Positions 1-64,000 of a stretch of DNA of 64,000 bases are shown here, in pieces; the first letter of the stretch is position 1; every line of letters begins with the position of its first letter. Source of the DNA: Microtetraspora fusca (lineage in GTDB: Bacteria > Actinomycetota > Actinomycetes > Streptosporangiales > Streptosporangiaceae); contig NZ_BBYK01000040.1 in assembly GCF_001570365.1 (NCBI RefSeq), positions 384,591-448,590 on the forward strand, written 5' to 3'. The translations under genes and the position numbers were made by a program. The notes under the pieces were generated by a model. It was given only the letters and a program-made list of their open reading frames with translations. It made no database searches and was not told where the DNA came from.

Positions 1-851
1 ACGGCGTCTCCGAGGCCGGCGAGAACGGCAGGGCGGACAAGGGAACAGCCGCCGCGGGCGCTGTATCGGCGACGGCGTCCGGGAGGACGACCGTCCAGGC
101 GGACGACCGCGCATCCGGAGACATAGTCGTCCCGACCCCGCGTGGTCGCGGACGGGTCGAGTTCGAGAACGTCGCGTTCACCTATCCGGACCGGACCAGG
201 CCGACGCTGAGCGGCCTCTCCTTCACCGCCGCCCCGGGCGAGCTCGTCGTCTGCACGGGGCCGAGCGGCGCGGGCAAGACGACCATCGCCAAGCTGCTGC
301 TCCGGTTCTACGACCCGACGGCGGGCCGCGTCCTGCTCGACGGCGTGGACATCCGCGAGATGCCGCGCAGGTCCCTGCGCGAGAACATCACCATCCTGCA
401 GCAGGAGAACCTGCTCTTCTCGGCGACCGTACGGGACAACATCGCCTACGGCCGCCCGGAGGCCGACCTCGACGAGATCGTGCGGGCCGCGATCACGGCG
501 GACGCGGACGGCTTCATCCGCACGCTGCCGGAGGGGTACGACACCCCGATCGGGCAGCGGGGACGACTGCTGTCGGGCGGGCAGCGGCAGCGGCTCGCGA
601 TCGCCCGCGCCATCCTGCGCGACGCGCCCGTACTGATCCTCGACGAGCCGATGACCGGCCTGGACGCGCCGACCGCGGCACGGATCATGGAGCTCCTGCA
701 ACGGCTCATGGCCGGGCGGACGACCATCCTGATCACGCATGATCTCCGGCATGTGCCCACGCCGAGCCGGAACATCGTGCTGGAGCCTGCCCATCCGCCG
801 TTCGCGGTGGACCGTTCTCACCTGGACGACGATCCGGTCGTCCTGTCCTGA
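1..851 (+). CDS. ABC transporter ATP-binding domain, 3' part of an exporter-type gene (5' end outside window)
   Basis: The reading frame is open from base 3 to a TGA at 849-851 and has no start inside the window, so this is the C-terminal part of a longer gene. The visible protein holds a complete nucleotide-binding domain: Walker A GPSGAGKTT near bases 258-285, a Q-loop region (ILQQENLLFSATVRDN), the ABC signature LSGGQRQR, Walker B VLILDEP and the switch His in LITHDL. The phrase QQENLLFSATVRDNIAYG is typical of exporters with fused membrane and ATPase domains (MsbA/LmrA type), so a six-helix membrane domain probably lies upstream. It would act in the cytoplasmic membrane. Substrate cannot be inferred. 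The low-complexity Gly/Ala/Thr stretch at bases 3-130 looks like an interdomain linker. Confidence 0.9.
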   Translation, partial: GVSEAGENGRADKGTAAAGAVSATASGRTTVQADDRASGDIVVPTPRGRGRVEFENVAFTYPDRTRPTLSGLSFTAAPGELVVCTGPSGAGKTTIAKLLLRFYDPTAGRVLLDGVDIREMPRRSLRENITILQQENLLFSATVRDNIAYGRPEADLDEIVRAAITADADGFIRTLPEGYDTPIGQRGRLLSGGQRQRLAIARAILRDAPVLILDEPMTGLDAPTAARIMELLQRLMAGRTTILITHDLRHVPTPSRNIVLEPAHPPFAVDRSHLDDDPVVLS

Positions 852-935
852 GGGACGCCTCTCCCGCGCCGGGCCGCGCGCTCGCCGTTCGCCGAAGCGC
901 GAACGGCGACGGCGGCCCCGGTCGTGGTCGGTACG

Positions 936-1379
936 TCACCCGAGCAGACGCCTGGCCTCCTCGATCAGGTCAACGCCCATGGTGAGCTTGAGAGAGAGCC
1001 AGACGATGGCGGCCGCGAGCGCGGCCGTCAGCAGGGCGGCCACGACGCGGACGAACCAGTTCTGGCGTTTGAGCCAGCCGGTCGCGGCCGTGACCGTTCG
1101 CTTGGCGAAGCCGAGCAGCCGGTGTGCCCACGGGAACTCCGTGGCCAGTACGGCCAGCCCGGCGAAGACGACGAGCCATCCGGGCCCGGGGAACGGCACC
1201 ATGATGAGGCCCGCGACGACGAGCGCCGCGCCGAGCACGCCGACGACGATCTTCAAAGTGAGGCGGCCACCGGGACGGGCCCGTATCTGATCGAGCCGGC
1301 TCAGGGGCTCGGCCACCTGCCGCACCGCCGCCTCCCCGCCCTCGTCGTCGCCGCCCAGCGCGTTCTCGATCATCGCCAC
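936..1379 (-). CDS. PGPGW-motif transmembrane protein (TIGR02611-like)
   Basis: A 147-aa protein with three or four hydrophobic segments (about residues 42-60, 66-82 and 110-132) and the diagnostic motif PFPGPGW at about residue 63, which marks the PGPGW/TIGR02611 family of small actinobacterial membrane proteins. No biochemical role is established for the family. The start taken is GTG at 1379, since a purine-rich AGGGGGTGA lies about 5 bases upstream on the minus strand; ATG at 1373 is the alternative. It ends 84 bases from the convergent ABC gene end and is not obviously in an operon. Confidence 0.8.
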   Translation of the reverse strand: MAMIENALGGDDEGGEAAVRQVAEPLSRLDQIRARPGGRLTLKIVVGVLGAALVVAGLIMVPFPGPGWLVVFAGLAVLATEFPWAHRLLGFAKRTVTAATGWLKRQNWFVRVVAALLTAALAAAIVWLSLKLTMGVDLIEEARRLLG

Positions 1380-1534
1380 CCGGTCACCCCCTGAGGACAG
1401 AATAAGCAGCCCGGTGCGGGCCGCTCTCGTCCCTCCGGACGAAACGGACTCCCCCTACGGTGTGCCCCGGCGGCGAGACGGCCGGGGCCCGGAAACTCCG
1501 GCATCGGCCGTCCCCTGTCATGTGCTTCCGCCGC

Positions 1535-1849
1535 TCAGGAGGCCGGACACCTGACGGCCGAGGGAGCCGCGTTCGTGCCGGACCAGCCCGCGCCGAAGCC
1601 GAACGTCGTGCTCGCGCCGGGCGCGAGGGCACCGTTCCAGCTCAGGTTCCGCACGCTGACCGCGGAGCCGGTCGAGTAAACGACCTGGAGCCCGGAGTCA
1701 CCCGGCGCCCAGACGAACCGGCTGCCGTCCGCCGCCGCGGCGACGGTGCCGCCCTTGTTGAGAATAGTCAGAATCTTGAACCGCCGGACACCGCCGGACA
1801 CCGCCGGTCGACGACCGCCGAGAGCCGCATATGGGAGAACCGCACGCAC
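1535..1849 (-). pseudogene. CBM2-like carbohydrate-binding module remnant (5'-truncated)
   Basis: The last ~65 residues read like the second half of a family 2 carbohydrate-binding module: VRNLSWNGALAPG, then TTFGFGAGWSGTNAAPS, ending in a Cys-containing tail. CBM2 modules are about 100 residues long and sit on secreted polysaccharide hydrolases. Here the first half, any catalytic domain and any signal peptide are missing. The upstream DNA holds a short tandem repeat (ccgccggaca at about 1783-1806). It begins only 10 bases past the end of jetD on the same strand. I interpret it as the surviving 3' end of a deleted secreted glycosidase gene. Confidence 0.5.
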
Positions 1850-1858
1850 ACCCGCGGA

Positions 1859-3097
1859 CTACATGGCTGAGGCCAGGTCGGCGAGCAGGTCGGGGATGAC
1901 GAGTTCCTCCTCGACGCGTACGGCGCGCCGCGCCATCGCCCTGGCGAGTTCCGGGTCCCAGGGCGTCGCGCAGGGGCGGCCGGTCAGCGGCGCCGACGAG
2001 GGCGCCGCCTCGTAGGCCGACACGTCGAAGCGCCACGGCCGGAAGCCGAACCGCTCGTACACGGCGGAGGCGATGGCGACGCCGCCCCAATCGAAGTCCC
2101 CGTGGTAGGCGAACGCGGCGCCTCCGGACGAGAGGAGATCCAGCAGCCGCCAGACGGCCGTCGACGGCCTGCCGCCCGTGCAGACGAGCGGCGGGCAGGA
2201 GGGGCCGAGCTCGTCGGCCGCGGCGGCCACGACGACGGGGTTCTCGCAGACCCTGACCAGACCGGCGGTCAGCGGACTCTCGTGGCGGCGAAGCTGGCGA
2301 AGGGTCAGCACGCAGGGCTCCCCCGCGTCCGCCGCCGCCTTGAGCACGCGTCCCATGGGCGTGTGGCGGTCGCCGGGCAGGCCCAGGCAGAGCACAAGGG
2401 AGGACAGATCGTCGAGGTGGACCCCGACCGCGGCCCACGCCGCGCGCCGGGCGTCCGCTCCGCCGTCGTTCGCGTACAACCGCCCTCCCAGCGCGCGGGC
2501 CGCCGAGAGCGCGAGTGTGGCCAGCGGACGTCCCTCGTCCAGCGCGTGGGCGTCACCGCAGGTTTCCGAGGCCAGGCGGCCGATGGGGATGCCCGGGGAC
2601 GGCAGCCGGTCCAGCACCGCGGTGAGGCGGTCGAGCAGCGGCCGCGCGTCCTCGGCCGCCGGAGCCAGCCGCCTGACCAGCCCGGTGCTCTCCAGCCACG
2701 AACGCCAGCCGGACAGCTCAGGGCGGCGGCCGACGAGAGCGTCGAGCTCCGCGAACGCCCGCTGCCAGGCCGCCGCCCGCGTCGCGCTCTCCACCGCCAG
2801 GTCGCGGACCGGACCGCGGAGCCGTACGACGGCCTCGCGCAGCCCCTCGGGCGCGACCCCACTGGTGCGCAGCATCCGGTCCACGTCGTCGAGGGAGACC
2901 GACACCGAACCGCCGGAACCCGCACGGCGTCCGAGCAGCAGCTCGACCGCGCGACGCTGGGCCGCGGACGCCCGGGTGAGAGTGACCGTTCCGCTCAGCG
3001 GCCTGCCCTGCTCCAGGCGGCGGTGGACCCGCTCGACGAGCCAGGCCGTCTCGTCACCGCCCAGCAACCGCCGTAGCCGGTCGTCGTCATCGCTCAT
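1859..3097 (-). CDS. jetD: Wadjet subunit JetD, DUF2399/TIGR02679 TOPRIM nuclease
   Basis: A 412-aa protein of the DUF2399/TIGR02679 family, the nuclease subunit of Wadjet anti-plasmid systems. The C-terminal half carries TOPRIM-type acidic motifs: the Glu of CENP near residue 284 and the DxD of HGDFDWGG near residue 335. The N-terminal half would form the arm that contacts the SMC complex. In characterised Wadjets the JetABC motor senses closed circular DNA and JetD cuts it. The ATG at 3097 overlaps the jetC stop as ATGA, which implies translational coupling. Length and gene order match the DUF2397-DUF2398-TIGR02680-DUF2399 variant, usually called type II and known as eptABCD in Mycobacterium smegmatis. 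All expected acidic residues are present, so it looks active. Confidence 0.9.
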   Translation of the reverse strand: MSDDDDRLRRLLGGDETAWLVERVHRRLEQGRPLSGTVTLTRASAAQRRAVELLLGRRAGSGGSVSVSLDDVDRMLRTSGVAPEGLREAVVRLRGPVRDLAVESATRAAAWQRAFAELDALVGRRPELSGWRSWLESTGLVRRLAPAAEDARPLLDRLTAVLDRLPSPGIPIGRLASETCGDAHALDEGRPLATLALSAARALGGRLYANDGGADARRAAWAAVGVHLDDLSSLVLCLGLPGDRHTPMGRVLKAAADAGEPCVLTLRQLRRHESPLTAGLVRVCENPVVVAAAADELGPSCPPLVCTGGRPSTAVWRLLDLLSSGGAAFAYHGDFDWGGVAIASAVYERFGFRPWRFDVSAYEAAPSSAPLTGRPCATPWDPELARAMARRAVRVEEELVIPDLLADLASAM

Positions 3098-6000
3098 CCG
3101 AACAGCCCGTCCTGTGCTCCTTCGATCGCCGCCTCGACGCGGGAACCACTCGCGGGCACCGCGACGGCCGGGCGATCCATCCGCCGCCGCTCATGTCCGT
3201 CCCAGCGCCAGGGGGTGACCAGGACCGCGTCGATGCCGTCACGGCGGGAGAGCTGGCAGATCGCCAAGCCGGGGACCTGCGGGTAGCAGCCCCACTCGCG
3301 CTCGCTGGTCATCACCACGTCCATGTCGAACGTGGCAAGCAGCCCCAGGCACTTGGCCCGTGAGTCGTCGTCGACGCCGGCGAACGCCTCGTCCAGGGCG
3401 ACCAACCGCGGCGCGTACGGGCTGCCGGCGGATTTGTAGTGTGCCGAGGCGGCGGCGAAGAGCGGCACCGAGGCCGCCAGCACCCGCTCGCCGCCTGACG
3501 CGGGCCCGGTCGCGGCCCGCCACTGCCCGTCCTGCAGCCGCTGGATCGCGAACTCGTGCCAGGTGCGGTAGTCGAGGGCTCTGGTCAGCGCCTCGGTCCA
3601 GCCGGCGGCGGGGTTGCCGGCGTGCTCGCGGGCGATGCGGTCCTGAAGGAACGCGCCGACCGCGGACCTGTCGGCGACCGACCAGGCGTCCACCGTCTGC
3701 CGGAGTTTGTCACGGACCCGGTCCAGTCCTTCGGGCGCGCTTTTGGCGGGCTTCCAGACCAGGCGCAGGCGCATGCCGGTGGACGTGGGGCGGGACTCCA
3801 GCTCGGCGTTCATCTCCCGGACCTCGGACTCGGCCGCGGCGATCAACTCCTGCAGCGTCCCGGCGACTTCGTTGAGCAGGTGGTTCTCCAGGATCTCGCG
3901 CTCCTTGGCCGACAGGAGCCGGGCGCGGTGCTCGGACTCCTCGGCGAGCGCCGCGGCAAGGCTGGGAACGTCACGGCTGCGGCCCTGGAAGACCACGTCC
4001 ACGATCATCACGCCGTCGTGCAGGGTGAGCCCGACCGAGTGTCCGTGCCTGGCCATGGAGTCCGACAGCAGTTTGTGCTCCTCGGCCACCTTTCTCTGCA
4101 CCCGATCCCACGGACCGTCGCCGTCGTCCACCTGGCCCAGCTCGGCGTTGACCGTCCTGGCCAGGAGCACGGCCGGGGTGGCCGCCCACTCACCTGCCGC
4201 GTCGGGCACCCGCAGGTCGGGGAGTGCCACATGCAGCAGGCCGGTGGCGGTGAACGCCTGGAACTCCCGTACCGCGACATCCCGCGTCACGGCCGCGTCC
4301 GTGATCTGGGCGCGCAGCGTGTCGCGTGCTCCCTCGGCCTTGCCGCGTTCCTGCAGAGCGGCGTGCTCCCTGCGCCGGGCCTCGGCTTCGGCGCGGGCAC
4401 GTTCGTCCAGCTCGTGTTCCACCTGTTCGAGCCGGCGGAACAGCTCCTCGACGGCCGTGCCGGCGGTCTCCACCAGGGCACGGTAGGTTTCGGCGGCGGC
4501 GTCGGCCTTCTCCCGTGCCGCGACCGCCAGCTCCGCCGCTTCGCCCAGCTGTCGCCCGATCAGGTCGAGGTCGTCCGCGGCTTCGCCGGCCGCCTCTCGG
4601 GCGGCGCGCCACGCCTGCCCGAGAGGCGACAGGCGGGCCAGGGCCAGCCGATAGTCGGTGACTCCCGCCTTGATCCGCGCCAGCGCATGGTGATCCACCG
4701 GCAGGCCGACGTCGCTCGCGAACTCGGCGGCCCGCTCCCCGGCGGCGTCCAGCTCGTTCTGGCGCGCGAGCACGACCTGGGTCGCGAGGGCGTGCTTGGC
4801 GTCCAGGTCGCGCCGCCTGTCGTGCTCGGCGGCGAGCTTGACCTGTGCCTCCCGCAGCGGCGAGTCCGCGGGCAGCGCCCGATGCTCGGCGGCGAGCTTC
4901 TCCCGCCGCGCCGCGAGCGTGTCGAGCTCGGCGCTCAGCCGGTCGATCCGCAGGGTGACCTCGTCCAGTTCCGCCCGGAGCACCGCGAGCCGGGCGCGCC
5001 GGGCCGCCTCTCGCGTCCCTTCGCCGATGTAGTGGGCGTCATCCTTGCGCCACGATCCGGCGAGCACGCCGTTGGCCCACCGGCCGTCCACGGCCACCCA
5101 GGTTCCGCCGTCGCCCGGGCCGAGTCCGATGCCGCGCAGCACGGCCTCGACGGCACTGTCGGCCAGCATCCCCGCCCGCGGATCGGCGCGGTCGACGGCC
5201 GGCCGCAGGACGACGGCGCACGACGCCCCGGGCAGCGGCTCGCCGGCCACAATGACGGTGTCGTCCTCCGCGACCAGCGTTCCCCCGGGCGTCACCCAGG
5301 CGTCGAGGACGCCCGCGGCTTCGAGCGCGGCCTCCAGCCCCGCCCGATGCTCAGCCGGCACGGCGTCGGCGAAGTCCACGACCTTCCACAGGGGAGCACC
5401 GGGGCGGTCGATCCTGGCCTGGGGCGCGCGCGTATGCGGTACGGGCGGGGCGTCGTGTCCACCGGCCTCCAGCCTGACTATCTCCTCCGTCAGCGACGCC
5501 GCGGCCTGCCGCGCCCCGCGCAGTTCGGCGTCCAACTCGGCGCCCAGACGGCCGAGCGCGTCGGTGGCGTTCCTGGCCGCGTCGCCGATCGCGGCTACGG
5601 CCGGATTGGGACCGTCGGCTGAGACGGCCCACGCCTCCACCGCTGTCAGCAGCTCGTCGGGGTCGTCCAGCCGCAGCTCGGTCAGCCCCGCCAGGTAGAG
5701 GGAGTAGGCCTGGAGAAGGTCGGCCGTCGCCGCCGACGTCATCCCCTCGGCGGCCGCGATGCGCTCGGCCGCGGCCTGCAGCTCGCCGGTCAGCCGGTCC
5801 ACCTCGTCACGCGCCGAGGCGAGCCGCGACCGGGCCTGCTTCACATCGTCGATCAGTCGTTCCAGCTCGTTGATCGCCTGCTCCTGGCGGGCCGCCAGCG
5901 CTTCGGTCTCCCGGCGGGCCGCGGCCGCCTCGGACGGCGTGGCGGCGGCGTCCCAGCCGGCGATGGAGAGGTGTTCGGACTCGAGTGCGGCCGCGCGGGC

Positions 6001-7203
6001 GGCCGTGAGCGTCTGTTCCCGGGCCTGTTCCAGTTCCTGGGCCGCCTGGTCGGCCTTCTCCAGGGCGATGCGGGCCCGCTGCTCGCGACGCCGGGTCTCG
6101 CCGGAGAGGCGGTCCCGCTCCTGCTCACACCGTCGCGCGTGCGCAGCCAGCCGCTCGGCCTCCTCGCCGGTCTGCGTGAGCCGTTCCGCGTCCCGCATCT
6201 CCGGGCTCTGCCGCAGCGCTTCCCTGCGGGCCTCCAACAGGTTTCGCCGCGTCGCGAGCTCCTCGAGCAGCTCATGGGCCGCCGCCAGCTCCGCCTCCGC
6301 CGCCGCGTGCGCCGCCTCGACCTCGCCCAGGTCGCGACCGAGATGCTCGTACCGGCTCTGGGCCAGCCGCGGCACGGCCGCCTTGCGCTTGGCCGCGATC
6401 GCGGCGTACCGGCGGTAGTGGACGAGGAAGTCCGTCGCGGCCTTGCGCGCCTCCTCCAGCCCGCGCAGCGCGTCGCGCTCCTCGTCGAGGCCGCGGAACG
6501 CCTCGGCCACCGTCGCGATCAGGCCGGGGCTGAGCGGGGGCAGCGCCTCGGTGAGCGCCCGGGACAGCAGCTTCTCATCCGGCTTCTTGGAGAGCTGCGG
6601 CTGCCGCAACTGGATCAGCAGGTTCACCAGGGCCTCGTAACGGTGCTCACCGAGCCCGAACATGGCGTCGTCCACGGCCCTGCGGTAATCGGCGGCCCGG
6701 TCGTAGACCACGCCCCTGCCGTCGACCGCCTCGCGCAGCTTCTCCCGGGTGAGCGCCACCCCGGCCGCGGAGAGCAGGTGAAGCTCGGACCCGACGCGCT
6801 GGGACGTGACGAAGAACCAGTGCCGGACGATGCCGCGGTCCTTGACGGCCTTCATCCCGCAGCCGATCGTGCGGAACTCCTCGGTGCCGTCGGCGGCGCG
6901 GCGCCCGAACTCCATCCAGGTGTAGCCCAGCCGCTCCGGGTGCGGGTGCTTGCCGCCCAGCAGCAGGTTCCACTCCATCCGCTTCTGGCGGTCGCCGTCG
7001 GGCTCGACCCGGTGCGGAGCGAGCTCACCGTCGAGCAGGAATGGCAGCGTCAGAGCCAGCACCTTGGACTTGCCGGTGCCGTTGTTGCCGCGCAGCAGCA
7101 GGCGGCCGTCGTGGAAGTGGAACTCCTCGACGTCGTAGTAGAACATGTCGACGAGCCCGGCGCGCAACGGCTTCCAGCGCTCGGAGGTCGGGGAAGGCGG
7201 CAT
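3094..7203 (-). CDS. jetC: Wadjet subunit JetC, SMC-like ATPase (TIGR02680)
   Basis: A 1369-aa SMC-family ATPase. Walker A GNNGTGKS is at residues 39-46. Long Ala/Glu/Arg-rich coiled coils follow, with a hinge-like globular region near residues 600-700. The ABC signature SGGER is near residue 1234 and Walker B LVALDEAF near 1268, with D-loop GVDDDSR. The size fits TIGR02680. It would be the loop-extruding motor of the JetABC complex. The frame stays open far upstream of 7203, but homology starts at MPPSPTSERWKPL, and that ATG overlaps the jetB TGA (TGATG), so 7203 is the supported start. Coupling at both ends places it inside one operon with jetA, jetB and jetD. Confidence 0.92.
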   Translation of the reverse strand: MPPSPTSERWKPLRAGLVDMFYYDVEEFHFHDGRLLLRGNNGTGKSKVLALTLPFLLDGELAPHRVEPDGDRQKRMEWNLLLGGKHPHPERLGYTWMEFGRRAADGTEEFRTIGCGMKAVKDRGIVRHWFFVTSQRVGSELHLLSAAGVALTREKLREAVDGRGVVYDRAADYRRAVDDAMFGLGEHRYEALVNLLIQLRQPQLSKKPDEKLLSRALTEALPPLSPGLIATVAEAFRGLDEERDALRGLEEARKAATDFLVHYRRYAAIAAKRKAAVPRLAQSRYEHLGRDLGEVEAAHAAAEAELAAAHELLEELATRRNLLEARREALRQSPEMRDAERLTQTGEEAERLAAHARRCEQERDRLSGETRRREQRARIALEKADQAAQELEQAREQTLTAARAAALESEHLSIAGWDAAATPSEAAAARRETEALAARQEQAINELERLIDDVKQARSRLASARDEVDRLTGELQAAAERIAAAEGMTSAATADLLQAYSLYLAGLTELRLDDPDELLTAVEAWAVSADGPNPAVAAIGDAARNATDALGRLGAELDAELRGARQAAASLTEEIVRLEAGGHDAPPVPHTRAPQARIDRPGAPLWKVVDFADAVPAEHRAGLEAALEAAGVLDAWVTPGGTLVAEDDTVIVAGEPLPGASCAVVLRPAVDRADPRAGMLADSAVEAVLRGIGLGPGDGGTWVAVDGRWANGVLAGSWRKDDAHYIGEGTREAARRARLAVLRAELDEVTLRIDRLSAELDTLAARREKLAAEHRALPADSPLREAQVKLAAEHDRRRDLDAKHALATQVVLARQNELDAAGERAAEFASDVGLPVDHHALARIKAGVTDYRLALARLSPLGQAWRAAREAAGEAADDLDLIGRQLGEAAELAVAAREKADAAAETYRALVETAGTAVEELFRRLEQVEHELDERARAEAEARRREHAALQERGKAEGARDTLRAQITDAAVTRDVAVREFQAFTATGLLHVALPDLRVPDAAGEWAATPAVLLARTVNAELGQVDDGDGPWDRVQRKVAEEHKLLSDSMARHGHSVGLTLHDGVMIVDVVFQGRSRDVPSLAAALAEESEHRARLLSAKEREILENHLLNEVAGTLQELIAAAESEVREMNAELESRPTSTGMRLRLVWKPAKSAPEGLDRVRDKLRQTVDAWSVADRSAVGAFLQDRIAREHAGNPAAGWTEALTRALDYRTWHEFAIQRLQDGQWRAATGPASGGERVLAASVPLFAAASAHYKSAGSPYAPRLVALDEAFAGVDDDSRAKCLGLLATFDMDVVMTSEREWGCYPQVPGLAICQLSRRDGIDAVLVTPWRWDGHERRRMDRPAVAVPASGSRVEAAIEGAQDGLFG

Positions 7204-8354
7204 CACTGTCCTTTGATGACGGGTTCGTCGAGGGCATAGCGGGCGATCGCGGGAAGGCCCGCGGCGGAATCGGCTGTCACGCGTACCAGACGCAACGCGG
7301 TCAACTTGGCGAGCGCCGTGGCCAGCAGCCCGTCTTCGGCACCCGGCTCGGTCACTCCCTTGCGCCAGAACGAGGCGTGCTCGCGCGCGGCCCGCCGCAC
7401 GAAGTCCTTCAGCTCCTCCATGCCGACCTCGTCGCGGGTGGCCAGATACTCGGCCACCAGAAGGGCCAGGTGCCCGTCGGTCCGCTGTTCGGGCATGCGC
7501 ACATCGGTCAGCTCGTCCTCGGGATCCACCATCGCGACGCCCTCCGCGCGCACCTCGGCGACCAATCCGGTCGCTTCCTCGATCCGGCGGGTGATCGCGT
7601 GCCGCTGAGAGATCAGGTAGGCCCGTTCCGCCTCGTCCAGATCGTTCAGGTAGATCACCGGATCCTCGAGCAGCTTGCGAGTCAACCGGCGCCGTAGCGC
7701 GTGGTTGCGCAGGTCGTCCGTGTCGGGGACGGTCTCGGCGGTCAGCTCGGCCAGCCGCTCCTCGAAGGTGTCCGCCGTGATCATGGAGGGCCCGCGCGTG
7801 CCGGTGAGAAGCGCGGCCAACACCGGTCGGCGCACGTCGTACAGCACGTCGCCGCCCGTGGTCAGGTACGCATCCTCGTCGCCGGCGACCCGGCGCAGCA
7901 CGCCCCAGCCGAGCAACGTCCGCGCCACGGTCACCAGGTCGGCGCGCTCGGCCCGGCTCTCGAGGGTGAAGTCGAAGTCCAGGTCGGGATCGGCCACGGC
8001 GGACAGCACCTCCTCGGCCAGTCGACCGAGCGTGGTCTGCGCGTCGGCCCGCTCCAGTACAGCGAGTGCCAGGCACAGCAGGACGTAGCGACGCCTGCCG
8101 TACGGCTCCCCGGCCTTTCCCCTGGCCGGGTGAGTGGCGTCGGCGGTGTCGGCGGCGGTCTTGAACAGCCGTGCCGTGCCCGAATCCACCGTCAGCCGCC
8201 AGCCGGTTTCCCGCGTGAGCCAGTCACGCAACTCGGCGAGGTGGCGGCGGACCAGCACCAGTGTCTCGGCGTCGTCCTCGGCCGTCAGCAGCGGCTTGGC
8301 CAGCAGAGCGCGCAGTGCCGTCCGCCGTTGGGCCGCCTCCTCCTCGGGCGTCAT
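7203..8354 (-). CDS. jetB: Wadjet subunit JetB, DUF2398/TIGR02678 family
   Basis: A 383-aa protein matching the DUF2398/TIGR02678 family (N-terminal RRTALRALLAKPLLT, the block PYGRRRYVLLCLALAVLE, and C-terminal YALDEPVIKG). In Wadjet complexes this is the kleisin-associated (KITE-like) winged-helix subunit that joins JetA and the SMC motor. The ATG at 8354 overlaps the jetA TGA (ATGA), and its own stop overlaps the jetC start, so synthesis of the four subunits is likely coupled. The protein is soluble and cytoplasmic, with no signal peptide. Length is close to the family norm and no interruption is seen. Confidence 0.88.
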   Translation of the reverse strand: MTPEEEAAQRRTALRALLAKPLLTAEDDAETLVLVRRHLAELRDWLTRETGWRLTVDSGTARLFKTAADTADATHPARGKAGEPYGRRRYVLLCLALAVLERADAQTTLGRLAEEVLSAVADPDLDFDFTLESRAERADLVTVARTLLGWGVLRRVAGDEDAYLTTGGDVLYDVRRPVLAALLTGTRGPSMITADTFEERLAELTAETVPDTDDLRNHALRRRLTRKLLEDPVIYLNDLDEAERAYLISQRHAITRRIEEATGLVAEVRAEGVAMVDPEDELTDVRMPEQRTDGHLALLVAEYLATRDEVGMEELKDFVRRAAREHASFWRKGVTEPGAEDGLLATALAKLTALRLVRVTADSAAGLPAIARYALDEPVIKGQ

Positions 8355-9883
8355 CGGGCGGCCATCAGATCGGTGATCTCGATCACGTGCTCCGGCCCGG
8401 TCAGGACGCCGTCCTCGGTGTGAATCTCGATCTCACCGCCGTCGGGAACCAGGGTCAGCCGTACCTCCATCGAGCCGTCGCCGGTAACCGTCTTCACCTC
8501 CGTCTCGTCGGGTCGCCGAGCCGCCAGCGCGTCGCCGAGCAGACCGAGAAAGAGCCGGAACGCGCGCGGATCGAGCACGTTCAGCTCCGACAGCAGGACC
8601 GGCCCGTCGGTGTGCAACCGGGCGCGGGCCGCGGCGGTCTCGGCGGCCTCCCGCTCGGCGTGCTCCAGCAGGAGCCTGCGGGCGTGGGCGCGGTCGGCCA
8701 CCTTGTTCGGCTTGCCGCGACGTTCGTACGAGCCGGTACGGCGCAACTGCGGCGAGATCCTGATCGGCGGAGCCTCGCGCCAGGACGCGCCGGCCCCGAC
8801 GTCGCGCCACTCTTCCAGAGTCGCGGCCGTGACGGTCAGGTGCCGAGCGGACGTCAGGCCGAACGCCGCCCGCCAGAGCCGGTGCATCGCCGCCTCGTCG
8901 GGCGCCTCGGCGAACCAGCGCGCCAGGGTGCGGAAATCCGCGGAGCGGTCCGAGCGGCCGGAGCGGCGCTCGTTGAGCAGCCCGACCGCGTCGATGAGCT
9001 GTTTGATCGCCGTGATCGCGGCCTGGCGCAGCAGTCGGGCCTGGGACGGCCGGCCCACGTCCGCGGAGACGAACCAGTCCTGCAGCCCCCGCCAGCGGTT
9101 GCGCCAGGACGAGAACGCCGCCTCCTCGGCCGTGGCGTACGCGTCCGCGGCCTCCTCCCTGTCGGGCACCGCGTCGGCGGCCTCACGGCGCGCGGCCAGC
9201 CTCAGCAGGCTCTCGTGGTCCGACGCCTCCAGCTCGGCGAGGAGCGCGGCGATCCGCGCGCCGGAGTTGGCGAGGTCGGCGATGAATCGGTTGATGTATT
9301 CGATCAGCCGCTCCTTGTAGGCGATGAACCCCGCCACGTCACCGTCGGAGAAGTCGATGGCCCGGCGCAGCGACGCCATGAACGCCTGCGCGTTGTCGGC
9401 CAGCGACGAGAACCGTTCAGTCAGGGAGAGCAGCAGCAGATGGACCCGGGCCGGATCGGGCTCGCCGTCCCGAGCCAGTACGGTCAGCGACCGCAGTTGG
9501 TCGGCGATGTCGCCCAACGCCACCGACTGCAGCACGCCGCGCCGTCCGATCGCCTCCTCGTAGAACGCGATCGCCTGCTCGGCGGCCTGACCTGCGGGAG
9601 TGAGCTGGAACAGATACCGCTTGCGGTGGAAATCCTCCACCGAGGTGACCCTGCCGGTGTCGGCGTCGGCCCGGAGGTTGCCCCACTCCCGCAGCTTCTC
9701 CAGGGCCTGTGCGAGGGAATCGTCGTTGGCCCGCCCCAGTTCCGCCGCCACGTCCTCCGGTCGAAGGTGCACGACGAAACGTTCTTTCGCCCGGGCGAAA
9801 GAACGCAGGATCTCCCGGTAGAAGGCCGCGTTGGGGGCGCTCAGGTGCGCGAAAGGCTGATGCTCCTGGGACGGCGGGGTCAT
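8351..9883 (-). CDS. jetA: Wadjet subunit JetA, DUF2397/TIGR02677 family
   Basis: First gene of the Wadjet operon, 510 aa, matching DUF2397/TIGR02677 (FAHLSAPNAAFYREILRSF near the N-terminus, then VEDFHRKRYLFQLTPAG). JetA is the kleisin-like subunit that bridges the two SMC heads. The frame extends to 9967, but the ATG at 9883 gives the family-typical N-terminus MTPPSQEHQPF and has an AAGGGAG ribosome site about 7 bases upstream, so 9883 is preferred. The 247-base gap to the divergent helicase gene at 10131 should hold promoters for both transcripts. No SMC-hinge or nuclease motif is present, as expected. Confidence 0.88.
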   Translation of the reverse strand: MTPPSQEHQPFAHLSAPNAAFYREILRSFARAKERFVVHLRPEDVAAELGRANDDSLAQALEKLREWGNLRADADTGRVTSVEDFHRKRYLFQLTPAGQAAEQAIAFYEEAIGRRGVLQSVALGDIADQLRSLTVLARDGEPDPARVHLLLLSLTERFSSLADNAQAFMASLRRAIDFSDGDVAGFIAYKERLIEYINRFIADLANSGARIAALLAELEASDHESLLRLAARREAADAVPDREEAADAYATAEEAAFSSWRNRWRGLQDWFVSADVGRPSQARLLRQAAITAIKQLIDAVGLLNERRSGRSDRSADFRTLARWFAEAPDEAAMHRLWRAAFGLTSARHLTVTAATLEEWRDVGAGASWREAPPIRISPQLRRTGSYERRGKPNKVADRAHARRLLLEHAEREAAETAAARARLHTDGPVLLSELNVLDPRAFRLFLGLLGDALAARRPDETEVKTVTGDGSMEVRLTLVPDGGEIEIHTEDGVLTGPEHVIEITDLMAAR

Positions 9884-10130
9884 GTATGCAGTCTCCCTTG
9901 GCGAAGAGAGTGCCGTGTCCCACTTGTCCCAGGACGTGGCCGAGGACGAGAGGAATCTCTCCGCCACGCCAGATCATCGGCGGCCCGATTGACCGGGTCG
10001 TCTGGACGGGGGCACGCCTCGGAAGGAGCGATTCTCCGGTGCACAAGCGGCTCATCACCGCCCATGGCAATCCCGGCATTCCCGGTCGATCAGCCCACCG
10101 GCCGGCTGCCCCTCAGGTACGGTGCCGGCC

Positions 10131-13100
10131 ATGGCTGATCTTGCGGCGGGGCTGTACGAGCAAATCGTCACCGAAGGGCTGGCCCACGAGCTGAGCGGCC
10201 ACGGCGACCTGGCTCAGCGGCGCGCGCTCACCCATGTCGAGGCCGCGGACGTGCTGACCGCCCACGTCGCCGCGCTCACCCGCAGGGCGCTGCGCTCGAT
10301 GCGAGGCACCGACGCCGAGCGGCTGGCCGGCCAGGTCGAGCTGGCCAACCGGCTCGCCGCGGTCCTGGGCGAGGTCGCACAGGAGGATACGGTGGCGAGT
10401 TCGCGGGAGCTGCTGCTGGCCGTGACGCGCCACCGTACCCCGGCCGGCGAGCCCGTGTTCCCGCGGCGCCCGGAGACCCCGCTCGCGGCCAGCGCGTTGC
10501 TGGTCAACGGGCACGGGCAGCCGAGCGTTGGCCACGAGCTGAAGCGCGAGCTGGCCTCGGCGGACCAGGTCGACCTGCTGTGTGCCTTCGTCCGCTGGTA
10601 TGGGGTGCGGATCCTCGAGGACGACCTGGCCGAGTTCGTACGGCGAGGCGGACGGCTGAGGGTCATCACGACCACCTACCGAGGGGCGACGGAACGCCGC
10701 GCGCTCGACCGGCTGGCCGAATTGGGCGCCACCGTCAAGATCTCCTACGAGACCAAGACCACCCGGCTGCACGCCAAGGCGTGGCTGTTCCGCAGGGAGA
10801 CCGGCTTCTCCACCGCCTACGTCGGATCCTCGAACCTGTCCAAGTCCGCTCTGATCGACGGGTTGGAGTGGAACGTCCGACTGTCGGCGATGGAGCAGCC
10901 GCACCTGCTGGACACCTTCGCGGCCACCTTCGAGGAGTACTGGGGCGACCCGGCCTTCGAGAGCTACGACCCCACGTCGGGGGAGGATCGCGCGCGTCTG
11001 GATGAGGCGCTGGAGCTGGAGAGCGCCGGGCCGCGCGAGCTGCCGCTGGCGATCGCGTCCCTGGACGTACGCCCCTTCGGCTACCAGAGCGAGGTCCTGG
11101 CCGACCTCGCCGCCGAGCGGCAGGTCCACGACCGTTGGCACAACCTGGTGGTGATGGCCACCGGGACCGGCAAGACGGTGGTGTCCGCGCTGGACTACCG
11201 GGGGCTGCGCGAGGCGGGCGAGGTCGACTCGCTGCTCTTCGTCGCACACCGGGAGGAGATCCTCACCCAGAGCCAGGCCACCTTCCGGCACGTGCTGCGT
11301 GACGGCGCGTTCGGCGAGCTGTACGTCGGCGGGCGACGACCCGAGCAGTGGCGGCACGTGTTCGCCTCCATCCAGTCGCTGCACCGCCTCGACCTGGACC
11401 CGCTCGGCCCGGACGCGTTCGACATGGTGATCGTGGACGAGTTCCACCACGCCGAGGCGGCCACGTACGTCCGCCTGCTCGACCACCTCAAGCCGCGCGT
11501 GCTGCTGGGCCTGACCGCCACCCCCGAGCGGACCGACGGCCAGGACGTCAAGCGCTGGTTCGGCGGCCGGATCGCGGTCGAGCTGCGCCTGTGGGAGGCC
11601 GTCGAACGGCAGCTTCTGGCGCCGTTCCAGTACTTCGGCGTACACGATGGCGTGGACCTCTCCGCCGTGCCGTGGAAGCGCGGCCAGGGCTACGAGCTGG
11701 CCCGCCTCAGCAACGTGTTCACCGGCAACGACGCGCGCGTCCGCCTGGTGCTGGAAACGCTGCGTCGCAAGATCGGCGACGTCGCGCGGATGCGGGCGCT
11801 GGGCTTCTGCGTGAGCGTGGAACACGCCGAATACATGGCGCGGCGCTTCAGCGAGGCGGGCATCCCCGCCCTGGCCGTCACCTCCCGCACTCCGCGCACC
11901 GAACGGGAGGAAGGGCTGCGGAAGCTGCGGTCCCGTGAGGTCAACATCGTCTTCGCCGTCGACCTGTTCAACGAGGGCGTCGACATCCCCAGCATCGACA
12001 CCGTTCTCCTCCTGCGCCCGACCGACAGTGCCACCGTCTTCCTGCAGCAGCTCGGCCGCGGACTGCGCCTCGATGACGGCAAGGCCTGCCTGACCGTGCT
12101 GGACTTCATCGGCAACCAGCACCGCCGGTTCCGCTTCGACCGTCGTTACCGCGCGCTGACCGGCACCAGCCGTACGGGCGTCGCCCGCGAGGTCGAAGCG
12201 GGCTTCCCCACCCTGCCGCCCGGCTGCCACATCGACCTGGACCGCGAGGTCGCGCGGCTGGTGCTGAACAACATCCGCCAGTCGCTGAACCTGCGCTGGC
12301 CCGACCTGACCGACGAACTCGTCTCGCTGCCCGAACAGACCACCCTGGCCGCCTTCCTCGACGAGACCGGGTTGGAGCTGGAGGACCTCTACCGCCGCCG
12401 CCCCGGCTGGGCGGCGCTGCGCCGCGCGGCCGGCAGGGGCCGTACGCCCGGCCCCCTGGACGAGAAGATCGGCAAGGCGCTCGGCCGCATGCTCCACATC
12501 GACGACCCCGACCGGCTGGCCTTCATGCGCCTGCTGCGTGGCGGGGAGTCGCTCCGCGAGCGGCGGCTGCTCGCGATGCTCGACGTCGCGCTCTGGGGCG
12601 GCACCACGCCCTCGTCTACCGCAGAGGAGCGGCTGGCGGAGCTACTCGCCCACGCGGACCGGGTGAGCGAGCTGCTGGAACTGTCCGACCTGCTCGCGGA
12701 ACGCCGCCAGCGTGTGACGCGTCCGCTGCCCGGAGACGTCCCCCTGCACATCCATGCCACATACAGCAAGAACGAGGCCCTGGCCGCTTTCGGTGTGGAC
12801 AAACCCGCGCACATGCGTGAAGGCGTCAAATGGGTGCCCGAGGCGAACGCCGACCTGTTCTTCGTCACCATCGACAAGTCCGAGAGCCTCTTCTCACCGA
12901 CGACCATGTACCACGACCGGGCCATCACCCCCTCCCTCTTCCAGTGGGAGTCCCAGTCCACGTTGCGCCGCACCAACCCCACGGCGTTGCGCTACCAGTC
13001 CGGACGGTCCGACGTCCACCTGTTCATCAGGGAGCACAAGCGGGAGGAGGGATTGGGCGCGCCGCCGTACCTGTATGCCGGGCCGATGACCTACGAGGAC

Positions 13101-13193
13101 TGCGAAGGCGACCGGCCGGTGCGATTCCGCTGGCGCCTGGAGCACCCGCTCCCGTCGGACGTGTTCCACTTCGCCAAGGTCACGGCGGGCTGA
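10131..13193 (+). CDS. PLD-nuclease / SF2 DEAD-box helicase / DUF3427 protein
   Basis: A 1020-aa three-part protein. Residues ~130-270 form a phospholipase-D-like nuclease domain (HAKAWLF near 213, GSSNLS near 232). Residues ~310-700 form an SF2 helicase core: Walker A MATGTGKT near 343, DEFHH box near 436, LTATPERTDG, and motif VI QQLGRGLR. The C-terminal ~200 residues match DUF3427 (LHIHATYSKNEALAAFGV). Such proteins occur in bacterial defence islands and are thought to process foreign DNA. It is divergent from the Wadjet operon, which supports a defence role. ATG at 10131 is used; GTG at 10122 is possible. The first PLD motif lacks a clear Asp after HxK, so nuclease activity is an inference. 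Confidence 0.88.
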   Translation: MADLAAGLYEQIVTEGLAHELSGHGDLAQRRALTHVEAADVLTAHVAALTRRALRSMRGTDAERLAGQVELANRLAAVLGEVAQEDTVASSRELLLAVTRHRTPAGEPVFPRRPETPLAASALLVNGHGQPSVGHELKRELASADQVDLLCAFVRWYGVRILEDDLAEFVRRGGRLRVITTTYRGATERRALDRLAELGATVKISYETKTTRLHAKAWLFRRETGFSTAYVGSSNLSKSALIDGLEWNVRLSAMEQPHLLDTFAATFEEYWGDPAFESYDPTSGEDRARLDEALELESAGPRELPLAIASLDVRPFGYQSEVLADLAAERQVHDRWHNLVVMATGTGKTVVSALDYRGLREAGEVDSLLFVAHREEILTQSQATFRHVLRDGAFGELYVGGRRPEQWRHVFASIQSLHRLDLDPLGPDAFDMVIVDEFHHAEAATYVRLLDHLKPRVLLGLTATPERTDGQDVKRWFGGRIAVELRLWEAVERQLLAPFQYFGVHDGVDLSAVPWKRGQGYELARLSNVFTGNDARVRLVLETLRRKIGDVARMRALGFCVSVEHAEYMARRFSEAGIPALAVTSRTPRTEREEGLRKLRSREVNIVFAVDLFNEGVDIPSIDTVLLLRPTDSATVFLQQLGRGLRLDDGKACLTVLDFIGNQHRRFRFDRRYRALTGTSRTGVAREVEAGFPTLPPGCHIDLDREVARLVLNNIRQSLNLRWPDLTDELVSLPEQTTLAAFLDETGLELEDLYRRRPGWAALRRAAGRGRTPGPLDEKIGKALGRMLHIDDPDRLAFMRLLRGGESLRERRLLAMLDVALWGGTTPSSTAEERLAELLAHADRVSELLELSDLLAERRQRVTRPLPGDVPLHIHATYSKNEALAAFGVDKPAHMREGVKWVPEANADLFFVTIDKSESLFSPTTMYHDRAITPSLFQWESQSTLRRTNPTALRYQSGRSDVHLFIREHKREEGLGAPPYLYAGPMTYEDCEGDRPVRFRWRLEHPLPSDVFHFAKVTAG

Positions 13194-13463
13194 GCTCTCC
13201 GGGTCGGGTTCACGCGTCGCCCGGCACGCGTAGCCAATGATCTCCGCGCGCCGCGGATACGCGGCGATGGTGGCCCACACCCGCCCCGGCTCCTCTCACG
13301 CCGAGACGCGGTCAGGTGGCCGCATCGAAACGTCCTCCTGATGCGTGACGGCGCGAGGCCGTAGCCGCACCAAGGAGGACGTCGTTCCGATCGGCAGGGC
13401 GCGGGACTTCACCGAGGACGGCGGGCCCGGCCTACCCGTGGCGATCGCGTCAAGGAGCCGGGG

Positions 13464-13661
13464 TCAGCCGAGGTCGGCGACCGCCTTGCTCACCGCGTTC
13501 GGGCCGTCGTACTCCCGGTCCGGGATCTTCTCCAGAGCACTGACCACTTCCTGCCCCGCGCCGTGGTCGCGGGCGACCTTGAGCAGGTCGGCCTGTCTCG
13601 CGGGATAGTCCACGCCCTTCAAGTCCTTCTGCAGCTGGATCGGATTCGGCTTGTTTCCCAT
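13464..13661 (-). CDS. DUF2795 small protein
   Basis: A 65-aa protein with the DUF2795 pattern: LKGVDYPARQADLLKVAR, then a Gly/Ala turn, then LEKIPDREYDGPNAVSKAV. The family is common in actinobacteria and has no assigned function. A strong GGAGGAGG ribosome site lies 5 bases before the ATG at 13661. It ends 270 bases from the convergent helicase gene and appears monocistronic. The 13194-13463 gap shows no further gene. Confidence 0.82.
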   Translation of the reverse strand: MGNKPNPIQLQKDLKGVDYPARQADLLKVARDHGAGQEVVSALEKIPDREYDGPNAVSKAVADLG

Positions 13662-13745
13662 GCCGTCCTCCTCCGTTCCGGTCGTCGGATGGCTCCGGAC
13701 GCGGACCGTCTACCCGAGTGGGCCCGCCTCAACCTCCGGGCCCGT

Positions 13746-14858
13746 TCAGATCAGCCCCTCGGCGCGGCAGGCCGTACGGACCGGCTGGGGCGCGCAGATC
13801 TCGGCCGCCGTCCAGTAACCGTCCTTGATCACGGTCTCCTTGATGTTGCCTCTGTCGACCACGACGGGCGCGATCATGATCGAGGGGATCGACGCGACCG
13901 TCCCGTTGGAGAGCGCGACCGTCCCGGACACCGTCCTGCCCACGCCGAGATCGACGGCGATCCGGGCCGCGCTCCGCGCCACCGATCTGATCGGCAGGTA
14001 GACCGTCATCGTCTGCGCGCCCAGCAGGATCCTCCGTACCGCCTCCAGCTCCGCGCCCCGGCCGGTGAGCGGCGTGCCGGGTGTGACGCCCGCGTTCCGC
14101 AGGGCGGAGGCGATGCCGCCCGCCATGGCGTCGCTGGCCGCGTAGACGCCGATCACCCGGTCGGCGCCGAGCGCGGTGAACGCGCCGTGCACCGCCGCCC
14201 CTGCCCGGTCGGGGCTCCAGCCGGGCGCGTCGTACTCCCTGCCGATCGTCACCTGCCCGTCCAGGACCTGGTGCGCCCCTTTCTTGAGGTCGCCGGCGTG
14301 CTGGTCGGCGGGCGAGCCATTGATCATCACGATCTCGCCGCGCCTGGCATCCCCGCCGATCCTGATCGCGTCCAGGAGGGAACGGCCCTGCATCCGGCCC
14401 GCCTGGATGTTGTCGAAGGAGGTGTAGGCGTCCACCGGACCGCCCGCGAGCCGGTCGTACGCGAGGACCCGCGCCCCCTGGTTCTTGGCCAGGGCGACCC
14501 AGGCCGCGATGCCCTTGGGCTCCACCGGGTCGAGGATCAAGACCTTCACGCCCGCCGCCAGCATCGACGCGAGCTGCCGCTGCTGCCGCTTCGGGTGCCC
14601 GCCCGCGTTGCTGTACACCACCTCGCACTTCGGGCACAGCTCGGCGACACGCTGGACGATGTACGGCCGGTCGAACTTCTCGTAGCGCGGCGTCTTGGCG
14701 TCGGGCAGCAGCAGGCCGATCGAGAAGCCCTCGCTCAGGGAGCCGACGGCGACGCTTGCGGGGTCCCCTCCTGATTGCCAAGTCGTAGCGCACGATTCCA
14801 AACCCATGAGAACGACCACGACTCCCGGCATGAGCCGGCGAACCAGATTTCTGCCCAC
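13746..14858 (-). CDS. Sugar ABC-type substrate-binding lipoprotein (Peripla_BP_4 type), orphan
   Basis: A 370-aa protein with an N-terminal lipoprotein signal: basic MGRNLVRRL, a hydrophobic run, and a lipobox ending LESC with Cys near residue 23. The rest follows the type I periplasmic-binding fold of xylose/ribose binders: FSIGLLLPDAKTPRYEKFDRP, VKVLILDPVEPKG, VLAYDRLAGG, and a terminal YWTAAEIC. XylF-type proteins deliver sugars to a membrane permease and ATPase. Neither partner is adjacent, so this copy is an orphan and may serve a distant transporter or act in sensing. The ATG at 14858 is consistent with the signal peptide. The 252 bases to the tRNA gene show no other gene. Confidence 0.8.
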   Translation of the reverse strand: MGRNLVRRLMPGVVVVLMGLESCATTWQSGGDPASVAVGSLSEGFSIGLLLPDAKTPRYEKFDRPYIVQRVAELCPKCEVVYSNAGGHPKRQQRQLASMLAAGVKVLILDPVEPKGIAAWVALAKNQGARVLAYDRLAGGPVDAYTSFDNIQAGRMQGRSLLDAIRIGGDARRGEIVMINGSPADQHAGDLKKGAHQVLDGQVTIGREYDAPGWSPDRAGAAVHGAFTALGADRVIGVYAASDAMAGGIASALRNAGVTPGTPLTGRGAELEAVRRILLGAQTMTVYLPIRSVARSAARIAVDLGVGRTVSGTVALSNGTVASIPSIMIAPVVVDRGNIKETVIKDGYWTAAEICAPQPVRTACRAEGLI

Positions 14859-15110
14859 GGCGAAACCCCTTCAGCCTGTTCGGCCGTGCCGTACCCGGAC
14901 ATCAAGGACATAACGCCTGATCGCAGGCGGCGCGGAGCCGTTCTTTGCGACCGCCGTACCGGGCGCCGGACAGGCCGTGAACAGGAACAGGAGTGATCAG
15001 AGCCGGCGCACCGTTCCGGAACGAGGCGCGCCACGCTCCGCCTCCGGCTCGATTTCGATGTGATCGACTGATCCGCTGAGGCACTAAGTTGTGAGAGACT
15101 CCACCATTGC

Positions 15111-15184
15111 GGGGCGGTAGCTCAGCCGGTCAGAGCATCGGACTCATAATCCGTGGGTCGTGGGTTCAAGTCCCACCCGCCCTA
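15111..15184 (+). tRNA. tRNA-Met (anticodon CAT)
   Basis: A 74-nt cloverleaf. Acceptor GGGGCGG (15111-15117) pairs with CCGCCCT, with one G-U at the end. The D-stem is GCTC/GAGC. The anticodon stem closes on loop CTCATAA with anticodon CAT. The T-arm is GTGGG-TTCAAGT-CCCAC, and the discriminator is A at 15184. CCA is not encoded. The loop context fits elongator Met better than Ile2, but lysidine-modified Ile cannot be fully excluded. It is the integration target of the islands to its right. Confidence 0.93.
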
Positions 15185-15189
15185 CTCAG
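15141..15189 (+). repeat. Attachment-site core, copy A (within tRNA-Met)
   Basis: 49 bp beginning gactcataat in the anticodon loop and ending just past the tRNA 3' end. Identical 49-mers occur at 28851-28899 and 63868-63916. Copies A and B stay identical for 90 bp in all (to 15230 and 28940). This is the footprint expected when a tyrosine integrase uses the 3' half of a tRNA gene and restores the gene on insertion. Confidence 0.88.
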
Positions 15190-15266
15190 TTTGATCAGTG
15201 AATATGCCCTGCCACCTGCGGTTTCTCGATGTGGTCTGATCTCGGCCAGAGAAGCAGGCCCCCGTT

Positions 15267-15293
15267 GGTTGCTCGTTGTTTGCTCGCGTGTAC
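15267..15293 (+). other. Arm-type integrase site candidates, left end of island 1
   Basis: Two adjacent copies of a TTGCTCG motif (GGTTGCTCGTTG at 15267 and TTTGCTCGCGTGTAC at 15279), 78 bp inside the island from the att core. The same motif is repeated beside att copies B and C, which is the arrangement of arm-type binding sites of tyrosine integrases. Function is inferred. Confidence 0.45.
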
Positions 15294-15532
15294 GTCGCCG
15301 GGAAGCTCAACCAGCGGACTTTCACAGGCACCGGGCACGTTCCGGGCACACGGTAGATCACCCAGAGATCGATCTTCAGGTCAGACCAATGTGACGATCA
15401 AGGTAAGGCCATAACCGAACGCCCCACAGGGCTCCTCTGCCCGGTTACGGCATTCCGGCGGTCACGGACGTTCCAAATGCGCCGACCCCGACAAATAGGC
15501 GAAATCCCGGCAGTTGAGGCTCGTGGTTCGGC

Positions 15533-15559
15533 AACCAGCGGACGAATAATCTGCTGGTT
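15533..15559. other. Conserved left-end dyad, island 1
   Basis: AACCAGC and GCTGGTT flank a 13-bp centre containing GACGAATAATCT. A near-identical dyad is at 29182-29206 in island 2, at a similar distance from its att core (about 390 versus 330 bp). It is probably an element-encoded regulatory or recombination site. No gene is seen in the surrounding 15190-15759. Confidence 0.4.
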
Positions 15560-15759
15560 GCTGCGGCTCCTCCATCCGGAGGCTCCGCTGGTCCATGGAC
15601 GTGGCGACGCGCAACAGACGCGCACGCCGAGGCCGATGAGCTTCACCTCTGCAGTACCTGCGTGCCGGCCTGGACCTGCCCGCCTCCGCTTCAATGTCAG
15701 GATGCCGGGCGGTAGCCGAGCACCGCATGGACGACGTCGTTCCTGTCTCGGAGAGTGCT

Positions 15760-16164
15760 TCAGGGGCGCCATTCCGGGCGGTAGTCCTCGTGCCAGTCGT
15801 AGGCGGCGGCCTCCAGACGTAGCAGATGCTCGGCCTGCGCGTGCTCCCCCGCATCGACCCAGCTCCCGCCGGCCACATGCGTCAAGTACTTCAAACGGTC
15901 CTGCTTGGCGACCAGGTCGCTCAGGACGTGGGCCGGGTCGTTGTGGACGATGTGCCGCTCATACGCAGCGTCCAGGGTGACCGCGATCCTCGGCTGAGCA
16001 CAATCGGGCACCTCCCCGTATTGGTGGCCGTACACACCCTGACGGGAGAAGGACTTCGGATCGTCGCTCGTACGGGACGGGAACCAGCGGCCCGGCTCGC
16101 ACGTGGCGGCGATCTGCCAGAACTCGTCGATGCGAGCCTGCACGAACGCGATCAGGTCATCCAT
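15760..16164 (-). CDS. DUF6221 family protein
   Basis: A 134-aa acidic soluble protein beginning MDDLIAFVQARIDEFWQIA, the characteristic N-terminus of the DUF6221 family found in actinomycetes, often beside phage and integrative elements. The C-terminal part includes LRLEAAAYDWHEDYRPEWRP. No function is known for the family. The ATG at 16164 is chosen because it gives the family N-terminus; an in-frame ATG lies at 16185. It lies between the left end of island 1 and an IS256 insertion, consistent with being cargo of the integrated element. Confidence 0.75.
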   Translation of the reverse strand: MDDLIAFVQARIDEFWQIAATCEPGRWFPSRTSDDPKSFSRQGVYGHQYGEVPDCAQPRIAVTLDAAYERHIVHNDPAHVLSDLVAKQDRLKYLTHVAGGSWVDAGEHAQAEHLLRLEAAAYDWHEDYRPEWRP

Positions 16165-16276
16165 TGGGGACTCGGACCTCATCACTCGCGGGGAGAGTTA
16201 CGTGTCCATGATGAGCCCGTCCGGCCCGGCGCGTGGCGGCAATCCCCGAAACACGTCTCTCGGCCCGGGGCCAGAG

Positions 16277-17719
16277 GCGAGCAATCGTCAAGACCTGTGG
16301 ATCACGAATTTCTAAGCAGCTGCCGGTGAGGGCTGATCGTCGGGACGTTCGACGAGCCTGCCGTTGATGAAGGTCGCCCCGGCGCGGACCAGGGCGACGA
16401 GGTGGGGCGCGTTGACCGCACGCCAGCGGGCCTGAGCCGACTCGATCAGCTTGAACGCCATGGCCAGCCCAGCCGCCCGAGATCCGGGGCCTTTGGTGAC
16501 CTTGGTGCGGTGCCGGACCGTGGCGAACGTCGACTCGATGGGGTTGGTCGTGCGCAGATGCACCCAGTGCTCTGCGGGGAAGTCGTAGAACGCCAGCAAC
16601 TCGTCCAGGTCGTCGACGACCTTGGCCACGGCCTTGCCGTACTTGGCGCCATACGCTGCCTGGAACGCCGTCACCGCCGCCAGGGCGTGGTCCTTGTCCT
16701 CGGCGTTCCAGATCTCGGCCAGGGCCTTCTTCGCCCCTGGCTGCGCCGACTTCGGCAGCGCCCCCAGCACGTTGGCGATCTTGTGAAACCAACACCTCTG
16801 GGCCCTGGCCTGCGGGAACACCTCACCCAGTGCGGCCCAGAACCCGAGCGCGCCATCCCCTACCGCCAGGACCGGAGCGCGCATTCCCCGACGCTTGCAG
16901 TCACGCAGCAGATCGGCCCACGACTCGGTCGACTCCCGGTAGCCATCGGCCAGCGCGATCAGCTCTTTGCGGCCGTCGGCGCGGACGCCGATCATCACGA
17001 GCAGGCACCACAGCCGCTGCTCTTCCAGGCGGACGTTGACATGGATGCCGTCGGCCCACAGGTAGACGTAGTCCACGTTCGACAGGTCGCGGGCGGCGAA
17101 GGCGCGCTGCTCGGCCTTCCACTGCTCGGTCAACCGTGTGATCACCGGCGCTGACAGTCCGCTTGTGGAGCCGAGGAACTGCCCGAGCGCCGGTACGAAG
17201 TCCCCGCTGGACAGGCCGTGTAGGTAGAGCAGCGGCAGCACCTCGGTGACCTTCGGTGTCTTGCGTGCCCAGGGCGGCAAGATGGCTGAGGAGAATCGCT
17301 TACGTTCGCCGGTGGGCTCATCGGTGCGTTTGTCGTTGATGCGTGGTGCTCGGACCTCGATCGCGCCTGCTGCGGTGAGCACTTCCCGTGGCTGGTGGTA
17401 GCCGTTGCGCACCACCAAACGGCGCCCGTTCTCGTCGCGTTGGTCGGCGAAGGCGGCGATGTAGGCGTCGACCTCGGCTTTGAGGGCTTCGGCGAGCATC
17501 CGGCGGGCGCCTTCGCGGACGATCTCGTCGATGAGCGAGGTGGAGATGGGGCCGTCGGCGGTAGGACGGTCGCCGTCGGCGGGGTCAGGGACTACGGTGA
17601 GCATCGGGTGTGCCTTCCCAGGCGACGTTGGCGCGTCGGCCATGCGTGAGAGACCTCAAACGATCACCGGGAAGGTACACCCCTTCCCGGCCGATCCACA
17701 GATCTCAAGCATTGCTCAC
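16277..17719 (-). mobile_element. IS256-family insertion sequence, intact
   Basis: Imperfect 27-bp terminal inverted repeats bound this 1443-bp element: the left one (16277-16303) begins GCGAGCAAT and ends CTGTGGATC; the right one (17693-17719) is its near complement. It contains one uninterrupted transposase gene. No direct target duplication is visible at the ends I chose, so the true tips could differ by a few bases. Confidence 0.8.
16312..17643 (-). CDS. IS256-family (mutator type) transposase
   Basis: A 443-aa transposase of the Transposase_mut family. The DDE residues are recognisable: Asp in YLWADGIHV, Asp in VGDGALGFW, and Glu in NPIESTFATVRHRT. The N-terminal region LIDEIVREGARRMLAEALKAE is also typical. 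It is full length with no frameshift, so the element may still be active. Relics of related copies lie elsewhere in the window (24698-24775 and 52082-52139). The start at 17643 gives a short Pro-rich N-terminus; a start at MLTVVPDPADGD (about 17604) is equally possible. Confidence 0.93.
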   Translation of the reverse strand: MADAPTSPGKAHPMLTVVPDPADGDRPTADGPISTSLIDEIVREGARRMLAEALKAEVDAYIAAFADQRDENGRRLVVRNGYHQPREVLTAAGAIEVRAPRINDKRTDEPTGERKRFSSAILPPWARKTPKVTEVLPLLYLHGLSSGDFVPALGQFLGSTSGLSAPVITRLTEQWKAEQRAFAARDLSNVDYVYLWADGIHVNVRLEEQRLWCLLVMIGVRADGRKELIALADGYRESTESWADLLRDCKRRGMRAPVLAVGDGALGFWAALGEVFPQARAQRCWFHKIANVLGALPKSAQPGAKKALAEIWNAEDKDHALAAVTAFQAAYGAKYGKAVAKVVDDLDELLAFYDFPAEHWVHLRTTNPIESTFATVRHRTKVTKGPGSRAAGLAMAFKLIESAQARWRAVNAPHLVALVRAGATFINGRLVERPDDQPSPAAA

Positions 17720-18073
17720 ATCATGATCATGGCGGATCTGCGGCTCTCTAAGCCGGAGATCCGCAGCGGGCCCGGCGACGTTCATGCGGTTCGCGGCAGG
17801 GCATGAAGCAGCACCTTGACCGTCAGGCGCGGGGGGCAAAAGCAGTGCTGTCGCCGAGCGGTGCGCGGGAGAACGGCTCCCCTAACTACCGTCATGCTCG
17901 TCCGCGTAAGACTGTTTCAGCTGGTACGGCCGGTGGTTCTTCAGGGAGGTGCGACGCCGGTTGTAGGGCATCGTGGTCTCGATGGATGCGAGCATCGCGA
18001 TCTTCTGCACCTCATCAGGGGGTGTGCCCTCTTCGGAGCAGGACCGATCAGACGACCAAGATCACAAACAGTA
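17720..18073. other. Gap without recognised gene
   Basis: Between IS256 and the DUF6895-like gene. The minus strand has a short open stretch ending at about 17898 (contains MPYNRRRTSLKNHRPYQ) with no ribosome site. I see no supportable feature. Confidence 0.4.
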
Positions 18074-19099
18074 TTAAGATATCGTCGTGGCGGCTCGGTT
18101 GGCAGCTCGAGCGCAGGCCCAGGAGGCGGCCACGGCGGCAACGATGGTGGAGTGACGGTTGTAGGTGTAGGCATCACCGTCAGCTTGATCTATGCCACGT
18201 GAAGGAAACCGCGGACCGGGTATGGAGCCGTCCGGTAGCTGGGCCTGAGCTAGGTGGTTCCACAGCCGTTCGTCCAGCGTGGGCTGGGGGAGGCATGCGT
18301 CTACGGCCAGCAGTTCGCCTAGCAGGTCCCAGTCCTCCTCCTCGCACCACACTTGTGACCAGCATGGCAGCCAATCGTTGAGGTAAGCCGCTAGAGCGGT
18401 GGGCAGATGTGCGGGCGCTCGGCCCCAGTCCGTCAGGTAGAACACGGTGTGCGTGAGTGCGTAGGCGTGGTGGTGATCCAACAGCCATGGTTCGGGTGTG
18501 CGCGCCAGCCAAGTCCTCGTGATGGCCTCCTCCAGGTCCACGTGCTCGACGGGGAGCCCGAGGGCGCGCTGGGAGGTCAGCCGCGCCAGCAGATGGAAGG
18601 GGGCGACCTCCTTGGCGCTCCAGTTGCGTGTTGTCACGAGCTGGGCGGCGATGTGCTCGATTCCCGCATGGCGCCTGCCCCTCTCCCGCAGGAAGGCATA
18701 GAGCGAAAGGACGCTGCCCTCCCCCGGCTCGGCCTTTAACAGTGCGAACAGGACTTCTCCCGCATCGATCTCTTTCCAGATCATGTCGACCATCTCGTGG
18801 GCGAGTCGATGCCGGTCTGTGCGCGGATCGCTGGCCCGCAGGACGGCGGTGCCGGCCAGCGCGAGTTCGGTCAGTGGCGTCAGCGCGCGCCCCCACCAGA
18901 GAGCGTCTATGTATCGGTGCCGGGGATGGTCCGGGCAGCCGCGCTGGCGAAGGCAGGCGGTACAGGAGCGCTCAGGGAGGAGCGGCGGCTGCAGGATGTC
19001 GGATGCCCGCAGCTCGGTGCTCAGCCGGAATCGGTCGAGGTGCTGATGTAGCCAGCGCACTGCCCCGTCGGCGATGGTGTCGAAGATCGGGCCGGTCAT
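18074..19099 (-). CDS. Uncharacterised helical protein (DUF6895-like), last gene of the cyanobactin-like locus
   Basis: A 341-aa Ala/Leu-rich, mainly helical soluble protein with repeated motifs such as HLLARLTSQRALGLP and WLLDHHHAYALTHTVFYLTDWG. It resembles the actinobacterial DUF6895 family, but I assign this only tentatively. A CxxC near residues 46-49 (SCTACLRQRGCPDHP) could bind metal. Its ATG overlaps the stop of the upstream subtilase (ATGA), so the two are translationally coupled, which argues for a shared pathway. It could be an accessory or partner protein of the RiPP-maturing enzymes. It has no known catalytic motif, signal peptide or membrane segment. Confidence 0.6.
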   Translation of the reverse strand: MTGPIFDTIADGAVRWLHQHLDRFRLSTELRASDILQPPLLPERSCTACLRQRGCPDHPRHRYIDALWWGRALTPLTELALAGTAVLRASDPRTDRHRLAHEMVDMIWKEIDAGEVLFALLKAEPGEGSVLSLYAFLRERGRRHAGIEHIAAQLVTTRNWSAKEVAPFHLLARLTSQRALGLPVEHVDLEEAITRTWLARTPEPWLLDHHHAYALTHTVFYLTDWGRAPAHLPTALAAYLNDWLPCWSQVWCEEEDWDLLGELLAVDACLPQPTLDERLWNHLAQAQLPDGSIPGPRFPSRGIDQADGDAYTYNRHSTIVAAVAASWACARAANRAATTIS

Positions 19100-20532
19100 G
19101 AGCGCTTCCCGTTCAGCAACGCGCGGGCGGCCTGCAGATGGTGCACGGCCTGGGGATCGTGAGGCGTGCGCTGGGCCAAAAAGTCGATGCCCGTCTCCAG
19201 ACCAAGGGTGTGCGGTGCCATCCCGGACAGGGCGAGCCAGCGCGCGGCGCCGGCGGCCTGCCGGTAGTCGCGTCGCATGACCGCCCGGACGAATCCCCGG
19301 GCGACGTCGAGGACGCGCTGTCGGACCAGGGCGAGCAGGGCCGGACGGGCGCCGGGTTCGGCCTGGTCGGCCAGGTCGGCAAGGTGTGCTGTCAGCTGGG
19401 GCCAGGCGAGGTTGGCCAGGTGCTGGGTGTCGTGCTGGCGCGGGTGCGCCGCGACGTCAGGGGCGTGCTGGTGGACGCGGCCGGAGCTGGCAGGGGCCGG
19501 GGCCGAGTGGTCGTGCTGGGCTGGGGAGGAAAGCCCTATGCCGGGCGAGGGGGCGGCAAGGAGGCGACGAGTGGCTGCGGGCACGTCGATGAAGCCGTTC
19601 AGGCAACGTTCAGTCTGACCGTGGCTCTGTTCGGGCATGCAGGGGCGGGCGGTGGCCAGCAGCGCATCCCGGACCGCGAGCGCGTCGGGTGGCTGGCCGA
19701 GGTGGCGTTGCAGGCTGATCAGCAGGGCTGCGGCGCCGGTGACCAGGGCGACGGCGACGCAGGTGCCTTTCTGCGCTTCGATGTCACCGTCGGGGTGGGC
19801 GCCGTAGACGGCCTCGCCCAGGGCGGTGATGCCGTGCCCGGTGTAGGCGGGTCCGTGGTTGCTGAAGTAGAACATGGCGCCGTCGGCCCGGTGGGCGCCG
19901 ACGGCCAGCACGCCGGGCAGGATGGCGGGAGCGATGCTGTTGTTGCCGTAGTCGTTGCCGGCCGGCGCGGTGATGAGCACGCCGGCGTCGATGGCGCGGG
20001 CGATGGCGCGTTTGAGCATGTCGTCGGCGTCGTGGGAGGCGGTGGGGAGGGCCAGGGTGAACTGGATGATGTCGGCCCCGGCCTCCACCAGTTCCTCCAC
20101 GGCGCGCGCTCCCGACAGCGGGTCGGGCGGGTTCTCCTCGTCGACTGGCGGGGAGAGGAATAGGGCGCGGCAGCGGGGGGCCAGGCCGGGCAGGATGCTG
20201 CCGGGCTGGCCGAGTAGCACGCTGGCGGTCCAGGTGCCGTGTTCGGCCATCTTCGGGTCGGTCTGGGTGGGGGGCAACCACCAGGTGGGAAGCACGCGTA
20301 GGTCAGCGCCGGTGAGGCTGGGGTGGGACAACTGTGGGGGTCCGTCGACGACGCCGATGGTGATGCCCGGATCTCCGCCTTGGGTGTGCCGCCACAGCTC
20401 GGCGATCCCGGCCACAGCCTGCGCGGGATAGCGCGGCGGGGGCGCGGATCGGTCGGGCGGGGTATCCGGCTGCGCAGTCGGTGGGGCGGCGGTCCCGGGC
20501 GCGGGGCCGGGGGCGGTGCGGGCATCGGCCAT
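19096..20532 (-). CDS. Subtilisin-like S8 protein with Cys nucleophile (natural subtiligase-like active site)
   Basis: A 478-aa protein with a peptidase S8 fold at residues ~40-330. Asp63 (GVVDGP), His98 (EHGTWTAS) and oxyanion Asn193 (APAGND) are present. The GTSxAxP motif reads GTCVAVA, so the nucleophile is Cys258 (codon TGC at 19759-19761) and the usual Pro four residues on is Ala262. In subtilisin BPN' numbering these are S221C and P225A, the pair used to make subtiligase, which favours peptide ligation over hydrolysis. The C-terminal ~140 residues are helical and unassigned. ATG 20532 has AGGAG 7 bases upstream. By context it is the PatA-like partner of the PatG-like gene. Ligase activity is an inference; a pseudo-enzyme is the alternative. 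Confidence 0.85.
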   Translation of the reverse strand: MADARTAPGPAPGTAAPPTAQPDTPPDRSAPPPRYPAQAVAGIAELWRHTQGGDPGITIGVVDGPPQLSHPSLTGADLRVLPTWWLPPTQTDPKMAEHGTWTASVLLGQPGSILPGLAPRCRALFLSPPVDEENPPDPLSGARAVEELVEAGADIIQFTLALPTASHDADDMLKRAIARAIDAGVLITAPAGNDYGNNSIAPAILPGVLAVGAHRADGAMFYFSNHGPAYTGHGITALGEAVYGAHPDGDIEAQKGTCVAVALVTGAAALLISLQRHLGQPPDALAVRDALLATARPCMPEQSHGQTERCLNGFIDVPAATRRLLAAPSPGIGLSSPAQHDHSAPAPASSGRVHQHAPDVAAHPRQHDTQHLANLAWPQLTAHLADLADQAEPGARPALLALVRQRVLDVARGFVRAVMRRDYRQAAGAARWLALSGMAPHTLGLETGIDFLAQRTPHDPQAVHHLQAARALLNGKRS

Positions 20533-20584
20533 CGGCGGGCTCCTGTCGTCGTCGGGGTTGCCAGAAAGAGGGGGCGACCGACCT

Positions 20585-20779
20585 TCAGAGGGCCGACAGC
20601 TTGGCCTGCTCATAGGACGGCCGGCTGAAGGCGGCGGGGTCGTTGACGTTGGCGTTGAAGGTGAGCAGGTTGCGGATGCGGGTTCGCTGCTCGCGAGTCG
20701 CAGCGTTCAGGCCGAGGGTGGTGTAGGGGTCGATCAGCTCGGGTCGGCGCACCGGGGGCGCCTGCGGGGGACGGCTCAC
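20585..20779 (-). CDS. 64-aa small protein between the two subtilases
   Basis: Begins at GTG 20779 with AAGGAG 7 bases upstream; a TTG directly before it is the other option. The N-terminus reads VSRPPQAPPVRRPELIDPYTT and shares the PxVxR element with the 46-aa precursor at 22936-23076. The C-terminal half is LLTFNANVNDPAAFSRPSYE. It lies 43 bases after the PatG-like gene and 52 bases before the Cys-type subtilase, so it belongs to the operon. It could be a second precursor peptide, or a counterpart of the small PatB/PatC-type proteins of cyanobactin clusters. I cannot decide between these from sequence. Confidence 0.65.
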   Translation of the reverse strand: MSRPPQAPPVRRPELIDPYTTLGLNAATREQRTRIRNLLTFNANVNDPAAFSRPSYEQAKLSAL

Positions 20780-20822
20780 CAAAACACTCCTTCTCTCGAG
20801 GGCAGGTGGAACAGGTGGGCGG

Positions 20823-22811
20823 TCAGGCTTCGGGCCAGGAGCGGACCTGGCCGATGCTGACCGGCAGGACGTCCTTGACGTCGATGGTGAAGCGGTAGAC
20901 GCGCTTGGCCCGCTTGCTGTTGTCAGGGTCGAAGAAGCGCAGCTTCACATCCCAGCAGTCGCTGTCAGGGCGGCCGTAAGGGCTTTTCTCCACGTCGATG
21001 TTCTGCAGGGCCATGCCGTGGCCGAGAGCCTCGGCCAGGGTTTCGCGGGCCTGGACGGCGTTGGTGGCGGCGTAGTTCAGCGCGCGGTCGCGGCTGGTGG
21101 CGCCGAAGTTGCGCAGGTCGTAGTAGATGCGCTGGAGGAAGTCGGCGACCGCGTCGCTGAGGGGGGTGCCGTGATCGTGGCCGCGCTGGTTGTGCTCGGG
21201 CACACCGCAGTCCATGACAGCCTGGGCTAGCGAGGCGACCGACCAGCCGTACAGGCCGCGAGTCAGGTTCACCTCGACCACCGGCACGTACTGCCCGTTG
21301 AACAGCTTCGCGGTACGGCCGGGCAGCGTGCCGGGGATGGACACCCGGTCGACGAACTCGGCGTCGTCCTCGGCCTTGAGCTGGCGCTCCAGGAAGTCGG
21401 TCAGCCGCTCGTACACATCGGGCCCGTACCCGCCGACCGGCTCGATGGCGTAGATCGGGGTCAGGTCCAGATTCAGCGTCCAGATCAGCGGCCGCGCCTC
21501 GGAGGGGTGCTCGCGCAGGTAGGCCACCATCTGCCGCGGATCGTAGGGGTTGGCCGGCACGCTGTGCCCGTCCACCTGCACCGTCGGCATGAGCTGCTTG
21601 AAGGAGTCACGGCGGGCCTCGCTGCCGAAGTCATAGCCCAGCGTTCCTAGCGCGTACACCAGCCGCTGCGCCGCGGGCGGGGCCTGCTGGGGCTCATCTG
21701 CCGAGGGCACCACACCGGCAGGGATCGGCGGCGGCGTCACGACGGGAGCGGGTACCGGCGCCGAAGGGGCGGTCGTGGGGATGAAGGACTCGCCAGTGGT
21801 GCAGTCACACCCGGCCGGGGCACCGGTCGGCGGCAGGGCGCCGCAGGAGGGGGCCACGGCCGGCTCGCCCGCGTCCACCGGGGAGTCCGGGCCCGCCGGC
21901 GTGGCGGCCGAAGAGGTCGAGGAAGAGGTGGTCACAGCAGTCACCGCTTTCGTGATGTTGAGTGTTCCGTTCAAGTGCCGCAGGCATGCCGCGCTCTCCA
22001 GGCTGTCGAGCGGGCCGGTGCCCGGCTCGCAGGGATCGGCGGTTTCGCGCAGCAACTCGCCGACGGCGAGAGGGTCCGGTTTGCCGCCCTGGCGCAACTG
22101 CAGACAGGTCAGCAACGCCGCCACCCCCGCCACGATCGGTGTGGCCAGGCTGGTGCCGGTCATCGTCGCGATCCCGCCGCCCGGTACGGCGACCCGGATG
22201 TCCTGGCCGGGGGCCAGCAGCCCCTGTCGGCGGCTGCCGGGCCCGAAGTTGCTGATCGGCAACGGCCGTCCGGCATCGTCGCACGCGCCCACGGCCAGCA
22301 CCCCCTCCAGGGTCGCCGGCACGTGATCGCACAGGCAGCCGTCGTTGCCGGCGGCTGCCACGATCAGTACGCCCTGCTCGCGGCAGCGGCGCACCGCCCG
22401 CGTCAGAACGTCCTCGGCCTCGCCGGCGTCGGCCAGCTGTCCGCCGCTGACGTTGATGATGTGCGCGCCGGCCTCGGCCGCAAGCTCGATCGCGCGAGCC
22501 AGCTCCAGTTGGGAGGTGCGCCGCCTTTCGACGAACACCGGCACGCTGATCGCCCGGCACGCCGGTGTCACACCCATCACCGGGCCGTCGTGGCGGCCGA
22601 ACAGCACGCTGGCCACCGCAGTGCCGTGGGCCGCCTTGGCACCTGCTGCACCGGCGGGCCAGACGTCACGCACCTGGCTCGGCTTTCCAGCCGGAAAGGC
22701 CGGGTGCGTCTCGTCGACCAGCCCGTCGACGACGGCCACCGTGATCCGGTCGTCGCCCGTGGTCAACTTCCACAGATCGGCCAGTCCGGGGATGTCCCGC
22801 ACCTCGCCCAT
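20823..22811 (-). CDS. PatA/PatG-like subtilisin protease with C-terminal PatG-type domain
   Basis: A 662-aa protein. Residues ~5-275 are an S8 subtilase with complete triad: Asp29 (AVVDG), His62 (AHGTAVAS), Ser221 (GTSLATP) and oxyanion Asn156 (AAGND). A Ser/Pro/Ala linker with a Cys-rich patch (CGALPPTGAPAGCDC) follows. The last ~240 residues, starting LVYALGTLGYDFGSEARRDSF, match the domain shared by cyanobactin proteases PatA and PatG. In cyanobactin pathways these enzymes cleave the precursor and macrocyclise the core. ATG 22811 has AGGAG just upstream. No signal peptide is seen, so it acts in the cytoplasm. It is second in the operon after the 46-aa precursor. Confidence 0.88.
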   Translation of the reverse strand: MGEVRDIPGLADLWKLTTGDDRITVAVVDGLVDETHPAFPAGKPSQVRDVWPAGAAGAKAAHGTAVASVLFGRHDGPVMGVTPACRAISVPVFVERRRTSQLELARAIELAAEAGAHIINVSGGQLADAGEAEDVLTRAVRRCREQGVLIVAAAGNDGCLCDHVPATLEGVLAVGACDDAGRPLPISNFGPGSRRQGLLAPGQDIRVAVPGGGIATMTGTSLATPIVAGVAALLTCLQLRQGGKPDPLAVGELLRETADPCEPGTGPLDSLESAACLRHLNGTLNITKAVTAVTTSSSTSSAATPAGPDSPVDAGEPAVAPSCGALPPTGAPAGCDCTTGESFIPTTAPSAPVPAPVVTPPPIPAGVVPSADEPQQAPPAAQRLVYALGTLGYDFGSEARRDSFKQLMPTVQVDGHSVPANPYDPRQMVAYLREHPSEARPLIWTLNLDLTPIYAIEPVGGYGPDVYERLTDFLERQLKAEDDAEFVDRVSIPGTLPGRTAKLFNGQYVPVVEVNLTRGLYGWSVASLAQAVMDCGVPEHNQRGHDHGTPLSDAVADFLQRIYYDLRNFGATSRDRALNYAATNAVQARETLAEALGHGMALQNIDVEKSPYGRPDSDCWDVKLRFFDPDNSKRAKRVYRFTIDVKDVLPVSIGQVRSWPEA

Positions 22812-22935
22812 GTCGCTCCTGTCACTCCCCCGCTGGCGCTTGGATGGCTGACCCACTGCGATGAGCGCCCGACGCCGCCTTGTCTGGAACGCAGAGGGCA
22901 CCGGGCACTCACCGGTTCACCGGTTCACCGGCTGG

Positions 22936-23076
22936 TTACTCGTCGTTCTCGTCGGCGAAGGGAACGCCCGGAATCGGCACAACCGGCCAGAGGGACTGCT
23001 CCGCGCCGTCACGGTCGGTCGAGGGAGCACCGTTGATGGTGCGCACCACAGGGGCGGACTGGATGGGCAGGTTCAT
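22936..23076 (-). CDS. Candidate cyanobactin-like RiPP precursor peptide (46 aa)
   Basis: ATG at 23076 follows a strong AAAGGAAAGG ribosome site and the frame ends at TAA 22936-22938. The leader begins MNLPIQSAPVVR; PatE-type cyanobactin leaders have ILPQQGQPVIR at the same place. A GAEQS segment resembles the GxExS N-terminal protease recognition motif. It is followed by the hypothetical core LWPVVPIPGVP and an acidic tail FADENDE, comparable to the C-terminal recognition tails (AYDGE, FAGDDAE) used by PatG-type macrocyclases. The core ends in Pro, the residue PatG accepts before the tail. It has no Ser, Thr or Cys, in line with the lack of a YcaO gene here. It is the first gene of the locus, 124 bases before the PatG-like protease. 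Confidence 0.75.
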   Translation of the reverse strand: MNLPIQSAPVVRTINGAPSTDRDGAEQSLWPVVPIPGVPFADENDE

Positions 23077-23264
23077 TGACCTTTCCTTTCTGCTGGGCAG
23101 TGATGCCGCACACCAGCATTCCCCTACTCACGGTTACTTTATAGATACTCTCTGCTACCATAGGGCGCGGATCCACGACGAGTCACGGCATGATCACTTG
23201 CGGAGCAAGAGGATGGTCGGCCGCTGCACGTGGCCGGGGCGGTCGCCGCCGCAGCCCTCCTAGT

Positions 23265-24585
23265 AGTGCTTTGTTGGGTCAGGCTTTTGTGGCTGGTCCG
23301 TTTCGGGATGTAGTGGTGCGATGCGGGCGTGACCCCCGAGCACCTTGCCCATGTCCGGCAGCAACTGGAGTCCTTCGCTGCGGAGATGTTCGCTCCTTTG
23401 GCCCGCCGGGATCAGCGGGCCAAAGGGCTGACCTACCTGCGGGGCCTGCTGCTGGACGGCCGCCGCAAGTCGATGCAGCCGATGGCCGAGCGCCTGGGTG
23501 TCGACCACCAAGGACTCCAGCAGTTCCTCGGCCTGGGTGATCGACGACACCGGCTTCCCCAAGGACGGAATCGCCTCACCCGGCGTGGCCCGGCAGTACT
23601 CCGGCACCCTGGGCAAGGTCGGCAACTGCCAGGTCGGCGTCAGCGTGCACGCGGTCACCGACGCCGCCTCCTGCCCGCTGAACTGGCGCCTGTTCCTGCC
23701 CGCCTCCTGGGACCCCGCGCAGGCCGCTGACGATGAGGCCGCCGAGCAGGTCAGCGCGCGCCGCGCCATCCCCGATGGCGAACACCACCGGCCCAAGTGG
23801 CAGCTCGCGGTGGAGATGCTCGATGAGCTGGCCGCGTGGGGTCTTGCGCCGCCGCTGGTGGTGGCCGATGCCGGCTACGGCGACAACGCCCACCTGCGCG
23901 CGGCCCTGTCCGAGCGCGGCCTGCACGTGGTGCAGGTCAAAGGAAAGGAGCGGTCACCGCCCACCACGCCACCGACGAACCCGACCCGGTCACGTACTTG
24001 GGCCGCGGCCGCCCGCCCCGGCCACACCGCTACCCGGCCCGGCCGATCAGCCTGCGCGAGCACGTGCTGGCCGCCGGACATCAGGCGGCGCAAACCGTGA
24101 CCTGGCGGGCCGGCTCCAAAGGGCTCATGACCTCCCAGTTCGTCATCCTGCCCGTTCGCGTCGCCGGGCGTCGGCCGCGCCCCGCAGCCGACGGCACGCT
24201 GCCGATCAGTCTCCTGATCGCGCAATGGCCCGACGATGAGCCCGAGCCGACAAGTACTGGCTGACCGTCCTGCCCGCCGGCACTCCACCGGCCGCGCTGG
24301 TCGCCCTGGCCAAGATCCGCTGGCGGATCGAGCACGACTACCGCGAACTGAAGACCGGCCTGGGCCTGGACCACTTCGAGGGCCGCTCCTGGATCGGCTG
24401 GCATCGCCACGTCACCCTGGTGACCTCCGCGCATCTGTTCTGCACCGAACTGCGCCTGCACGACCCAAAAGCTGCGGCCTGACCCTCTACACGATCCTCA
24501 AGGAACTCCAGGTGCTCCTGGCCACCTGGACCGGCCGCTGCCCGACCTGCTCACAGCGACCACCCTGATCACCTAACAAAGCACT
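23265..24585 (+). mobile_element. IS701-family insertion sequence, decayed
   Basis: Ends carry inverted repeats starting AGTGCTTTGTT (23265) and the complement AACAAAGCACT (ending 24585). The transposase inside is broken (see the pseudogene entry), so the copy cannot move itself. It sits directly upstream of the RiPP precursor promoter region and separates this locus from the LamG/amidase gene. Confidence 0.75.
23329..24568 (+). pseudogene. IS701-family transposase, frameshifted and internally deleted
   Basis: The N-terminal part (MTPEHLAHVRQQLESFAAEMFAPLARR) ends at about 23530, where roughly 25 codons are missing. A second frame resumes with WVIDDTGFPKDG and YSGTLGKVGNCQVGVS and runs to VVQVKGKE. 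A third carries VTYLGRGRPPRPH to DDEPEP. A further shift leads to YWLTVLPAGTPPAALV and RIEHDYRELK. The DDE residues (VIDDT, VADAGYG, RIEHDYRE) are all visible but sit in different frames. The gene is dead. Confidence 0.85.
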
Positions 24586-24601
24586 GATAGGGGCTTGTCA
24601 G

Positions 24602-27600
24602 ATGTCAGCCTTCCAGGCGCAGGTCGAACAGTCCCAGGAAGCCGGAAAAACCATGGCGCTGGCCAGCTTCGGAGACCCCGACATCTTCGCCGCCCCGTTT
24701 GACGTGGATGCCGTCGGCCCACAGGTACACGTAGTCCACGTTCGACAGGTCCCGGTCGGCGAAGGTGCGCTGCACACGTCGAGCATGGTCACCGTTCCTG
24801 ACGCGGCCTCCCTGCGAATCACCGGAAAGCTGACCATGGAAGCCTGGGTCAATCCCACGACCTCGGGTGTGCCCCGGCCAACGCTGATCAAGGAGGCAGC
24901 GTCCTCACCTGCCTATGGCCTGCACGCGGCGGTGAAAACCTGCCTCGGCTCGGTGTTCGAGTGCATGATCATGCCGACCTACGTCTATGCGCCGAGCGCG
25001 CAGGCGAAGATCGGCGGCACCGCTTACTCCGCGACGGGGACCACTGCCCTACCCACCGGATCATGGAGCCACATCGCCGGCGTCTACGACGGCACGACCG
25101 TCAAGACCTACGTCAACGGCACCCTGGCCGCCACCACCACCGTCAGCGGAAGCAACGACACCAGCACCTCACCGCTGCGGATCGGAGCCGACACCGTCGC
25201 GGGCACATACTTCAAAGGCCTGATCGACGAGGTTCGCGTCTACAACCTCGCCCTCACCCAGGCCCAGATCCAGGCCGACATGAACATGGCCGTCGGCGCG
25301 CCGCCTCCTGTGGACAATCCGCCCACCGCGCCTGGCACCCTGACCGCCGTCGCCGGACCCGACACCGTCGACCTGTCCTGGGGTGCGGCGGCCGATGACC
25401 GCGGCGTGGTCACCTACGAGGTGCACCGCTCGAAGGCGGCGAACTTCACCCCGACCGCCGCAACGCGAATCGCCACGCTCAGTTCCCTGACCTACAGCAA
25501 CAGCGGCATGCCACAGGGGCAGTACTACTACCGCGTCGTCGCCGTCGACAACGCCGGCCAGGCCGGTCCCTCCTCCAACGAGGTCGCGGCCATGACCTCC
25601 GCGCAACTCTTCCCGCCGATCTCCAGTGCCCTGTCGGGACAGGTGATCAGAAGCGAATTCAAGCTTGGCAGCCCGGACAGCTTCAAGTTCAAGATCAAGG
25701 TCTGCCTGACCGGGGTCACGCCGCGGATCTGCAACGAGACGCCCTTCTACCGGATCACCTCCGACGCACCGCATCTGCCGACAGACCTTGCCACTGGCAC
25801 GGAGGAGCCTCTCAACCCGACCTTGTCCGGCATCGTCTCCCGCCCGTCGGGCGGCCCGGTCAAGGGCCGTTTCTATCTGTACCAGGCGAACGGCACACCG
25901 CTTGGACCCGTCCCTCTGGCGGAGGGCGAGGTCTCCGGCGGTGAGCGGCTGACCGCGCGTGTGCCGGACGGCTTGATCGTCGAGGACGGCTCTTACTACT
26001 GGCGGATGGACGCCTGCCTGGCGGAGATCTGCACACCGAAGACCGCGCCCGTCCCCTTCGGCGCACCGGTCCCCGAGCCGGAGTCACCGCCGACCCAGCA
26101 GGTCACCCTGTCCGGTAACGCGCTGACCATCCGCTCGGCCTCGGCCTCGGCGACTGCCTGTGGAGGCGCGCCCTGCCCGCTCACTCCGTCCACCACGCAG
26201 GTGGGCGGCGCGGGAGCGACCCGCAAGGTGTCGCTGATCAAGGCCGACATGAGCTCCCTTCCGCCGGGAGCCTTGATCACCTCCGCGGTGCTGGACCTCG
26301 GCGGCGCGACCTGCGACGGACCATGCCCCAACAGCCAGGTGATCGCGGCGCACTTCAAGAAGAACGAACTGGAGGAGAACCCGACCGGGTCCGTGCTGGT
26401 GGCGGATCTGGTCCAGCAGTCGCAGCAGCAGGTGCAGGTTGGCACCCCGGAGATCGACGTCACCGCGAACGCCAATGGCTGGCGGCACGAGGTGCCGGAC
26501 GAGACCTTCATCGACCCCGGTGTGGCAGTGCTCTCCGACGAGACTGTCCCGCCGGTCGAGCTCGGCGGGAGCGGGGCGAGCCGCCCCACCTCGCTGCGGG
26601 TGATCTACCGCCCGGCAGGGCCACCCGGGATCATCCCCAGGATCGACGTCCGGCAGGGCGACGGCGGAGCGCTGCTCCGGTGGGCGCGCCCGGACGACCT
26701 CGGCGCGGACACCGAGATCCAGAACTTCGACCTGGAGGTGTTGGACGCCGGGAACACGGTCGTCCGATCCTTGACTGTCAGCGAGGCCACGGTCATCGTC
26801 GGCGGGCTCACCAACGGCGCCACCTATCGATTCCAGGTCCGCACCCACACGCCGTTCGGCGTCGGCCCGTGGAAGGTGTCGGCCGACACCGTCCCGCAGG
26901 CCGTTCCCGGCGGCCCGACCGCCTACCAGGACGCGGTCGGCGAGTATGCCGAGGCTCGGCAGAGCCTGCTCGACAAGCGGACGGAGAACACCGGGGAGGC
27001 CGTCGAGGACGCTAACCAAGCGGCCACGATCGAGCCCATGCTGTACGCGCGGCAGCAGGACCTGGTCACCACTGGAGTTGAGGACCGTGCCACCGACGGC
27101 GTGCGGCTCGGCGACACCTTGGTGTCGAAGCTGGACGACGGCACCGTCGTGGTGCGCTCGGCCGTGACCGGGACCACCGTGTACAACGGCCAGGACGATC
27201 CGGTCGAGAACGAGTGGACCACCACGGAGGACTTCGTCTTCGCCGCCGACGCGAACGGCAACGGCCAGCTCAAGCTCAGCGGCGAGAAGAGCGCGTCCGC
27301 TGTAGACGCCATGCTGGCGGGCAACTCGTCACAGATCAACGCCTGGGCCGGTGGCGTGGCGCCGGATCCGGTCACCGAGCTGCCGCCGGTGGACGACAGC
27401 ACCGCGGATCCCCCGGCCCTCGCCCGGACTTTGGCTGCGACGACGCTGAACCGGCGGGAGAAGGCCGCCTTCTGGGCCTCGCTGAACGTCGGCCCGGCCA
27501 GCAACAAGGGCTGGGAGTATCCCAACGACTGCGCCAACTTCGTGTCCAAGGCACTGGCTCGGGGCGGCAAGTTCCGCCAGATCCACATCGCCGCCTGGTT

Positions 27601-28012
27601 TGGCTGGCTCAACCGGCGAGGTGAAGGCTCCTGGTGGGAACGCGGCTGGAAGGATGACTCCTTCACGTTCGCAGCGGCGAACAAGAATTACGAGCACTTC
27701 ATGCGGCAGCGCTTCGGGCAGTCCGATCAAACTCGGGCCATCGTCTCCGCCACGTACACGCCAACCGAATCGCGGCTTTCCAACGTCATGCTCGGTGACA
27801 CGATCTACTTCCTGAACAGAAACACTGGCGAGTACACCCATATGGGGATCGTCACCGCCGTGACAGGAGGCTCCCCGATCAACATCAAGCAGGTGTACTT
27901 CGCGCAGCACGGCGGAGATGGCGGCACGGGTTCCGGTCCCTCCATGAATCTCGGCGAGCGGTTCAAGGTCACGGAGTTCAGCGGGTTGGTGTTCGGCCGT
28001 GTTGCGTGGTAG
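24602..28012 (+). CDS. LamG / FN3 / amidase_6 multidomain protein, 5'-truncated and fused to IS DNA
   Basis: The 1136-aa frame begins in foreign DNA: about 60 codons run antisense through an IS256 relic (24698-24775). True homology starts at SSMVTVPDAASLRITGKLTM, the middle of a LamG (concanavalin-like) domain at residues ~60-230. An FN3 domain follows (PPTAPGTLTAVAGPDTVDLSW), then a Cys-containing beta region, a DNRLRE-like domain (~500-670), a second FN3 (~675-770), a helical linker, and a C-terminal amidase_6-type domain (~930-1136) with catalytic-type YPNDCANFVSKAL and YTHMGIV. The parent protein was probably secreted and acted on cell-wall or surface polymers. This copy has no signal peptide and is likely non-functional or mislocalised. 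Confidence 0.75.
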   Translation: MSAFQAQVEQSQEAGKTMALASFGDPDIFAAPFDVDAVGPQVHVVHVRQVPVGEGALHTSSMVTVPDAASLRITGKLTMEAWVNPTTSGVPRPTLIKEAASSPAYGLHAAVKTCLGSVFECMIMPTYVYAPSAQAKIGGTAYSATGTTALPTGSWSHIAGVYDGTTVKTYVNGTLAATTTVSGSNDTSTSPLRIGADTVAGTYFKGLIDEVRVYNLALTQAQIQADMNMAVGAPPPVDNPPTAPGTLTAVAGPDTVDLSWGAAADDRGVVTYEVHRSKAANFTPTAATRIATLSSLTYSNSGMPQGQYYYRVVAVDNAGQAGPSSNEVAAMTSAQLFPPISSALSGQVIRSEFKLGSPDSFKFKIKVCLTGVTPRICNETPFYRITSDAPHLPTDLATGTEEPLNPTLSGIVSRPSGGPVKGRFYLYQANGTPLGPVPLAEGEVSGGERLTARVPDGLIVEDGSYYWRMDACLAEICTPKTAPVPFGAPVPEPESPPTQQVTLSGNALTIRSASASATACGGAPCPLTPSTTQVGGAGATRKVSLIKADMSSLPPGALITSAVLDLGGATCDGPCPNSQVIAAHFKKNELEENPTGSVLVADLVQQSQQQVQVGTPEIDVTANANGWRHEVPDETFIDPGVAVLSDETVPPVELGGSGASRPTSLRVIYRPAGPPGIIPRIDVRQGDGGALLRWARPDDLGADTEIQNFDLEVLDAGNTVVRSLTVSEATVIVGGLTNGATYRFQVRTHTPFGVGPWKVSADTVPQAVPGGPTAYQDAVGEYAEARQSLLDKRTENTGEAVEDANQAATIEPMLYARQQDLVTTGVEDRATDGVRLGDTLVSKLDDGTVVVRSAVTGTTVYNGQDDPVENEWTTTEDFVFAADANGNGQLKLSGEKSASAVDAMLAGNSSQINAWAGGVAPDPVTELPPVDDSTADPPALARTLAATTLNRREKAAFWASLNVGPASNKGWEYPNDCANFVSKALARGGKFRQIHIAAWFGWLNRRGEGSWWERGWKDDSFTFAAANKNYEHFMRQRFGQSDQTRAIVSATYTPTESRLSNVMLGDTIYFLNRNTGEYTHMGIVTAVTGGSPINIKQVYFAQHGGDGGTGSGPSMNLGERFKVTEFSGLVFGRVAW
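24698..24775 (-). pseudogene. IS256-family transposase relic
   Basis: The minus strand encodes RTFADRDLSNVDYVYLWADG, nearly identical to the intact transposase (AFAARDLSNVDYVYLWADG) at 17036-17113. About 80 bp remain, ending abruptly at the LamG junction. Confidence 0.8.
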
Positions 28013-28460
28013 CGGCATTCGCCGGGCGCTGCTGGTGCTCGCGCTGATTCCGGTGCTGGCCGGCTGCTGGTGCGGGCAGGTCGTCAGACGGGAGGTGCCG
28101 ATTCCGCCCGCCTCGGCCAGCCCGGAGGATGTGGTGCGCGCCTACATCGATGCCCTGCTCGGCAAAGACGCGGAGACCATCCGTGCCGTCATGGTGCCGG
28201 AAACGGATTTCGACAACGAGTTCAACAATCCCATCAGTGCGTTCCGGAACTGGATTTCGGCCAGCGACATCACGATCGGCGACTCGTACACATCGAACCT
28301 CTGCCCCGGCCCGGCCGGGGAGAAGTGCCGGAGGATGAATGTCACCATGGAGCTGTGCGAGGTCGATAGCGGGTCATACCCCGACGGTGACTTCGCTCAG
28401 AGCTTCGGGGTGCGGTACGTGAAGGACCGGTGGCTCGTGACCGGGTTCGGAAGCGGCTGA
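27999..28460 (+). CDS. Small lipoprotein with NTF2-like character
   Basis: A 153-aa protein from GTG 27999, overlapping the amidase stop by 14 bases, so probably coupled to it. The N-terminus has a basic stretch, a hydrophobic run LLVLALIPVLAG and lipobox Cys near residue 23, which predicts membrane anchoring on the outer face. The mature part (PEDVVRAYIDALLGKDAETIRAVM ... FGVRYVKDRWLVTGF) resembles small NTF2-like/DUF4878-type lipoproteins; this is tentative. A strong terminator follows at 28470. It would be the immunity or accessory partner of the upstream amidase only by position. Confidence 0.7.
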   Translation: MLRGSGIRRALLVLALIPVLAGCWCGQVVRREVPIPPASASPEDVVRAYIDALLGKDAETIRAVMVPETDFDNEFNNPISAFRNWISASDITIGDSYTSNLCPGPAGEKCRRMNVTMELCEVDSGSYPDGDFAQSFGVRYVKDRWLVTGFGSG

Positions 28461-28469
28461 CCGAGACCG

Positions 28470-28501
28470 ATGGCCGTGACCCCTTCGCGGGTCACGGCCA
28501 T
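28470..28501 (+). terminator. Rho-independent-type hairpin
   Basis: Perfect 13-bp stem ATGGCCGTGACCC / GGGTCACGGCCAT with a six-base loop CTTCGC, 9 bases after the lipoprotein stop. There is no long T-run, as is common in actinomycetes. Confidence 0.75.
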
Positions 28502-28524
28502 TCGGCATGTGTCAGGCGCCTGTG

Positions 28525-28615
28525 GATGCCAGAAATTCGGCCCCCTACGCGACCTGCGCATAATCGCGGATCAGTTCACCAAGGCGATCGCAATGGGTGA
28601 CCTTGATATCGGTTC
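28525..28615 (-). pseudogene. Left-end relic of the IS found at 35218-36380
   Basis: About 90 bp (CTACGCGACCTGCGCATAAT ... GGGTGACCTTGATATCG) align with the left end of the IS at 35228-35320. It has no coding capacity left. The rest of 28502-28850 holds only the island 1 right end. Confidence 0.6.
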
Positions 28616-28678
28616 CGGAGAATTTCGCGCTTCCGCGAGTGGTACATCATTAGCGGTAAAGGACGCATCGTCGCTCAC

Positions 28679-28741
28679 CGGTTGCTCAATCGTTGCTCGG
28701 TTCATCGCCGGGATGGTTGCTCGGTGGTTGCTCGTGTGTAC
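28679..28741 (+). other. Arm-type integrase site candidates, right end of island 1
   Basis: Four copies of GTTGCTCR at 28681, 28692, 28716 and 28727, the last reading GGTTGCTCGTGTGTAC. The same motif with the same GTGTAC extension lies at 63744-63759 near att copy C and at 15279-15293 near copy A. Confidence 0.5.
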
Positions 28742-28850
28742 GCGACACGGGGAGAGACGGTCCGTCACAGCACGGCACATCAGCGGGGACAACTGCGGAC
28801 GGACGGATAAAAATCGGCACGCCGAGGCACAGGTTGGCATTGATCAAGGC

Positions 28851-28899
28851 GACTCATAATCCGTGGGTCGTGGGTTCAAGTCCCACCCGCCCTACTCAG
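28851..28899 (+). repeat. Attachment-site core, copy B
   Basis: 49 bp identical to tRNA-Met positions 15141-15189, joined on its left to element sequence (gatcaaggc) instead of the tRNA 5' half. It is the junction between islands 1 and 2. Confidence 0.88.
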
Positions 28900-28976
28900 T
28901 TTGATCAGTGAATATGCCCTGCCACCTGCGGTTTCTCGATTCGCTGCGGTCTTGGAACGAGTAGAAGACGGCCGAT

Positions 28977-28998
28977 GGTTGCTCGTTGGCTGCTCTTG
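28977..28998 (+). other. Arm-type integrase site candidates, left end of island 2
   Basis: GGTTGCTCGTTG at 28977 and a degenerate copy GCTGCTCTTGG directly after it, matching in place and sequence the pair at 15267-15293 in island 1. Confidence 0.4.
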
Positions 28999-29181
28999 GG
29001 CGCGGTCCGGGCATGCGGTAGATCGTTTAGATGGCCTTCGTCAGGTCAGACCTCAAAGACGATCAAGAGAAGACCGCAACCGAACACCCCTCAGGCCCGG
29101 AGCTTCAGACGCCGCCCTGCCAACAACCAAGAATGCTCCCGCCACCCTCGGCCGCCCCTGGGCGAAGAACCCGCGAGCCAC

Positions 29182-29206
29182 ACCAGTGGACGAATACTCC
29201 GCTGGT
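29182..29206. other. Conserved left-end dyad, island 2
   Basis: ACCAG ... GCTGGTT around GACGAATACTC, the counterpart of 15533-15559. The 28941-29698 stretch otherwise holds no supportable gene. Confidence 0.4.
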
Positions 29207-29698
29207 TGGACCACTTCTTCAGCGAGCCCTCCGGCAGCGCACTCCGCGATGACCCGCGGATCAGCGGAATAGGCCTCCTCCCCCCGAATGCGGCCCCAGC
29301 CCCGAGGTGAGCCGATCCGTGCAGGCCACTGGACTTCCGAAAACACGCACGATCATGTGGTCCGCGCCGCTAGTTGAGGTCCCGTACTGGTGGGCTCGCG
29401 TATTCAACTGTCACGAGTTCCCCGGGTTGCCGCCCCCCGTTCGCTGCAGAGAGTGACGTTTGTTCTTTGGTCGGCGAATGCACCGGCGATGGTTGAGCAT
29501 GCGAGCTCACCAGTGTCAAGCCCCTCATCGTGGCCTCGTCGTCCTGGCGCCCAGACTGCTTCCGAGGGTGACCGGGCGCAACGTGAGGTCCGATACCCGC
29601 CAGGCTCGGCTGCCGTCGGTACTGCAGTCTGAGGGAGGTGGTCGTGCTCCGGGCCCAGCCGACTCCACTGGTACCACCTCTCTCCGAAAGGTCTCTCC

Positions 29699-30457
29699 AT
29701 GTCTTCCCGTCTGGACTCCAAGGTCTTCGTCGTCACCGGCGGCTCCTCCGGCATCGGCCTCGCCGTCGCGCGGCGACTCGCGTCGGAAGGCGCCGCCGTC
29801 GTCATCGGCGCCCGTCGCAAGGACATCGGTGAAGGGGCTGCCGAGAGCATCCGGGCCACGGGTGGCCGGGCGCTCTTCGTTCCCGCCGATGTCTCCGTCG
29901 AGGCCGACGCCGCCGCGCTGGTCGCGGCAGCGCTCTCCGAATTCGGCAGCCTGGACGGGGCGTTCAACAACGCCGGCTCTGTCAACACCTCCGGCCCGGT
30001 GTCCAGTATCGACGGCGCCGCCTGGAACGCCGAGATCGCACAGAACGTCACCAGCGTCTTCAACTGCCTCAAGCACCAGATACCGGAGGTGCTCAAGACC
30101 CGTGGGGCGATCGTCAACAATGCCTCCAACATGGGGGTCGTCGCGCTGCCCGGCGTCGCCCCATACGTCGCCGCCAAGCACGCGGTCGTGGGCCTGACCC
30201 GGGCCACCGCGCTCGAAGTGGCCGAACAGGGCGTGCGTGTCAACGCCATCACCACCGGCGGCGTCGACACGCCGCTGGCCCGCACCTCGATGCTGACCAG
30301 CGACGAGGCTGTCGCGCAGATCTCGGCAATGCACCCGGTGAACCGCATCGCCCGGCCCGAGGAGATCGCCCCGTTCGTGGCGTTCCTGCTGAGCGACGAC
30401 GCCTCGTTCATCACCGGCGCAGCCCTCGCGATCGACGGTGGATTCACAACCCGCTGA
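29699..30457 (+). CDS. SDR-family NAD(P)-dependent oxidoreductase
   Basis: A 252-aa classical short-chain dehydrogenase/reductase. The cofactor motif TGGSSGIG is at residues ~13-20, with NNAG near 92-95 and the catalytic YVAAK near residue 161, preceded by an active-site Ser region (NASNMGV). The C-terminus GAALAIDGGFTTR is typical. Arg in VIGARRKD at the end of beta-2 suggests NADP preference. The ATG at 29699 has GAAAGG upstream. It probably reduces a ketone or oxidises an alcohol; substrate is unknown. It stands alone at the left of island 2, separated from the next gene by a dead integrase. Confidence 0.92.
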   Translation: MSSRLDSKVFVVTGGSSGIGLAVARRLASEGAAVVIGARRKDIGEGAAESIRATGGRALFVPADVSVEADAAALVAAALSEFGSLDGAFNNAGSVNTSGPVSSIDGAAWNAEIAQNVTSVFNCLKHQIPEVLKTRGAIVNNASNMGVVALPGVAPYVAAKHAVVGLTRATALEVAEQGVRVNAITTGGVDTPLARTSMLTSDEAVAQISAMHPVNRIARPEEIAPFVAFLLSDDASFITGAALAIDGGFTTR

Positions 30458-30459
30458 CC

Positions 30460-30862
30460 AGGCGCGTGGTGTCGAGGCGGCGGTGGCCCATCAACTGGGC
30501 GACCACGACGACGTCGACGCCGGAGTGCAGCAGGTTGGTGCCGAAGGGTGTGCGCGGAGGCGAATGGCTTGCCCGCCTCATCGATCAGGTCGGCGTCGGA
30601 GGCGAGTTCGTCGAGGAGCTGGTCGATGGCGCGGGCGGTTAGCCGGCCGCCGCGGCGGTTGAGGAACAGCGCCGGTGTGTCGGCGCCGTGCGAGCTGGTG
30701 CGGTCTTTCTTCCAGGCGCTCAGTGTGTGGCGGGCGGTGGGGTCAGTAGCGGGATCTCGCGGGAGTCCTCGCCCTTTCCGGCGCGGACGAGCACCTTGCC
30801 CTTGCGGGCCGACAGCGGGACGTCTTCGACGTCGAGGGCGCTGGGGTTGTCAAGCGTTCTAG
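30460..30862 (-). pseudogene. Tyrosine integrase C-terminal fragment, frameshifted
   Basis: The minus strand encodes LDVEDVPLSARKGKVLVRAGKGEDSREIPLL, then after a frameshift LFLNRRGGRLTARAIDQLL and the box region HTLRH, then after a second shift NLLHSGVDVVVVAQLMGHRRLDTT. This is the catalytic half of an XerD/phage-type integrase, with the HxxR and LxGH boxes recognisable. At least two frameshifts and the missing N-terminus make it non-functional. It may be the remnant of the integrase that once moved island 2. Confidence 0.75.
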
Positions 30863-30936
30863 CTGGTGAGCGCCTTGCAGGCCGTTAAGGCATGTTGCAT
30901 ATGTCGGCGATATGCCATGCGGCTTAGGCTTCGGGC

Positions 30937-31632
30937 ATGCGCGTGTTGATCGTCGAGGACGAGCCCTACCTGGCCGAAGCCGTCCGTGACGGTCTCCGGC
31001 TGGAAGCGATCGCCGCCGACATCGCCGGCGACGGCAACACCGCTCTGGAACTGCTCGGCATCAACTCCTACGACCTCGCGGTCCTGGACCGCGACATCCC
31101 CGGCCCCTCCGGCGACGAGATCGCCCGGCGAATCGTCGCCTCCGGCGGCGGCATCCCGATCCTCATGCTCACCGCTGCCGACCGGATCGACGACAAGGCT
31201 TCGGGGTTCGAGCTCGGCGCCGATGACTACCTCACCAAACCGTTCGAGCTTCGAGAGCTCGTCATGCGGCTGCGGGCGCTGGACCGCAGACGCGCGCACG
31301 CCCGGCCCCCGGTCAGCGAGATCGCGGGCCTGCGGCTGGATCCCTTCCGCCGGGAGGTCTTCCGCGACGGACGCTACGTCGCGCTCACCCGCAAGCAGTT
31401 CGCCGTGCTCGAAGTCCTCGTCGCCGCCGAAGGCGGTGTCGTCAGCGCCGAAGAACTCTTGGAGCGGGCCTGGGACGCCAACGCCGACCCCTTCACCAAC
31501 GCCGTCCGCATCACCGTCTCCGCCCTGCGCAAACGACTCGGCGAACCATGGCTCATCGCCACGGTGCCCGGCGTTGGCTACCGGATCGACACCGGCATCG
31601 ACCCCGCCCACCCTGGCAGCGCTCATGAATAG
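30937..31632 (+). CDS. OmpR/PhoB-type response regulator
   Basis: A 231-aa two-component regulator. The receiver domain (residues 1-115) has the acidic pair in VEDE, phospho-acceptor Asp51 in VLDRDIPG and Lys in TKPF. The C-terminal winged helix (~130-222) includes LTRKQFAVLEVL and the recognition region AVRITVSALRKRL, ending GVGYRI. It overlaps the downstream kinase gene by 8 bases, so the two are coupled. It activates or represses unknown target promoters after phosphorylation by the partner kinase. Confidence 0.93.
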   Translation: MRVLIVEDEPYLAEAVRDGLRLEAIAADIAGDGNTALELLGINSYDLAVLDRDIPGPSGDEIARRIVASGGGIPILMLTAADRIDDKASGFELGADDYLTKPFELRELVMRLRALDRRRAHARPPVSEIAGLRLDPFRREVFRDGRYVALTRKQFAVLEVLVAAEGGVVSAEELLERAWDANADPFTNAVRITVSALRKRLGEPWLIATVPGVGYRIDTGIDPAHPGSAHE

Positions 31633-32731
31633 ACGCCCAGGCCTCAGCGCCCGACTGAAACTCACCATCAGCTACGCCGGATTCCTCCTCCTCGCCAGCG
31701 CTCTCCTGCTGGCCGTGGTGTGGCTGTACCTGCTGCGCTACGTACCCGACAGTCCCAAGGGACTTCTCCAGGTCGCACCTAACCGCTACCTCCTCAAGCG
31801 CATGTTCGCCCCCGCCGCGGCCACAGCACTGGCCTTCCTTCTCATGTTCGGCCTCCTGGGAGGATGGATCCTCGCCGGCCGGATGCTCGCACCACTCACA
31901 CGGATCGCAGACGCGGCACGGATGGCCGCGAACGGATCACTGTCCCACCGGATCCACTTGGAAGGCACCAAAGACGAATTCCGCGAACTCGCCGACGTGT
32001 TCGACACCATGCTCGAACAACTCGAATCCCACGTCGGCGAACAGCAGAGGTTCGCCGCGAACGCCTCCCACGAACTGCGCACCCCGCTGGCGATCTCGAA
32101 GACACTCCTCGATCTCGCCCGCAACGGCCCCACGCGGGACCAGAGCGAACTCATCGAACGCCTCCACACTGCCAACACGCGGGCGATCGACCTCACCGAG
32201 GCCCTCCTGCTGCTCAGCCGCGCCGACCGCAGGAGCTTCACCTGCGAGGTGGTCGACCTGTCCCTCATCGCCGAAGAAGCCACCGAAACACTGCTTCCCC
32301 TCGCCGAAAAGCGCCAGATCACGCTCGACGTCACCGGCGAGAAGGCACAGACCCTCGGCTCCGCGGCGCTCATCCTGCGGATGGTGACCAACCTCGTCCA
32401 GAACGCCATCGTCCACAACCTGCCCTCCGGCGGCACCGTAACGGTCCACACCGAATCGCAGCACGACGCGAGCGTGCTGCGGGTCGAGAACACGGGCCAT
32501 CGGGTCCCAGCGGAACTCCTACCGACCCTCACCGAACCCTTCCAACGCGGAACAGAACGCACACGCACCGACGAACATGCCGGGGTCGGCCTCGGGCTGG
32601 CCATCGTGCACAGCATCGTCCGAGCACACGACGGGACCCTCGACCTCGCACCCCGCCCCACCGGCGGTCTCCTCGTCACGATTCGACTTTCCGGCACGCC
32701 GCAGGCATCGTCCCCGAGCGGGGCCCACTAG
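31625..32731 (+). CDS. Sensor histidine kinase
   Basis: A 368-aa membrane kinase from ATG 31625, partner of the upstream regulator. Two transmembrane helices lie at residues ~15-36 and ~57-80 with a short outside loop. They are followed by a HAMP linker, the phospho-acceptor His in ASHELRTPLA, the N-box NLVQNAIVHN and the G-box HAGVGLGLAIV. The very short sensor loop resembles bacitracin- or nisin-type intramembrane-sensing kinases, so it may sense membrane stress through a partner. The frame extends upstream of 31625 only as a shadow of the regulator gene. Confidence 0.92.
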   Translation: MNRRPGLSARLKLTISYAGFLLLASALLLAVVWLYLLRYVPDSPKGLLQVAPNRYLLKRMFAPAAATALAFLLMFGLLGGWILAGRMLAPLTRIADAARMAANGSLSHRIHLEGTKDEFRELADVFDTMLEQLESHVGEQQRFAANASHELRTPLAISKTLLDLARNGPTRDQSELIERLHTANTRAIDLTEALLLLSRADRRSFTCEVVDLSLIAEEATETLLPLAEKRQITLDVTGEKAQTLGSAALILRMVTNLVQNAIVHNLPSGGTVTVHTESQHDASVLRVENTGHRVPAELLPTLTEPFQRGTERTRTDEHAGVGLGLAIVHSIVRAHDGTLDLAPRPTGGLLVTIRLSGTPQASSPSGAH

Positions 32732-32734
32732 ATC

Positions 32735-32915
32735 GCTGATCGGCTCCGCGAGGGAGACTTCGCCGGTGGCGTAACGGCGGCGGATCGTCCGCTGCGCGGA
32801 TTCGGGGAGTTTGGGCTGCTTGCTTGAGCTTGCCCTGGCGCTTGGCCAGGGCCATGCCCTCGCCGATGCGCAGGTGCCCCAGGTTGGCCTCGAACTCAAA
32901 GCGACCATGGCCAGG
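32735..32915 (-). pseudogene. Serine recombinase (resolvase/invertase) C-terminal relic
   Basis: The minus strand reads FEFEANLGHLRIGEGMALAKRQGKLK, then after a frameshift QPKLPESAQRTIRRRYATGEVSLAE. This matches the end of the catalytic domain and the helix-turn-helix of small serine resolvases. It is a fragment with one frameshift, without the catalytic Ser region. Confidence 0.65.
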
Positions 32916-33074
32916 GTTCGCAGGAATAGGCGGCCGAACGGCCCGTCGACTCCTTCAGGGACTCCAGCGGCAACTGTTCTGTGGCCCTCCGCCATCCACT
33001 TAGGCGGACCCGTCTAGACCTTCCGGTGGATGCGCGTCCCGCCGCCGCGGTTCCTAGGCGTTCACGGTGGGGGC

Positions 33075-33226
33075 AGGTGGGCGGGCATGACGGCGAACTC
33101 GTCCTGCAAGCCCCGGCACCCGTCGTCGCCCGCATGCTCGGCTACCACAACGAGAGCGTCGCCGGCATCGCCGCTCAAGCTGCCGGCCCCTGGAGCCACT
33201 ACGCCTCGGTCGACCACACACGGTGA
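33075..33226 (+). pseudogene. C-terminal fragment of a recombinase-type protein (tentative)
   Basis: Encodes LVLQAPAPVVARMLGYHN, then GPWSHYASVDHTR and a stop. The pattern PAPVVARxLGYH near a C-terminus occurs in actinobacterial recombinase-like proteins associated with mobile elements, by my recollection. No upstream part is present. The 33227-33561 gap holds no other gene. Confidence 0.35.
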
Positions 33227-33561
33227 GCGAATACACCCGCTACCCAAGGAATACACGCCAGACAGTTACGAGACTTCACCAGTTCTGGACCCGGATGTTC
33301 ACCGACGAGTCGTCCAGCACCTGCAGTAACCGGGCTGTCACGATCACCAGCGGTAGGACCATCGCACTGCCGGCCTGCGCCAGTTCCTTGATGCCGGGGA
33401 TCCGGTGTATCGCGGGCGTATCGAAAATCGCATACGCCACCGCAACAGTCTTCCGTCTTCAGTGGAGGCACGGGGACCACATGGGTGGGTGATCGGCTGC
33501 CGACAGCGGTCGCCGGTAGACCTGCAACGGTCGATTTGTCGATCAGGAAAGGACCGTGATC

Positions 33562-34815
33562 ATGGACTCGGATTCCGTACGTGCTATCAGTCGGCGGCGG
33601 CTGCTCGGGTGGGGCGGGTTGGCGGCCGCCGGCGTGGTGGCGGTCGGCGCGCCGCTGGTGGGCGCCCGATCCGGGGATGTCGTAGCTGCGGGACTGCACC
33701 GTCGGGCCCCAACCGACCCCGACATCCCACCAGACACCCGTCCCGGCGGAGCCTACGACCGGTACGTGGCGAAGCTGGCCGCCGAGGGCAAGTTCTCCGG
33801 CGTGGTGCTGTTGTCGCACAAGGGCCGGACGGTGCTGTCCCGCGGCTACGGCATGGCCGACAAGGAGAAGGGGATCCGCAATCACGAAGGCATCGCGTTC
33901 AGCCTCAGCTCGGCGGGCAAGCCGTTCGGCGCGGTGGCCATCTTGCAGCTGGCACAGCAGGGCAAGCTGAGCCTGTCGGACACGGTGGGCACCCACCTGA
34001 AGGGCTACGCCAAGGACATCGCCGAGCAGGTGACCATCCACCACCTGCTCTCCGGCACCTCCGGGTTGAACACACCGGATGAGGACGTGCAACGCATCTT
34101 CCAGAGCCGGAAAGAGGCGCACGAGTATTACGAGCAGTGGGCCCGGCAGTCGAAGGTGGAGGCCCCGCCCGGCACTCCCACCGGCCACTCCGGCGCCGAT
34201 ATCGCCATCCCCGCGCAGATCGTGGAGGCCGTGACCGGCACGACGTACTGGGACTACGTCCAGGAGAACATCTTCAAGCGCTGCGGCATGACCGGCTCGG
34301 CGTTCTACACCAGGCCGCAGTGGCTCACCGACGAGCACATCGCGCACCCGTACATGACGCTGGCCGACGGCAGCCAGGTGGACGCGGTCCGCAATCTGGA
34401 CAAGGGCAGCCCGAACCCGGGCGTACTAGGCAAGAACCCGGGCCGCAGCTTCATCGATGCCCCCGGGGACGGTGGCTTCGCCACCGCGCCGGATCTGGTC
34501 CGGTTCGCGCACGCGCTGGGCGACGGCACGGTGCTGGACCGGCCCTACGCCGAGTTGCTCACCGGGGCCAAGATCCCCCACAGCGGTTCGTCGTTCGGGG
34601 CCTATGACATGCCGGTCCATATCGTCAACGGCCAGTGGGTGTTTGGGCGCGGCGGTGGCAACCCCGGTGTCAGCGCCAACTGGAACATCTATCCGTACAC
34701 CGGCTGGGTCGGGGTAGTCCTCGGCAACTGCGACGGCCTGCCGCTGCAGGAGATCACTGAGCGGGAGATGCAGGCCATCACCGGGGCTTCGCCCGGCGAC
34801 GGGGGTGGCGGCTGA
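33562..34815 (+). CDS. Secreted serine hydrolase, class C beta-lactamase-like
   Basis: A 417-aa protein with a Tat-type signal (SRRRLLGWGGLAAAGVVAVG) and a beta-lactamase/transpeptidase fold. The SxxK box is SAGK within AFSLSSAGKPFGA (near residue 116). The second box, usually YxN, appears degenerate around TGHSGADIA, and the third may be GRGGGNPG. Such enzymes act outside the cell as D-amino-acid peptidases or esterases. A GGAAAGGA ribosome site precedes ATG 33562 by 8 bases; GTG at 33556 is too close to it. It stands alone between recombinase and IS debris. Confidence 0.85.
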   Translation: MDSDSVRAISRRRLLGWGGLAAAGVVAVGAPLVGARSGDVVAAGLHRRAPTDPDIPPDTRPGGAYDRYVAKLAAEGKFSGVVLLSHKGRTVLSRGYGMADKEKGIRNHEGIAFSLSSAGKPFGAVAILQLAQQGKLSLSDTVGTHLKGYAKDIAEQVTIHHLLSGTSGLNTPDEDVQRIFQSRKEAHEYYEQWARQSKVEAPPGTPTGHSGADIAIPAQIVEAVTGTTYWDYVQENIFKRCGMTGSAFYTRPQWLTDEHIAHPYMTLADGSQVDAVRNLDKGSPNPGVLGKNPGRSFIDAPGDGGFATAPDLVRFAHALGDGTVLDRPYAELLTGAKIPHSGSSFGAYDMPVHIVNGQWVFGRGGGNPGVSANWNIYPYTGWVGVVLGNCDGLPLQEITEREMQAITGASPGDGGGG

Positions 34816-34989
34816 AACGGTCCGGCGGCAGACACGGAGAGAAAGGATCTCCTCCACGAGCCGTCAACGAAGTCGAAGGGCGACAACTCGGCGAGCACGC
34901 GCCGTTTGGTCAACCGCAGACCGAGTACGGCCGTGGGGGCGGCCGCGCAAGAAGCGGGGCGGCTGCCCCCGGTAGGCCAGATGGCCGGC

Positions 34990-35075
34990 CGCGCACGACC
35001 TGGTGCGCCGGAAGTTCACTGCGGTCGCGCCGGACCTGTGGTGCGGCGACGTGGCCGCCCGGGCCACCTACCGGG
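34990..35075 (+). pseudogene. Possible IS3-type transposase scrap
   Basis: The frame HDLVRRKFTAVAPDLWCGDV resembles the segment DLVxRxFTAxAPxxLWxxDI before the first Asp of IS3 OrfB. Only about 25 codons are similar, so this is weak. Confidence 0.3.
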
Positions 35076-35108
35076 ACCAGGCCGCAGGGCCGGGTGTAAG
35101 CAGGAAGC

Positions 35109-35237
35109 ATGCGCCTGGGGCAGCTGTTACCGCACCGGCATCGCTCGTGGCAGGCCAGCGACGCCCTGCTGGCGTTTCCGCTCGGCTTGATCGCGGTCAT
35201 CGTGGTGGTCGACCTGCTGACCCTGTGGGTGCCAAGA
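35109..35237 (+). pseudogene. Start of a membrane protein gene cut by the IS at 35218
   Basis: ATG 35109 after AGGA opens a frame with a clear membrane helix (ALLAFPLGLIAVIVVVDLL) that runs into the IS inverted repeat. No continuation is found beyond the other IS end at 36380, so the rest was lost. The N-terminus looks like that of a membrane-bound phosphatase or kinase, but this is a guess. Confidence 0.35.
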
Positions 35238-36380
35238 ACTCGGCCACCTTATGCGACCTGCGCGTATTCGTGGATCAGCCCGCCGAGGCGGTCACGTCGG
35301 ATGACCTTGATGTCGTCCTCGACCGGGTCGGGAAGGGCTCGTAGCGGAGCGGCCTGGCCCAGGGAGCGATGTGGGCGATGCTCGTTGAAGTGGGTCTCGT
35401 AGATGGCCAGCACGCGTCGTAAGTGGCGGGCGTCAACGATGAGGATCCGATCGAGGAGTTCTCGGCGCACGCCACCGATCCAGCGTTCGGCGAAAGCGTT
35501 GGCCCGCGGAGCGCGAGGTGGTGTCTTGATGATGCGGATGCCCTCGGCCGTGAAGACTTCGTCGAACATCGCGGTGAACTTCAAATCCCGATCGCAAATG
35601 AGGAACCTGAACCCCTCCGCCCTGTCCCCAGCTCGATCATCAAGTTCCTGGCTTGCTGCGCAACCCACGACCCGGTCGGATGCTCGGTGACGCCGAGGAT
35701 GTGCACGCGGCGGGTGCTGAGCTCCATGACGACCAGGCAATACAGGCGTTTGAACGGCACGGTGTCGCAGTGGAAGAAGTCGCATGCCAAGATCCCCGTA
35801 GCTTGAGCGCGCAGGAACTCACTCCAGGTCCCGCACGTCGCGGCGCTGGGTCGATGCCAGCCTTCTTCAAGATGAGCCACACTGTGGAGGCTCCCACCCG
35901 GCAGCCCAGAGCCGGCGATCCGCCGGTAGCCCCACAGCGGATTCTCCCGGGCCAGACGAAGTACCAAGGTCCGGATGGAGACACGGGTGGGAGACCGACC
36001 CTGGCTACGGCGTTTGAATGTCCAGCGCCGCCGTGCCAGATCGGCGTGCCAGCGCAGCAGCGTACCTGGCGTCACGAACACCTGCCGACGACCGGTTGGA
36101 GACAGCAGGCGCGCCAGCGCGCTGATCACCGCTCGGTCCGCCCACGACGGCCGAGGCCTTGCCACCTGCCGCCGCAACACCGCGAGCTGATGGCGCAGGA
36201 CCAGAATCTCCGCGTCCTTCGACCGCTGCGAACGACCCAGCAGCACCAGCCAACCCGCGAGCCGGACGAAGATCAGATAAACCAGCCGCAGCGCCATGAA
36301 CAGCGATCATGCCCGCCAGAACTGAAATCCCAAACCCCAGGCCAGCACCAACGGCCGAGTTTCGGGCACCCACAGGGTCC
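35218..36380 (-). mobile_element. IS element with integrase-core (rve) transposase, decayed
   Basis: Inverted repeats of about 25 bp bound the element: the left tip includes ACCCTGTGGGTGCC (35219-35232) and the right tip carries its complement (36366-36379). It contains one broken transposase gene. A relic of the same IS end lies at 28525-28615. No target duplication is obvious. Confidence 0.75.
35249..36297 (-). pseudogene. IS3/IS481-like rve transposase, frameshifted
   Basis: The start MALRLVYLIFVRLAGWLVLLGR and the helix-turn-helix region (DAEILVLRHQLAVLRRQ) are intact. Near 35820-35920 the frame slips: VGASTVWLILKKAGIDPAPRR is in another frame. Near 35600 it slips again before FLICDRDLKFTAMFDEVF and PRANAFAERWIGGVRRELLD, which hold the catalytic Asp and Glu. 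Two or more frameshifts inactivate it. Confidence 0.8.
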
Positions 36381-36544
36381 ATCTCTTAGCAGCGACCCTG
36401 AGGATTTGTCTTCCACCCCTAGCCGCCCCCTAAGTATTTGTCTCTTGAGGGTTCTAACGGCGTTGCACCGGGCCAGGAAATCCCGATGCCAGGGTTGATA
36501 GAAGCATGGCGGCCACGCTATTAGCGGCATTCCGTCGGAAAATA

Positions 36545-36559
36545 GAGTATCCACTACTC
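36545..36559. promoter_or_regulatory. Dyad GAGYA-N5-TRCTC, site 1
   Basis: GAGTATCCACTACTC with perfect outer arms, within tagag...ctca. It lies in IS debris, about 1.3 kb before the first LAL gene, with no adjacent intact gene. It is probably the promoter of a unit lost to IS insertion. Confidence 0.4.
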
Positions 36560-36560
36560 A

Positions 36561-36970
36561 ACTACAGCACGCTTCGCCGCCTTCCGTAGCCTCGATCTTC
36601 CGTGATCTCCGTATGGTGGGCTGCGCCTCGTTTTCGCGACCCTCGTGCAGCTTGTCGGCCCGGCTGCCGCACCGGGTGGGCGGGGTTCCACGGGCCCGCG
36701 AATGTCCTTTCCTGATCGTGTCGATGGGATTGCCCTGGTCAGGTCGGTGCCTGAAACGCTTGGAGCCGGACGATGCCCGTGCTGATCTGGAACGCCCAGG
36801 GCCGGCGTCCGGCGATGCGCAGGCACAGACGTCTGCCGCCGCGGACCAGGCGTCCGCCGACAGAGAACAAGCGCAGCCGCAGGCGCTCGGGCCTCATAAC
36901 GGCGAGCTGGGCCGTCGAACGCGAGCACTGCATCAACATCGGCAGCTGGCAGGCCAGCACGACAAGCTCT
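36561..36970 (-). pseudogene. IS1380-family transposase C-terminal relic
   Basis: The minus strand encodes PERLRLRLFSVGGRLVRGGRRLCLRIAGRRPWAFQISTGIVRLQAF, the last ~60 residues typical of IS1380 transposases. It is followed at 36580-36680 by an end sequence with GGAAGATCGAGGCT on the minus strand. The catalytic core is missing. Confidence 0.6.
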
Positions 36971-37016
36971 CACCGGATTTGATCGTCGGGTAGATGGCCG
37001 CGACAGTTGCCAGCAG

Positions 37017-37516
37017 TTACCGGACGACGGTGCCGTCGGACACGCTGGCGGCGGTGACCAGTACTGCGAGCAGCAGTCCGAGGGTGTGGGTGACGATGCT
37101 GCGCTTGCGGCCGAGGATCTTCTTGCCCGCGTCGATGCCCTGGGTGGTGGCGGGGACGTTGGCCGAGGTCTTGACGCTCTGGGAGTCGATCACGCACGCG
37201 GTCGGCTCGGGGTTATGGCCCTCGACCGGCGGACTGATCGCCGCAGCATGCCACCGAGTTGGGTGTTCTGCCAGTGGACGAAGTAGCCATACGCCGTGGC
37301 GCACGGCGGGCAGTCATGGGGCAGGTAGCGCCAGGGGATCCCGGTGCGGTCGACATAGAGGATGGCGTTGAGGGATGCTACGCAGGTCGTGTACAGGAGG
37401 GCCGCCGAGGCTCAGGCCTTTGCTTCTGCGTTCGGGCGCCGGGCGGCCAGCACGGGCTCGACGAGCCTCCAGCGGGCGTCGGACAGGTCGCTGGGGCAGG
37501 GGCGCTGTTCGGTCAT
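37017..37516 (-). pseudogene. IS5-family transposase remnant
   Basis: Starts MTEQRPCPSDLSDARWRLVEPVLAARRP, has a stop at about 37412, continues LNAILYVDRTGIPWRYLPHDCPP, then in another frame VIDSQSVKTSANVPATTQ and GLLLAVLVTAASV. Frameshifts and loss of the C-terminal half inactivate it. It adjoins the IS1380 relic. 37517-37889 holds only the upstream region of the LAL gene, including GTGGGCATA repeats near 37606-37632. Confidence 0.75.
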
Positions 37517-37889
37517 GACCGTCGCGTAGCGCTACGCGGGGGCTGCGCCCAGATACGTGGAGGCCAGGTCACGCAATTGGGGCGTGGCGGTCACGTGCCG
37601 CAGTGCGGGCATAGTGGGCATAGTGGGCGTTTCATGATCAAGCAGAGGAATGAGCCTATAAGGGAATTCGGGTGCGCCTCGCCCGGACCAAAGGGAACGC
37701 TTTCAACACCAATCACGACTTATAGTCATGCACGGCATCGTATGTGTACAGATATCCGGCTTGTCGATTTGTTCATCCTTCACCACAATCTCGACCGATG
37801 AGGCTTCGTCTGCATCACGGCTCGAAGTTCTGCAGAAACCGGTAGCGGCCGTTGACCCGACCGTCCGCGTGATCTCTTCGGGGGCTCCC

Positions 37890-40592
37890 ATGCAAGACCC
37901 GTGGCCCATGGTGGGGCGGGACAAGGAAATCGACAAGTTCAAGAAGGCTCTCCTACAACCCGGCTGTCAAGCCTTCCTTGTGACCGGCGCTCCCGGTGTA
38001 GGCAGGACGCGGCTGGCTGACGAGTGCCTGCTGTGGGCCGCCGGTGACGGCAGGCCGGTGGCCAGGGCGATCGCGACCCGGGAGACCGCGAGCCTGCCCC
38101 TGGGCGCACTGGCGCACCTGCTGGCCCTTCCGCCGGCTGGGATCAGAACCGGCGCCGTGACCGACACCGCCATACTGTCGGACGCGATCGGCCTATTCTC
38201 CAGGGCCCGGGAAGCGCTAGGCCCGAGGAGGGGCAACCAGCGCCTGGTACTGTTCGTCGACGATCTGAACCTGCTCGACGCGGTGTCACTGGCCTTGTTG
38301 GGGCAGCTCATGGAGGCCGGTGACATCTTCCTGCTGGCCACCTTTCCCACGAGCGAGCCGCTCCCCGATGTGTTGCACCGGATGTGGACAGCCGACCGCG
38401 CGGTATGGGTTGAGTTGTCCAGCCTGACCGGCAGGGACGCCAAGGTTCTGCTGACTCTCGCGCTGGGAAGCCCGGTCACCGCCGACACCGCCGCCGCGCT
38501 GTGGAGCGTCAGTCGTGGGAATGTGCTGTACCTGCGGGAGTTGGTTCTCGGCGCGATGGAGAGCGGTGCCCTTGGCTCGCACGAGGGAGTATGGCGACTG
38601 GGGTGCGAACCTCTGCCGACAAGCCGCCTTCAGGAGCTGGTTGCGGACCGGATCCGAACGCTGGATCCTCCGGCACAGGCCGTGCTCGAACACCTGGCGG
38701 TCTGCGGACCCGCCGGCGCCTCCGCTTTGACCGCGCTCGCGCCCGTGGAGGTGCTTGAACGTCTGGAACGATCCGGCCTCGTCCAGGTCCGGGCAGACGG
38801 GCGACGCAGACCGGTGGCGCTTGCCCATCCCCTGTACGCCCAGGCGATCCGGGACGGGCTTCCACAGCTCACGGTCGACCGCATACTGGGCGCCCAGATC
38901 GCGCAGGTGTCTGAGCTGGGAGCGCGTCGGCTGGACGACACGGTGAAGATGGCGATCTGGCAGCTCGAAGGCGGCGGCCAGGCTGATCCCGACCTTCTCG
39001 TACGGGCGGCGCGGCTGAGCAGGAGCGCCAACGACTTCCCTCGGGTCGAACGGCTGGCCCGCGCCGCGCTGACGACGGCCGGTCCGGAACTGGCCGTCGA
39101 GGCGGCCACACTGCTGGGCGAGGCGCTGGGCCACCTCGGTCGGATCGGTGAGGCGGAGGAGGTTTTCGCGCTCACGGACGGCGCAAGGGCCGCCGACGGC
39201 GGCGGTCAGCCGGTCGCCCCGCTGCGAGCGCTGAATCTGACATGGGGCTCGGAGCATCCGGACCAGGCTCTGGCCGTCATCGACCGCGCCCGTCATGTCC
39301 TCGAGGGACAGCTCGCCGACGAGCTGGACGCGGTCTCCTCATTGGTGCTGACGCTGTCCCACCGGCCGCGCGAGGCCTATCACGCTCTGGCGGCGGAGCG
39401 GGACGGCTTCACGGCGCCGCCAAGTCGCATCGGCTCGCTCGCGCGGGTCGCCGTGCTCGCGGCGCTCGGCCGGACCCGGGAGGCCGTCGACGCCTCGGAC
39501 GCAACGCCCGAGACCGGTTCGCCGAACGCCGGCCTCGACCTGGGCGTGCATCCGGTCTTCCACGTATACGCCCGGGTCATGGCCCTCTACTCGGCCGGTC
39601 TGCTCACGGAGGCGATCTCCACGGCGGAGCGCGGGCTAGAGCAGGCGATCATGGACAACGTCGTTACCACGCACGCGGCCTTCAGCACCCTATTGGGACG
39701 CTGCCACCTGACGGCCGGCCGCCCCCGCACGGCCATCCGATGGTTCCGCGAGACTGCGGCCATCGCCCGTACGCACGGCCTCACAGAGCAGCTCCGGCTC
39801 GCGTACGCGGGACTGGCGATGGCGCACGCCTTCCTGGGCGACGCGCAGGCGAGCCGCGACGCCGTCTTCGACATGGGCCCCCTCGATGAGGCCGCGGAAA
39901 GGCAGGGCCTGCCGCCCCAGGCGTACGCCTGGCACCTCGCCGTCAACGGTGAGAGGAAGCAGGCGATCGACCGGCTGCTCGCCGCGTCCGCCGACGTGGA
40001 GGCACGCGGGGAGCTGGTGCTGTACTCGACGCTCCTGCACGACGTCGCCAGGCTGGGAGAGCCGGAGCGCGTGGCCGACCGGTTGGCGGAGCTGGCCGGA
40101 GCGGTCGACAGCCCGATGGTGACCGCGCGCGCCTGGTACGCGGCCGGCTCGGCACGCCTCGACCCGGTTGTTCTCGATCGGGCGTGCACGGAGTTCGGGT
40201 CGCTCGGCGCCTGGCTGTACGCGGCGGAGGCGGCGGCACAGGCTCAGCGCCACAGCGCCGGCACGCGCGAGCGGGCGGCGAGGGCGGTGCGCATCACCGG
40301 ACTGCTGCGTAGGTGCGAAAGCGCGCGCACACCGGCACTGCTGGGCGTGCACACGCCCGCTCCGCTGAGCCTCAGGGAGCGGGACGTCTGCCTGCTGGCC
40401 GCCCAGGGGCTGTCCAGCCGTGAGATCGCCGCCAGGCTGGTTCTGTCCGTGCGGACCGTCGACAACTATCTGCAACGGGCCTACGCGAAGCTCGGCATCT
40501 CCCGCCGCGGTCAGCTCACCGAGGCGCTCGAACTCGACCCGGGTTCGGAGACCGCGGGAGTGCGAGCCGACATCAGGCCGGACAGGGCCTGA
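37890..40592 (+). CDS. LAL-type LuxR transcriptional regulator 1
   Basis: A 900-aa large ATP-binding regulator of the LuxR family. The N-terminal AAA/STAND-type module has Walker A GAPGVGRT, with Arg in place of the usual Lys, and Walker B LVLFVDDLN. A long TPR-like helical middle follows, then a C-terminal LuxR helix-turn-helix (LSLRERDVCLLAAQGLSSREI, near residues 828-890). It is a close paralogue of the regulator at 54778-57456. LAL proteins usually activate antibiotic clusters. ATG 37890 gives the same N-terminus as the paralogue (PMVGRDKEI); the frame is open further upstream. It converges with the TPR gene, overlapping by 82 bases. Confidence 0.9.
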   Translation: MQDPWPMVGRDKEIDKFKKALLQPGCQAFLVTGAPGVGRTRLADECLLWAAGDGRPVARAIATRETASLPLGALAHLLALPPAGIRTGAVTDTAILSDAIGLFSRAREALGPRRGNQRLVLFVDDLNLLDAVSLALLGQLMEAGDIFLLATFPTSEPLPDVLHRMWTADRAVWVELSSLTGRDAKVLLTLALGSPVTADTAAALWSVSRGNVLYLRELVLGAMESGALGSHEGVWRLGCEPLPTSRLQELVADRIRTLDPPAQAVLEHLAVCGPAGASALTALAPVEVLERLERSGLVQVRADGRRRPVALAHPLYAQAIRDGLPQLTVDRILGAQIAQVSELGARRLDDTVKMAIWQLEGGGQADPDLLVRAARLSRSANDFPRVERLARAALTTAGPELAVEAATLLGEALGHLGRIGEAEEVFALTDGARAADGGGQPVAPLRALNLTWGSEHPDQALAVIDRARHVLEGQLADELDAVSSLVLTLSHRPREAYHALAAERDGFTAPPSRIGSLARVAVLAALGRTREAVDASDATPETGSPNAGLDLGVHPVFHVYARVMALYSAGLLTEAISTAERGLEQAIMDNVVTTHAAFSTLLGRCHLTAGRPRTAIRWFRETAAIARTHGLTEQLRLAYAGLAMAHAFLGDAQASRDAVFDMGPLDEAAERQGLPPQAYAWHLAVNGERKQAIDRLLAASADVEARGELVLYSTLLHDVARLGEPERVADRLAELAGAVDSPMVTARAWYAAGSARLDPVVLDRACTEFGSLGAWLYAAEAAAQAQRHSAGTRERAARAVRITGLLRRCESARTPALLGVHTPAPLSLRERDVCLLAAQGLSSREIAARLVLSVRTVDNYLQRAYAKLGISRRGQLTEALELDPGSETAGVRADIRPDRA

Positions 40593-41677
40593 TCGCACAG
40601 GAGCAGCGTCGGATGGTCGGCCGCCACACTCCGCCTTAGGACCAGTGCCGCACGGCCGTACATCGCCGTAGCACCGCCCGCGTCGCCGGCCTCGTGGCAT
40701 ATGCGGGCGAGGTTGCAGAGCGTTCCCGCCAGCTCCGGATGCTCCGCCCCGTGCACCCGCTCCTTGATCGACAGGCTCCTGGTCAGTGCCTCGGCCGCGT
40801 TCCGGACCCTCCCGGCCGCGTACTCCGCCGTGCCGAGATTGTGCAGGACCACCGCCACCTCGTAGTGCTCGGGGCCGTACGTCCGCTCGAACACCGCCAG
40901 GACCGCGCGAAGCAGCTCGGCGGCCTCCTCATGGCGGCCTCGCGCGAGAACGATCGCCGCGAGCGCGCCGCGGTCGGCCGCGGTGACGGGATGGTCGGCG
41001 CCCAGGGCGCGTTCCCGGATGGCGACCGCGCGCCGGGCGGCCGGCTCGGCCGCCGGGAGGTCGCCCCGCGCGTGCGCCAGGCCGCTGAGGTTGTGGTGCA
41101 CGGTGGCCATCTCCGGATGGTCCGGGCCCAGTACCCGCTCCAGCACCTCCCGGGCCCGCTCGTAGAGCGCCGCAGCCTCGTCGAACCGGCCGGCGTACCG
41201 CAGGGTCATCCCGAGCTCGTTGCAAGGTCCGGCGACGTCCATCCCGTCGCGTCCAAACACCGACTCGGCCAGGGCCAGAGCCGCCCGCAACCGACCCTCG
41301 GCGAGGGAGTAGTCGCCGCCGGCACGCGACAGGGCTCCGAGCGCGGTCAGGGCATGGACGCGCAGCCGTGCTCCGCTTTCCTCGGGAACAACCGCCGCCG
41401 TCTCCGCGGCTGCGCGCAGCAGGCCGGCGGCGACCTCCGGATCGCCCGCGTCCTGGGCGACCAGGCCGCGGATCAGGAGCACGTTCGCGCGACCGAGCGG
41501 GCCGGGATCCCGCTCGCCCACACGCGCCCGCGCGAGGTCCGCGAGGCGCACGGCATAGGCATGATCTCCGCTCGCCCTCCGGTCCAGGCACTCGGCGAGG
41601 AGCGCCGACAAGTCGCAAGGCAAGCCCTTCACGTGGCCGGCCGTTCCCTCTGGAATCGGCGAGGCTGCAGATGTCAT
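40511..41677 (-). CDS. Tetratricopeptide-repeat protein
   Basis: A 388-aa protein built of about seven TPR units of the kinesin-light-chain type (for example LGMTLRYAGRFDEAAALYERA, HNLSGLAHARGDLPAAEPA). These make protein-binding superhelices. There is no DNA-binding, ATPase or signal segment, so it is likely a cytoplasmic adaptor. GGAG lies 8 bases before ATG 41677. It follows the repeat-peptide gene by 177 bases on the same strand and may share its transcript from the dyad at 42095. Its 3' end overlaps the LAL gene 3' end on the other strand, which could allow antisense interference. Confidence 0.82.
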   Translation of the reverse strand: MTSAASPIPEGTAGHVKGLPCDLSALLAECLDRRASGDHAYAVRLADLARARVGERDPGPLGRANVLLIRGLVAQDAGDPEVAAGLLRAAAETAAVVPEESGARLRVHALTALGALSRAGGDYSLAEGRLRAALALAESVFGRDGMDVAGPCNELGMTLRYAGRFDEAAALYERAREVLERVLGPDHPEMATVHHNLSGLAHARGDLPAAEPAARRAVAIRERALGADHPVTAADRGALAAIVLARGRHEEAAELLRAVLAVFERTYGPEHYEVAVVLHNLGTAEYAAGRVRNAAEALTRSLSIKERVHGAEHPELAGTLCNLARICHEAGDAGGATAMYGRAALVLRRSVAADHPTLLLCDQALSGLMSARTPAVSEPGSSSSASVS

Positions 41678-41854
41678 GGCACCCGCTCCATCCCGGTGGT
41701 GGCGTCACGGTCCGCCCTTGCACCGTCTCCCCACATCGCCGGCCTTCGCGACATCCGACCGATCCCTCCCTCTGTTCCCGCCGCCGCGGTCGGCGCCATG
41801 CCCAGCGGGGTCACGACGCCGGCCGCGAACTCCGCTACCTCAGACGGCCGCGGC

Positions 41855-42007
41855 CTACTTCAGGACGATCTCCACGTGATTGGTCGCCAGCGCCGGCAGG
41901 ACGACCTCGGTGTGGTTGGGGACGATCGCCGGCAGGACGACCTCCACGTGGTTGGTCGCGAGCGCCGGCAGGATGACTTCGGCGCCGGACCTGCTCTCGA
42001 TGCTCAT
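41855..42007 (-). CDS. 50-aa peptide made of 12-residue repeats (putative RiPP precursor)
   Basis: ATG 42007 has AAGGAG 6 bases upstream; the frame ends at TAG 41855. After the short start MSIESRSGAE come three tandem 12-residue units: VILPALATNHVE, VVLPAIVPNHTE and VVLPALATNHVE, then a partial unit IVLK. The DNA repeats as 36-bp units. A small gene with a strong ribosome site, a regulon-type dyad 88 bases upstream and a neighbouring exporter gene fits a multi-core peptide precursor. It has no Cys and little Ser, so it is not a lanthipeptide. Alternatives are a beta-structured surface or signalling peptide. I know no named family for it. Confidence 0.7.
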   Translation of the reverse strand: MSIESRSGAEVILPALATNHVEVVLPAIVPNHTEVVLPALATNHVEIVLK

Positions 42008-42094
42008 GCTTCGCTCCTTCATGCGGGCACGCCCGGCAGCCGGACGTGCTGGGACATCGACACCAATGAACAGGCACCATGCCGCGGAGAGCTA

Positions 42095-42109
42095 GAGCAC
42101 CGGTTACTC
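42095..42109 (-). promoter_or_regulatory. Dyad GAGYA-N5-TRCTC, site 2
   Basis: GAGCACCGGTTACTC in the context tagag...ctccat, 88 bases upstream of the repeat-peptide ATG. Confidence 0.5.
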
Positions 42110-42187
42110 CATTTGGCGCCTCGAGAGGGCGGCAGCCGGCGCCGATCACCTCTGCCCGCTGGCTCGGCGCGAGGGTGGACAGGTAAC

Positions 42188-43492
42188 TCACGCCGCCGCG
42201 TCCCGCTCGACCGCCGCGGCCTCCCCGGCCCGTACGCGGGGAACGGCGTCAACGAGGTTGACGTGGTCGGGCAGCCGGCGCGCGAGCCGGGCGGCGGCGA
42301 CGGCGGCGAGCCCGCAGGCGGCGGCCAGCCCAGCCAGCAGGCCGACGCCGTGGCCACCCTGCAGAGCCGCGCCCGCGATGACAGGACCGAGCAGGAAACC
42401 GCACGTGTAGGCCAGGGTCGAGCCCGCGTTGTAACGGCCGCGCAGGCATTCCGGAGCCAGATCGTTCACGATCGCCGGCAAAGTGGGCGACAGCATCGTC
42501 TCCCCCACGCCGAAGGCCGCCGTGGCGAGGACGATGAGGGCCGTGCCGAGCGCGTGCCCGAAATGCCCGGCCAGCAGCACCAGAATCCAGGTCAGGCTCC
42601 ACGCGACCGCCGTACCGGCGATCCCGCTGGTCCGCCGCCGGCCGCGGAGGAGACGCACCGCGACAATCTGGAAGCCGACGACTGCGAGCATGTTGACGGC
42701 GTAGGCCAGGCTCAGTACTCCGGGCGCTACCCCGGCCGCTCCGGTCGCGTACGAGGGAAGGGCGGCCGTGAACTGACCGTAGCCCACGGTGACCAGGAGC
42801 GCGGTGAGCAGCCACAACCGGCGGAACACCGGATCACGGACGACCGCGAGATAACCGCCCGGCTCACGGCCGGCCGCGCCCACCCGCTCCCCTTCCGCCA
42901 GCGGAATCGGGGCGGCGACGCTCCCCCGGACGGCGGCCAGCACGGGGATCGCCAGCAGGAAGCTCGCCGCGTCCAGTTCGTACAGCAGTATGAACGACGA
43001 TGGATCGCGGCTGTTCACGAGCGACGAGGCGACGACCGCGCCGATCGCGAACCCCAGGTTCATCGTCGCGTACCGCACGGCGAAGGCAGAGGATCGATGT
43101 TCAGGCTCCGCGACGCGAGCCAGCAGCGCGTCCTGGGCCGGCCAGACGACGGCCGCGCCCAGCCCGGTCAATGCCGCGGAACCGTATGCCTGCCACGCGG
43201 CATGCGTCCCCACCAGCGCGAGTGCGCCGCCCGCCGCGAGCACCAGCCCGGCGACGACCGCGGGGCGGGCGCCGATCCGGTCGCTCAGCCAACCACCGAG
43301 CGGATTGCCCACCAGGCTCCCCACCGCGACCGTCGAGGCGGCGACGCCTGCCGCCCACAGACTCAGACCCCGCGCGCTGTGCAGATAGACGACGAGGAAC
43401 GGCAGGGTCATCCCGGTGCCGACCGCCGACAACATGTCGGCACTGATGACCACCCACGCGTCCCGCGTCAGGCCCAGCGACACCACTCGCAC
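42188..43492 (-). CDS. MFS-type exporter
   Basis: A 434-aa transporter with about 12 membrane helices and the MFS signature GNPLGGWLSDRIGAR between helices 2 and 3. It belongs to the drug/metabolite efflux branch. The frame runs to 43894, but the upstream part is non-hydrophobic and Arg-rich; GTG 43492 has GGGAGGT 6 bases upstream and starts just before helix 1, so it is preferred. Position between the repeat-peptide gene and the lanthipeptide set suggests export of one of these products. Dyad site 3 lies 228 bases upstream. Confidence 0.88.
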   Translation of the reverse strand: MRVVSLGLTRDAWVVISADMLSAVGTGMTLPFLVVYLHSARGLSLWAAGVAASTVAVGSLVGNPLGGWLSDRIGARPAVVAGLVLAAGGALALVGTHAAWQAYGSAALTGLGAAVVWPAQDALLARVAEPEHRSSAFAVRYATMNLGFAIGAVVASSLVNSRDPSSFILLYELDAASFLLAIPVLAAVRGSVAAPIPLAEGERVGAAGREPGGYLAVVRDPVFRRLWLLTALLVTVGYGQFTAALPSYATGAAGVAPGVLSLAYAVNMLAVVGFQIVAVRLLRGRRRTSGIAGTAVAWSLTWILVLLAGHFGHALGTALIVLATAAFGVGETMLSPTLPAIVNDLAPECLRGRYNAGSTLAYTCGFLLGPVIAGAALQGGHGVGLLAGLAAACGLAAVAAARLARRLPDHVNLVDAVPRVRAGEAAAVERDAAA

Positions 43493-43719
43493 CCGACGAC
43501 CTCCCGTTCCCGTTCCGAGCCGGTTCGCGCCGACTCCGCCGCCGGAGCCGCGCGGACACCGGTGGCCATGCCCGACATTCCGTTTCGTCGGGATCAGGGC
43601 ACACGCTCGAGGCGACCGGGACGGCGCCGGATCGATTCGCGGTTGTCGACGGTGGCGGAGCCGGGGCTGTCCCGGACGCTCGATTGGATCAGTGTCATCG
43701 GCCGTGCCGAAGAGGCATA

Positions 43720-43734
43720 GAGCAATCACTACTC
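43720..43734 (-). promoter_or_regulatory. Dyad GAGYA-N5-TRCTC, site 3
   Basis: GAGCAATCACTACTC in the context catagag...ctctcc, upstream of the MFS gene on the minus strand. A plus-strand peptide frame at 43782 also begins nearby. Confidence 0.45.
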
Positions 43735-43890
43735 TCCCCGACTCCGCCGTCCACGGAAAGCACGGGAAGTCCTCAGGGGAGGTGCAGGCTGGCGTGCCCA
43801 AGGACAGGAGTACGGAAGATCCAGTTCCACAGAGCGCGGCGGCGGATTGGGGTGCATTATCTACGGTTGCCGTTGGCACGGCTCTGCTCG

Positions 43891-44520
43891 TCAACGCAAA
43901 TTGTTCAGATTCTCGAAGACAGCAGCGTCAAGCGCGCGCTGGCTGGCTGACGGCTCCCAATCCTCCGGGTCGTTCGGACCGGGCAACTCGTACCATAGAT
44001 CGAAGAACGCGTCCGCCTTTTCAATGAGAACCTTGTACTCGTCGTCCTGTGGGTCGACAAAGCGTGATATGCCGGGCGCGATGCACAAGCACGCCAGAGT
44101 GTATCTGTCACCCCACAGATAGTTGCGAATCACTGCGAACCCTTCGTCGCCATCTTCCATGTAACTTGCCAGCGCACGAACAGTTGCAAGGAAGAAGACA
44201 TAGTCGTCGACACCCTCCCCCAATCCAAGGTTCGATAGGAGCAACGTGCCGGACTCGTCGTTATAGGAAAACCGAGGACAACCAAGGGGGATGGTGAGTA
44301 AGGAGCGCATGAGCGTTCGGTAGCAGGCATCTGCGAGCCGGCCATCCACCCCGGCGAGAAGCCGGCTCCGCTCAGCGGGGCCCTTGGACCACCAGCAGCG
44401 ATCGAACAACGTGTCCCAATCTGACCACGAAGACGCTGCCACCGCCTCCGACTCCAAGTAGTCCAGCAGTCGCGGTCGAGTGATCGAAATCTGGACCATC
44501 GCCGAATTCGGTTCCGACAT
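43891..44520 (-). CDS. Hypothetical protein, 209 aa, lower GC than neighbours
   Basis: A soluble acidic protein beginning MSEPNSAMVQISITRPRLLDYLE, with many aromatic residues (SSWSDWDTLFDRCWWSKG, DDYVFFLATVRALASYME, DAFFDLWYELPGPNDPEDWE). AAAGGA lies 7 bases before ATG 44520. The frame upstream of that ATG is IS debris, so the longer start at 44607 is rejected. Base composition is visibly lower in GC than adjacent genes, suggesting recent acquisition with the surrounding IS fragments. I recognise no family; a toxin-immunity or contact-dependent immunity role is possible but only by its look. Confidence 0.65.
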   Translation of the reverse strand: MSEPNSAMVQISITRPRLLDYLESEAVAASSWSDWDTLFDRCWWSKGPAERSRLLAGVDGRLADACYRTLMRSLLTIPLGCPRFSYNDESGTLLLSNLGLGEGVDDYVFFLATVRALASYMEDGDEGFAVIRNYLWGDRYTLACLCIAPGISRFVDPQDDEYKVLIEKADAFFDLWYELPGPNDPEDWEPSASQRALDAAVFENLNNLR

Positions 44521-44521
44521 G

Positions 44522-44655
44522 CCCGTTCCTTTCGCACAAGTGAGGTCGACCGGCAGGGCCCGCCACTCGGTCCCGTACCGGGCCACATACCCGATCGCGT
44601 CCAGCACCGCCCACTCGGCATCGGACAGGTCCGACGGATATGACGGCTTCCGGTC
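44522..44655 (-). pseudogene. IS5-family transposase N-terminal relic
   Basis: The minus strand encodes PSDLSDAEWAVLDAIGYVARYGTEWRALPVDL, a shortened form of the IS5-type start with PSDLxDAxW and NAVLYxxRTGxxWRxLP. An internal deletion joins the two motifs. Confidence 0.6.
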
Positions 44656-44699
44656 TCTTTAGGGACGATGATGCGGATCTGCAGCGGAGACGGCCCAGC

Positions 44700-44790
44700 G
44701 GATGATGGACGTCGAGGTCGAGCAGATCTGCGGCACCGGATTCGGGCAGGTCGGCGCCGAACGGGTCAACAAACGAGTAGCGGTGCCGGA
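44700..44790 (+). pseudogene. Mutator-type transposase N-terminal scrap
   Basis: MMDVEVEQICGTGFGQVGAERVNKRV resembles the start of IS256-type transposases (LxEAELxEhCGAGYGERSPERVNxRNGYR). Only about 30 codons remain. Confidence 0.45.
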
Positions 44791-44808
44791 ACTTTCTCGG
44801 AAAACCGT

Positions 44809-44836
44809 AAAGGCCCGGCCGGAGGCTGGGCCCTTA
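44809..44836 (-). terminator. Rho-independent-type terminator for the S1 protein gene
   Basis: On the minus strand AAGGGCCCAGCC-tcc-GGCCGGGCCTTT forms an 11-12 bp stem with one bulge, followed by acggTTTT. It lies 67 bases past the stop of the gene at 44903. Confidence 0.65.
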
Positions 44837-44902
44837 CGTAGATAAACCGTCAGAGCGGCTCATCCGGAAGAAACCTGGACAAAGTTCAGAGACGCGCCTT
44901 GT

Positions 44903-46195
44903 TCACGAAGAAACGCGGGGACGGGAAAGCGTCGGGGACGGGGTCGGAGTCGAACTCGGGTGCGGGATCGCGGGCGACTCGAACGGGATCGCGATGGAGC
45001 CGGACCAGAGGTTCTTGGCCGCGCTGTAGACGCCGTAGGTCTCGCCGTCGAAGTACGGGGAGACGCTGGTGTCGTAGCGGTTGTTGCCGTCGGTGTCGGA
45101 GACGCCGATGGTCACGCCGTTCAGGTAGCCCAGACGACGGCCGTTGTTGTACTTGAGCAGCCAGGCCGAGCCGAGGGCTCCCTCGCCCGTGAAGGAGGAC
45201 TTGACAGCCTGGAGCTCCTCCGCCTTGATCGCCGAGGCGGTCGCGGCGAAGGTCTTGCCATAGCTCCACTTGAGGGTCTTGCCGGTGTAGGCGTAGTTGC
45301 CGTCGGGGTGCGACCCGCTCGGGTAGCCGAACACGAAGACCGGCTTGCCGATCTTCTGGTTGTAGGCCAGACCCTGGCCACCCACGTTGTCACCAAGCCG
45401 GCCGACGTCGACGAACTTCCAGACGAAGTAGTGCCACTTGCCGTCCCGCTGGAGCTGCCTGCAGTAGTGCTTCGCGTCCTGGTACTCCCGGGGGAACTTC
45501 TCGAAGGTCTCCTTGGAGACCTCGTACCATTCGCCGGGAGCCGTCCAAGGGTCGGACAGGCCGTCGTGACCGATGCCGAGGCCGTTGTACACGGTGACGA
45601 ACGCGTAGTCGCGGTCGCCGTCCTCGTACACGTCGTAGTCGTAGTGCGTGAAGGCCTGCTTGCCGACGTAGATGCCCCACGGGGTCTTGCCCTGGTAGTA
45701 ACCCGGTACGAAGACCCAGTTGTTCAGCGTGGCCGCGTTGCTCTCCGTGTCGTAGACACAGTGGCCGGCCGTGGCCACCAGGTTGCGGTACTGCGCCTGC
45801 ACCGAGGTGGCGGTGCACCAGTGCGGCTTGTCGTCGGCGCCGGTGAAGAAGACCTTGCCCGTGGTCTTGGGCAGGTTGACGTTCTTTGACTTCGCGGCCG
45901 TCTTCTTCTCGTCGCCGATGGCGGGAACGACACCGGGCTTGCTGTCCGGGGCCGGGCCGCCCTTGGAGACAAGCTTGGCCACGACCTTGGTCTCGACGTT
46001 GTACGGCGTCGCGTTGATCAGGTTCGCGTATTGGTTGTTATACCAGTACGCGACCGTGGCCCACGCGGCGATGCCGTTCGTCGCCAGGGCGTCGCTGGCG
46101 ACGTCGTGAGGGGTGGCCTGAGCCGGGGCGGCGAGGCCCACGGCCAGGATGCCGGCGGTGGCGACGATGCCACCGAAGGCGGTGGTGCGCTTCAA
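44903..46195 (-). CDS. Secreted trypsin/V8-like protein with altered catalytic serine motif
   Basis: A 430-aa exported protein. TTG 46195 follows AAGGAG by 5 bases and opens a signal peptide KRTTAFGGIVATAGILAVGL ending APAQA. The mature part has a chymotrypsin-like layout: His in VATAGHCVYDT and a candidate Asp in DGDRDYAFVTVYNG. Where V8-like enzymes have GxSGGPW, this protein has GALGSAWLL, so the nucleophile position is Leu, and a Ser lies two residues later. It may be inactive or use a shifted Ser. The tail is Ser/Pro/Thr-rich. Dyad site 4 is 122 bases upstream, the same spacing as in the 51944 gene. Confidence 0.8.
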   Translation of the reverse strand: MKRTTAFGGIVATAGILAVGLAAPAQATPHDVASDALATNGIAAWATVAYWYNNQYANLINATPYNVETKVVAKLVSKGGPAPDSKPGVVPAIGDEKKTAAKSKNVNLPKTTGKVFFTGADDKPHWCTATSVQAQYRNLVATAGHCVYDTESNAATLNNWVFVPGYYQGKTPWGIYVGKQAFTHYDYDVYEDGDRDYAFVTVYNGLGIGHDGLSDPWTAPGEWYEVSKETFEKFPREYQDAKHYCRQLQRDGKWHYFVWKFVDVGRLGDNVGGQGLAYNQKIGKPVFVFGYPSGSHPDGNYAYTGKTLKWSYGKTFAATASAIKAEELQAVKSSFTGEGALGSAWLLKYNNGRRLGYLNGVTIGVSDTDGNNRYDTSVSPYFDGETYGVYSAAKNLWSGSIAIPFESPAIPHPSSTPTPSPTLSRPRVSS

Positions 46196-46316
46196 GGGAA
46201 CTCCTTGGTCTGTCGTGGAACGTCGCATACGCCCCATACGTCAGGAAAGGGATATCGCGGCGCGTCATGGGCTCCCGCGACGAGACCAGCGTGATCGGTA
46301 AGAACAGAAGGGACTA

Positions 46317-46331
46317 GAGCAACGACTGCTC
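46317..46331 (-). promoter_or_regulatory. Dyad GAGYA-N5-TRCTC, site 4
   Basis: GAGCAACGACTGCTC, perfect outer arms, in the context ctagag...ctccat; 122 bases upstream of the TTG start of the S1-like gene. The 46332-46669 stretch holds no other gene. Confidence 0.55.
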
Positions 46332-46669
46332 CATCTGCGACCTTCGCTTCTGGGAGGCCGATCCGACTTTGGCGGAGTCGATTGATGCCGATCCGAGCAT
46401 CGGACGGTGACCGGACACGCGCCGGCGAAACAAGCATCAGGTAATGCCCCGGTCCCCTCGGGCAGGGCTCGGCCGAGACCGCGTGCTCCTTCGTGATGCC
46501 GGACCAGGGGGCCAGGATCACGTCCGGGCTGAGTTCGACGATCGTGTCGCCACCGCCTCATGGATCCACGACAGCTCGAACTCGCGGCCCACCCCTCTTC
46601 CGGCGGACCCGCACGCCGCACACCGCGATCATCACGCGCGGCTGCGAAGATCCACTTATGTATCGGACC

Positions 46670-46768
46670 TCAGCAGGTCCCCGCGTACGACGTGACATGG
46701 CTGTAGCACGCGGAGCCGCTCGTGTCCTGGGAGACGTTGAGGCCCTGCAACTGGAGCACATAAGCCAC
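46670..46768 (-). CDS. lanA: Class III lanthipeptide precursor (32 aa)
   Basis: GTG 46768 follows a perfect GGAGGTGA ribosome site and the frame ends at TGA 46670. The peptide starts MAYVLQLQGLNVSQDT; class III leaders carry the same kind of box (LabA: ILELQNL; RamS: LFDLQSM). The C-terminal half SGSACYSHVTSYAGTC has Ser/Thr/Cys spaced for lanthionine or labionin rings. The LanKC stop codon lies inside the ribosome site (GGAGGTGA), 6 bases before the start, so translation is coupled to LanKC. Placing the precursor after the synthetase is less usual, and its size and GTG start make it easy to miss. Confidence 0.85.
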   Translation of the reverse strand: MAYVLQLQGLNVSQDTSGSACYSHVTSYAGTC

Positions 46769-46774
46769 GGTTCT

Positions 46775-49351
46775 TCACCTCCTTCCCGCGACGTCGGCTG
46801 CGGGAGACCGCAGATCGAGGAGAGGCGCGATCGACGTGGTGTGGCCGAACGCGATGCTCAGGGCGCTGAGGACTCCCGCCCCGCCTGTCTCCATGTCCAT
46901 GGACAGCCGTAGCAACTGGTTGCCGGGGAAGGCCAGATGGCCCTGGTAGGACAGGGCGTGCCAGGCGAGCCGGCGCACGTGGTCCTGGGTCACGGGCAGG
47001 TCCTCGGGCAGGCCCAGCAGGTGAAGAGCGGCGATGGTGCCTGCACGTCCCATGAACAGGAATGGATGGCGGATGAACGGAGCCCGGCATGCCCACCGGG
47101 CTCCGTCGATGACGCTCGCGAAACCGGGTTCGTCCCGCCGGGACAGGTACCGAGACAGGACCAATGCCAGGCCGATGCTTCCGGTGCCGAGATAGGCGAG
47201 GTAGCGCCCTCCCTCCCGCAGCTGGAATGTGCCATCGGGCAGCATTTCGCCCCGGTCGATCTCGCGGCGCAGCGCCAGCCGGGCCAGATCGAGGTAGCGG
47301 CTCTCGTGGGTGGTCTCGTGCAGGCGGAGGAAATAGAACGCCACCCCGGTCAGGCCGTATTGGAAGCCGGGCCTGCCCTCGGAGACGAACACTCGCGATG
47401 TGCCGTCCTCGAGTTCCCCGGCCAGCCGCTCGCCGATGTCGAGGGCCTCGGTCCGGAGAGCCTCCTCTCCCGTGACCTCCGCGAAGTGCAGCAGGTTGAG
47501 GCCCGCTCCCGCCAGCCCGCCGTGGATACCGGGAGTCGCGAGACCGTCACGCGATGTGCGTGCCCGGTCCAGGGCGTCGAGGGCGTCATCGCGGCGGCCG
47601 AGTGATTCCAACGTCACCGCCACACCGTGCAACCCGTCGAACAGGCCGGGCCGCGGGGCGGGGAACCGGCGTGCGGACGCGACGAGCCAGTCCACGTACT
47701 CGTCCGGCACGGGGGCGTCGACCTGGTGCAGTGCCCAGAGCACCCCCGCGGCGCCGTTGGCCACCGAGAACCCGCCGGTGAGGAACTGCCGGGGATCCCC
47801 GGGGAAGAGCCGGTCATCCCGGTGAGGGGTCGCGCTCGCCATGATGCCGGCCACGAGCGAGTCGCGGATCGCGGGCCACTCGAGGTTCTCGGCCGCGAAC
47901 ATCGACGCTGGCCGGTCCGTGTCCAGGGGTCCCCGGTGCTCGGTGAACGTGCGGATCATTCGCGGGCCGAAGGCCGGCGGCACGGGGAAGTGCTCGGTGA
48001 CGACGCCGGTGAGACTGGCCAGCTTGACCGGATCCCGATCCTGCAGCGGGGTGATGGGGAGGAACATCCATTGGCGCAAGCAGTTCATCAGGTAGTCGTC
48101 GGCCGCTCGTCCGGACAGATGCGGCGGCGCGGAGAAACCCGGGGCGCCGAGACCAGGAGATCGTACGTCCGCCAGGTCGGTGGCGATCTCGAAGTCGATC
48201 AGAGCGACGCGTCCGTCCGGGCGGACGATGACGTTCCCGGGGTGGAGATCGTTGAACCGCACGCCCCTGGCGTGGACGGCCATGAGGGCGTGGTCGACCT
48301 TGGCCAGGACCTCGGTCGCCCACCGCGTGTACTCCGCCAGCGCCGCCTCCGTCTGGTCGGGGCCGGCCAGCGGGTAGCGGGAGAAGACTTCCTCCATCAA
48401 GGTGATGCCCTCGATGTACTCCTCGACGAGGAAATGGTGCTCCCAGATCACCAGGTAGTCGAGCACCTCGGGGACGCAGTCGAGGCCGCTCAGCCGCTCC
48501 AGGATCTCGCGCTCGCGGCCCAGCCTGGTCACCGCGTCGACCCCGTGGCGATCCACCCCCGCGTGCGGCCGTGCTTCGGACAACACCACGTACCCGTCGG
48601 CGGACAGGGCACGGGCGAGGTAGACCCCGCCTCCGTTGGAGAAATGCAGCGCCCTTTCGATCTGGTAGGGGAACTCCTCCGGGCCGCGCGACTGGCGCCG
48701 GGCGAGCGACTCGCGCAGCACCTCCGGGACGCGGACCCATTCCGGCACGGTGAACACCGGGGACCGATGGTCCGGCACCAGTCGCCCGCCGGGTTCCCGC
48801 AGGGCGTACACCACCTCGCCCTCAGAGGTGACGCAGGTCATGGGCCGGAACGCCCCGTAGCGCACGTAGACCGGCGAATCCTCGTACCTGAGATCGCTGA
48901 GGACGTACGGGCCGGTGTGGCCGCGCACGACCTCGGCCAGGGCGGGCAGCACATCCGTCAGCTCGCTGTCGTCCACCGGGTACAGCGTCAGGAGCTTGCC
49001 GCTGCTCCCCCGATCGGCGTACTTGCCGTTGAGCAGCCGCATCGCGGCTCTGCTCCTGATGAACTTGACCGCGAGGTTCCGGGCGACGGAGAAATCCACG
49101 ACCAGGTCGCAGACGGTCCGCGCCTCGGCGTCGGCCGCCGAGACGTGGATCTTCCAGCCCTGCTCGGGAAGTGTGACGGCGGGCGGACGCAGGACGATCC
49201 AGATGCCCTTCTCCTCCCGGCGCCACCCTGCGGGCGGACGCCTGCGTGCCGCCGGGAAGCGGCTGTCGAGGTCCCTCAGATGCGAGGGTGTCTCGAAGAA
49301 CACCGGGTCTGCCTGGCAGAAGGCCATCAACCGCGTGAGGGAGTCGTCCAT
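46775..49351 (-). CDS. lanKC: Class III lanthionine synthetase LanKC
   Basis: An 858-aa three-domain enzyme. Residues ~1-200 are the lyase part (FFETPSHLRDLDSRF near the start), ~210-480 a Ser/Thr-kinase-like domain (catalytic region FNDLHPGNVIV near residue 365, metal loop LIDFE near 385), and ~500-858 a LanC-like cyclase (GIHGGLAGAG, GFQYGLTGVAFYFL, GTGSIGLAL). The Cys/Cys/His zinc ligands of LanC are absent, as in class III. It phosphorylates Ser/Thr of the precursor, eliminates phosphate and cyclises onto Cys. The frame is open upstream to 49846; ATG 49351 gives the family N-terminus DDSLTRLMAFC and overlaps the P450 end by 25 bases. Confidence 0.92.
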   Translation of the reverse strand: MDDSLTRLMAFCQADPVFFETPSHLRDLDSRFPAARRRPPAGWRREEKGIWIVLRPPAVTLPEQGWKIHVSAADAEARTVCDLVVDFSVARNLAVKFIRSRAAMRLLNGKYADRGSSGKLLTLYPVDDSELTDVLPALAEVVRGHTGPYVLSDLRYEDSPVYVRYGAFRPMTCVTSEGEVVYALREPGGRLVPDHRSPVFTVPEWVRVPEVLRESLARRQSRGPEEFPYQIERALHFSNGGGVYLARALSADGYVVLSEARPHAGVDRHGVDAVTRLGREREILERLSGLDCVPEVLDYLVIWEHHFLVEEYIEGITLMEEVFSRYPLAGPDQTEAALAEYTRWATEVLAKVDHALMAVHARGVRFNDLHPGNVIVRPDGRVALIDFEIATDLADVRSPGLGAPGFSAPPHLSGRAADDYLMNCLRQWMFLPITPLQDRDPVKLASLTGVVTEHFPVPPAFGPRMIRTFTEHRGPLDTDRPASMFAAENLEWPAIRDSLVAGIMASATPHRDDRLFPGDPRQFLTGGFSVANGAAGVLWALHQVDAPVPDEYVDWLVASARRFPAPRPGLFDGLHGVAVTLESLGRRDDALDALDRARTSRDGLATPGIHGGLAGAGLNLLHFAEVTGEEALRTEALDIGERLAGELEDGTSRVFVSEGRPGFQYGLTGVAFYFLRLHETTHESRYLDLARLALRREIDRGEMLPDGTFQLREGGRYLAYLGTGSIGLALVLSRYLSRRDEPGFASVIDGARWACRAPFIRHPFLFMGRAGTIAALHLLGLPEDLPVTQDHVRRLAWHALSYQGHLAFPGNQLLRLSMDMETGGAGVLSALSIAFGHTTSIAPLLDLRSPAADVAGRR

Positions 49352-51069
49352 GGAGGCTCTTGAGTAGTCGTTTCCAGGCGGAGGCGGTCCTGACGTGACG
49401 CGTCCCGCCGGCGACGCGCATCCGGCTCGAGCACGACCGGCAGTCCGAGCAGATACCGCACCCGGCTCTGCCGGAAATGCAGGCTCGCGAAGCCGCGGGC
49501 GAAATCCATGCGCGGGAAGCGCGTCGCGAGCGTCCCAATGGCGATCTGCGCCTGGGCGCGGGCCAGCGCCGCTCCGAGGCAGTAGTGGTGGCCGTACCCG
49601 AAGGAGAGGTGGGGATTGACCACGCGGCCGACGTCGAGCACGTCCGGATCGGCGAAGACCGACGGATCCCGATTTGCCGCCACGAGCGAGGCGGCGACGA
49701 GGTCGCCCTCCGGGATACGCCTGCCTCCGACCTCGATCCGGCCACTCGTGTGACGGGCGAGACCGACGGGGAACGGTGTCACGAACCGCAGCAACTCCTC
49801 GACCGCCGGGACGAGCAGTCCGGGGTCCTGCACGAGCCGTGTCCACTGGTCCCGGTCACGCAGCAGCGCGGCGACGCCATTCGCCAACAGCGTCGTCGGC
49901 GCCCGGTGTCCACCCACCATCAGCAACCGGGCGGCGGCGACGAGAGCTTCCGCGTCGAGCCGCTTTCCCGCGGCCTCGACGACCCAGCCGAGCAGGTCGT
50001 CGCTGGGGCGAGCCTTCCTGAGCTCGATCAGGTCACGCAGGTAGTCGTCGATGTCCGAATGCGCACCGGGCGGCGCGGCCCGCATCCTCTCCACGAGCCA
50101 CTCGTGGATGTAGCCGCGGTCCCGCCGCGGAACGCCGAGCAACTCGCACAGGACGATTACCGGCAGGGGAAGCGCGAACCTCGCGATCAGATCGATCTCC
50201 TCATGCCGAGGGAGCGCGTCCAGCAGCGCGTCAGCCTCGCGCTGCATCCGCGGTCGTAGCACCTCGACCCTTTTCGGCGTGAGGTACCGGCCGACCATCC
50301 GGCGAAGCCGTACGTGCTCGCCGCCGTCGATCGTGATGAGGTCCCGCTCCCCCTTGTGCGGGAAGGCCGGAGACTGGAGCCGGAATCCCGGCGTGATCGC
50401 GACGTCCGCGACCAGTCCCGGATCTGCGAGGGTCGCGGTGGCCGCCCTGTGGCCGGTGAGAACCCAGGACGTGGCCACGCCCGCCGCATCGATCCGGTGG
50501 ACCGGACCGGCCTCCCTCATCCGCCCGAGTACGCCGGAATCGTTGAGAAGAACCGGGGTGAGTGTCCGTAGGCGCGCCGGCGGAGGAGCGTGCCGATCCA
50601 TCCGCGGGTCGATCCGCCTGGCCAGCTCCTTCAGGAAGGAGACGACCGTCGCGACCATCATGCTCGGCGCGGCAGCGGAAAACGTCAGCGCCGACCCGTA
50701 CGGATCCACAACGGAAACCACCTGTGCGCCGCTGACGCCCTCTGGGTCCATGGCCACCACCGCGGCCACCCGCTCGGGATGACGGTCCGCGAGCTCCAGA
50801 GCCGCTCGTCCGACTTCGCCGTACCCCAGGAGCACGGCTCGGTCCGGGCTGTCGGGAGCCGCAAGCACATCGCCGACCCGCTCGACGCATCCGGCCAGGT
50901 CCCCCGCGGGCACATCGGCGAGATGAACCCGCCACCCACTGCCCGCGAGCTCATCCTCCAGACGGCCGCTTCCGGCTCCCCGGTTGAGAATCACCACGGC
51001 CCGGCTGAGCTTCTCATCCTCGATAGCCGTGGCGGACAGCGCCTCGATCGCATCGCCGGCAATCATCAT
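49327..51069 (-). CDS. Cytochrome P450 with N-terminal alpha/beta-hydrolase-like domain
   Basis: A 580-aa protein. Residues ~1-150 resemble part of an alpha/beta hydrolase (AVVILNRGAG, ALELADRHPERVAAVVAMDPEG), but the nucleophile elbow reads GYGEVG, without Ser. Residues ~165-560 are a P450: ExxR in VEELLRF near 425 and heme loop FGYGHHYCLG near 490. The I-helix, usually AGxET, reads GGHRAPT near 385, so the acid-alcohol pair is replaced. Two ATGs (51069, 51066) follow AAGGGGG. It overlaps lanKC by 25 bases, so it probably oxidises the lanthipeptide. An atypical reaction not using the normal proton relay is possible. Confidence 0.87.
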   Translation of the reverse strand: MMIAGDAIEALSATAIEDEKLSRAVVILNRGAGSGRLEDELAGSGWRVHLADVPAGDLAGCVERVGDVLAAPDSPDRAVLLGYGEVGRAALELADRHPERVAAVVAMDPEGVSGAQVVSVVDPYGSALTFSAAAPSMMVATVVSFLKELARRIDPRMDRHAPPPARLRTLTPVLLNDSGVLGRMREAGPVHRIDAAGVATSWVLTGHRAATATLADPGLVADVAITPGFRLQSPAFPHKGERDLITIDGGEHVRLRRMVGRYLTPKRVEVLRPRMQREADALLDALPRHEEIDLIARFALPLPVIVLCELLGVPRRDRGYIHEWLVERMRAAPPGAHSDIDDYLRDLIELRKARPSDDLLGWVVEAAGKRLDAEALVAAARLLMVGGHRAPTTLLANGVAALLRDRDQWTRLVQDPGLLVPAVEELLRFVTPFPVGLARHTSGRIEVGGRRIPEGDLVAASLVAANRDPSVFADPDVLDVGRVVNPHLSFGYGHHYCLGAALARAQAQIAIGTLATRFPRMDFARGFASLHFRQSRVRYLLGLPVVLEPDARRRRDASRQDRLRLETTTQEPPWTTPSRG

Positions 51070-51359
51070 CCCCCCTTGACCCGGGGGCGATTCGATCACG
51101 ACGTCTTGCGATCCGCTTGCAGTCGACTTACATCGAGCCGTGGGGACATTCCTGGACCCACGACCACGGGCCGACGGCGAGGCGCCGGCGTGTGAACGGC
51201 TCCGGCTTTCGTGAGGCCGCCATCGAAGCCGGAGCGGCACATTACGACGAGGCCGACGCGTCCCGACTTCACCGCTCGGTCCGCCTGCGACTCGCAGCAG
51301 GCGGGATGACCGAAGCCCGCGGCTCCCCCTTGGCATGGCGGGAGCCGCGACCCTGGTCG

Positions 51360-51944
51360 CTACCAGGAGAACTGGACGCTGTAATCCCCGCCGTCCTCCT
51401 GGAACACCATCGGGCTCGGCGTCGTGCCGACGCCGTATTTCCGGTAGTTCGCACCCAGGATGTCGTCGCCCCCGGGCCCGCCGGCCAGCACGTCGTCCAC
51501 CTGCCGGCGGAGTTCGTCGCGCATCGCGGCCCAGTTCGACGTCCAGTAGTTCAGCTGGTAGGTGTTGTGCATGGCCGTGCGGATGTACGCCAGGTCGGTG
51601 GAGTCGATGTCCCGGCCCTCGTCCTGCTCGACCATCACCGTGGCCGTGAACACCGTGCTGGCGTTGCTCGACGTGATCGTCTTGGACAGGTTGTAGGTCT
51701 TCCCGGAGTACACATCGAGGCCCGGGTCGACCAGGACGGTCGTCGTGTCGGTCGGATTGCTGGTACTCGCTACGAAGACCACGAAGTAGGGCTTGTCCGG
51801 ATCCCACGTGTCACTGGTTTCGTTGCACTTGATCTGCGTCAACCGCAGCGACCCGGCCGCGTTCGCGGGCGTCGCGGACAGCGTTAGACCCAGTGCGGCC
51901 AGCGCCGCCACCCCGAGCCGAACAAACGGCGTGAATCTCGGCAT
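51360..51944 (-). CDS. Secreted protein of unknown function, 194 aa
   Basis: ATG 51944 follows GGAGGA by 5 bases. A clear signal peptide (RLGVAALAALGLTLSA, cleavage near TPANAA) is followed by a ~160-residue mature protein, with LRLTQIKCNET, YFVVFVASTSNP, a helix QDEGRDIDSTDLAYIRTAMHN, and C-terminal GGDYSVQFSW. I recognise no family. Dyad site 5 is 122 bases upstream, exactly as for the secreted S1-like protein at 46195, so the two are probably co-regulated. It precedes the P450-LanKC-precursor genes on the same strand, with a 290-base gap. Confidence 0.75.
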   Translation of the reverse strand: MPRFTPFVRLGVAALAALGLTLSATPANAAGSLRLTQIKCNETSDTWDPDKPYFVVFVASTSNPTDTTTVLVDPGLDVYSGKTYNLSKTITSSNASTVFTATVMVEQDEGRDIDSTDLAYIRTAMHNTYQLNYWTSNWAAMRDELRRQVDDVLAGGPGGDDILGANYRKYGVGTTPSPMVFQEDGGDYSVQFSW

Positions 51945-52065
51945 GAACGTCCTCCGTTCTCGAATGTGGACCGGCAGGAAGCGCCTTCTGGTCGACCACG
52001 TCGCTCTCCCGCCTCGGTGAGGCTCACTGACGCACCAGCGTGGGTCACGGGGAGAAAACGGCCTA

Positions 52066-52080
52066 GAGTAGCTGTTGCTT
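52066..52080 (-). promoter_or_regulatory. Dyad GAGYA-N5-TRCTC, site 5
   Basis: GAGTAGCTGTTGCTT (one mismatch in the right arm) in the context ctagag...tcaa, 122 bases upstream of the secreted protein at 51944. Confidence 0.45.
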
Positions 52081-52081
52081 C

Positions 52082-52139
52082 AATAGCCCCTTCGCTGACT
52101 TCGGTGCGGTGCCGCACGATGGCGAAGGTGGACTCGAAG
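52082..52139 (-). pseudogene. IS256-family transposase relic, ~20 codons
   Basis: The minus strand encodes ESTFAIVRHRTEVSEGA, matching ESTFATVRHRTKVTKGP of the intact IS256 transposase at about 16490-16545. It directly abuts dyad site 5. Confidence 0.6.
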
Positions 52140-52262
52140 CTCTCTTGTCAACTTGTGGCGGGTGGAACTGGCCGTGGGCGTCGCCCGTTCGCGTCGCCGC
52201 GCCGCATGCGCCCGGTGATCCCGTGGAGAGCAACGCACAGCGGGCCGCTCCCCGGCGTGAGG

Positions 52263-53165
52263 TCAGCCTCGGTGCTGATCGCGTAGCCAGCCCAGGTCGG
52301 CCGCGGTGGCACGGGCGGCCGCCTGGAACGCCCGGACCCGGTCGCTCATCCGGTCGCGTCGCCACACCATGGACCAGGGATAGACCGGTGACGGATCGAC
52401 GAGCGGCCGTACGACGAGCCCCGGGCCAGGAGCCGGACAGGATTCAGGCCAGGCGGCCACGGCGTCCCGCTCGCGTACCTGCTCCAGCATTGCCGACAGC
52501 GGAGTCTGGCCCGCAAACGGCGGCCGGGGCCGGACTCCAGATTCAGCGAGGAACGCCAGGACGAAGTCGATCCAGTCGGGGGTGTGGTCCACGTTGCCGA
52601 ACACCCAGCGGCATCGGCCCAGCCCGCTGACGGGGATCTCCCCCTGCGCCGCCAGCGGATGGTCCTCGCGCAGCACGAGCCTCACCGGATCCAGGCGTAT
52701 GATCTCCCCTCTCAACTCGGCGTCCTGTTCTCCGAAAAGACCGACGGCCAGATCCAGCTTGCCGGCGCGTAGTTCGGCGATCTGGCGGATCATTCCCGCG
52801 ATGCCGTGGACGACCTCGATCGACGGCTGCTGCCTGGCCAGCGTCCGCAGGATCGACGGCACCGTGTCCAAGCCGTCGACGATGCTCGCGATTCGCAGGG
52901 GCTCGTGCCCTGTCGCCGCGTCGACGGCCTCCTGAGCCGCGGCGAGCAGCCTCCGGGCCGCCTCGAGAAAACGCTCTCCAGCGGGGGTGAGCTCGACCTT
53001 CCGGGTGTTGCGCGCCAGCAGAGGGGTGCCGAGCTCCTGTTCCAGGCGACGGATCTGGGCGGACAGGGATGGCTGCGCGATGAACAGCCGGGCAGCGGCA
53101 CGACCGAAGTGCATCTCCTCCGTAACCGCCACGAAATAGCGCACCAGCCGCAAGTTGAGATCCAC
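52263..53165 (-). CDS. LysR-family transcriptional regulator
   Basis: A 300-aa LysR protein. The N-terminal helix-turn-helix (VDLNLRLVRYFVAVTEEMHFGRAAARLFIAQPSLSAQI, broken here only by numbering: residues 1-38) is followed by the usual GTPLLARNTRKVELTPAG and a type 2 periplasmic-binding effector domain. GTG 53165 is preferred to TTG 53171 because it gives the standard LysR start. It is divergent from the amidohydrolase at 53393, with 227 bases between, the classic arrangement in which LysR controls its neighbour. The ligand is likely the amidohydrolase substrate or product. Confidence 0.9.
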   Translation of the reverse strand: MDLNLRLVRYFVAVTEEMHFGRAAARLFIAQPSLSAQIRRLEQELGTPLLARNTRKVELTPAGERFLEAARRLLAAAQEAVDAATGHEPLRIASIVDGLDTVPSILRTLARQQPSIEVVHGIAGMIRQIAELRAGKLDLAVGLFGEQDAELRGEIIRLDPVRLVLREDHPLAAQGEIPVSGLGRCRWVFGNVDHTPDWIDFVLAFLAESGVRPRPPFAGQTPLSAMLEQVRERDAVAAWPESCPAPGPGLVVRPLVDPSPVYPWSMVWRRDRMSDRVRAFQAAARATAADLGWLRDQHRG

Positions 53166-53392
53166 ACGCAAAGTATCGGTCCTCTTCCAGGCAGGGAGTA
53201 TCCCCAGAGCGACGGCAGGGTTGATACCGCGGCGACCTGCGCTCCCGGCGCCTCCGACCGGCCAGGAGAGCCCGCGAGATCACGACCGGATAGACGCCGT
53301 ACGGCTATCAATCGGGCAGCAGCAGGTCTTGGACGACGGCTGAGCCGTCGACTGTGCTTGAGACACACCTTCGTACGACTTTGGAGCGTCCC

Positions 53393-54772
53393 ATGCCCGA
53401 TCGCATCCTGATCCGTGGCGGCACCGTGCTGACGATGGAACCCGGCGCCCGTCCCCGTCTGGCCGACGTCCTGGTCGAAGACGGCCTGATCGCCGCCGTG
53501 GCGCCCGGCCTTCCGGACGACGGCGCCGACGTGGTGGACGCGAGCCGCTGCATCGTCCTGCCGGGGATGGTGGACACCCACCGGCACGTGTGGCAGACCC
53601 AGCTCCGCGGCGTCACCCACGACTGGTCGCTGAAGGACTACATCCGCAGTGTCCGCTTCCAGGCAGCGGTCTTCTACCGCCCCCAGGACACGTACACCGG
53701 CAACTACCTCGGCATGCTGGAGGCGATCGACGCCGGCGTGACCACCGTGCTGGACTTCTCCCACTGCGTCAACACCCCCGAGCACGCCGAGGCCGCGCTC
53801 GCGGGCACGCGGGACTCGGGAATCCGCTCGATGTTCGCCCTCGGGCTCAACGACGTCCCCGTGCCCCACCCGCACTTCGCCACCCTGGAGCAGCGCATCG
53901 AGCACGCCCGGACGCTGCGGACCAAGGAACTGCCGTCCGACGGCGGACTGGTCACGATGGGCATCAGCCTGTCCGACGTACTGGTAGCTGGCATCGAACG
54001 GGTCACCCAGGAGGTGGCCGTCTCCCGCGAACTCGGCGTGCGGATCACCCTGCACGCCAACGCCGTGATGTTCCCCCAGCCCGTGAGCGAGGTGGCGTTC
54101 CTCGACGAGGCCGGGCTGCTGGGCCCCGACCTGGTGTGGGTGCACATGAACCAGACGACCGACGAGGAACTGCGCCGCGTGGCCGACACCGGCGGAGCCG
54201 TCTCCACCACCCCCGAGACCGAGATGCAGATGGGCATGGGACACCCCGCGCACGGACGCTTCATGGCCGTCGGCGGCAGGTGCACCTTCGGCTGCGACGT
54301 GATCTCCAACAACTCCGGGGACCTGTTCCCCCAGGTCCGGCTCGCCCTGCAGACAGAGCGGATGCTCCGCAACGACGCGGAGCTGGCCCGCCGTCACGGC
54401 CCGGACGACATCGGCCCGTCCACGCTCTCCCATCTGGAAGGAGCCACCGTCAACGGCGCGGAGGCGCTCGGACTGAGATCGCGGATCGGCACGCTTACCC
54501 CCGGCAAGGAGGCCGACCTCATTGTGGTGCGCGGCGACGCCCCGAACACGCTGCCGGTCAACGACCCCGTCGCCGCGATCGTCCTGCACGCGCACGCGGG
54601 CAACGTCGACACGGTCATGGTCGCCGGACGGATCCTCAAACGGGACGGCCGCCTCCTCGCCGACCCCGCCCGGCGGCTGGCCCTCATGGACGAATCGCAC
54701 GGCCACCTCTTCGACGCCATCGAAGCCCACGGCGGCCTCATCCCGCAGCCGCCCGCGCCGCTGCCCTGGTAA
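53393..54772 (+). CDS. Amidohydrolase-family deaminase/chlorohydrolase-like
   Basis: A 459-aa metal hydrolase of the amidohydrolase superfamily (AtzA/TrzN/guanine-deaminase branch). The first metal motif is HRH within VDTHRHVWQTQLRG. A later His in LHANAV, His in VHMNQTT and Asp in GCDVISNN complete the usual ligand set. The N- and C-terminal parts form the composite beta-sandwich (LIRGGTVLTMEPGA, IGTLTPGKEADLIVV). GGAG lies 6 bases before ATG 53393; the GTG at 53354 lacks one. It probably deaminates or dechlorinates a nitrogen heterocycle. It ends 5 bases before the second LAL regulator, forming an operon with it. Confidence 0.88.
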   Translation: MPDRILIRGGTVLTMEPGARPRLADVLVEDGLIAAVAPGLPDDGADVVDASRCIVLPGMVDTHRHVWQTQLRGVTHDWSLKDYIRSVRFQAAVFYRPQDTYTGNYLGMLEAIDAGVTTVLDFSHCVNTPEHAEAALAGTRDSGIRSMFALGLNDVPVPHPHFATLEQRIEHARTLRTKELPSDGGLVTMGISLSDVLVAGIERVTQEVAVSRELGVRITLHANAVMFPQPVSEVAFLDEAGLLGPDLVWVHMNQTTDEELRRVADTGGAVSTTPETEMQMGMGHPAHGRFMAVGGRCTFGCDVISNNSGDLFPQVRLALQTERMLRNDAELARRHGPDDIGPSTLSHLEGATVNGAEALGLRSRIGTLTPGKEADLIVVRGDAPNTLPVNDPVAAIVLHAHAGNVDTVMVAGRILKRDGRLLADPARRLALMDESHGHLFDAIEAHGGLIPQPPAPLPW

Positions 54773-54777
54773 GACGC

Positions 54778-57456
54778 ATGACCGAACGATGGCCGATGGT
54801 CGGGCGCGACGGGGAACTGGAGTTGTTCAGGGCGTCGGTGTTCCGCCGAGACCAGGACGCCTTCATACTCACGGGGCCCGCCGGAGTCGGGAAGACACGG
54901 CTGGCAGACGAGTGCATGGCCTGGGCCGCCCGCGAGGGCATGCCCGTCACCCGGGCCGCGGCCAGCCGTACGATGGCCGACGTGCCGTTCGGTGCGTTGG
55001 CGCACCTCCTGGCCCCACCTACCACGGGGGTGTCGGGCGCGGGCAGCTCGGCCACCGCCACCCGCCTGAGGGACGGGACCGGACGGTACTCATGGTTCCG
55101 TCAGGCGCTGCGCCACAGGGCCTGCGGCCGACGGCTGATGCTGTTCATCGATGATCTGAACCTGCTCGACGCGCAGTCGATGACCTTGCTGACCCGGCTC
55201 ACCGAGGCTGGCGAGGTGTTCCTGACCGCCACGATGCGCCACGGCGAGCCCGTGCCCGACGACGCCCGTCGAATCTGGTCCGGCGACCGGACGCTGCGAG
55301 TGGAGCTGTCCGGTCTGGACCGGGACGGCGTTTCGACCTTGGTTTCCCTGGCACTGGGCGGGCCGGTGACCACCGACACCAGCGCCGCCCTGTGGCAGGC
55401 GAGCCGCGGCAACATCCTGTTCCTGCGGGAGCTCGTGTCGGGAGCGCTGGAGGAGCGATCCCTCGTCGTCGCGGATGGGATCTGGCGCCTGAAAGGGACG
55501 CCGATGCCGACCAGCCGTCTCAAGGAACTGGTCGATGCGCGTATGGCGACGCTGGAGCCGAAGGCCCGGACGGTCATGGAACACCTGGCGGTCTGCGAGC
55601 CCCTCGGGACCTCCATGCTGAACGCGCTCGCGCCCCCCGGAACCCTCGAACAGCTGGAGCGGTCCGGTCTCATCGAGAAGCGGGCCGACGGGCGGCGGCA
55701 GCTGGTCGGCCTGGCTCACCCCCTGTACGCCGAGGCGATCCGCAGCCGACTCTCCCGGCTCACCGTAGACCGGATTCTCCGGGATCAGATCGATCAGTTG
55801 CGGCGGGTCGGCGCACGACGAGCCGACGACGCGCTGAGACTGACGGTCTGGCAGCTGGACGGATCCGGCAGAGCCGATCCCGCGCCATTGCTGAGCGCGG
55901 CGCGCCTGAGCCGGAGCGCCGGCGACTTCCCACAGGTCGAACGGCTGGCGCGTGCCGCGCTGGCCACTAGCGGCGACGCGACACTCAACGCGCGGGCGGC
56001 GACGTCGCTGGGCGAAGCACTGGCCCACCTCGGCAGGGTCGCCGAGTCGGAGGAAGTCTTCGAGAGCGCCGACGCCCTGAAAGCCGGTGACGACCGGCGG
56101 GCGGCCGTCGTCCTCCGGACGCTGAACCTGTTTTGGGCGCGGACGCGGCCCGAGGATGCGCTGGCCCTGCTCGACCGCTGCCGAGCCGCGTCCGGCGGGC
56201 GGCACGACGACGACCTCGTGGCGGCCCGCGCGCTCGCTCTGACCCTGTGCCACCGGCCCCGTGAGGCGTACGAGCTGCTGGCCTCGGCGCCGGGTGGACC
56301 GAACGGCCTGCGGGGGCCCTCCGGTGAGCTCGCGCGGGTCGCTGTGTTCGCTGCGCTCGGCAGGGCCGGGGACGCCCTCGCAGCGTCGGACGCCGCCTCC
56401 GAATCGGAGCCGCTCGCAACCGGGAGCGCGCTCACCCCGGTCCTCCTCGTCTACGGCCGCGGCATGGCCCTGTTCTCCGCCGGGCGACTGACGGACGCCA
56501 TCGCAACGGCGGAGCGCGGGTTGGAGCAGGCGATCATCCAGGGCGTCACCACCGCTCACACGGCGTTCACCCACCTGCTGGGCCGCTGTCACCTGGCCGC
56601 CGGTCGCCCTCGCTCCGCCATCCGGTGGTTCCGCGAGACCGCCGCCGTCGCCCGCGCCCAGTCGATGGCGGGACGGCTCCAGCTCGCCCACGCCGGCCTG
56701 GCCATGGCTCACGCCTGTCTGGGTGACGAGGGGGCGAGTTGCGAGGCCGTAGCCGAGATGGGTCCGCCGGCGTCCGAAACTCAGGGCCTGCCCACCCAGG
56801 CTCGCGCGTGGAGTCTGGCCGTCAGCGGCGACACGGCCGGGGCGATCGAGCGGCTGCTGGCCGCGGCCGACGCTCTCGAGAACGGCGGCCAACTCGTGCT
56901 GTGCGCCGATCTGCTCCACGACGTCGCCCGCCTTGGTGAGCCCGAGCTCGTGGCGGACCGGCTGAAGAAGGCGGAGGTGGCCGGCGAAAGCGCGATGGTG
57001 ACGGCCCGCTCGCTTTACGCCATCGGGGCCGCGCACTCGGATGCCGCCGTCCTCGAGCGCGCCTCGGCGGCGTTCGAGTCGCTGGGTGCACTGCTGTACG
57101 CGGCCGAGGCGGCGGCGCAGGCCCACCGATGGCTGATCGATGCACGGAAGAGGGCGGCCGCGGCGGCCCGTGTCAGAGCTCTGCTACGGAAGTGCGAAGG
57201 GGCCCTGACGCGCCCGCTGCTGGCCTTCCATGCCCCGGTTCCGCTGAGCACGCGCGAAAGAGACGTCTGCTCGCTGGCCGCCAAGGGCATGGTCAGCCGC
57301 GACATCGCGGCGAGGCTCCGCCTTTCCGTGCGGACCGTCGACAACTACCTTCAACGGGCCTACACCAAGCTGGGCATCTCCAGGCGCACCGAACTGGCCG
57401 CGGCGCTCGGCCCGGACAAGGGGCGAGAGTGGGTTGTCAGGCCGGAAGCGGGCTGA
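54778..57456 (+). CDS. LAL-type LuxR transcriptional regulator 2
   Basis: An 892-aa paralogue of the regulator at 37890-40592, alike from end to end (PMVGRDGELELF, LLGRCHLAAGRPRSAIRWFRET, C-terminal LSTRERDVCSLAAKGMVSRDI). Here Walker A is the normal GPAGVGKT, and Walker B is LMLFIDDLN. The TPR-like middle region probably senses a ligand or partner, and the C-terminal helix-turn-helix binds DNA. It starts 5 bases after the amidohydrolase stop. It converges with the ThDP-enzyme gene at 57496. With its paralogue it is the best candidate to bind the dyads GAGYA-N5-TRCTC. Confidence 0.92.
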   Translation: MTERWPMVGRDGELELFRASVFRRDQDAFILTGPAGVGKTRLADECMAWAAREGMPVTRAAASRTMADVPFGALAHLLAPPTTGVSGAGSSATATRLRDGTGRYSWFRQALRHRACGRRLMLFIDDLNLLDAQSMTLLTRLTEAGEVFLTATMRHGEPVPDDARRIWSGDRTLRVELSGLDRDGVSTLVSLALGGPVTTDTSAALWQASRGNILFLRELVSGALEERSLVVADGIWRLKGTPMPTSRLKELVDARMATLEPKARTVMEHLAVCEPLGTSMLNALAPPGTLEQLERSGLIEKRADGRRQLVGLAHPLYAEAIRSRLSRLTVDRILRDQIDQLRRVGARRADDALRLTVWQLDGSGRADPAPLLSAARLSRSAGDFPQVERLARAALATSGDATLNARAATSLGEALAHLGRVAESEEVFESADALKAGDDRRAAVVLRTLNLFWARTRPEDALALLDRCRAASGGRHDDDLVAARALALTLCHRPREAYELLASAPGGPNGLRGPSGELARVAVFAALGRAGDALAASDAASESEPLATGSALTPVLLVYGRGMALFSAGRLTDAIATAERGLEQAIIQGVTTAHTAFTHLLGRCHLAAGRPRSAIRWFRETAAVARAQSMAGRLQLAHAGLAMAHACLGDEGASCEAVAEMGPPASETQGLPTQARAWSLAVSGDTAGAIERLLAAADALENGGQLVLCADLLHDVARLGEPELVADRLKKAEVAGESAMVTARSLYAIGAAHSDAAVLERASAAFESLGALLYAAEAAAQAHRWLIDARKRAAAAARVRALLRKCEGALTRPLLAFHAPVPLSTRERDVCSLAAKGMVSRDIAARLRLSVRTVDNYLQRAYTKLGISRRTELAAALGPDKGREWVVRPEAG

Positions 57457-57495
57457 TCTCCCCAGCGGACGTGCTTCCTCCCCGCCGGTCACCGC

Positions 57496-59289
57496 TCAGC
57501 GGGTCTCCTGACGGAAGGATTCGCTGACGGCGTCGTGGCGGTCGTCGAACGGTCCCGGCTCGTCGGGATCGACCCGCACGCAGACGACCTGGGGGCGGCG
57601 ATTTTCGTGGGCCTGCTTCTCGGCGAGGCCCAGCGCGGTGAGCAACTGCCCGGAATGATTGACCGAATGGGCCTGAGCACCCAAGCTGCGTGCGAGCGTG
57701 GCGAGGTCGGGATCGCCCAGTCGGAAGCTCTCGTCCGTGATACGACGGCTGCCGGGGAACGCGTGGTTCATGCCCTGGCGGACGGTGTTGTAGGAGTCGT
57801 CCTGGAGGACGATCCAGATGGCGCCGATCCCGCGGTGGGCGGCGGTGGCGATCTCCACGGCATTCATCAGGAAACCGCCGTCTCCCGTGATGGTGGCGCA
57901 GGTGGCGTCAGGGCGGGCGGCCTTCGCACCGACGACCGCGGCGTTCGCCCATCCCATGCTGCCCATGCCCCACGGGAGCAGCGCGCGGGAGGGAGCGCTG
58001 ATGGGGACCTGCCGCGTGAACCAGCCGGTGCCGTTGCCCGCGTCCAGCAGCAGGATCCGCTCGTTGGTCTGGGCGAGCCATTCCCTCAGATGATGCATGA
58101 CGACCTGAGGCTTGAGCGGGGTGAGCTCATGGTAGGTGGTGGGGGTCGACGGGTGGACAGGAGGCAGACCCCGCAACACCGCCCGCCGCGAGGCGGCCGA
58201 GCCGTCCTCTCCGCGCTCACGGTGACGGGCGTCCGCCTGCAGGAGGGCGTGCAGGAACGGGGTGATGTCCGCCGTGATGCCATGGTTGGCCCAGTAGGCC
58301 CGGCCGATCCGGGTAGGGTCGGCGTCGACGTGGAAGAACGCGTGGCTCGCCTGCAGAGCGGGTGTCCAGTTACGGCTGGCCCACTCGCCGAGACTGCTGC
58401 CCAGCACGAGCACGATGTCCACGGGCCGGTCGATGTAGGCGTGCGCGCGAGCCGAGCCTCCGATGCTGACCACGCCCAACGCCTCCTCCCGATCCTCGGG
58501 GAACAACCCCTTGGCTTTGGTTGTCGTGGCGACGGGCAACGCGTGCCGGCCGCAGAAGGCGGCGAAGTCGGTCACCAGCGAAGTGGTCTCGCCGAGCGCC
58601 GGGCGGCTGCCGTTGCCGAGCAGGATCAACGGACGAGACGCGGTCAGAAGCGCCGTCAGCACTCGATCGACCGCTTCACCCGGCACCGAAGCACCCCACA
58701 TGGCACCTACACCCGGTGCCACAGGCGGCGACGGGCATGCCTTGCCGTACAGGTCCACCGGGACGCTCAGATGCACGGCACCGCGCGGCGTCGAAAGCGC
58801 GTGCCGCAACGCGTTGGCGAGAAGGACGGCGGCGGAGTCGGGACTCGACAGCGAACGGCTGTACGCCGTGCAGGGCCGGAAGACATCGACGGTGTCCACA
58901 CCGTCCCTGCTGCTCTCCTGGAACGCGCCGCGCCCATGACGCGCCTGATCGGCCTCGCCGGTGATGAGCAGGACCGGGGAGTTGTCCGCATTCGCCACGG
59001 CCAGATGGGGTAAGGCGTTGAGCGCGCCCGGGCCGCTGGTGACGATGGCGACCCCCAGGTTGCCGGTGGCCCGCGCGTATCCGTCGGCCATGGCCACGGC
59101 TCCGGCTTCGTGCCGTGAGACGACCAGGTCGATCTCGGTCTCCGCCAGTAGCCGCCCCAGAAGCGGCCCGATCGCGCTGCCGGGCAGCCCGAAGACCGTC
59201 CGCACCCCATGAGATTTGAGGACGTTCATCAGGTGGTCTATGAACAGGGGTTCGTCTGGCACCGTGGGCCTCTTCACGTCGTGGGACAT
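57496..59289 (-). CDS. Thiamine-diphosphate-dependent enzyme, acetolactate-synthase/benzoylformate-decarboxylase-like
   Basis: A 597-aa protein with the three-domain ThDP-enzyme layout. The catalytic Glu is in SRHEAGAVAMADGYARATG near residue 50. The central domain is at ~190-330. The cofactor motif is GDGGFLMNAVEIATA ... DDSYN near 430-460. It cleaves or joins C-C bonds next to a carbonyl, for example 2-oxo acid decarboxylation or acyloin formation. ATG 59289 overlaps the stop of the KAS III-like gene (TGATG), so they are coupled. The frame upstream of it is a shadow. In this gene set it could ligate or decarboxylate the chain handled by the KAS III-like protein. Confidence 0.88.
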   Translation of the reverse strand: MSHDVKRPTVPDEPLFIDHLMNVLKSHGVRTVFGLPGSAIGPLLGRLLAETEIDLVVSRHEAGAVAMADGYARATGNLGVAIVTSGPGALNALPHLAVANADNSPVLLITGEADQARHGRGAFQESSRDGVDTVDVFRPCTAYSRSLSSPDSAAVLLANALRHALSTPRGAVHLSVPVDLYGKACPSPPVAPGVGAMWGASVPGEAVDRVLTALLTASRPLILLGNGSRPALGETTSLVTDFAAFCGRHALPVATTTKAKGLFPEDREEALGVVSIGGSARAHAYIDRPVDIVLVLGSSLGEWASRNWTPALQASHAFFHVDADPTRIGRAYWANHGITADITPFLHALLQADARHRERGEDGSAASRRAVLRGLPPVHPSTPTTYHELTPLKPQVVMHHLREWLAQTNERILLLDAGNGTGWFTRQVPISAPSRALLPWGMGSMGWANAAVVGAKAARPDATCATITGDGGFLMNAVEIATAAHRGIGAIWIVLQDDSYNTVRQGMNHAFPGSRRITDESFRLGDPDLATLARSLGAQAHSVNHSGQLLTALGLAEKQAHENRRPQVVCVRVDPDEPGPFDDRHDAVSESFRQETR

Positions 59290-60458
59290 CACCGGTTCGT
59301 CTCCTTGCCGCCGGCGATCTGCTCGGATTCGGGAACCGGAACGCCGTGCTCGGGGACCGGTCCCAGGGCCACCTCGCCCCATCTCATGACGAGCGCGCCG
59401 GCTGTGGAGATCGAGCCGACGCCGAACAACACGACCAAGTCGCCTGGCTTGATCCTGCCGGACTCCGCCGCGTGAAACAGGTTGGCCGGCACGAGGGCGG
59501 CACCCACATTCGCATACGACGGATACGTGCTGATGGTCTTGTCCGGACCGACTCCGAGAGTCTTCGTGAAGTACGGCGCCATCCACGCGACAGGAGTGGT
59601 GAACACGAAGAAGTCGACGTCCTCGATCGCATAACCGGACTTCTCCAGAGCCCCGTGGACACAGGTTCTCACCTGAAGACCGGCGTCGTCCCGCATGACC
59701 ATGCCCGGAGTCAGCTCGCCCACCCGCAGCCGAACCCGGGCGGTTTTCGTGCCGGGCTCGACCTCCAGGGGAAAGGTGTAGGCCCCGCAGGTTTCCTGGG
59801 TGCCGATCAGTTTCGCGCCGAGCACACCCGAACCCTCGGAACAGGGTTCCACCAAGAACGCTCCCGCGCCGTCGCCCAGGAACCAGGAGAGCGTGTCCGC
59901 TGGATCGATCACCCTCGTCAACGCGTTCGAGACCACGACGGCGATGCGTTCGTACTCGCCCGCCCGGACGAGCGCCGCCGCGTTCTGCAACCCCACGAGC
60001 GAGGAGTTCTGGGCGGACTCGAAGTTCCAGGCCGGCACCGTCATGCCGAGGCGGTGGGTCAGGTAGGCGGCGTTCTGCGGCCCGAACGTGTCGGGCAGGA
60101 AGGAGGCCACTATGACCGCGTCGACGTCGGCGGGGGCGACGCCCCGGGCTCGGAACAGGTTCTCCAGAGCCCTCAACTCCAGATCGAGCGTTCCCTCTCC
60201 GGCGGACAGCACCCGCCTTTCCCTCGCACCGCGGAACACGTCCTGCAAATACGGGCTTCGCTCCGCGTCGAACAGCTCATCGGCGGCTCTGTGCTCGGTG
60301 GATGCGAGGAGTCGTACAAATGCTCCCTCTTCCTCAGAGGTGACCAGATCGGGGTGGTTGCGTATCCAGAAATTGTTGTCGCGTATCTGCTGCGGGAATT
60401 CTATCGACAGAGCTGTGATCTCGGCACCGGCGACGGCTGGCTGTCTCTTGCCGATCAC
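59289..60458 (-). CDS. KAS III-like protein with Cys replaced by Gln in the active site
   Basis: A 389-aa thiolase-fold protein of the FabH/KAS III type. Alignment by eye with FabH (PAFDVAAACAGF) gives PAWNFESAQNSS, so the nucleophile Cys is Gln150 (codon at 60009-60011). The FabH His of PHQAN aligns with Thr in FTTPVA. The Asn of HGNTSA is kept as YANVGA. Cys-to-Gln is the change found in KSQ decarboxylating domains of polyketide loading modules, but the lost His argues against simple equivalence. GTG 60458 follows AGGAGGG. Function may be decarboxylation, acyl binding or a structural role. It belongs to the minus-strand set with the FAD and ThDP enzymes. Confidence 0.85.
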   Translation of the reverse strand: MIGKRQPAVAGAEITALSIEFPQQIRDNNFWIRNHPDLVTSEEEGAFVRLLASTEHRAADELFDAERSPYLQDVFRGARERRVLSAGEGTLDLELRALENLFRARGVAPADVDAVIVASFLPDTFGPQNAAYLTHRLGMTVPAWNFESAQNSSLVGLQNAAALVRAGEYERIAVVVSNALTRVIDPADTLSWFLGDGAGAFLVEPCSEGSGVLGAKLIGTQETCGAYTFPLEVEPGTKTARVRLRVGELTPGMVMRDDAGLQVRTCVHGALEKSGYAIEDVDFFVFTTPVAWMAPYFTKTLGVGPDKTISTYPSYANVGAALVPANLFHAAESGRIKPGDLVVLFGVGSISTAGALVMRWGEVALGPVPEHGVPVPESEQIAGGKETNR

Positions 60459-60601
60459 TCCACCCTCCTGAATTCTCTGATTCCAGCGATCGGTTATGTG
60501 TCATGCCTCCGAGGCATGACACACCGCTCCAAGCGTGTTCCTGCTCGCGTTGCCGGCTTGAAACGCATGAGACTCTCGCCGGACGGACGGCGCACCGAAA
60601 C

Positions 60602-61930
60602 TCAAAGTGGGCGGTGAAAAAGCGCTGAAGTGAACACGCCCGCCGGGTCGAACGCGGCCCTGGCCCGCAGGTGACGGCCGTAGTCCGGCCCGAAGTGAAG
60701 GCGCCAATCCTCGTCCGCCATCTCACCCATCCACCCCGACAGATAGCGTTTGCCTCCGGCGAGCAGGAGAAGCGACGCCGCGGAGCGGAGGAAGGCGAAC
60801 GTCTCGTCGTCGTGATGGTGCACAGCCTTGGGCAGGAGCGCGAACAATCCGACCTGATCCCGCCCTTCCGGCAATATCAATGTCGGCAGGACCGCTGAAC
60901 GGCGTATCAGAATGAATCTGGCGCTCCACTCCCTCCCCGAAGGCCTGTCGCCGAGCACGCGCTCGACGGCGTTCAATCCGGCCGAAGTAAGCGGCAGGAG
61001 CATTTCCAGCCACGGGTGTGCCGACTGTTCCCATGCTCCGGTGGATCGCATGTCGGCGAACCTGGATTCGTACCTACGGGTGAAGTCGTGCCAGGTTCGC
61101 GTCACGATCTCGGCGACCTGTCGACCGGAATCCGGAGCTGAGGTGTCCGCCGAGGTACCGATCCATATGCTGAATTCGTCGGCCATCTCGGACGTTCCCT
61201 CCAGGAATGCGATCGCGGGATCGCAGGAGAGTTCCGTCAGCTCCGTGAGCCATTCCCGGCATGATGTGCGCACGACACGAAGACTTCGCACCATCCCGCC
61301 CGTGGGAGTCAGCCTCAGAGCGACCCGCAGGACGAGGCCGAAGCGTCCGAGCCCTCCGAGAGCCGCTTGGAAGAGGTCGCCGTTCTCGCCGGGGCGGCAG
61401 CGCAGCACACCTTTGCCCGTGGCGACCTCCATCTCCATGACGTTGTCGGCGATCAAGCCATGCCTATGGGAGCCGGCTCCTATTCCGCCCGCCGAAAGGG
61501 CGCCGCCGACGCTGATGTCGAGGTTGAAGGGCAGCACGGGAGGTGCGAGACCGTCCGGCTCCGTCACCTCCAGGAGACGACGCCAGGTCAAGCCGGCCTC
61601 GCAGGTCACGCTGCCGCCCGCGGGATCGTATGGCCCGGCCCCGGCCAGCTCACTCGTCTCGACCACCAGCGTGTTCACCGGAACCGACTGGCCCGACTGA
61701 CTGAACCCCGACCCACGAAACGTGAGCGGGAGCCGGTGTTCCGCGGCCCAGGACACGACCCGCGCCGCGTGCGTCACCGTACGAGGCCGCACCACGCCGG
61801 CCGCGACGCCCGCGGCCATGTGGCCGAAATCCTCGCTCACTCGCGCGAGGTCCTCCGGAGTGAGGACAATCTCCACATCGGCGGCCAGGGACAGTTCTGT
61901 GAGAAGTTCCGGTGTCCATGATCGGTGCAC
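60602..61930 (-). CDS. FAD-binding oxidoreductase, PCMH/cytokinin-dehydrogenase-like
   Basis: A 442-aa flavoprotein. The FAD_binding_4 domain shows VRPRTVTHAARVV, LTFRGSGFSQSGQ and GGALSAGGIGAGSHRHG followed by DNVMEMEVATGKG, as in cytokinin-dehydrogenase-type oxidases. Where those enzymes have GHS with a His that binds FAD covalently, this one has GFS, so FAD is probably not held through that His. The substrate domain is at ~220-420. GTG 61930 with AGGG upstream is preferred; the frame is open to 62068. It would oxidise an alcohol or amine intermediate in the small pathway with its neighbours. Confidence 0.85.
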   Translation of the reverse strand: MHRSWTPELLTELSLAADVEIVLTPEDLARVSEDFGHMAAGVAAGVVRPRTVTHAARVVSWAAEHRLPLTFRGSGFSQSGQSVPVNTLVVETSELAGAGPYDPAGGSVTCEAGLTWRRLLEVTEPDGLAPPVLPFNLDISVGGALSAGGIGAGSHRHGLIADNVMEMEVATGKGVLRCRPGENGDLFQAALGGLGRFGLVLRVALRLTPTGGMVRSLRVVRTSCREWLTELTELSCDPAIAFLEGTSEMADEFSIWIGTSADTSAPDSGRQVAEIVTRTWHDFTRRYESRFADMRSTGAWEQSAHPWLEMLLPLTSAGLNAVERVLGDRPSGREWSARFILIRRSAVLPTLILPEGRDQVGLFALLPKAVHHHDDETFAFLRSAASLLLLAGGKRYLSGWMGEMADEDWRLHFGPDYGRHLRARAAFDPAGVFTSALFHRPL

Positions 61931-62033
61931 TGTTCGTCGCCCTTCTCGTCGACGCCGGCCCTCTGCGCAGCGGGCCTCATCGGTCGCCTGCCCCACCCGC
62001 CGCAGGCGAGGCTGGCTCCCGTGGGAGTACGCG

Positions 62034-62714
62034 CTAAAGCGCGCCCGCAGGGGTCTCTCGGGCGGCACTGAGTTCTACGGCATCGAACAAGGCCACGAAC
62101 GCGTCGAAGCAGCGGTCCACCAACGAGAGACATCTCTGGCGGGCTTCCGCACTCAGCTCTATCGATGCCAAGATCCGCTGCATTTTCTGCTCGACGATTT
62201 CGTGGCTCTTCTCCACGTCTAGATGGCTCTGACTGAAGTATTTGAACCCGGCACCGGCCTCGTTCCGGGCGAGATAGGCCACGATCTGCGGGAAGAATGC
62301 CTGTCCCGCCGCCTCCAGCGTGTGGATCAGCACGATTCTTTCGATGTCCGGGCGCTCGATCATGGTCTCCGTCAGCAGAGCGTAGGCCATCTCCCGGGTC
62401 GCTCGGTGGCCTTCGTCGAAAACTTCCTCCAGGTCGAGGATAGATCCTCGGATGGCGCGCAGATCGTGGAGGAACCACTTGTCATGTCCGGAATCCTCGC
62501 CTAGATGGTGCCGTGCGATCTTGCGGAGAGCCGGGTCGTTCACCCCGCTCGCGTTGATTCTAAGGATGTCCTGGAAAGCCATGACGTAGAACGCCGTGAC
62601 ATACAGCGCGCCAAGAACCGTGGGGAGAGGGTCGTCGTTATTCATGCGGACGAAGAACGGGTGGCCGGTGAGCCGATCGCTCTGGTCCTCCATGTACCTG
62701 AGCACCATTTCCAT
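62034..62714 (-). CDS. Heme-oxygenase-like diiron oxygenase candidate
   Basis: A 226-aa all-helical protein of the heme-oxygenase-like fold (TenA/PqqC/UndA relatives). Putative iron ligands are Glu73 and His77 in HLGEDSGHDKW and His164, Glu168 and His171 in HLDVEKSH, the ExxxH and HxxxExxH spacing seen in the diiron members that carry out N-oxygenation or oxidative decarboxylation. AAGGAG lies 6 bases before ATG 62714. It is the first enzyme gene of the minus-strand set leading to the FAD, KAS III-like and ThDP enzymes. The reaction is an inference from the fold and motif. Confidence 0.8.
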   Translation of the reverse strand: MEMVLRYMEDQSDRLTGHPFFVRMNNDDPLPTVLGALYVTAFYVMAFQDILRINASGVNDPALRKIARHHLGEDSGHDKWFLHDLRAIRGSILDLEEVFDEGHRATREMAYALLTETMIERPDIERIVLIHTLEAAGQAFFPQIVAYLARNEAGAGFKYFSQSHLDVEKSHEIVEQKMQRILASIELSAEARQRCLSLVDRCFDAFVALFDAVELSAARETPAGAL

Positions 62715-62905
62715 GCCTGCTCCTTACATCTGCTCATGCTGCACGGGGTCTACAGGTGGCGCGGCGCGAATTGATTTTTCGTGCCGGTCAGCGTCTCTCG
62801 GCAAAGCGGCACAGTCGTTCCCCGCATCCGACCACAACGCCCGCTCGCGACGTCGAGACACGGGCGCGTGGCTGGATAACACCCGGTCATCACACGGTTT
62901 CTGGT

Positions 62906-62995
62906 TCAGAAAGCGCGATGAATGCCAGGTCGTCTTGGCCACTCAGCGAGCTCGATCTGCAATTCACTCAGTGAGACGTATGTTTCGGATTGCAT
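62906..62995 (-). CDS. Possible small peptide gene (29 aa; 36 aa from an upstream GTG)
   Basis: ATG 62995 follows GAAGG by 8 bases; GTG 63016 is in frame. The peptide MQSETYVSLSELQIELAEW continues with PRRPGIHRAF to TGA 62906. It lies between dyad site 6 and the diiron-oxygenase-like gene. The segment LSELQIEL looks leader-like, and the short tail could be a core, but there is no known family and no recognition motif to prove it. It may be an uncoded upstream region by chance. Confidence 0.35.
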   Translation of the reverse strand: MQSETYVSLSELQIELAEWPRRPGIHRAF

Positions 62996-63165
62996 TTCGT
63001 CAGCCTTCGGTGTCACTCCCGCCGGCCGGCGGCTCCACGTCCACCCGGTCGGGTTGCCCGGGAGTCACTCATTCACAGCCGTGACACCGCTTCTGCCCAT
63101 GAATTTCCTTCGGATAATCAGCAGGAACACTCAAAGGATATTTCCGACCGCCGGTGCCGACTCTA

Positions 63166-63180
63166 GAGTAGCTGCTACTC
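63166..63180 (-). promoter_or_regulatory. Dyad GAGYA-N5-TRCTC, site 6
   Basis: GAGTAGCTGCTACTC, a perfect 7-bp-arm palindrome in the context ctagag...ctccac; 150-171 bases upstream of the small peptide frame and 452 upstream of the diiron-oxygenase-like gene. Confidence 0.6.
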
Positions 63181-63700
63181 CACTTCTGGTTCGCCGTTCG
63201 AAATCAAGAGCGCTCGTTCTCGGTGAGAGAGTCTAGGAGCGCCCGGCGGTCGCCTTCGGGGTTGCTCACTGGGCCTCTTCTGCTTTCTAGCAGCAGGACT
63301 TTGCCACAATTGCATTGTCGTCTGCCGACTCATCGGTGGCGCAGGGGTTGCGTCCATGGAACTGGGGTAAGAGTTTCCGCCGGTACGCGACGGCGCAGAT
63401 CGCCTGGGCGCATCTGTATTCCGGAGTCGCGCTGCGCGGGCTGCGCCGCCTCGACGAAGGCGCGGCGTCCATCTTCCGCACGGGCAACGGCTTCAAGGCC
63501 GACAGCGTGTAGTGCGTCAAAACTCGCATGTACGGCCTGAGCTTCTCCGCCTGGCTTATGCGGGTCGACGGTACTCGTTGATAGCGCCGCCGGGTACCTC
63601 CTGGCGCTTGATTCCCCTTCGAACGGCACGACCGCCGGTGATCCTTCACTCTCTGAGCGGTACAGCATGGTCAGTAAAGAACACATAGTCACTCGGCACT
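63181..63700. other. Gap without recognised gene
   Basis: A 65-codon plus frame at 63315-63512 (contains NWGKSFRRYATAQIAWAH) lacks a ribosome site and known relatives. I see nothing else supportable here. Confidence 0.35.
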
Positions 63701-63708
63701 TACTCATC

Positions 63709-63759
63709 GGTTGTTCGTGTCGCCGCCGGGATGGTTGCTCGACGGTTGCTCGTGTGTAC
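63709..63759 (+). other. Arm-type integrase site candidates, right end of island 2
   Basis: GGTTGTTCG (63709), GGTTGCTCG (63733) and GGTTGCTCGTGTGTAC (63744), matching the array at 28679-28741 in order and spacing. Confidence 0.5.
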
Positions 63760-63867
63760 ACGGCACGGGGCGGAATGGGCCGTCACAGCCGGGCACATAT
63801 AGAGAGACTACGACGGACGAAAAGTCAGAAATCGGCACGGCGAGGCACAGATGACATCGATCAAGGC

Positions 63868-63916
63868 GACTCATAATCCGTGGGTCGTGGGTTCAAGTCC
63901 CACCCGCCCTACTCAG
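63868..63916 (+). repeat. Attachment-site core, copy C
   Basis: 49 bp identical to copies A and B. The preceding gatcaaggc also matches copy B. Downstream similarity continues with two mismatches to about 63955. It is the distal att site of island 2, or the start of a further element beyond the window. Confidence 0.88.
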
Positions 63917-64000
63917 CTTGATCAGTGAATATGCCCTGCCACCTGCGGCTTCTCGTCTGATCATGGTTGACGTGACAGGCAGCCGAGGAGGAGAGAGAGC

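Follow-up and report, generated by a model that had tools for sequence, protein, structure and literature searches.

A naturally occurring PatG-type subtilase with the two active-site substitutions of subtiligase, a candidate peptide cyclase in an actinobacterial cyanobactin-like operon

Peptide cyclases with a cysteine nucleophile are found in nature: the asparaginyl ligases (butelase, PALs) belong here, and their caspase-like fold is unrelated to that of the subtilases. AEP is described as a Cys-protease in PMC5834244. On the subtilase side, the cysteine nucleophile is known from engineered enzymes, subtiligase and peptiligase, which carry the changes S221C and P225A. According to PMC7921005, S221C came first, thiol-subtilisin having drastically reduced activity, and P225A then rescued it; in the peptiligase background the same source gives synthesis/hydrolysis ratios of 6.1, 4.5 and 0.2 with Ser, Ala and Pro, respectively, at position 225. 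Cyanobactin pathways use serine subtilases. The PatG macrocyclase domain (PatGmac) acts on substrates with Pro at P1; binding AYDG, its helix-turn-helix motif protects the acyl-enzyme from water (PMC10043927). The two lines have met in an engineered 'PatG-subtiligase', which a review reports to have cyclised by aminolysis without adducts, whereas its wild-type counterpart gave linear and cyclic peptides together with linear adducts (PMC4663559).

The window analysed here is a stretch of 64,000 nucleotides from Microtetraspora fusca. An open frame at 19096-20613 (minus strand), without internal stop, translates into 505 residues that contain IEAQKGTCVAVALVTGAAALL and QKGTCVAVALVTGAAALL. Its probable start at 20532 gives a protein of 478 residues (19096..20532, minus strand), the same length as database protein P0009. 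Pfam calls Peptidase_S8 (PF00082, 63.8 bits) in this protein, a subtilase by both profile and fold. Residues 285-289 of the 505-residue frame read CVAVA (19747-19761, minus strand) where subtilisins have S-x-A-x-P. C285 (codon TGC, 19759..19761) stands at subtilisin position 221 and falls on the catalytic Ser when aligned with the PagA and PatG chains, and A289 (codon GCC, 19747..19749) stands at position 225. The combination S221C plus P225A, claimed in an earlier sequence-only reading of this window, is thus confirmed. So are the remaining catalytic residues, which were numbered from start 20532 as Asp63, His98 and Asn193: the triad Asp is D90 (20344..20346), the triad His H125 (20239..20241) and the oxyanion Asn N220 (19954..19956), all on the minus strand. 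The protein has Cys in place of the Ser nucleophile of Peptidase S8; judging from the sequences, 'serine peptidase' is a misnomer for the whole clade described below, because Cys stands at the nucleophile position in it. A base-call error or pseudogene at the motif is ruled out by a second assembly, that of Microtetraspora niveoalba (L004), which encodes a protein at least 99.6% identical with the same GTCVAVA, and by 32 database proteins that carry the Cys.

The order of genes in the window, all on the minus strand, is a cyanobactin-type precursor, a PatA-type S8 protease (slot 1), a PatB-like protein and the Cys-subtilase (slot 2). The slot-1 protein (20823..22811; TIGR03895, 715 bits) has PatG_D and PatG_C domains and reads GTSLATP at its motif, as had been stated. 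It had also been called PatG-like, which holds for its domains but not for its type: in a PDB comparison it is nearer to the N-terminal protease PagA/PatA (1.7e-85) than to the PatG macrocyclase (1e-43). The small protein between the two proteases (20585..20782) matches the PatB/AcyB/McaB family with 49 bits, just below the TIGR04220 cut-off of 55. The 65-residue frame beside the Cys-subtilase gene was considered as a precursor and rejected, being PatB-like by TIGR04220. The locus therefore has the two S8 proteases, A and G, and the PatB of a cyanobactin pathway, the PatB match lying just under its cut-off. No YcaO cyclodehydratase was found among the genes scanned in the window and in four related loci (L005-L008). 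In sequence terms, the slot-2 Cys enzyme is the PatG counterpart of this operon and the slot-1 protein its PatA type. Downstream, the start of a DUF6895 gene (18074..19099, minus strand; PF21836, 243 bits) overlaps the slot-2 stop by 4 bases; its product is a possible tailoring enzyme, and tblastn matched it only in L004 among 23 loci (L004-L026). Transposases of the Mutator family and of the DDE_5 type lie on both sides of the cluster, at 16312-17643 and 23498-24100.

The precursor (22936..23076, minus strand) has 46 residues, MNLPIQSAPVVR...FADENDE, and matches TIGR03678 weakly (E 0.015); its presence bears out the claim of a RiPP-type locus. Its cassette is GAEQS-LWPVVPIPGVP-FADENDE, and with the leader removed it would read LWPVVPIPGVPFADENDE. 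GAEQS (22993..23007) would be an RSII-like N-terminal cleavage signal and LWPVVPIPGVP (22960..22992) a predicted core of 11 residues with Pro at P1, its boundaries inferred from cassettes such as those of Nonomuraea pusilla (L005). Alignment of precursors marks FADENDE (22939..22959) as an RSIII-like C-terminal follower. Across 14 precursors from nine loci, P9, V10, R12, S28, F40 and A41 (window numbering) are common to all and P4 occurs in at least 90%; within the GAEQS-like signal, Ser alone is invariant. A conserved leader, and RSII and RSIII around a variable core, are features of cyanobactin pathways. The leader and the end resemble KKNxxPxxxxPVxR and FAGD, which served to find cyanobactin precursors, piricyclamide-type ones among them (PMC3428304), and GAEQS resembles the consensus G(L/V)E(A/P)S given for PatA-type cut sites (PMC10885120).

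What might a Cys-subtilase do in such an operon? We consider it probable that it is a natural subtiligase in the position of PatG, which joins the two ends of the neighbouring peptide into a ring. The slot-1 protease, a Ser/Pro enzyme of PatA type, would cut after GAEQS and leave the core with a free N-terminus. Next, the Cys enzyme would attack the Pro39-Phe40 bond, releasing FADENDE and holding the core as a thioester, until the free amine of Leu29 displaced the thiol to give cyclo-(LWPVVPIPGVP), an 11-residue ring. Without Pro225 the larger sulfur would have space, and a thioester, being relatively more prone to attack by amine than an oxygen ester, would favour amine over water. Acylation is a serious obstacle in such a scheme, since an unactivated Pro-Phe amide has to be cut and thiol-subtilisin is reported to have drastically reduced activity (PMC7921005).

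The window enzyme matches engineered subtiligase and peptiligase in both substitutions, Cys at 221 and a small residue in place of Pro at 225, although its identity to peptiligase 7am7 is 26% in the region that aligns. It differs in being natural, in standing in a RiPP operon and in presumably acting on a peptide amide rather than on an activated ester. By analogy it looks like nature's version of 'PatG-subtiligase', a laboratory variant of cyanobacterial PatG whose mutations are not listed in that passage of the review (PMC4663559). PatGmac itself has Ser/Pro where the actinobacterial enzyme has Cys/Ala, and the asparaginyl ligases share the Cys nucleophile but differ in fold. The helix-turn-helix macrocyclization insert of PatG is missing: the Asp-His spacing is 35, against 71-98 in insert-bearing rows. 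The insert is also missing from the Ser/Pro slot-2 rows of actinobacteria, so that Cys is not a plain substitute for it. Nor was the PatG DUF (PatG_D/PatG_C) found in the window enzyme, which scores 202 bits against TIGR03895 (cut-off 421); all five Cys members scanned are below the NCBIfam PatA/PatG cut-off. In sequence as in fold, no PDB entry matches better than the leader protease PagA (4h6w), though PatG is nearly tied; the fold matches listed for the predicted structure cover residues 59-354, and the C-terminal helical part spans residues 394-500. PatA and PagA lack the insert as well, but unlike the window enzyme they are Ser/Pro leader cutters and group with slot 1.

How widespread is the pair of substitutions? 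Three protein searches, with about 8000 candidates scored in each, gave 164 proteins, or 166 with P0001 and P0002 added; 165 of these 166 PatA/PatG-family proteins were readable at the motif. One search contributed the best 120 of its 1535 matches, and the Ser/Pro count covers the matches listed. On that basis the states at positions 221 and 225 are Ser/Pro in 128 proteins, Cys/Ala in 25, and Cys/Ser, Cys/Thr and Ser/Ala in four each. The proposed pairing of Cys221 with a replaced Pro225 holds up well: among the matches listed, Pro225 is missing from all 33 Cys members (a figure that includes both P0001 and its copy P0009) and kept in 128 of 132 Ser members, and none of the 165 readable proteins is Cys/Pro. 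The expected partnership of Cys with Ala in particular has to be relaxed: the pairing is uniform in the clade, but its second member is Ala, Ser or Thr. The Ser225 members recall the good Ser variant of peptiligase reported in PMC7921005. Where named, the Cys carriers are Nonomuraea, Streptosporangium, Actinomadura, Actinoallomurus, Spongiactinospora, Nocardiopsis, Streptomyces and Microtetraspora.

As a background, we took 61 other S8 stretches from loci L019-L069, 52 of them readable at the motif. This is a biased sample, mostly drawn in by the Cys-subtilase query and including PatA/PatG relatives. Cys occurs in none of the 52, which argues against a chance motif (one of the nine unreadable stretches, in L025, is a decayed Cys copy). 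Ala225, on the other hand, occurs in 18 of the 52, and also with Ser221 kept in gathered proteins such as P0052 and P0144, which weakens the idea that P225A is special in itself. Loss of Pro alone is therefore common, and Cys is the rare part.

The rest of the catalytic site tells against a decayed enzyme. Among the matches listed, every Cys member that can be read there keeps the His (29 of 29) and the oxyanion Asn (32 of 32). Conservation of the other catalytic residues, first claimed for the window protein, is thus sound for these two, while the Asp is kept in 26 of 28 readable members and is Glu in the other two. Glu at this position is found in 20 of the 128 Ser/Pro members (matches listed), including those most closely related to the Cys clade. 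The oddity spans P0036-P0041, P0031, P0033 and slot 2 of L009-L011, and the Ser/Ala slot-2 pair shares it. Could the S8 fold have been kept as a mere scaffold for substrate binding, its nucleophile lost? Decayed copies in Nonomuraea jiangxiensis and N. aridisoli and a frame break in S. tauricus would agree with this, as would modest constraint, pN/pS being 0.48-0.84 in 10 pairs. A dead enzyme should vary at position 221, however, and Cys is present in 33 of 33 readable clade members (matches listed), with His and Asn kept wherever readable; we regard a non-catalytic relic as very improbable. Selection for a changed activity, as had been proposed, appears much likelier than decay, with the 33 of 33 Cys/non-Pro pairings and the conserved His and Asn behind it. 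dN/dS is weak as proof of selection at these pN/pS values, and GC-rich codons lower dS.

We built two trees, both leaving out the motif, with the PatA of a canonical Gloeothece operon as a reference; its PatG row was mis-aligned and left out. A careful tree was made from 55 chosen rows, 19 of them Cys, with the motif columns masked. For a quick tree, nine duplicates were removed to give 179 rows, of which 174 passed coverage and 104 remained after a redundancy cut. In the 55-row tree, slot-1 rows fall outside and the actinobacterial slot-2 rows join the insert-bearing PatG-type proteins (two of cyanobacterial L014, plus P0049) with support 100/99. The 19 Cys rows form one clade (99/93), and a Ser/Ala pair (L011 and P0041) is sister to them (100/98). 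In the 104-row tree, the group of Ser/Ala plus Cys has an SH-aLRT of 99, and the Cys clade by itself an unstarred 90. AU tests, for groups named after the tree was seen, reject a grouping of the Ser/Ala pair with Ser/Pro slot 2 (p 0.018) and also one of slot 2 with slot 1 (p 2e-48). These trees and tests place the window protein on the PatG side of the family.

The same result bears on the division of labour. The slot-1 Ser/Pro protease might cut the follower and cyclise while the Cys enzyme trims the leader: slot 1 keeps PatG_D and PatG_C and is named PatA/PatG family, and the best PDB match of the Cys enzyme is a leader protease. But slot 1 is far closer to PagA/PatA than to the PatG macrocyclase, and the tree places slot 2 with PatG, so that swapped roles seem quite improbable.

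The 55-row tree needs one change from Ser to Cys and two losses of Pro, the 104-row tree one and three. The sequence-only reading had proposed to test whether Cys and Ala co-vary; on these trees the pair reflects a single event in evolution and no repeated covariation. The most economical order on these trees would be loss of Pro225 with Ser kept, followed by the change to Cys; the PatG domains would have disappeared no later than the origin of the Cys clade. The natural path so reconstructed would be the reverse of the laboratory path, in which S221C preceded P225A (PMC7921005). We lean slightly towards the broader proposition that an actinobacterial PatG-type clade lost Pro225, then changed Ser to Cys, and closes cyanobactin-like rings through a thioester without insert or DUF. 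Several features would count against a cyclase: the absence of the helix insert, the loss of the PatG DUF, the modest pN/pS, the dependence of the pairing on a single event in the tree, and PagA as the best PDB match.

Nine loci, L004-L011 and L018, share the order of precursor(s), slot-1 S8, PatB-like and slot-2 S8; in each, tblastn places the PatB-like match between the S8 genes. Slot 1 always reads GTSLA[TA]P and shows similarity to PatG domains. A slot 2 that lacks PatG domains and is Cys/Ala or Cys/Ser occurs in Microtetraspora (L004), N. pusilla (L005), N. zeae (L006, where the contig stops at the end of a 360-residue slot-2 frame, the downstream part being unseen), Streptosporangium carneum (L007) and Actinoallomurus purpureus (L008). 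PatG domains accompany Ser/Ala in N. rhizosphaerae (L011) and Ser/Pro in Gandjariella (L009), Saccharopolyspora NFXS83 (L010), whose cyanobactin-like genes were already noted (PMC10145562), and Streptomyces NBRC 110611 (L018). Ser/Pro homologues in the same context, which had been named as evidence against a dedicated ligase, do therefore exist in L009, L010 and L018 (and Ser/Ala in L011); yet these branch outside the Cys clade, which is itself uniform. Other actinobacteria have frame-broken or fragmentary Cys-type copies, namely S. tauricus (L012, 9800-10850), N. jiangxiensis (L025, 9983-10260), N. aridisoli (L026, near 10001-10171) and N. pusilla itself (L005, 2527-2645), so that the cluster seems to have been gained and lost in this group.

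The cores of these loci add a further trait. N. pusilla has three tandem cassettes, GVEQS-EWGSFRFP-FAGVEQS-LAWDGSRP-FAGVEQS-VAGNFRVP-FAGEGDE. Pro ends all eight predicted cores of the five Cys loci, while among the eight of the four Ser loci the last residue is Thr, Gly, Ala, Asp or Ile once each and Pro three times, in L018. By locus, P1 is Pro in 5/5 Cys against 1/4 Ser cases (Fisher p 0.048, confounded by ancestry). A link between the Cys enzyme and P1 Pro is suggestive only; the association is weak, and P1 Pro also occurs with the Ser/Pro enzyme of L018. Tandem cores would also suit an intermolecular ligase, linking a core to the amine of a second core or of a small acceptor without cyclisation, which is how subtiligase works (PMC7921005). 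Against this, the PatG relatives cyclise (PMC10043927, PMC10885120), and the N and C signals that each core has of its own would suit ring closure; we hold this to be most improbable.

Some Cys members are longer and may do something else to the N-terminus. Nine have 600-668 residues (P0011, P0012, P0016, P0018, P0022, P0024, P0026, P0033 and P0034), and a frame of N. pusilla (L005:9833-11836) is likewise of the long form, with a GNAT match below cut-off. Pfam finds GNAT in P0033 and P0034, and the names of P0022 and P0034 include it; the C-terminal part of the long members is possibly an acetylating tailoring domain. This counts against cyclisation, because an acetylated N-terminus could not close a ring. 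It would rather fit a slow cysteine endopeptidase that hydrolyses FADENDE off and leaves a linear product, perhaps N-acetylated, the GNAT-like part capping the free N-terminus; the missing insert, with its Asp-His spacing of 35, points the same way, and linear cyanobactins exist (PMC4663559). Such an enzyme would need the opposite of what Ser-to-Cys plus loss of Pro does to subtilisins, which is to move them from hydrolysis to aminolysis (PMC7921005). Moreover, the Cys enzyme branches with PatG macrocyclases, and no GNAT domain was called in the window protein or in the S. carneum and A. purpureus members. We thus think the endopeptidase unlikely and retain the natural subtiligase.

In the open-licence literature we found no description of a Cys/non-Pro subtilase clade, which does not show that none exists; searches for a 'natural subtiligase' and for Ser-to-Cys changes in S8 enzymes gave no paper. 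If the reading is true, the enzyme would be the first subtilase ligase with a cysteine nucleophile to come from nature. Rational enzyme design has subtiligase as one of its textbook cases, and a family that carries both of its changes naturally invites comparison, all the more as Ser/Pro and Ser/Ala relatives in the same operon slot offer a stepwise evolutionary path to set beside the engineered one. The Cys clade would offer candidate peptide cyclases of compact size, able to do without the helix insert and the DUF domain, and would widen cyanobactin-type chemistry to actinobacteria whose proteins, where named, are mostly 'S8 family serine peptidase'.

Two of the Ser-type loci have a TP_methylase gene (PF00590) directly after slot 2 (L009:11689-12513 and L011:7058-7903). 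Since this family includes borosin-type backbone N-methyltransferases, the products of these two loci may be N-methylated peptides. A plasmid search gave nine records, all below 60% identity, of which seven were retrieved. Streptomyces plasmids (L064-L067) carry PatA/PatG-like S8 genes adjoining a BTAD regulator and several small ORFs, and are possible plasmid-borne RiPP clusters.
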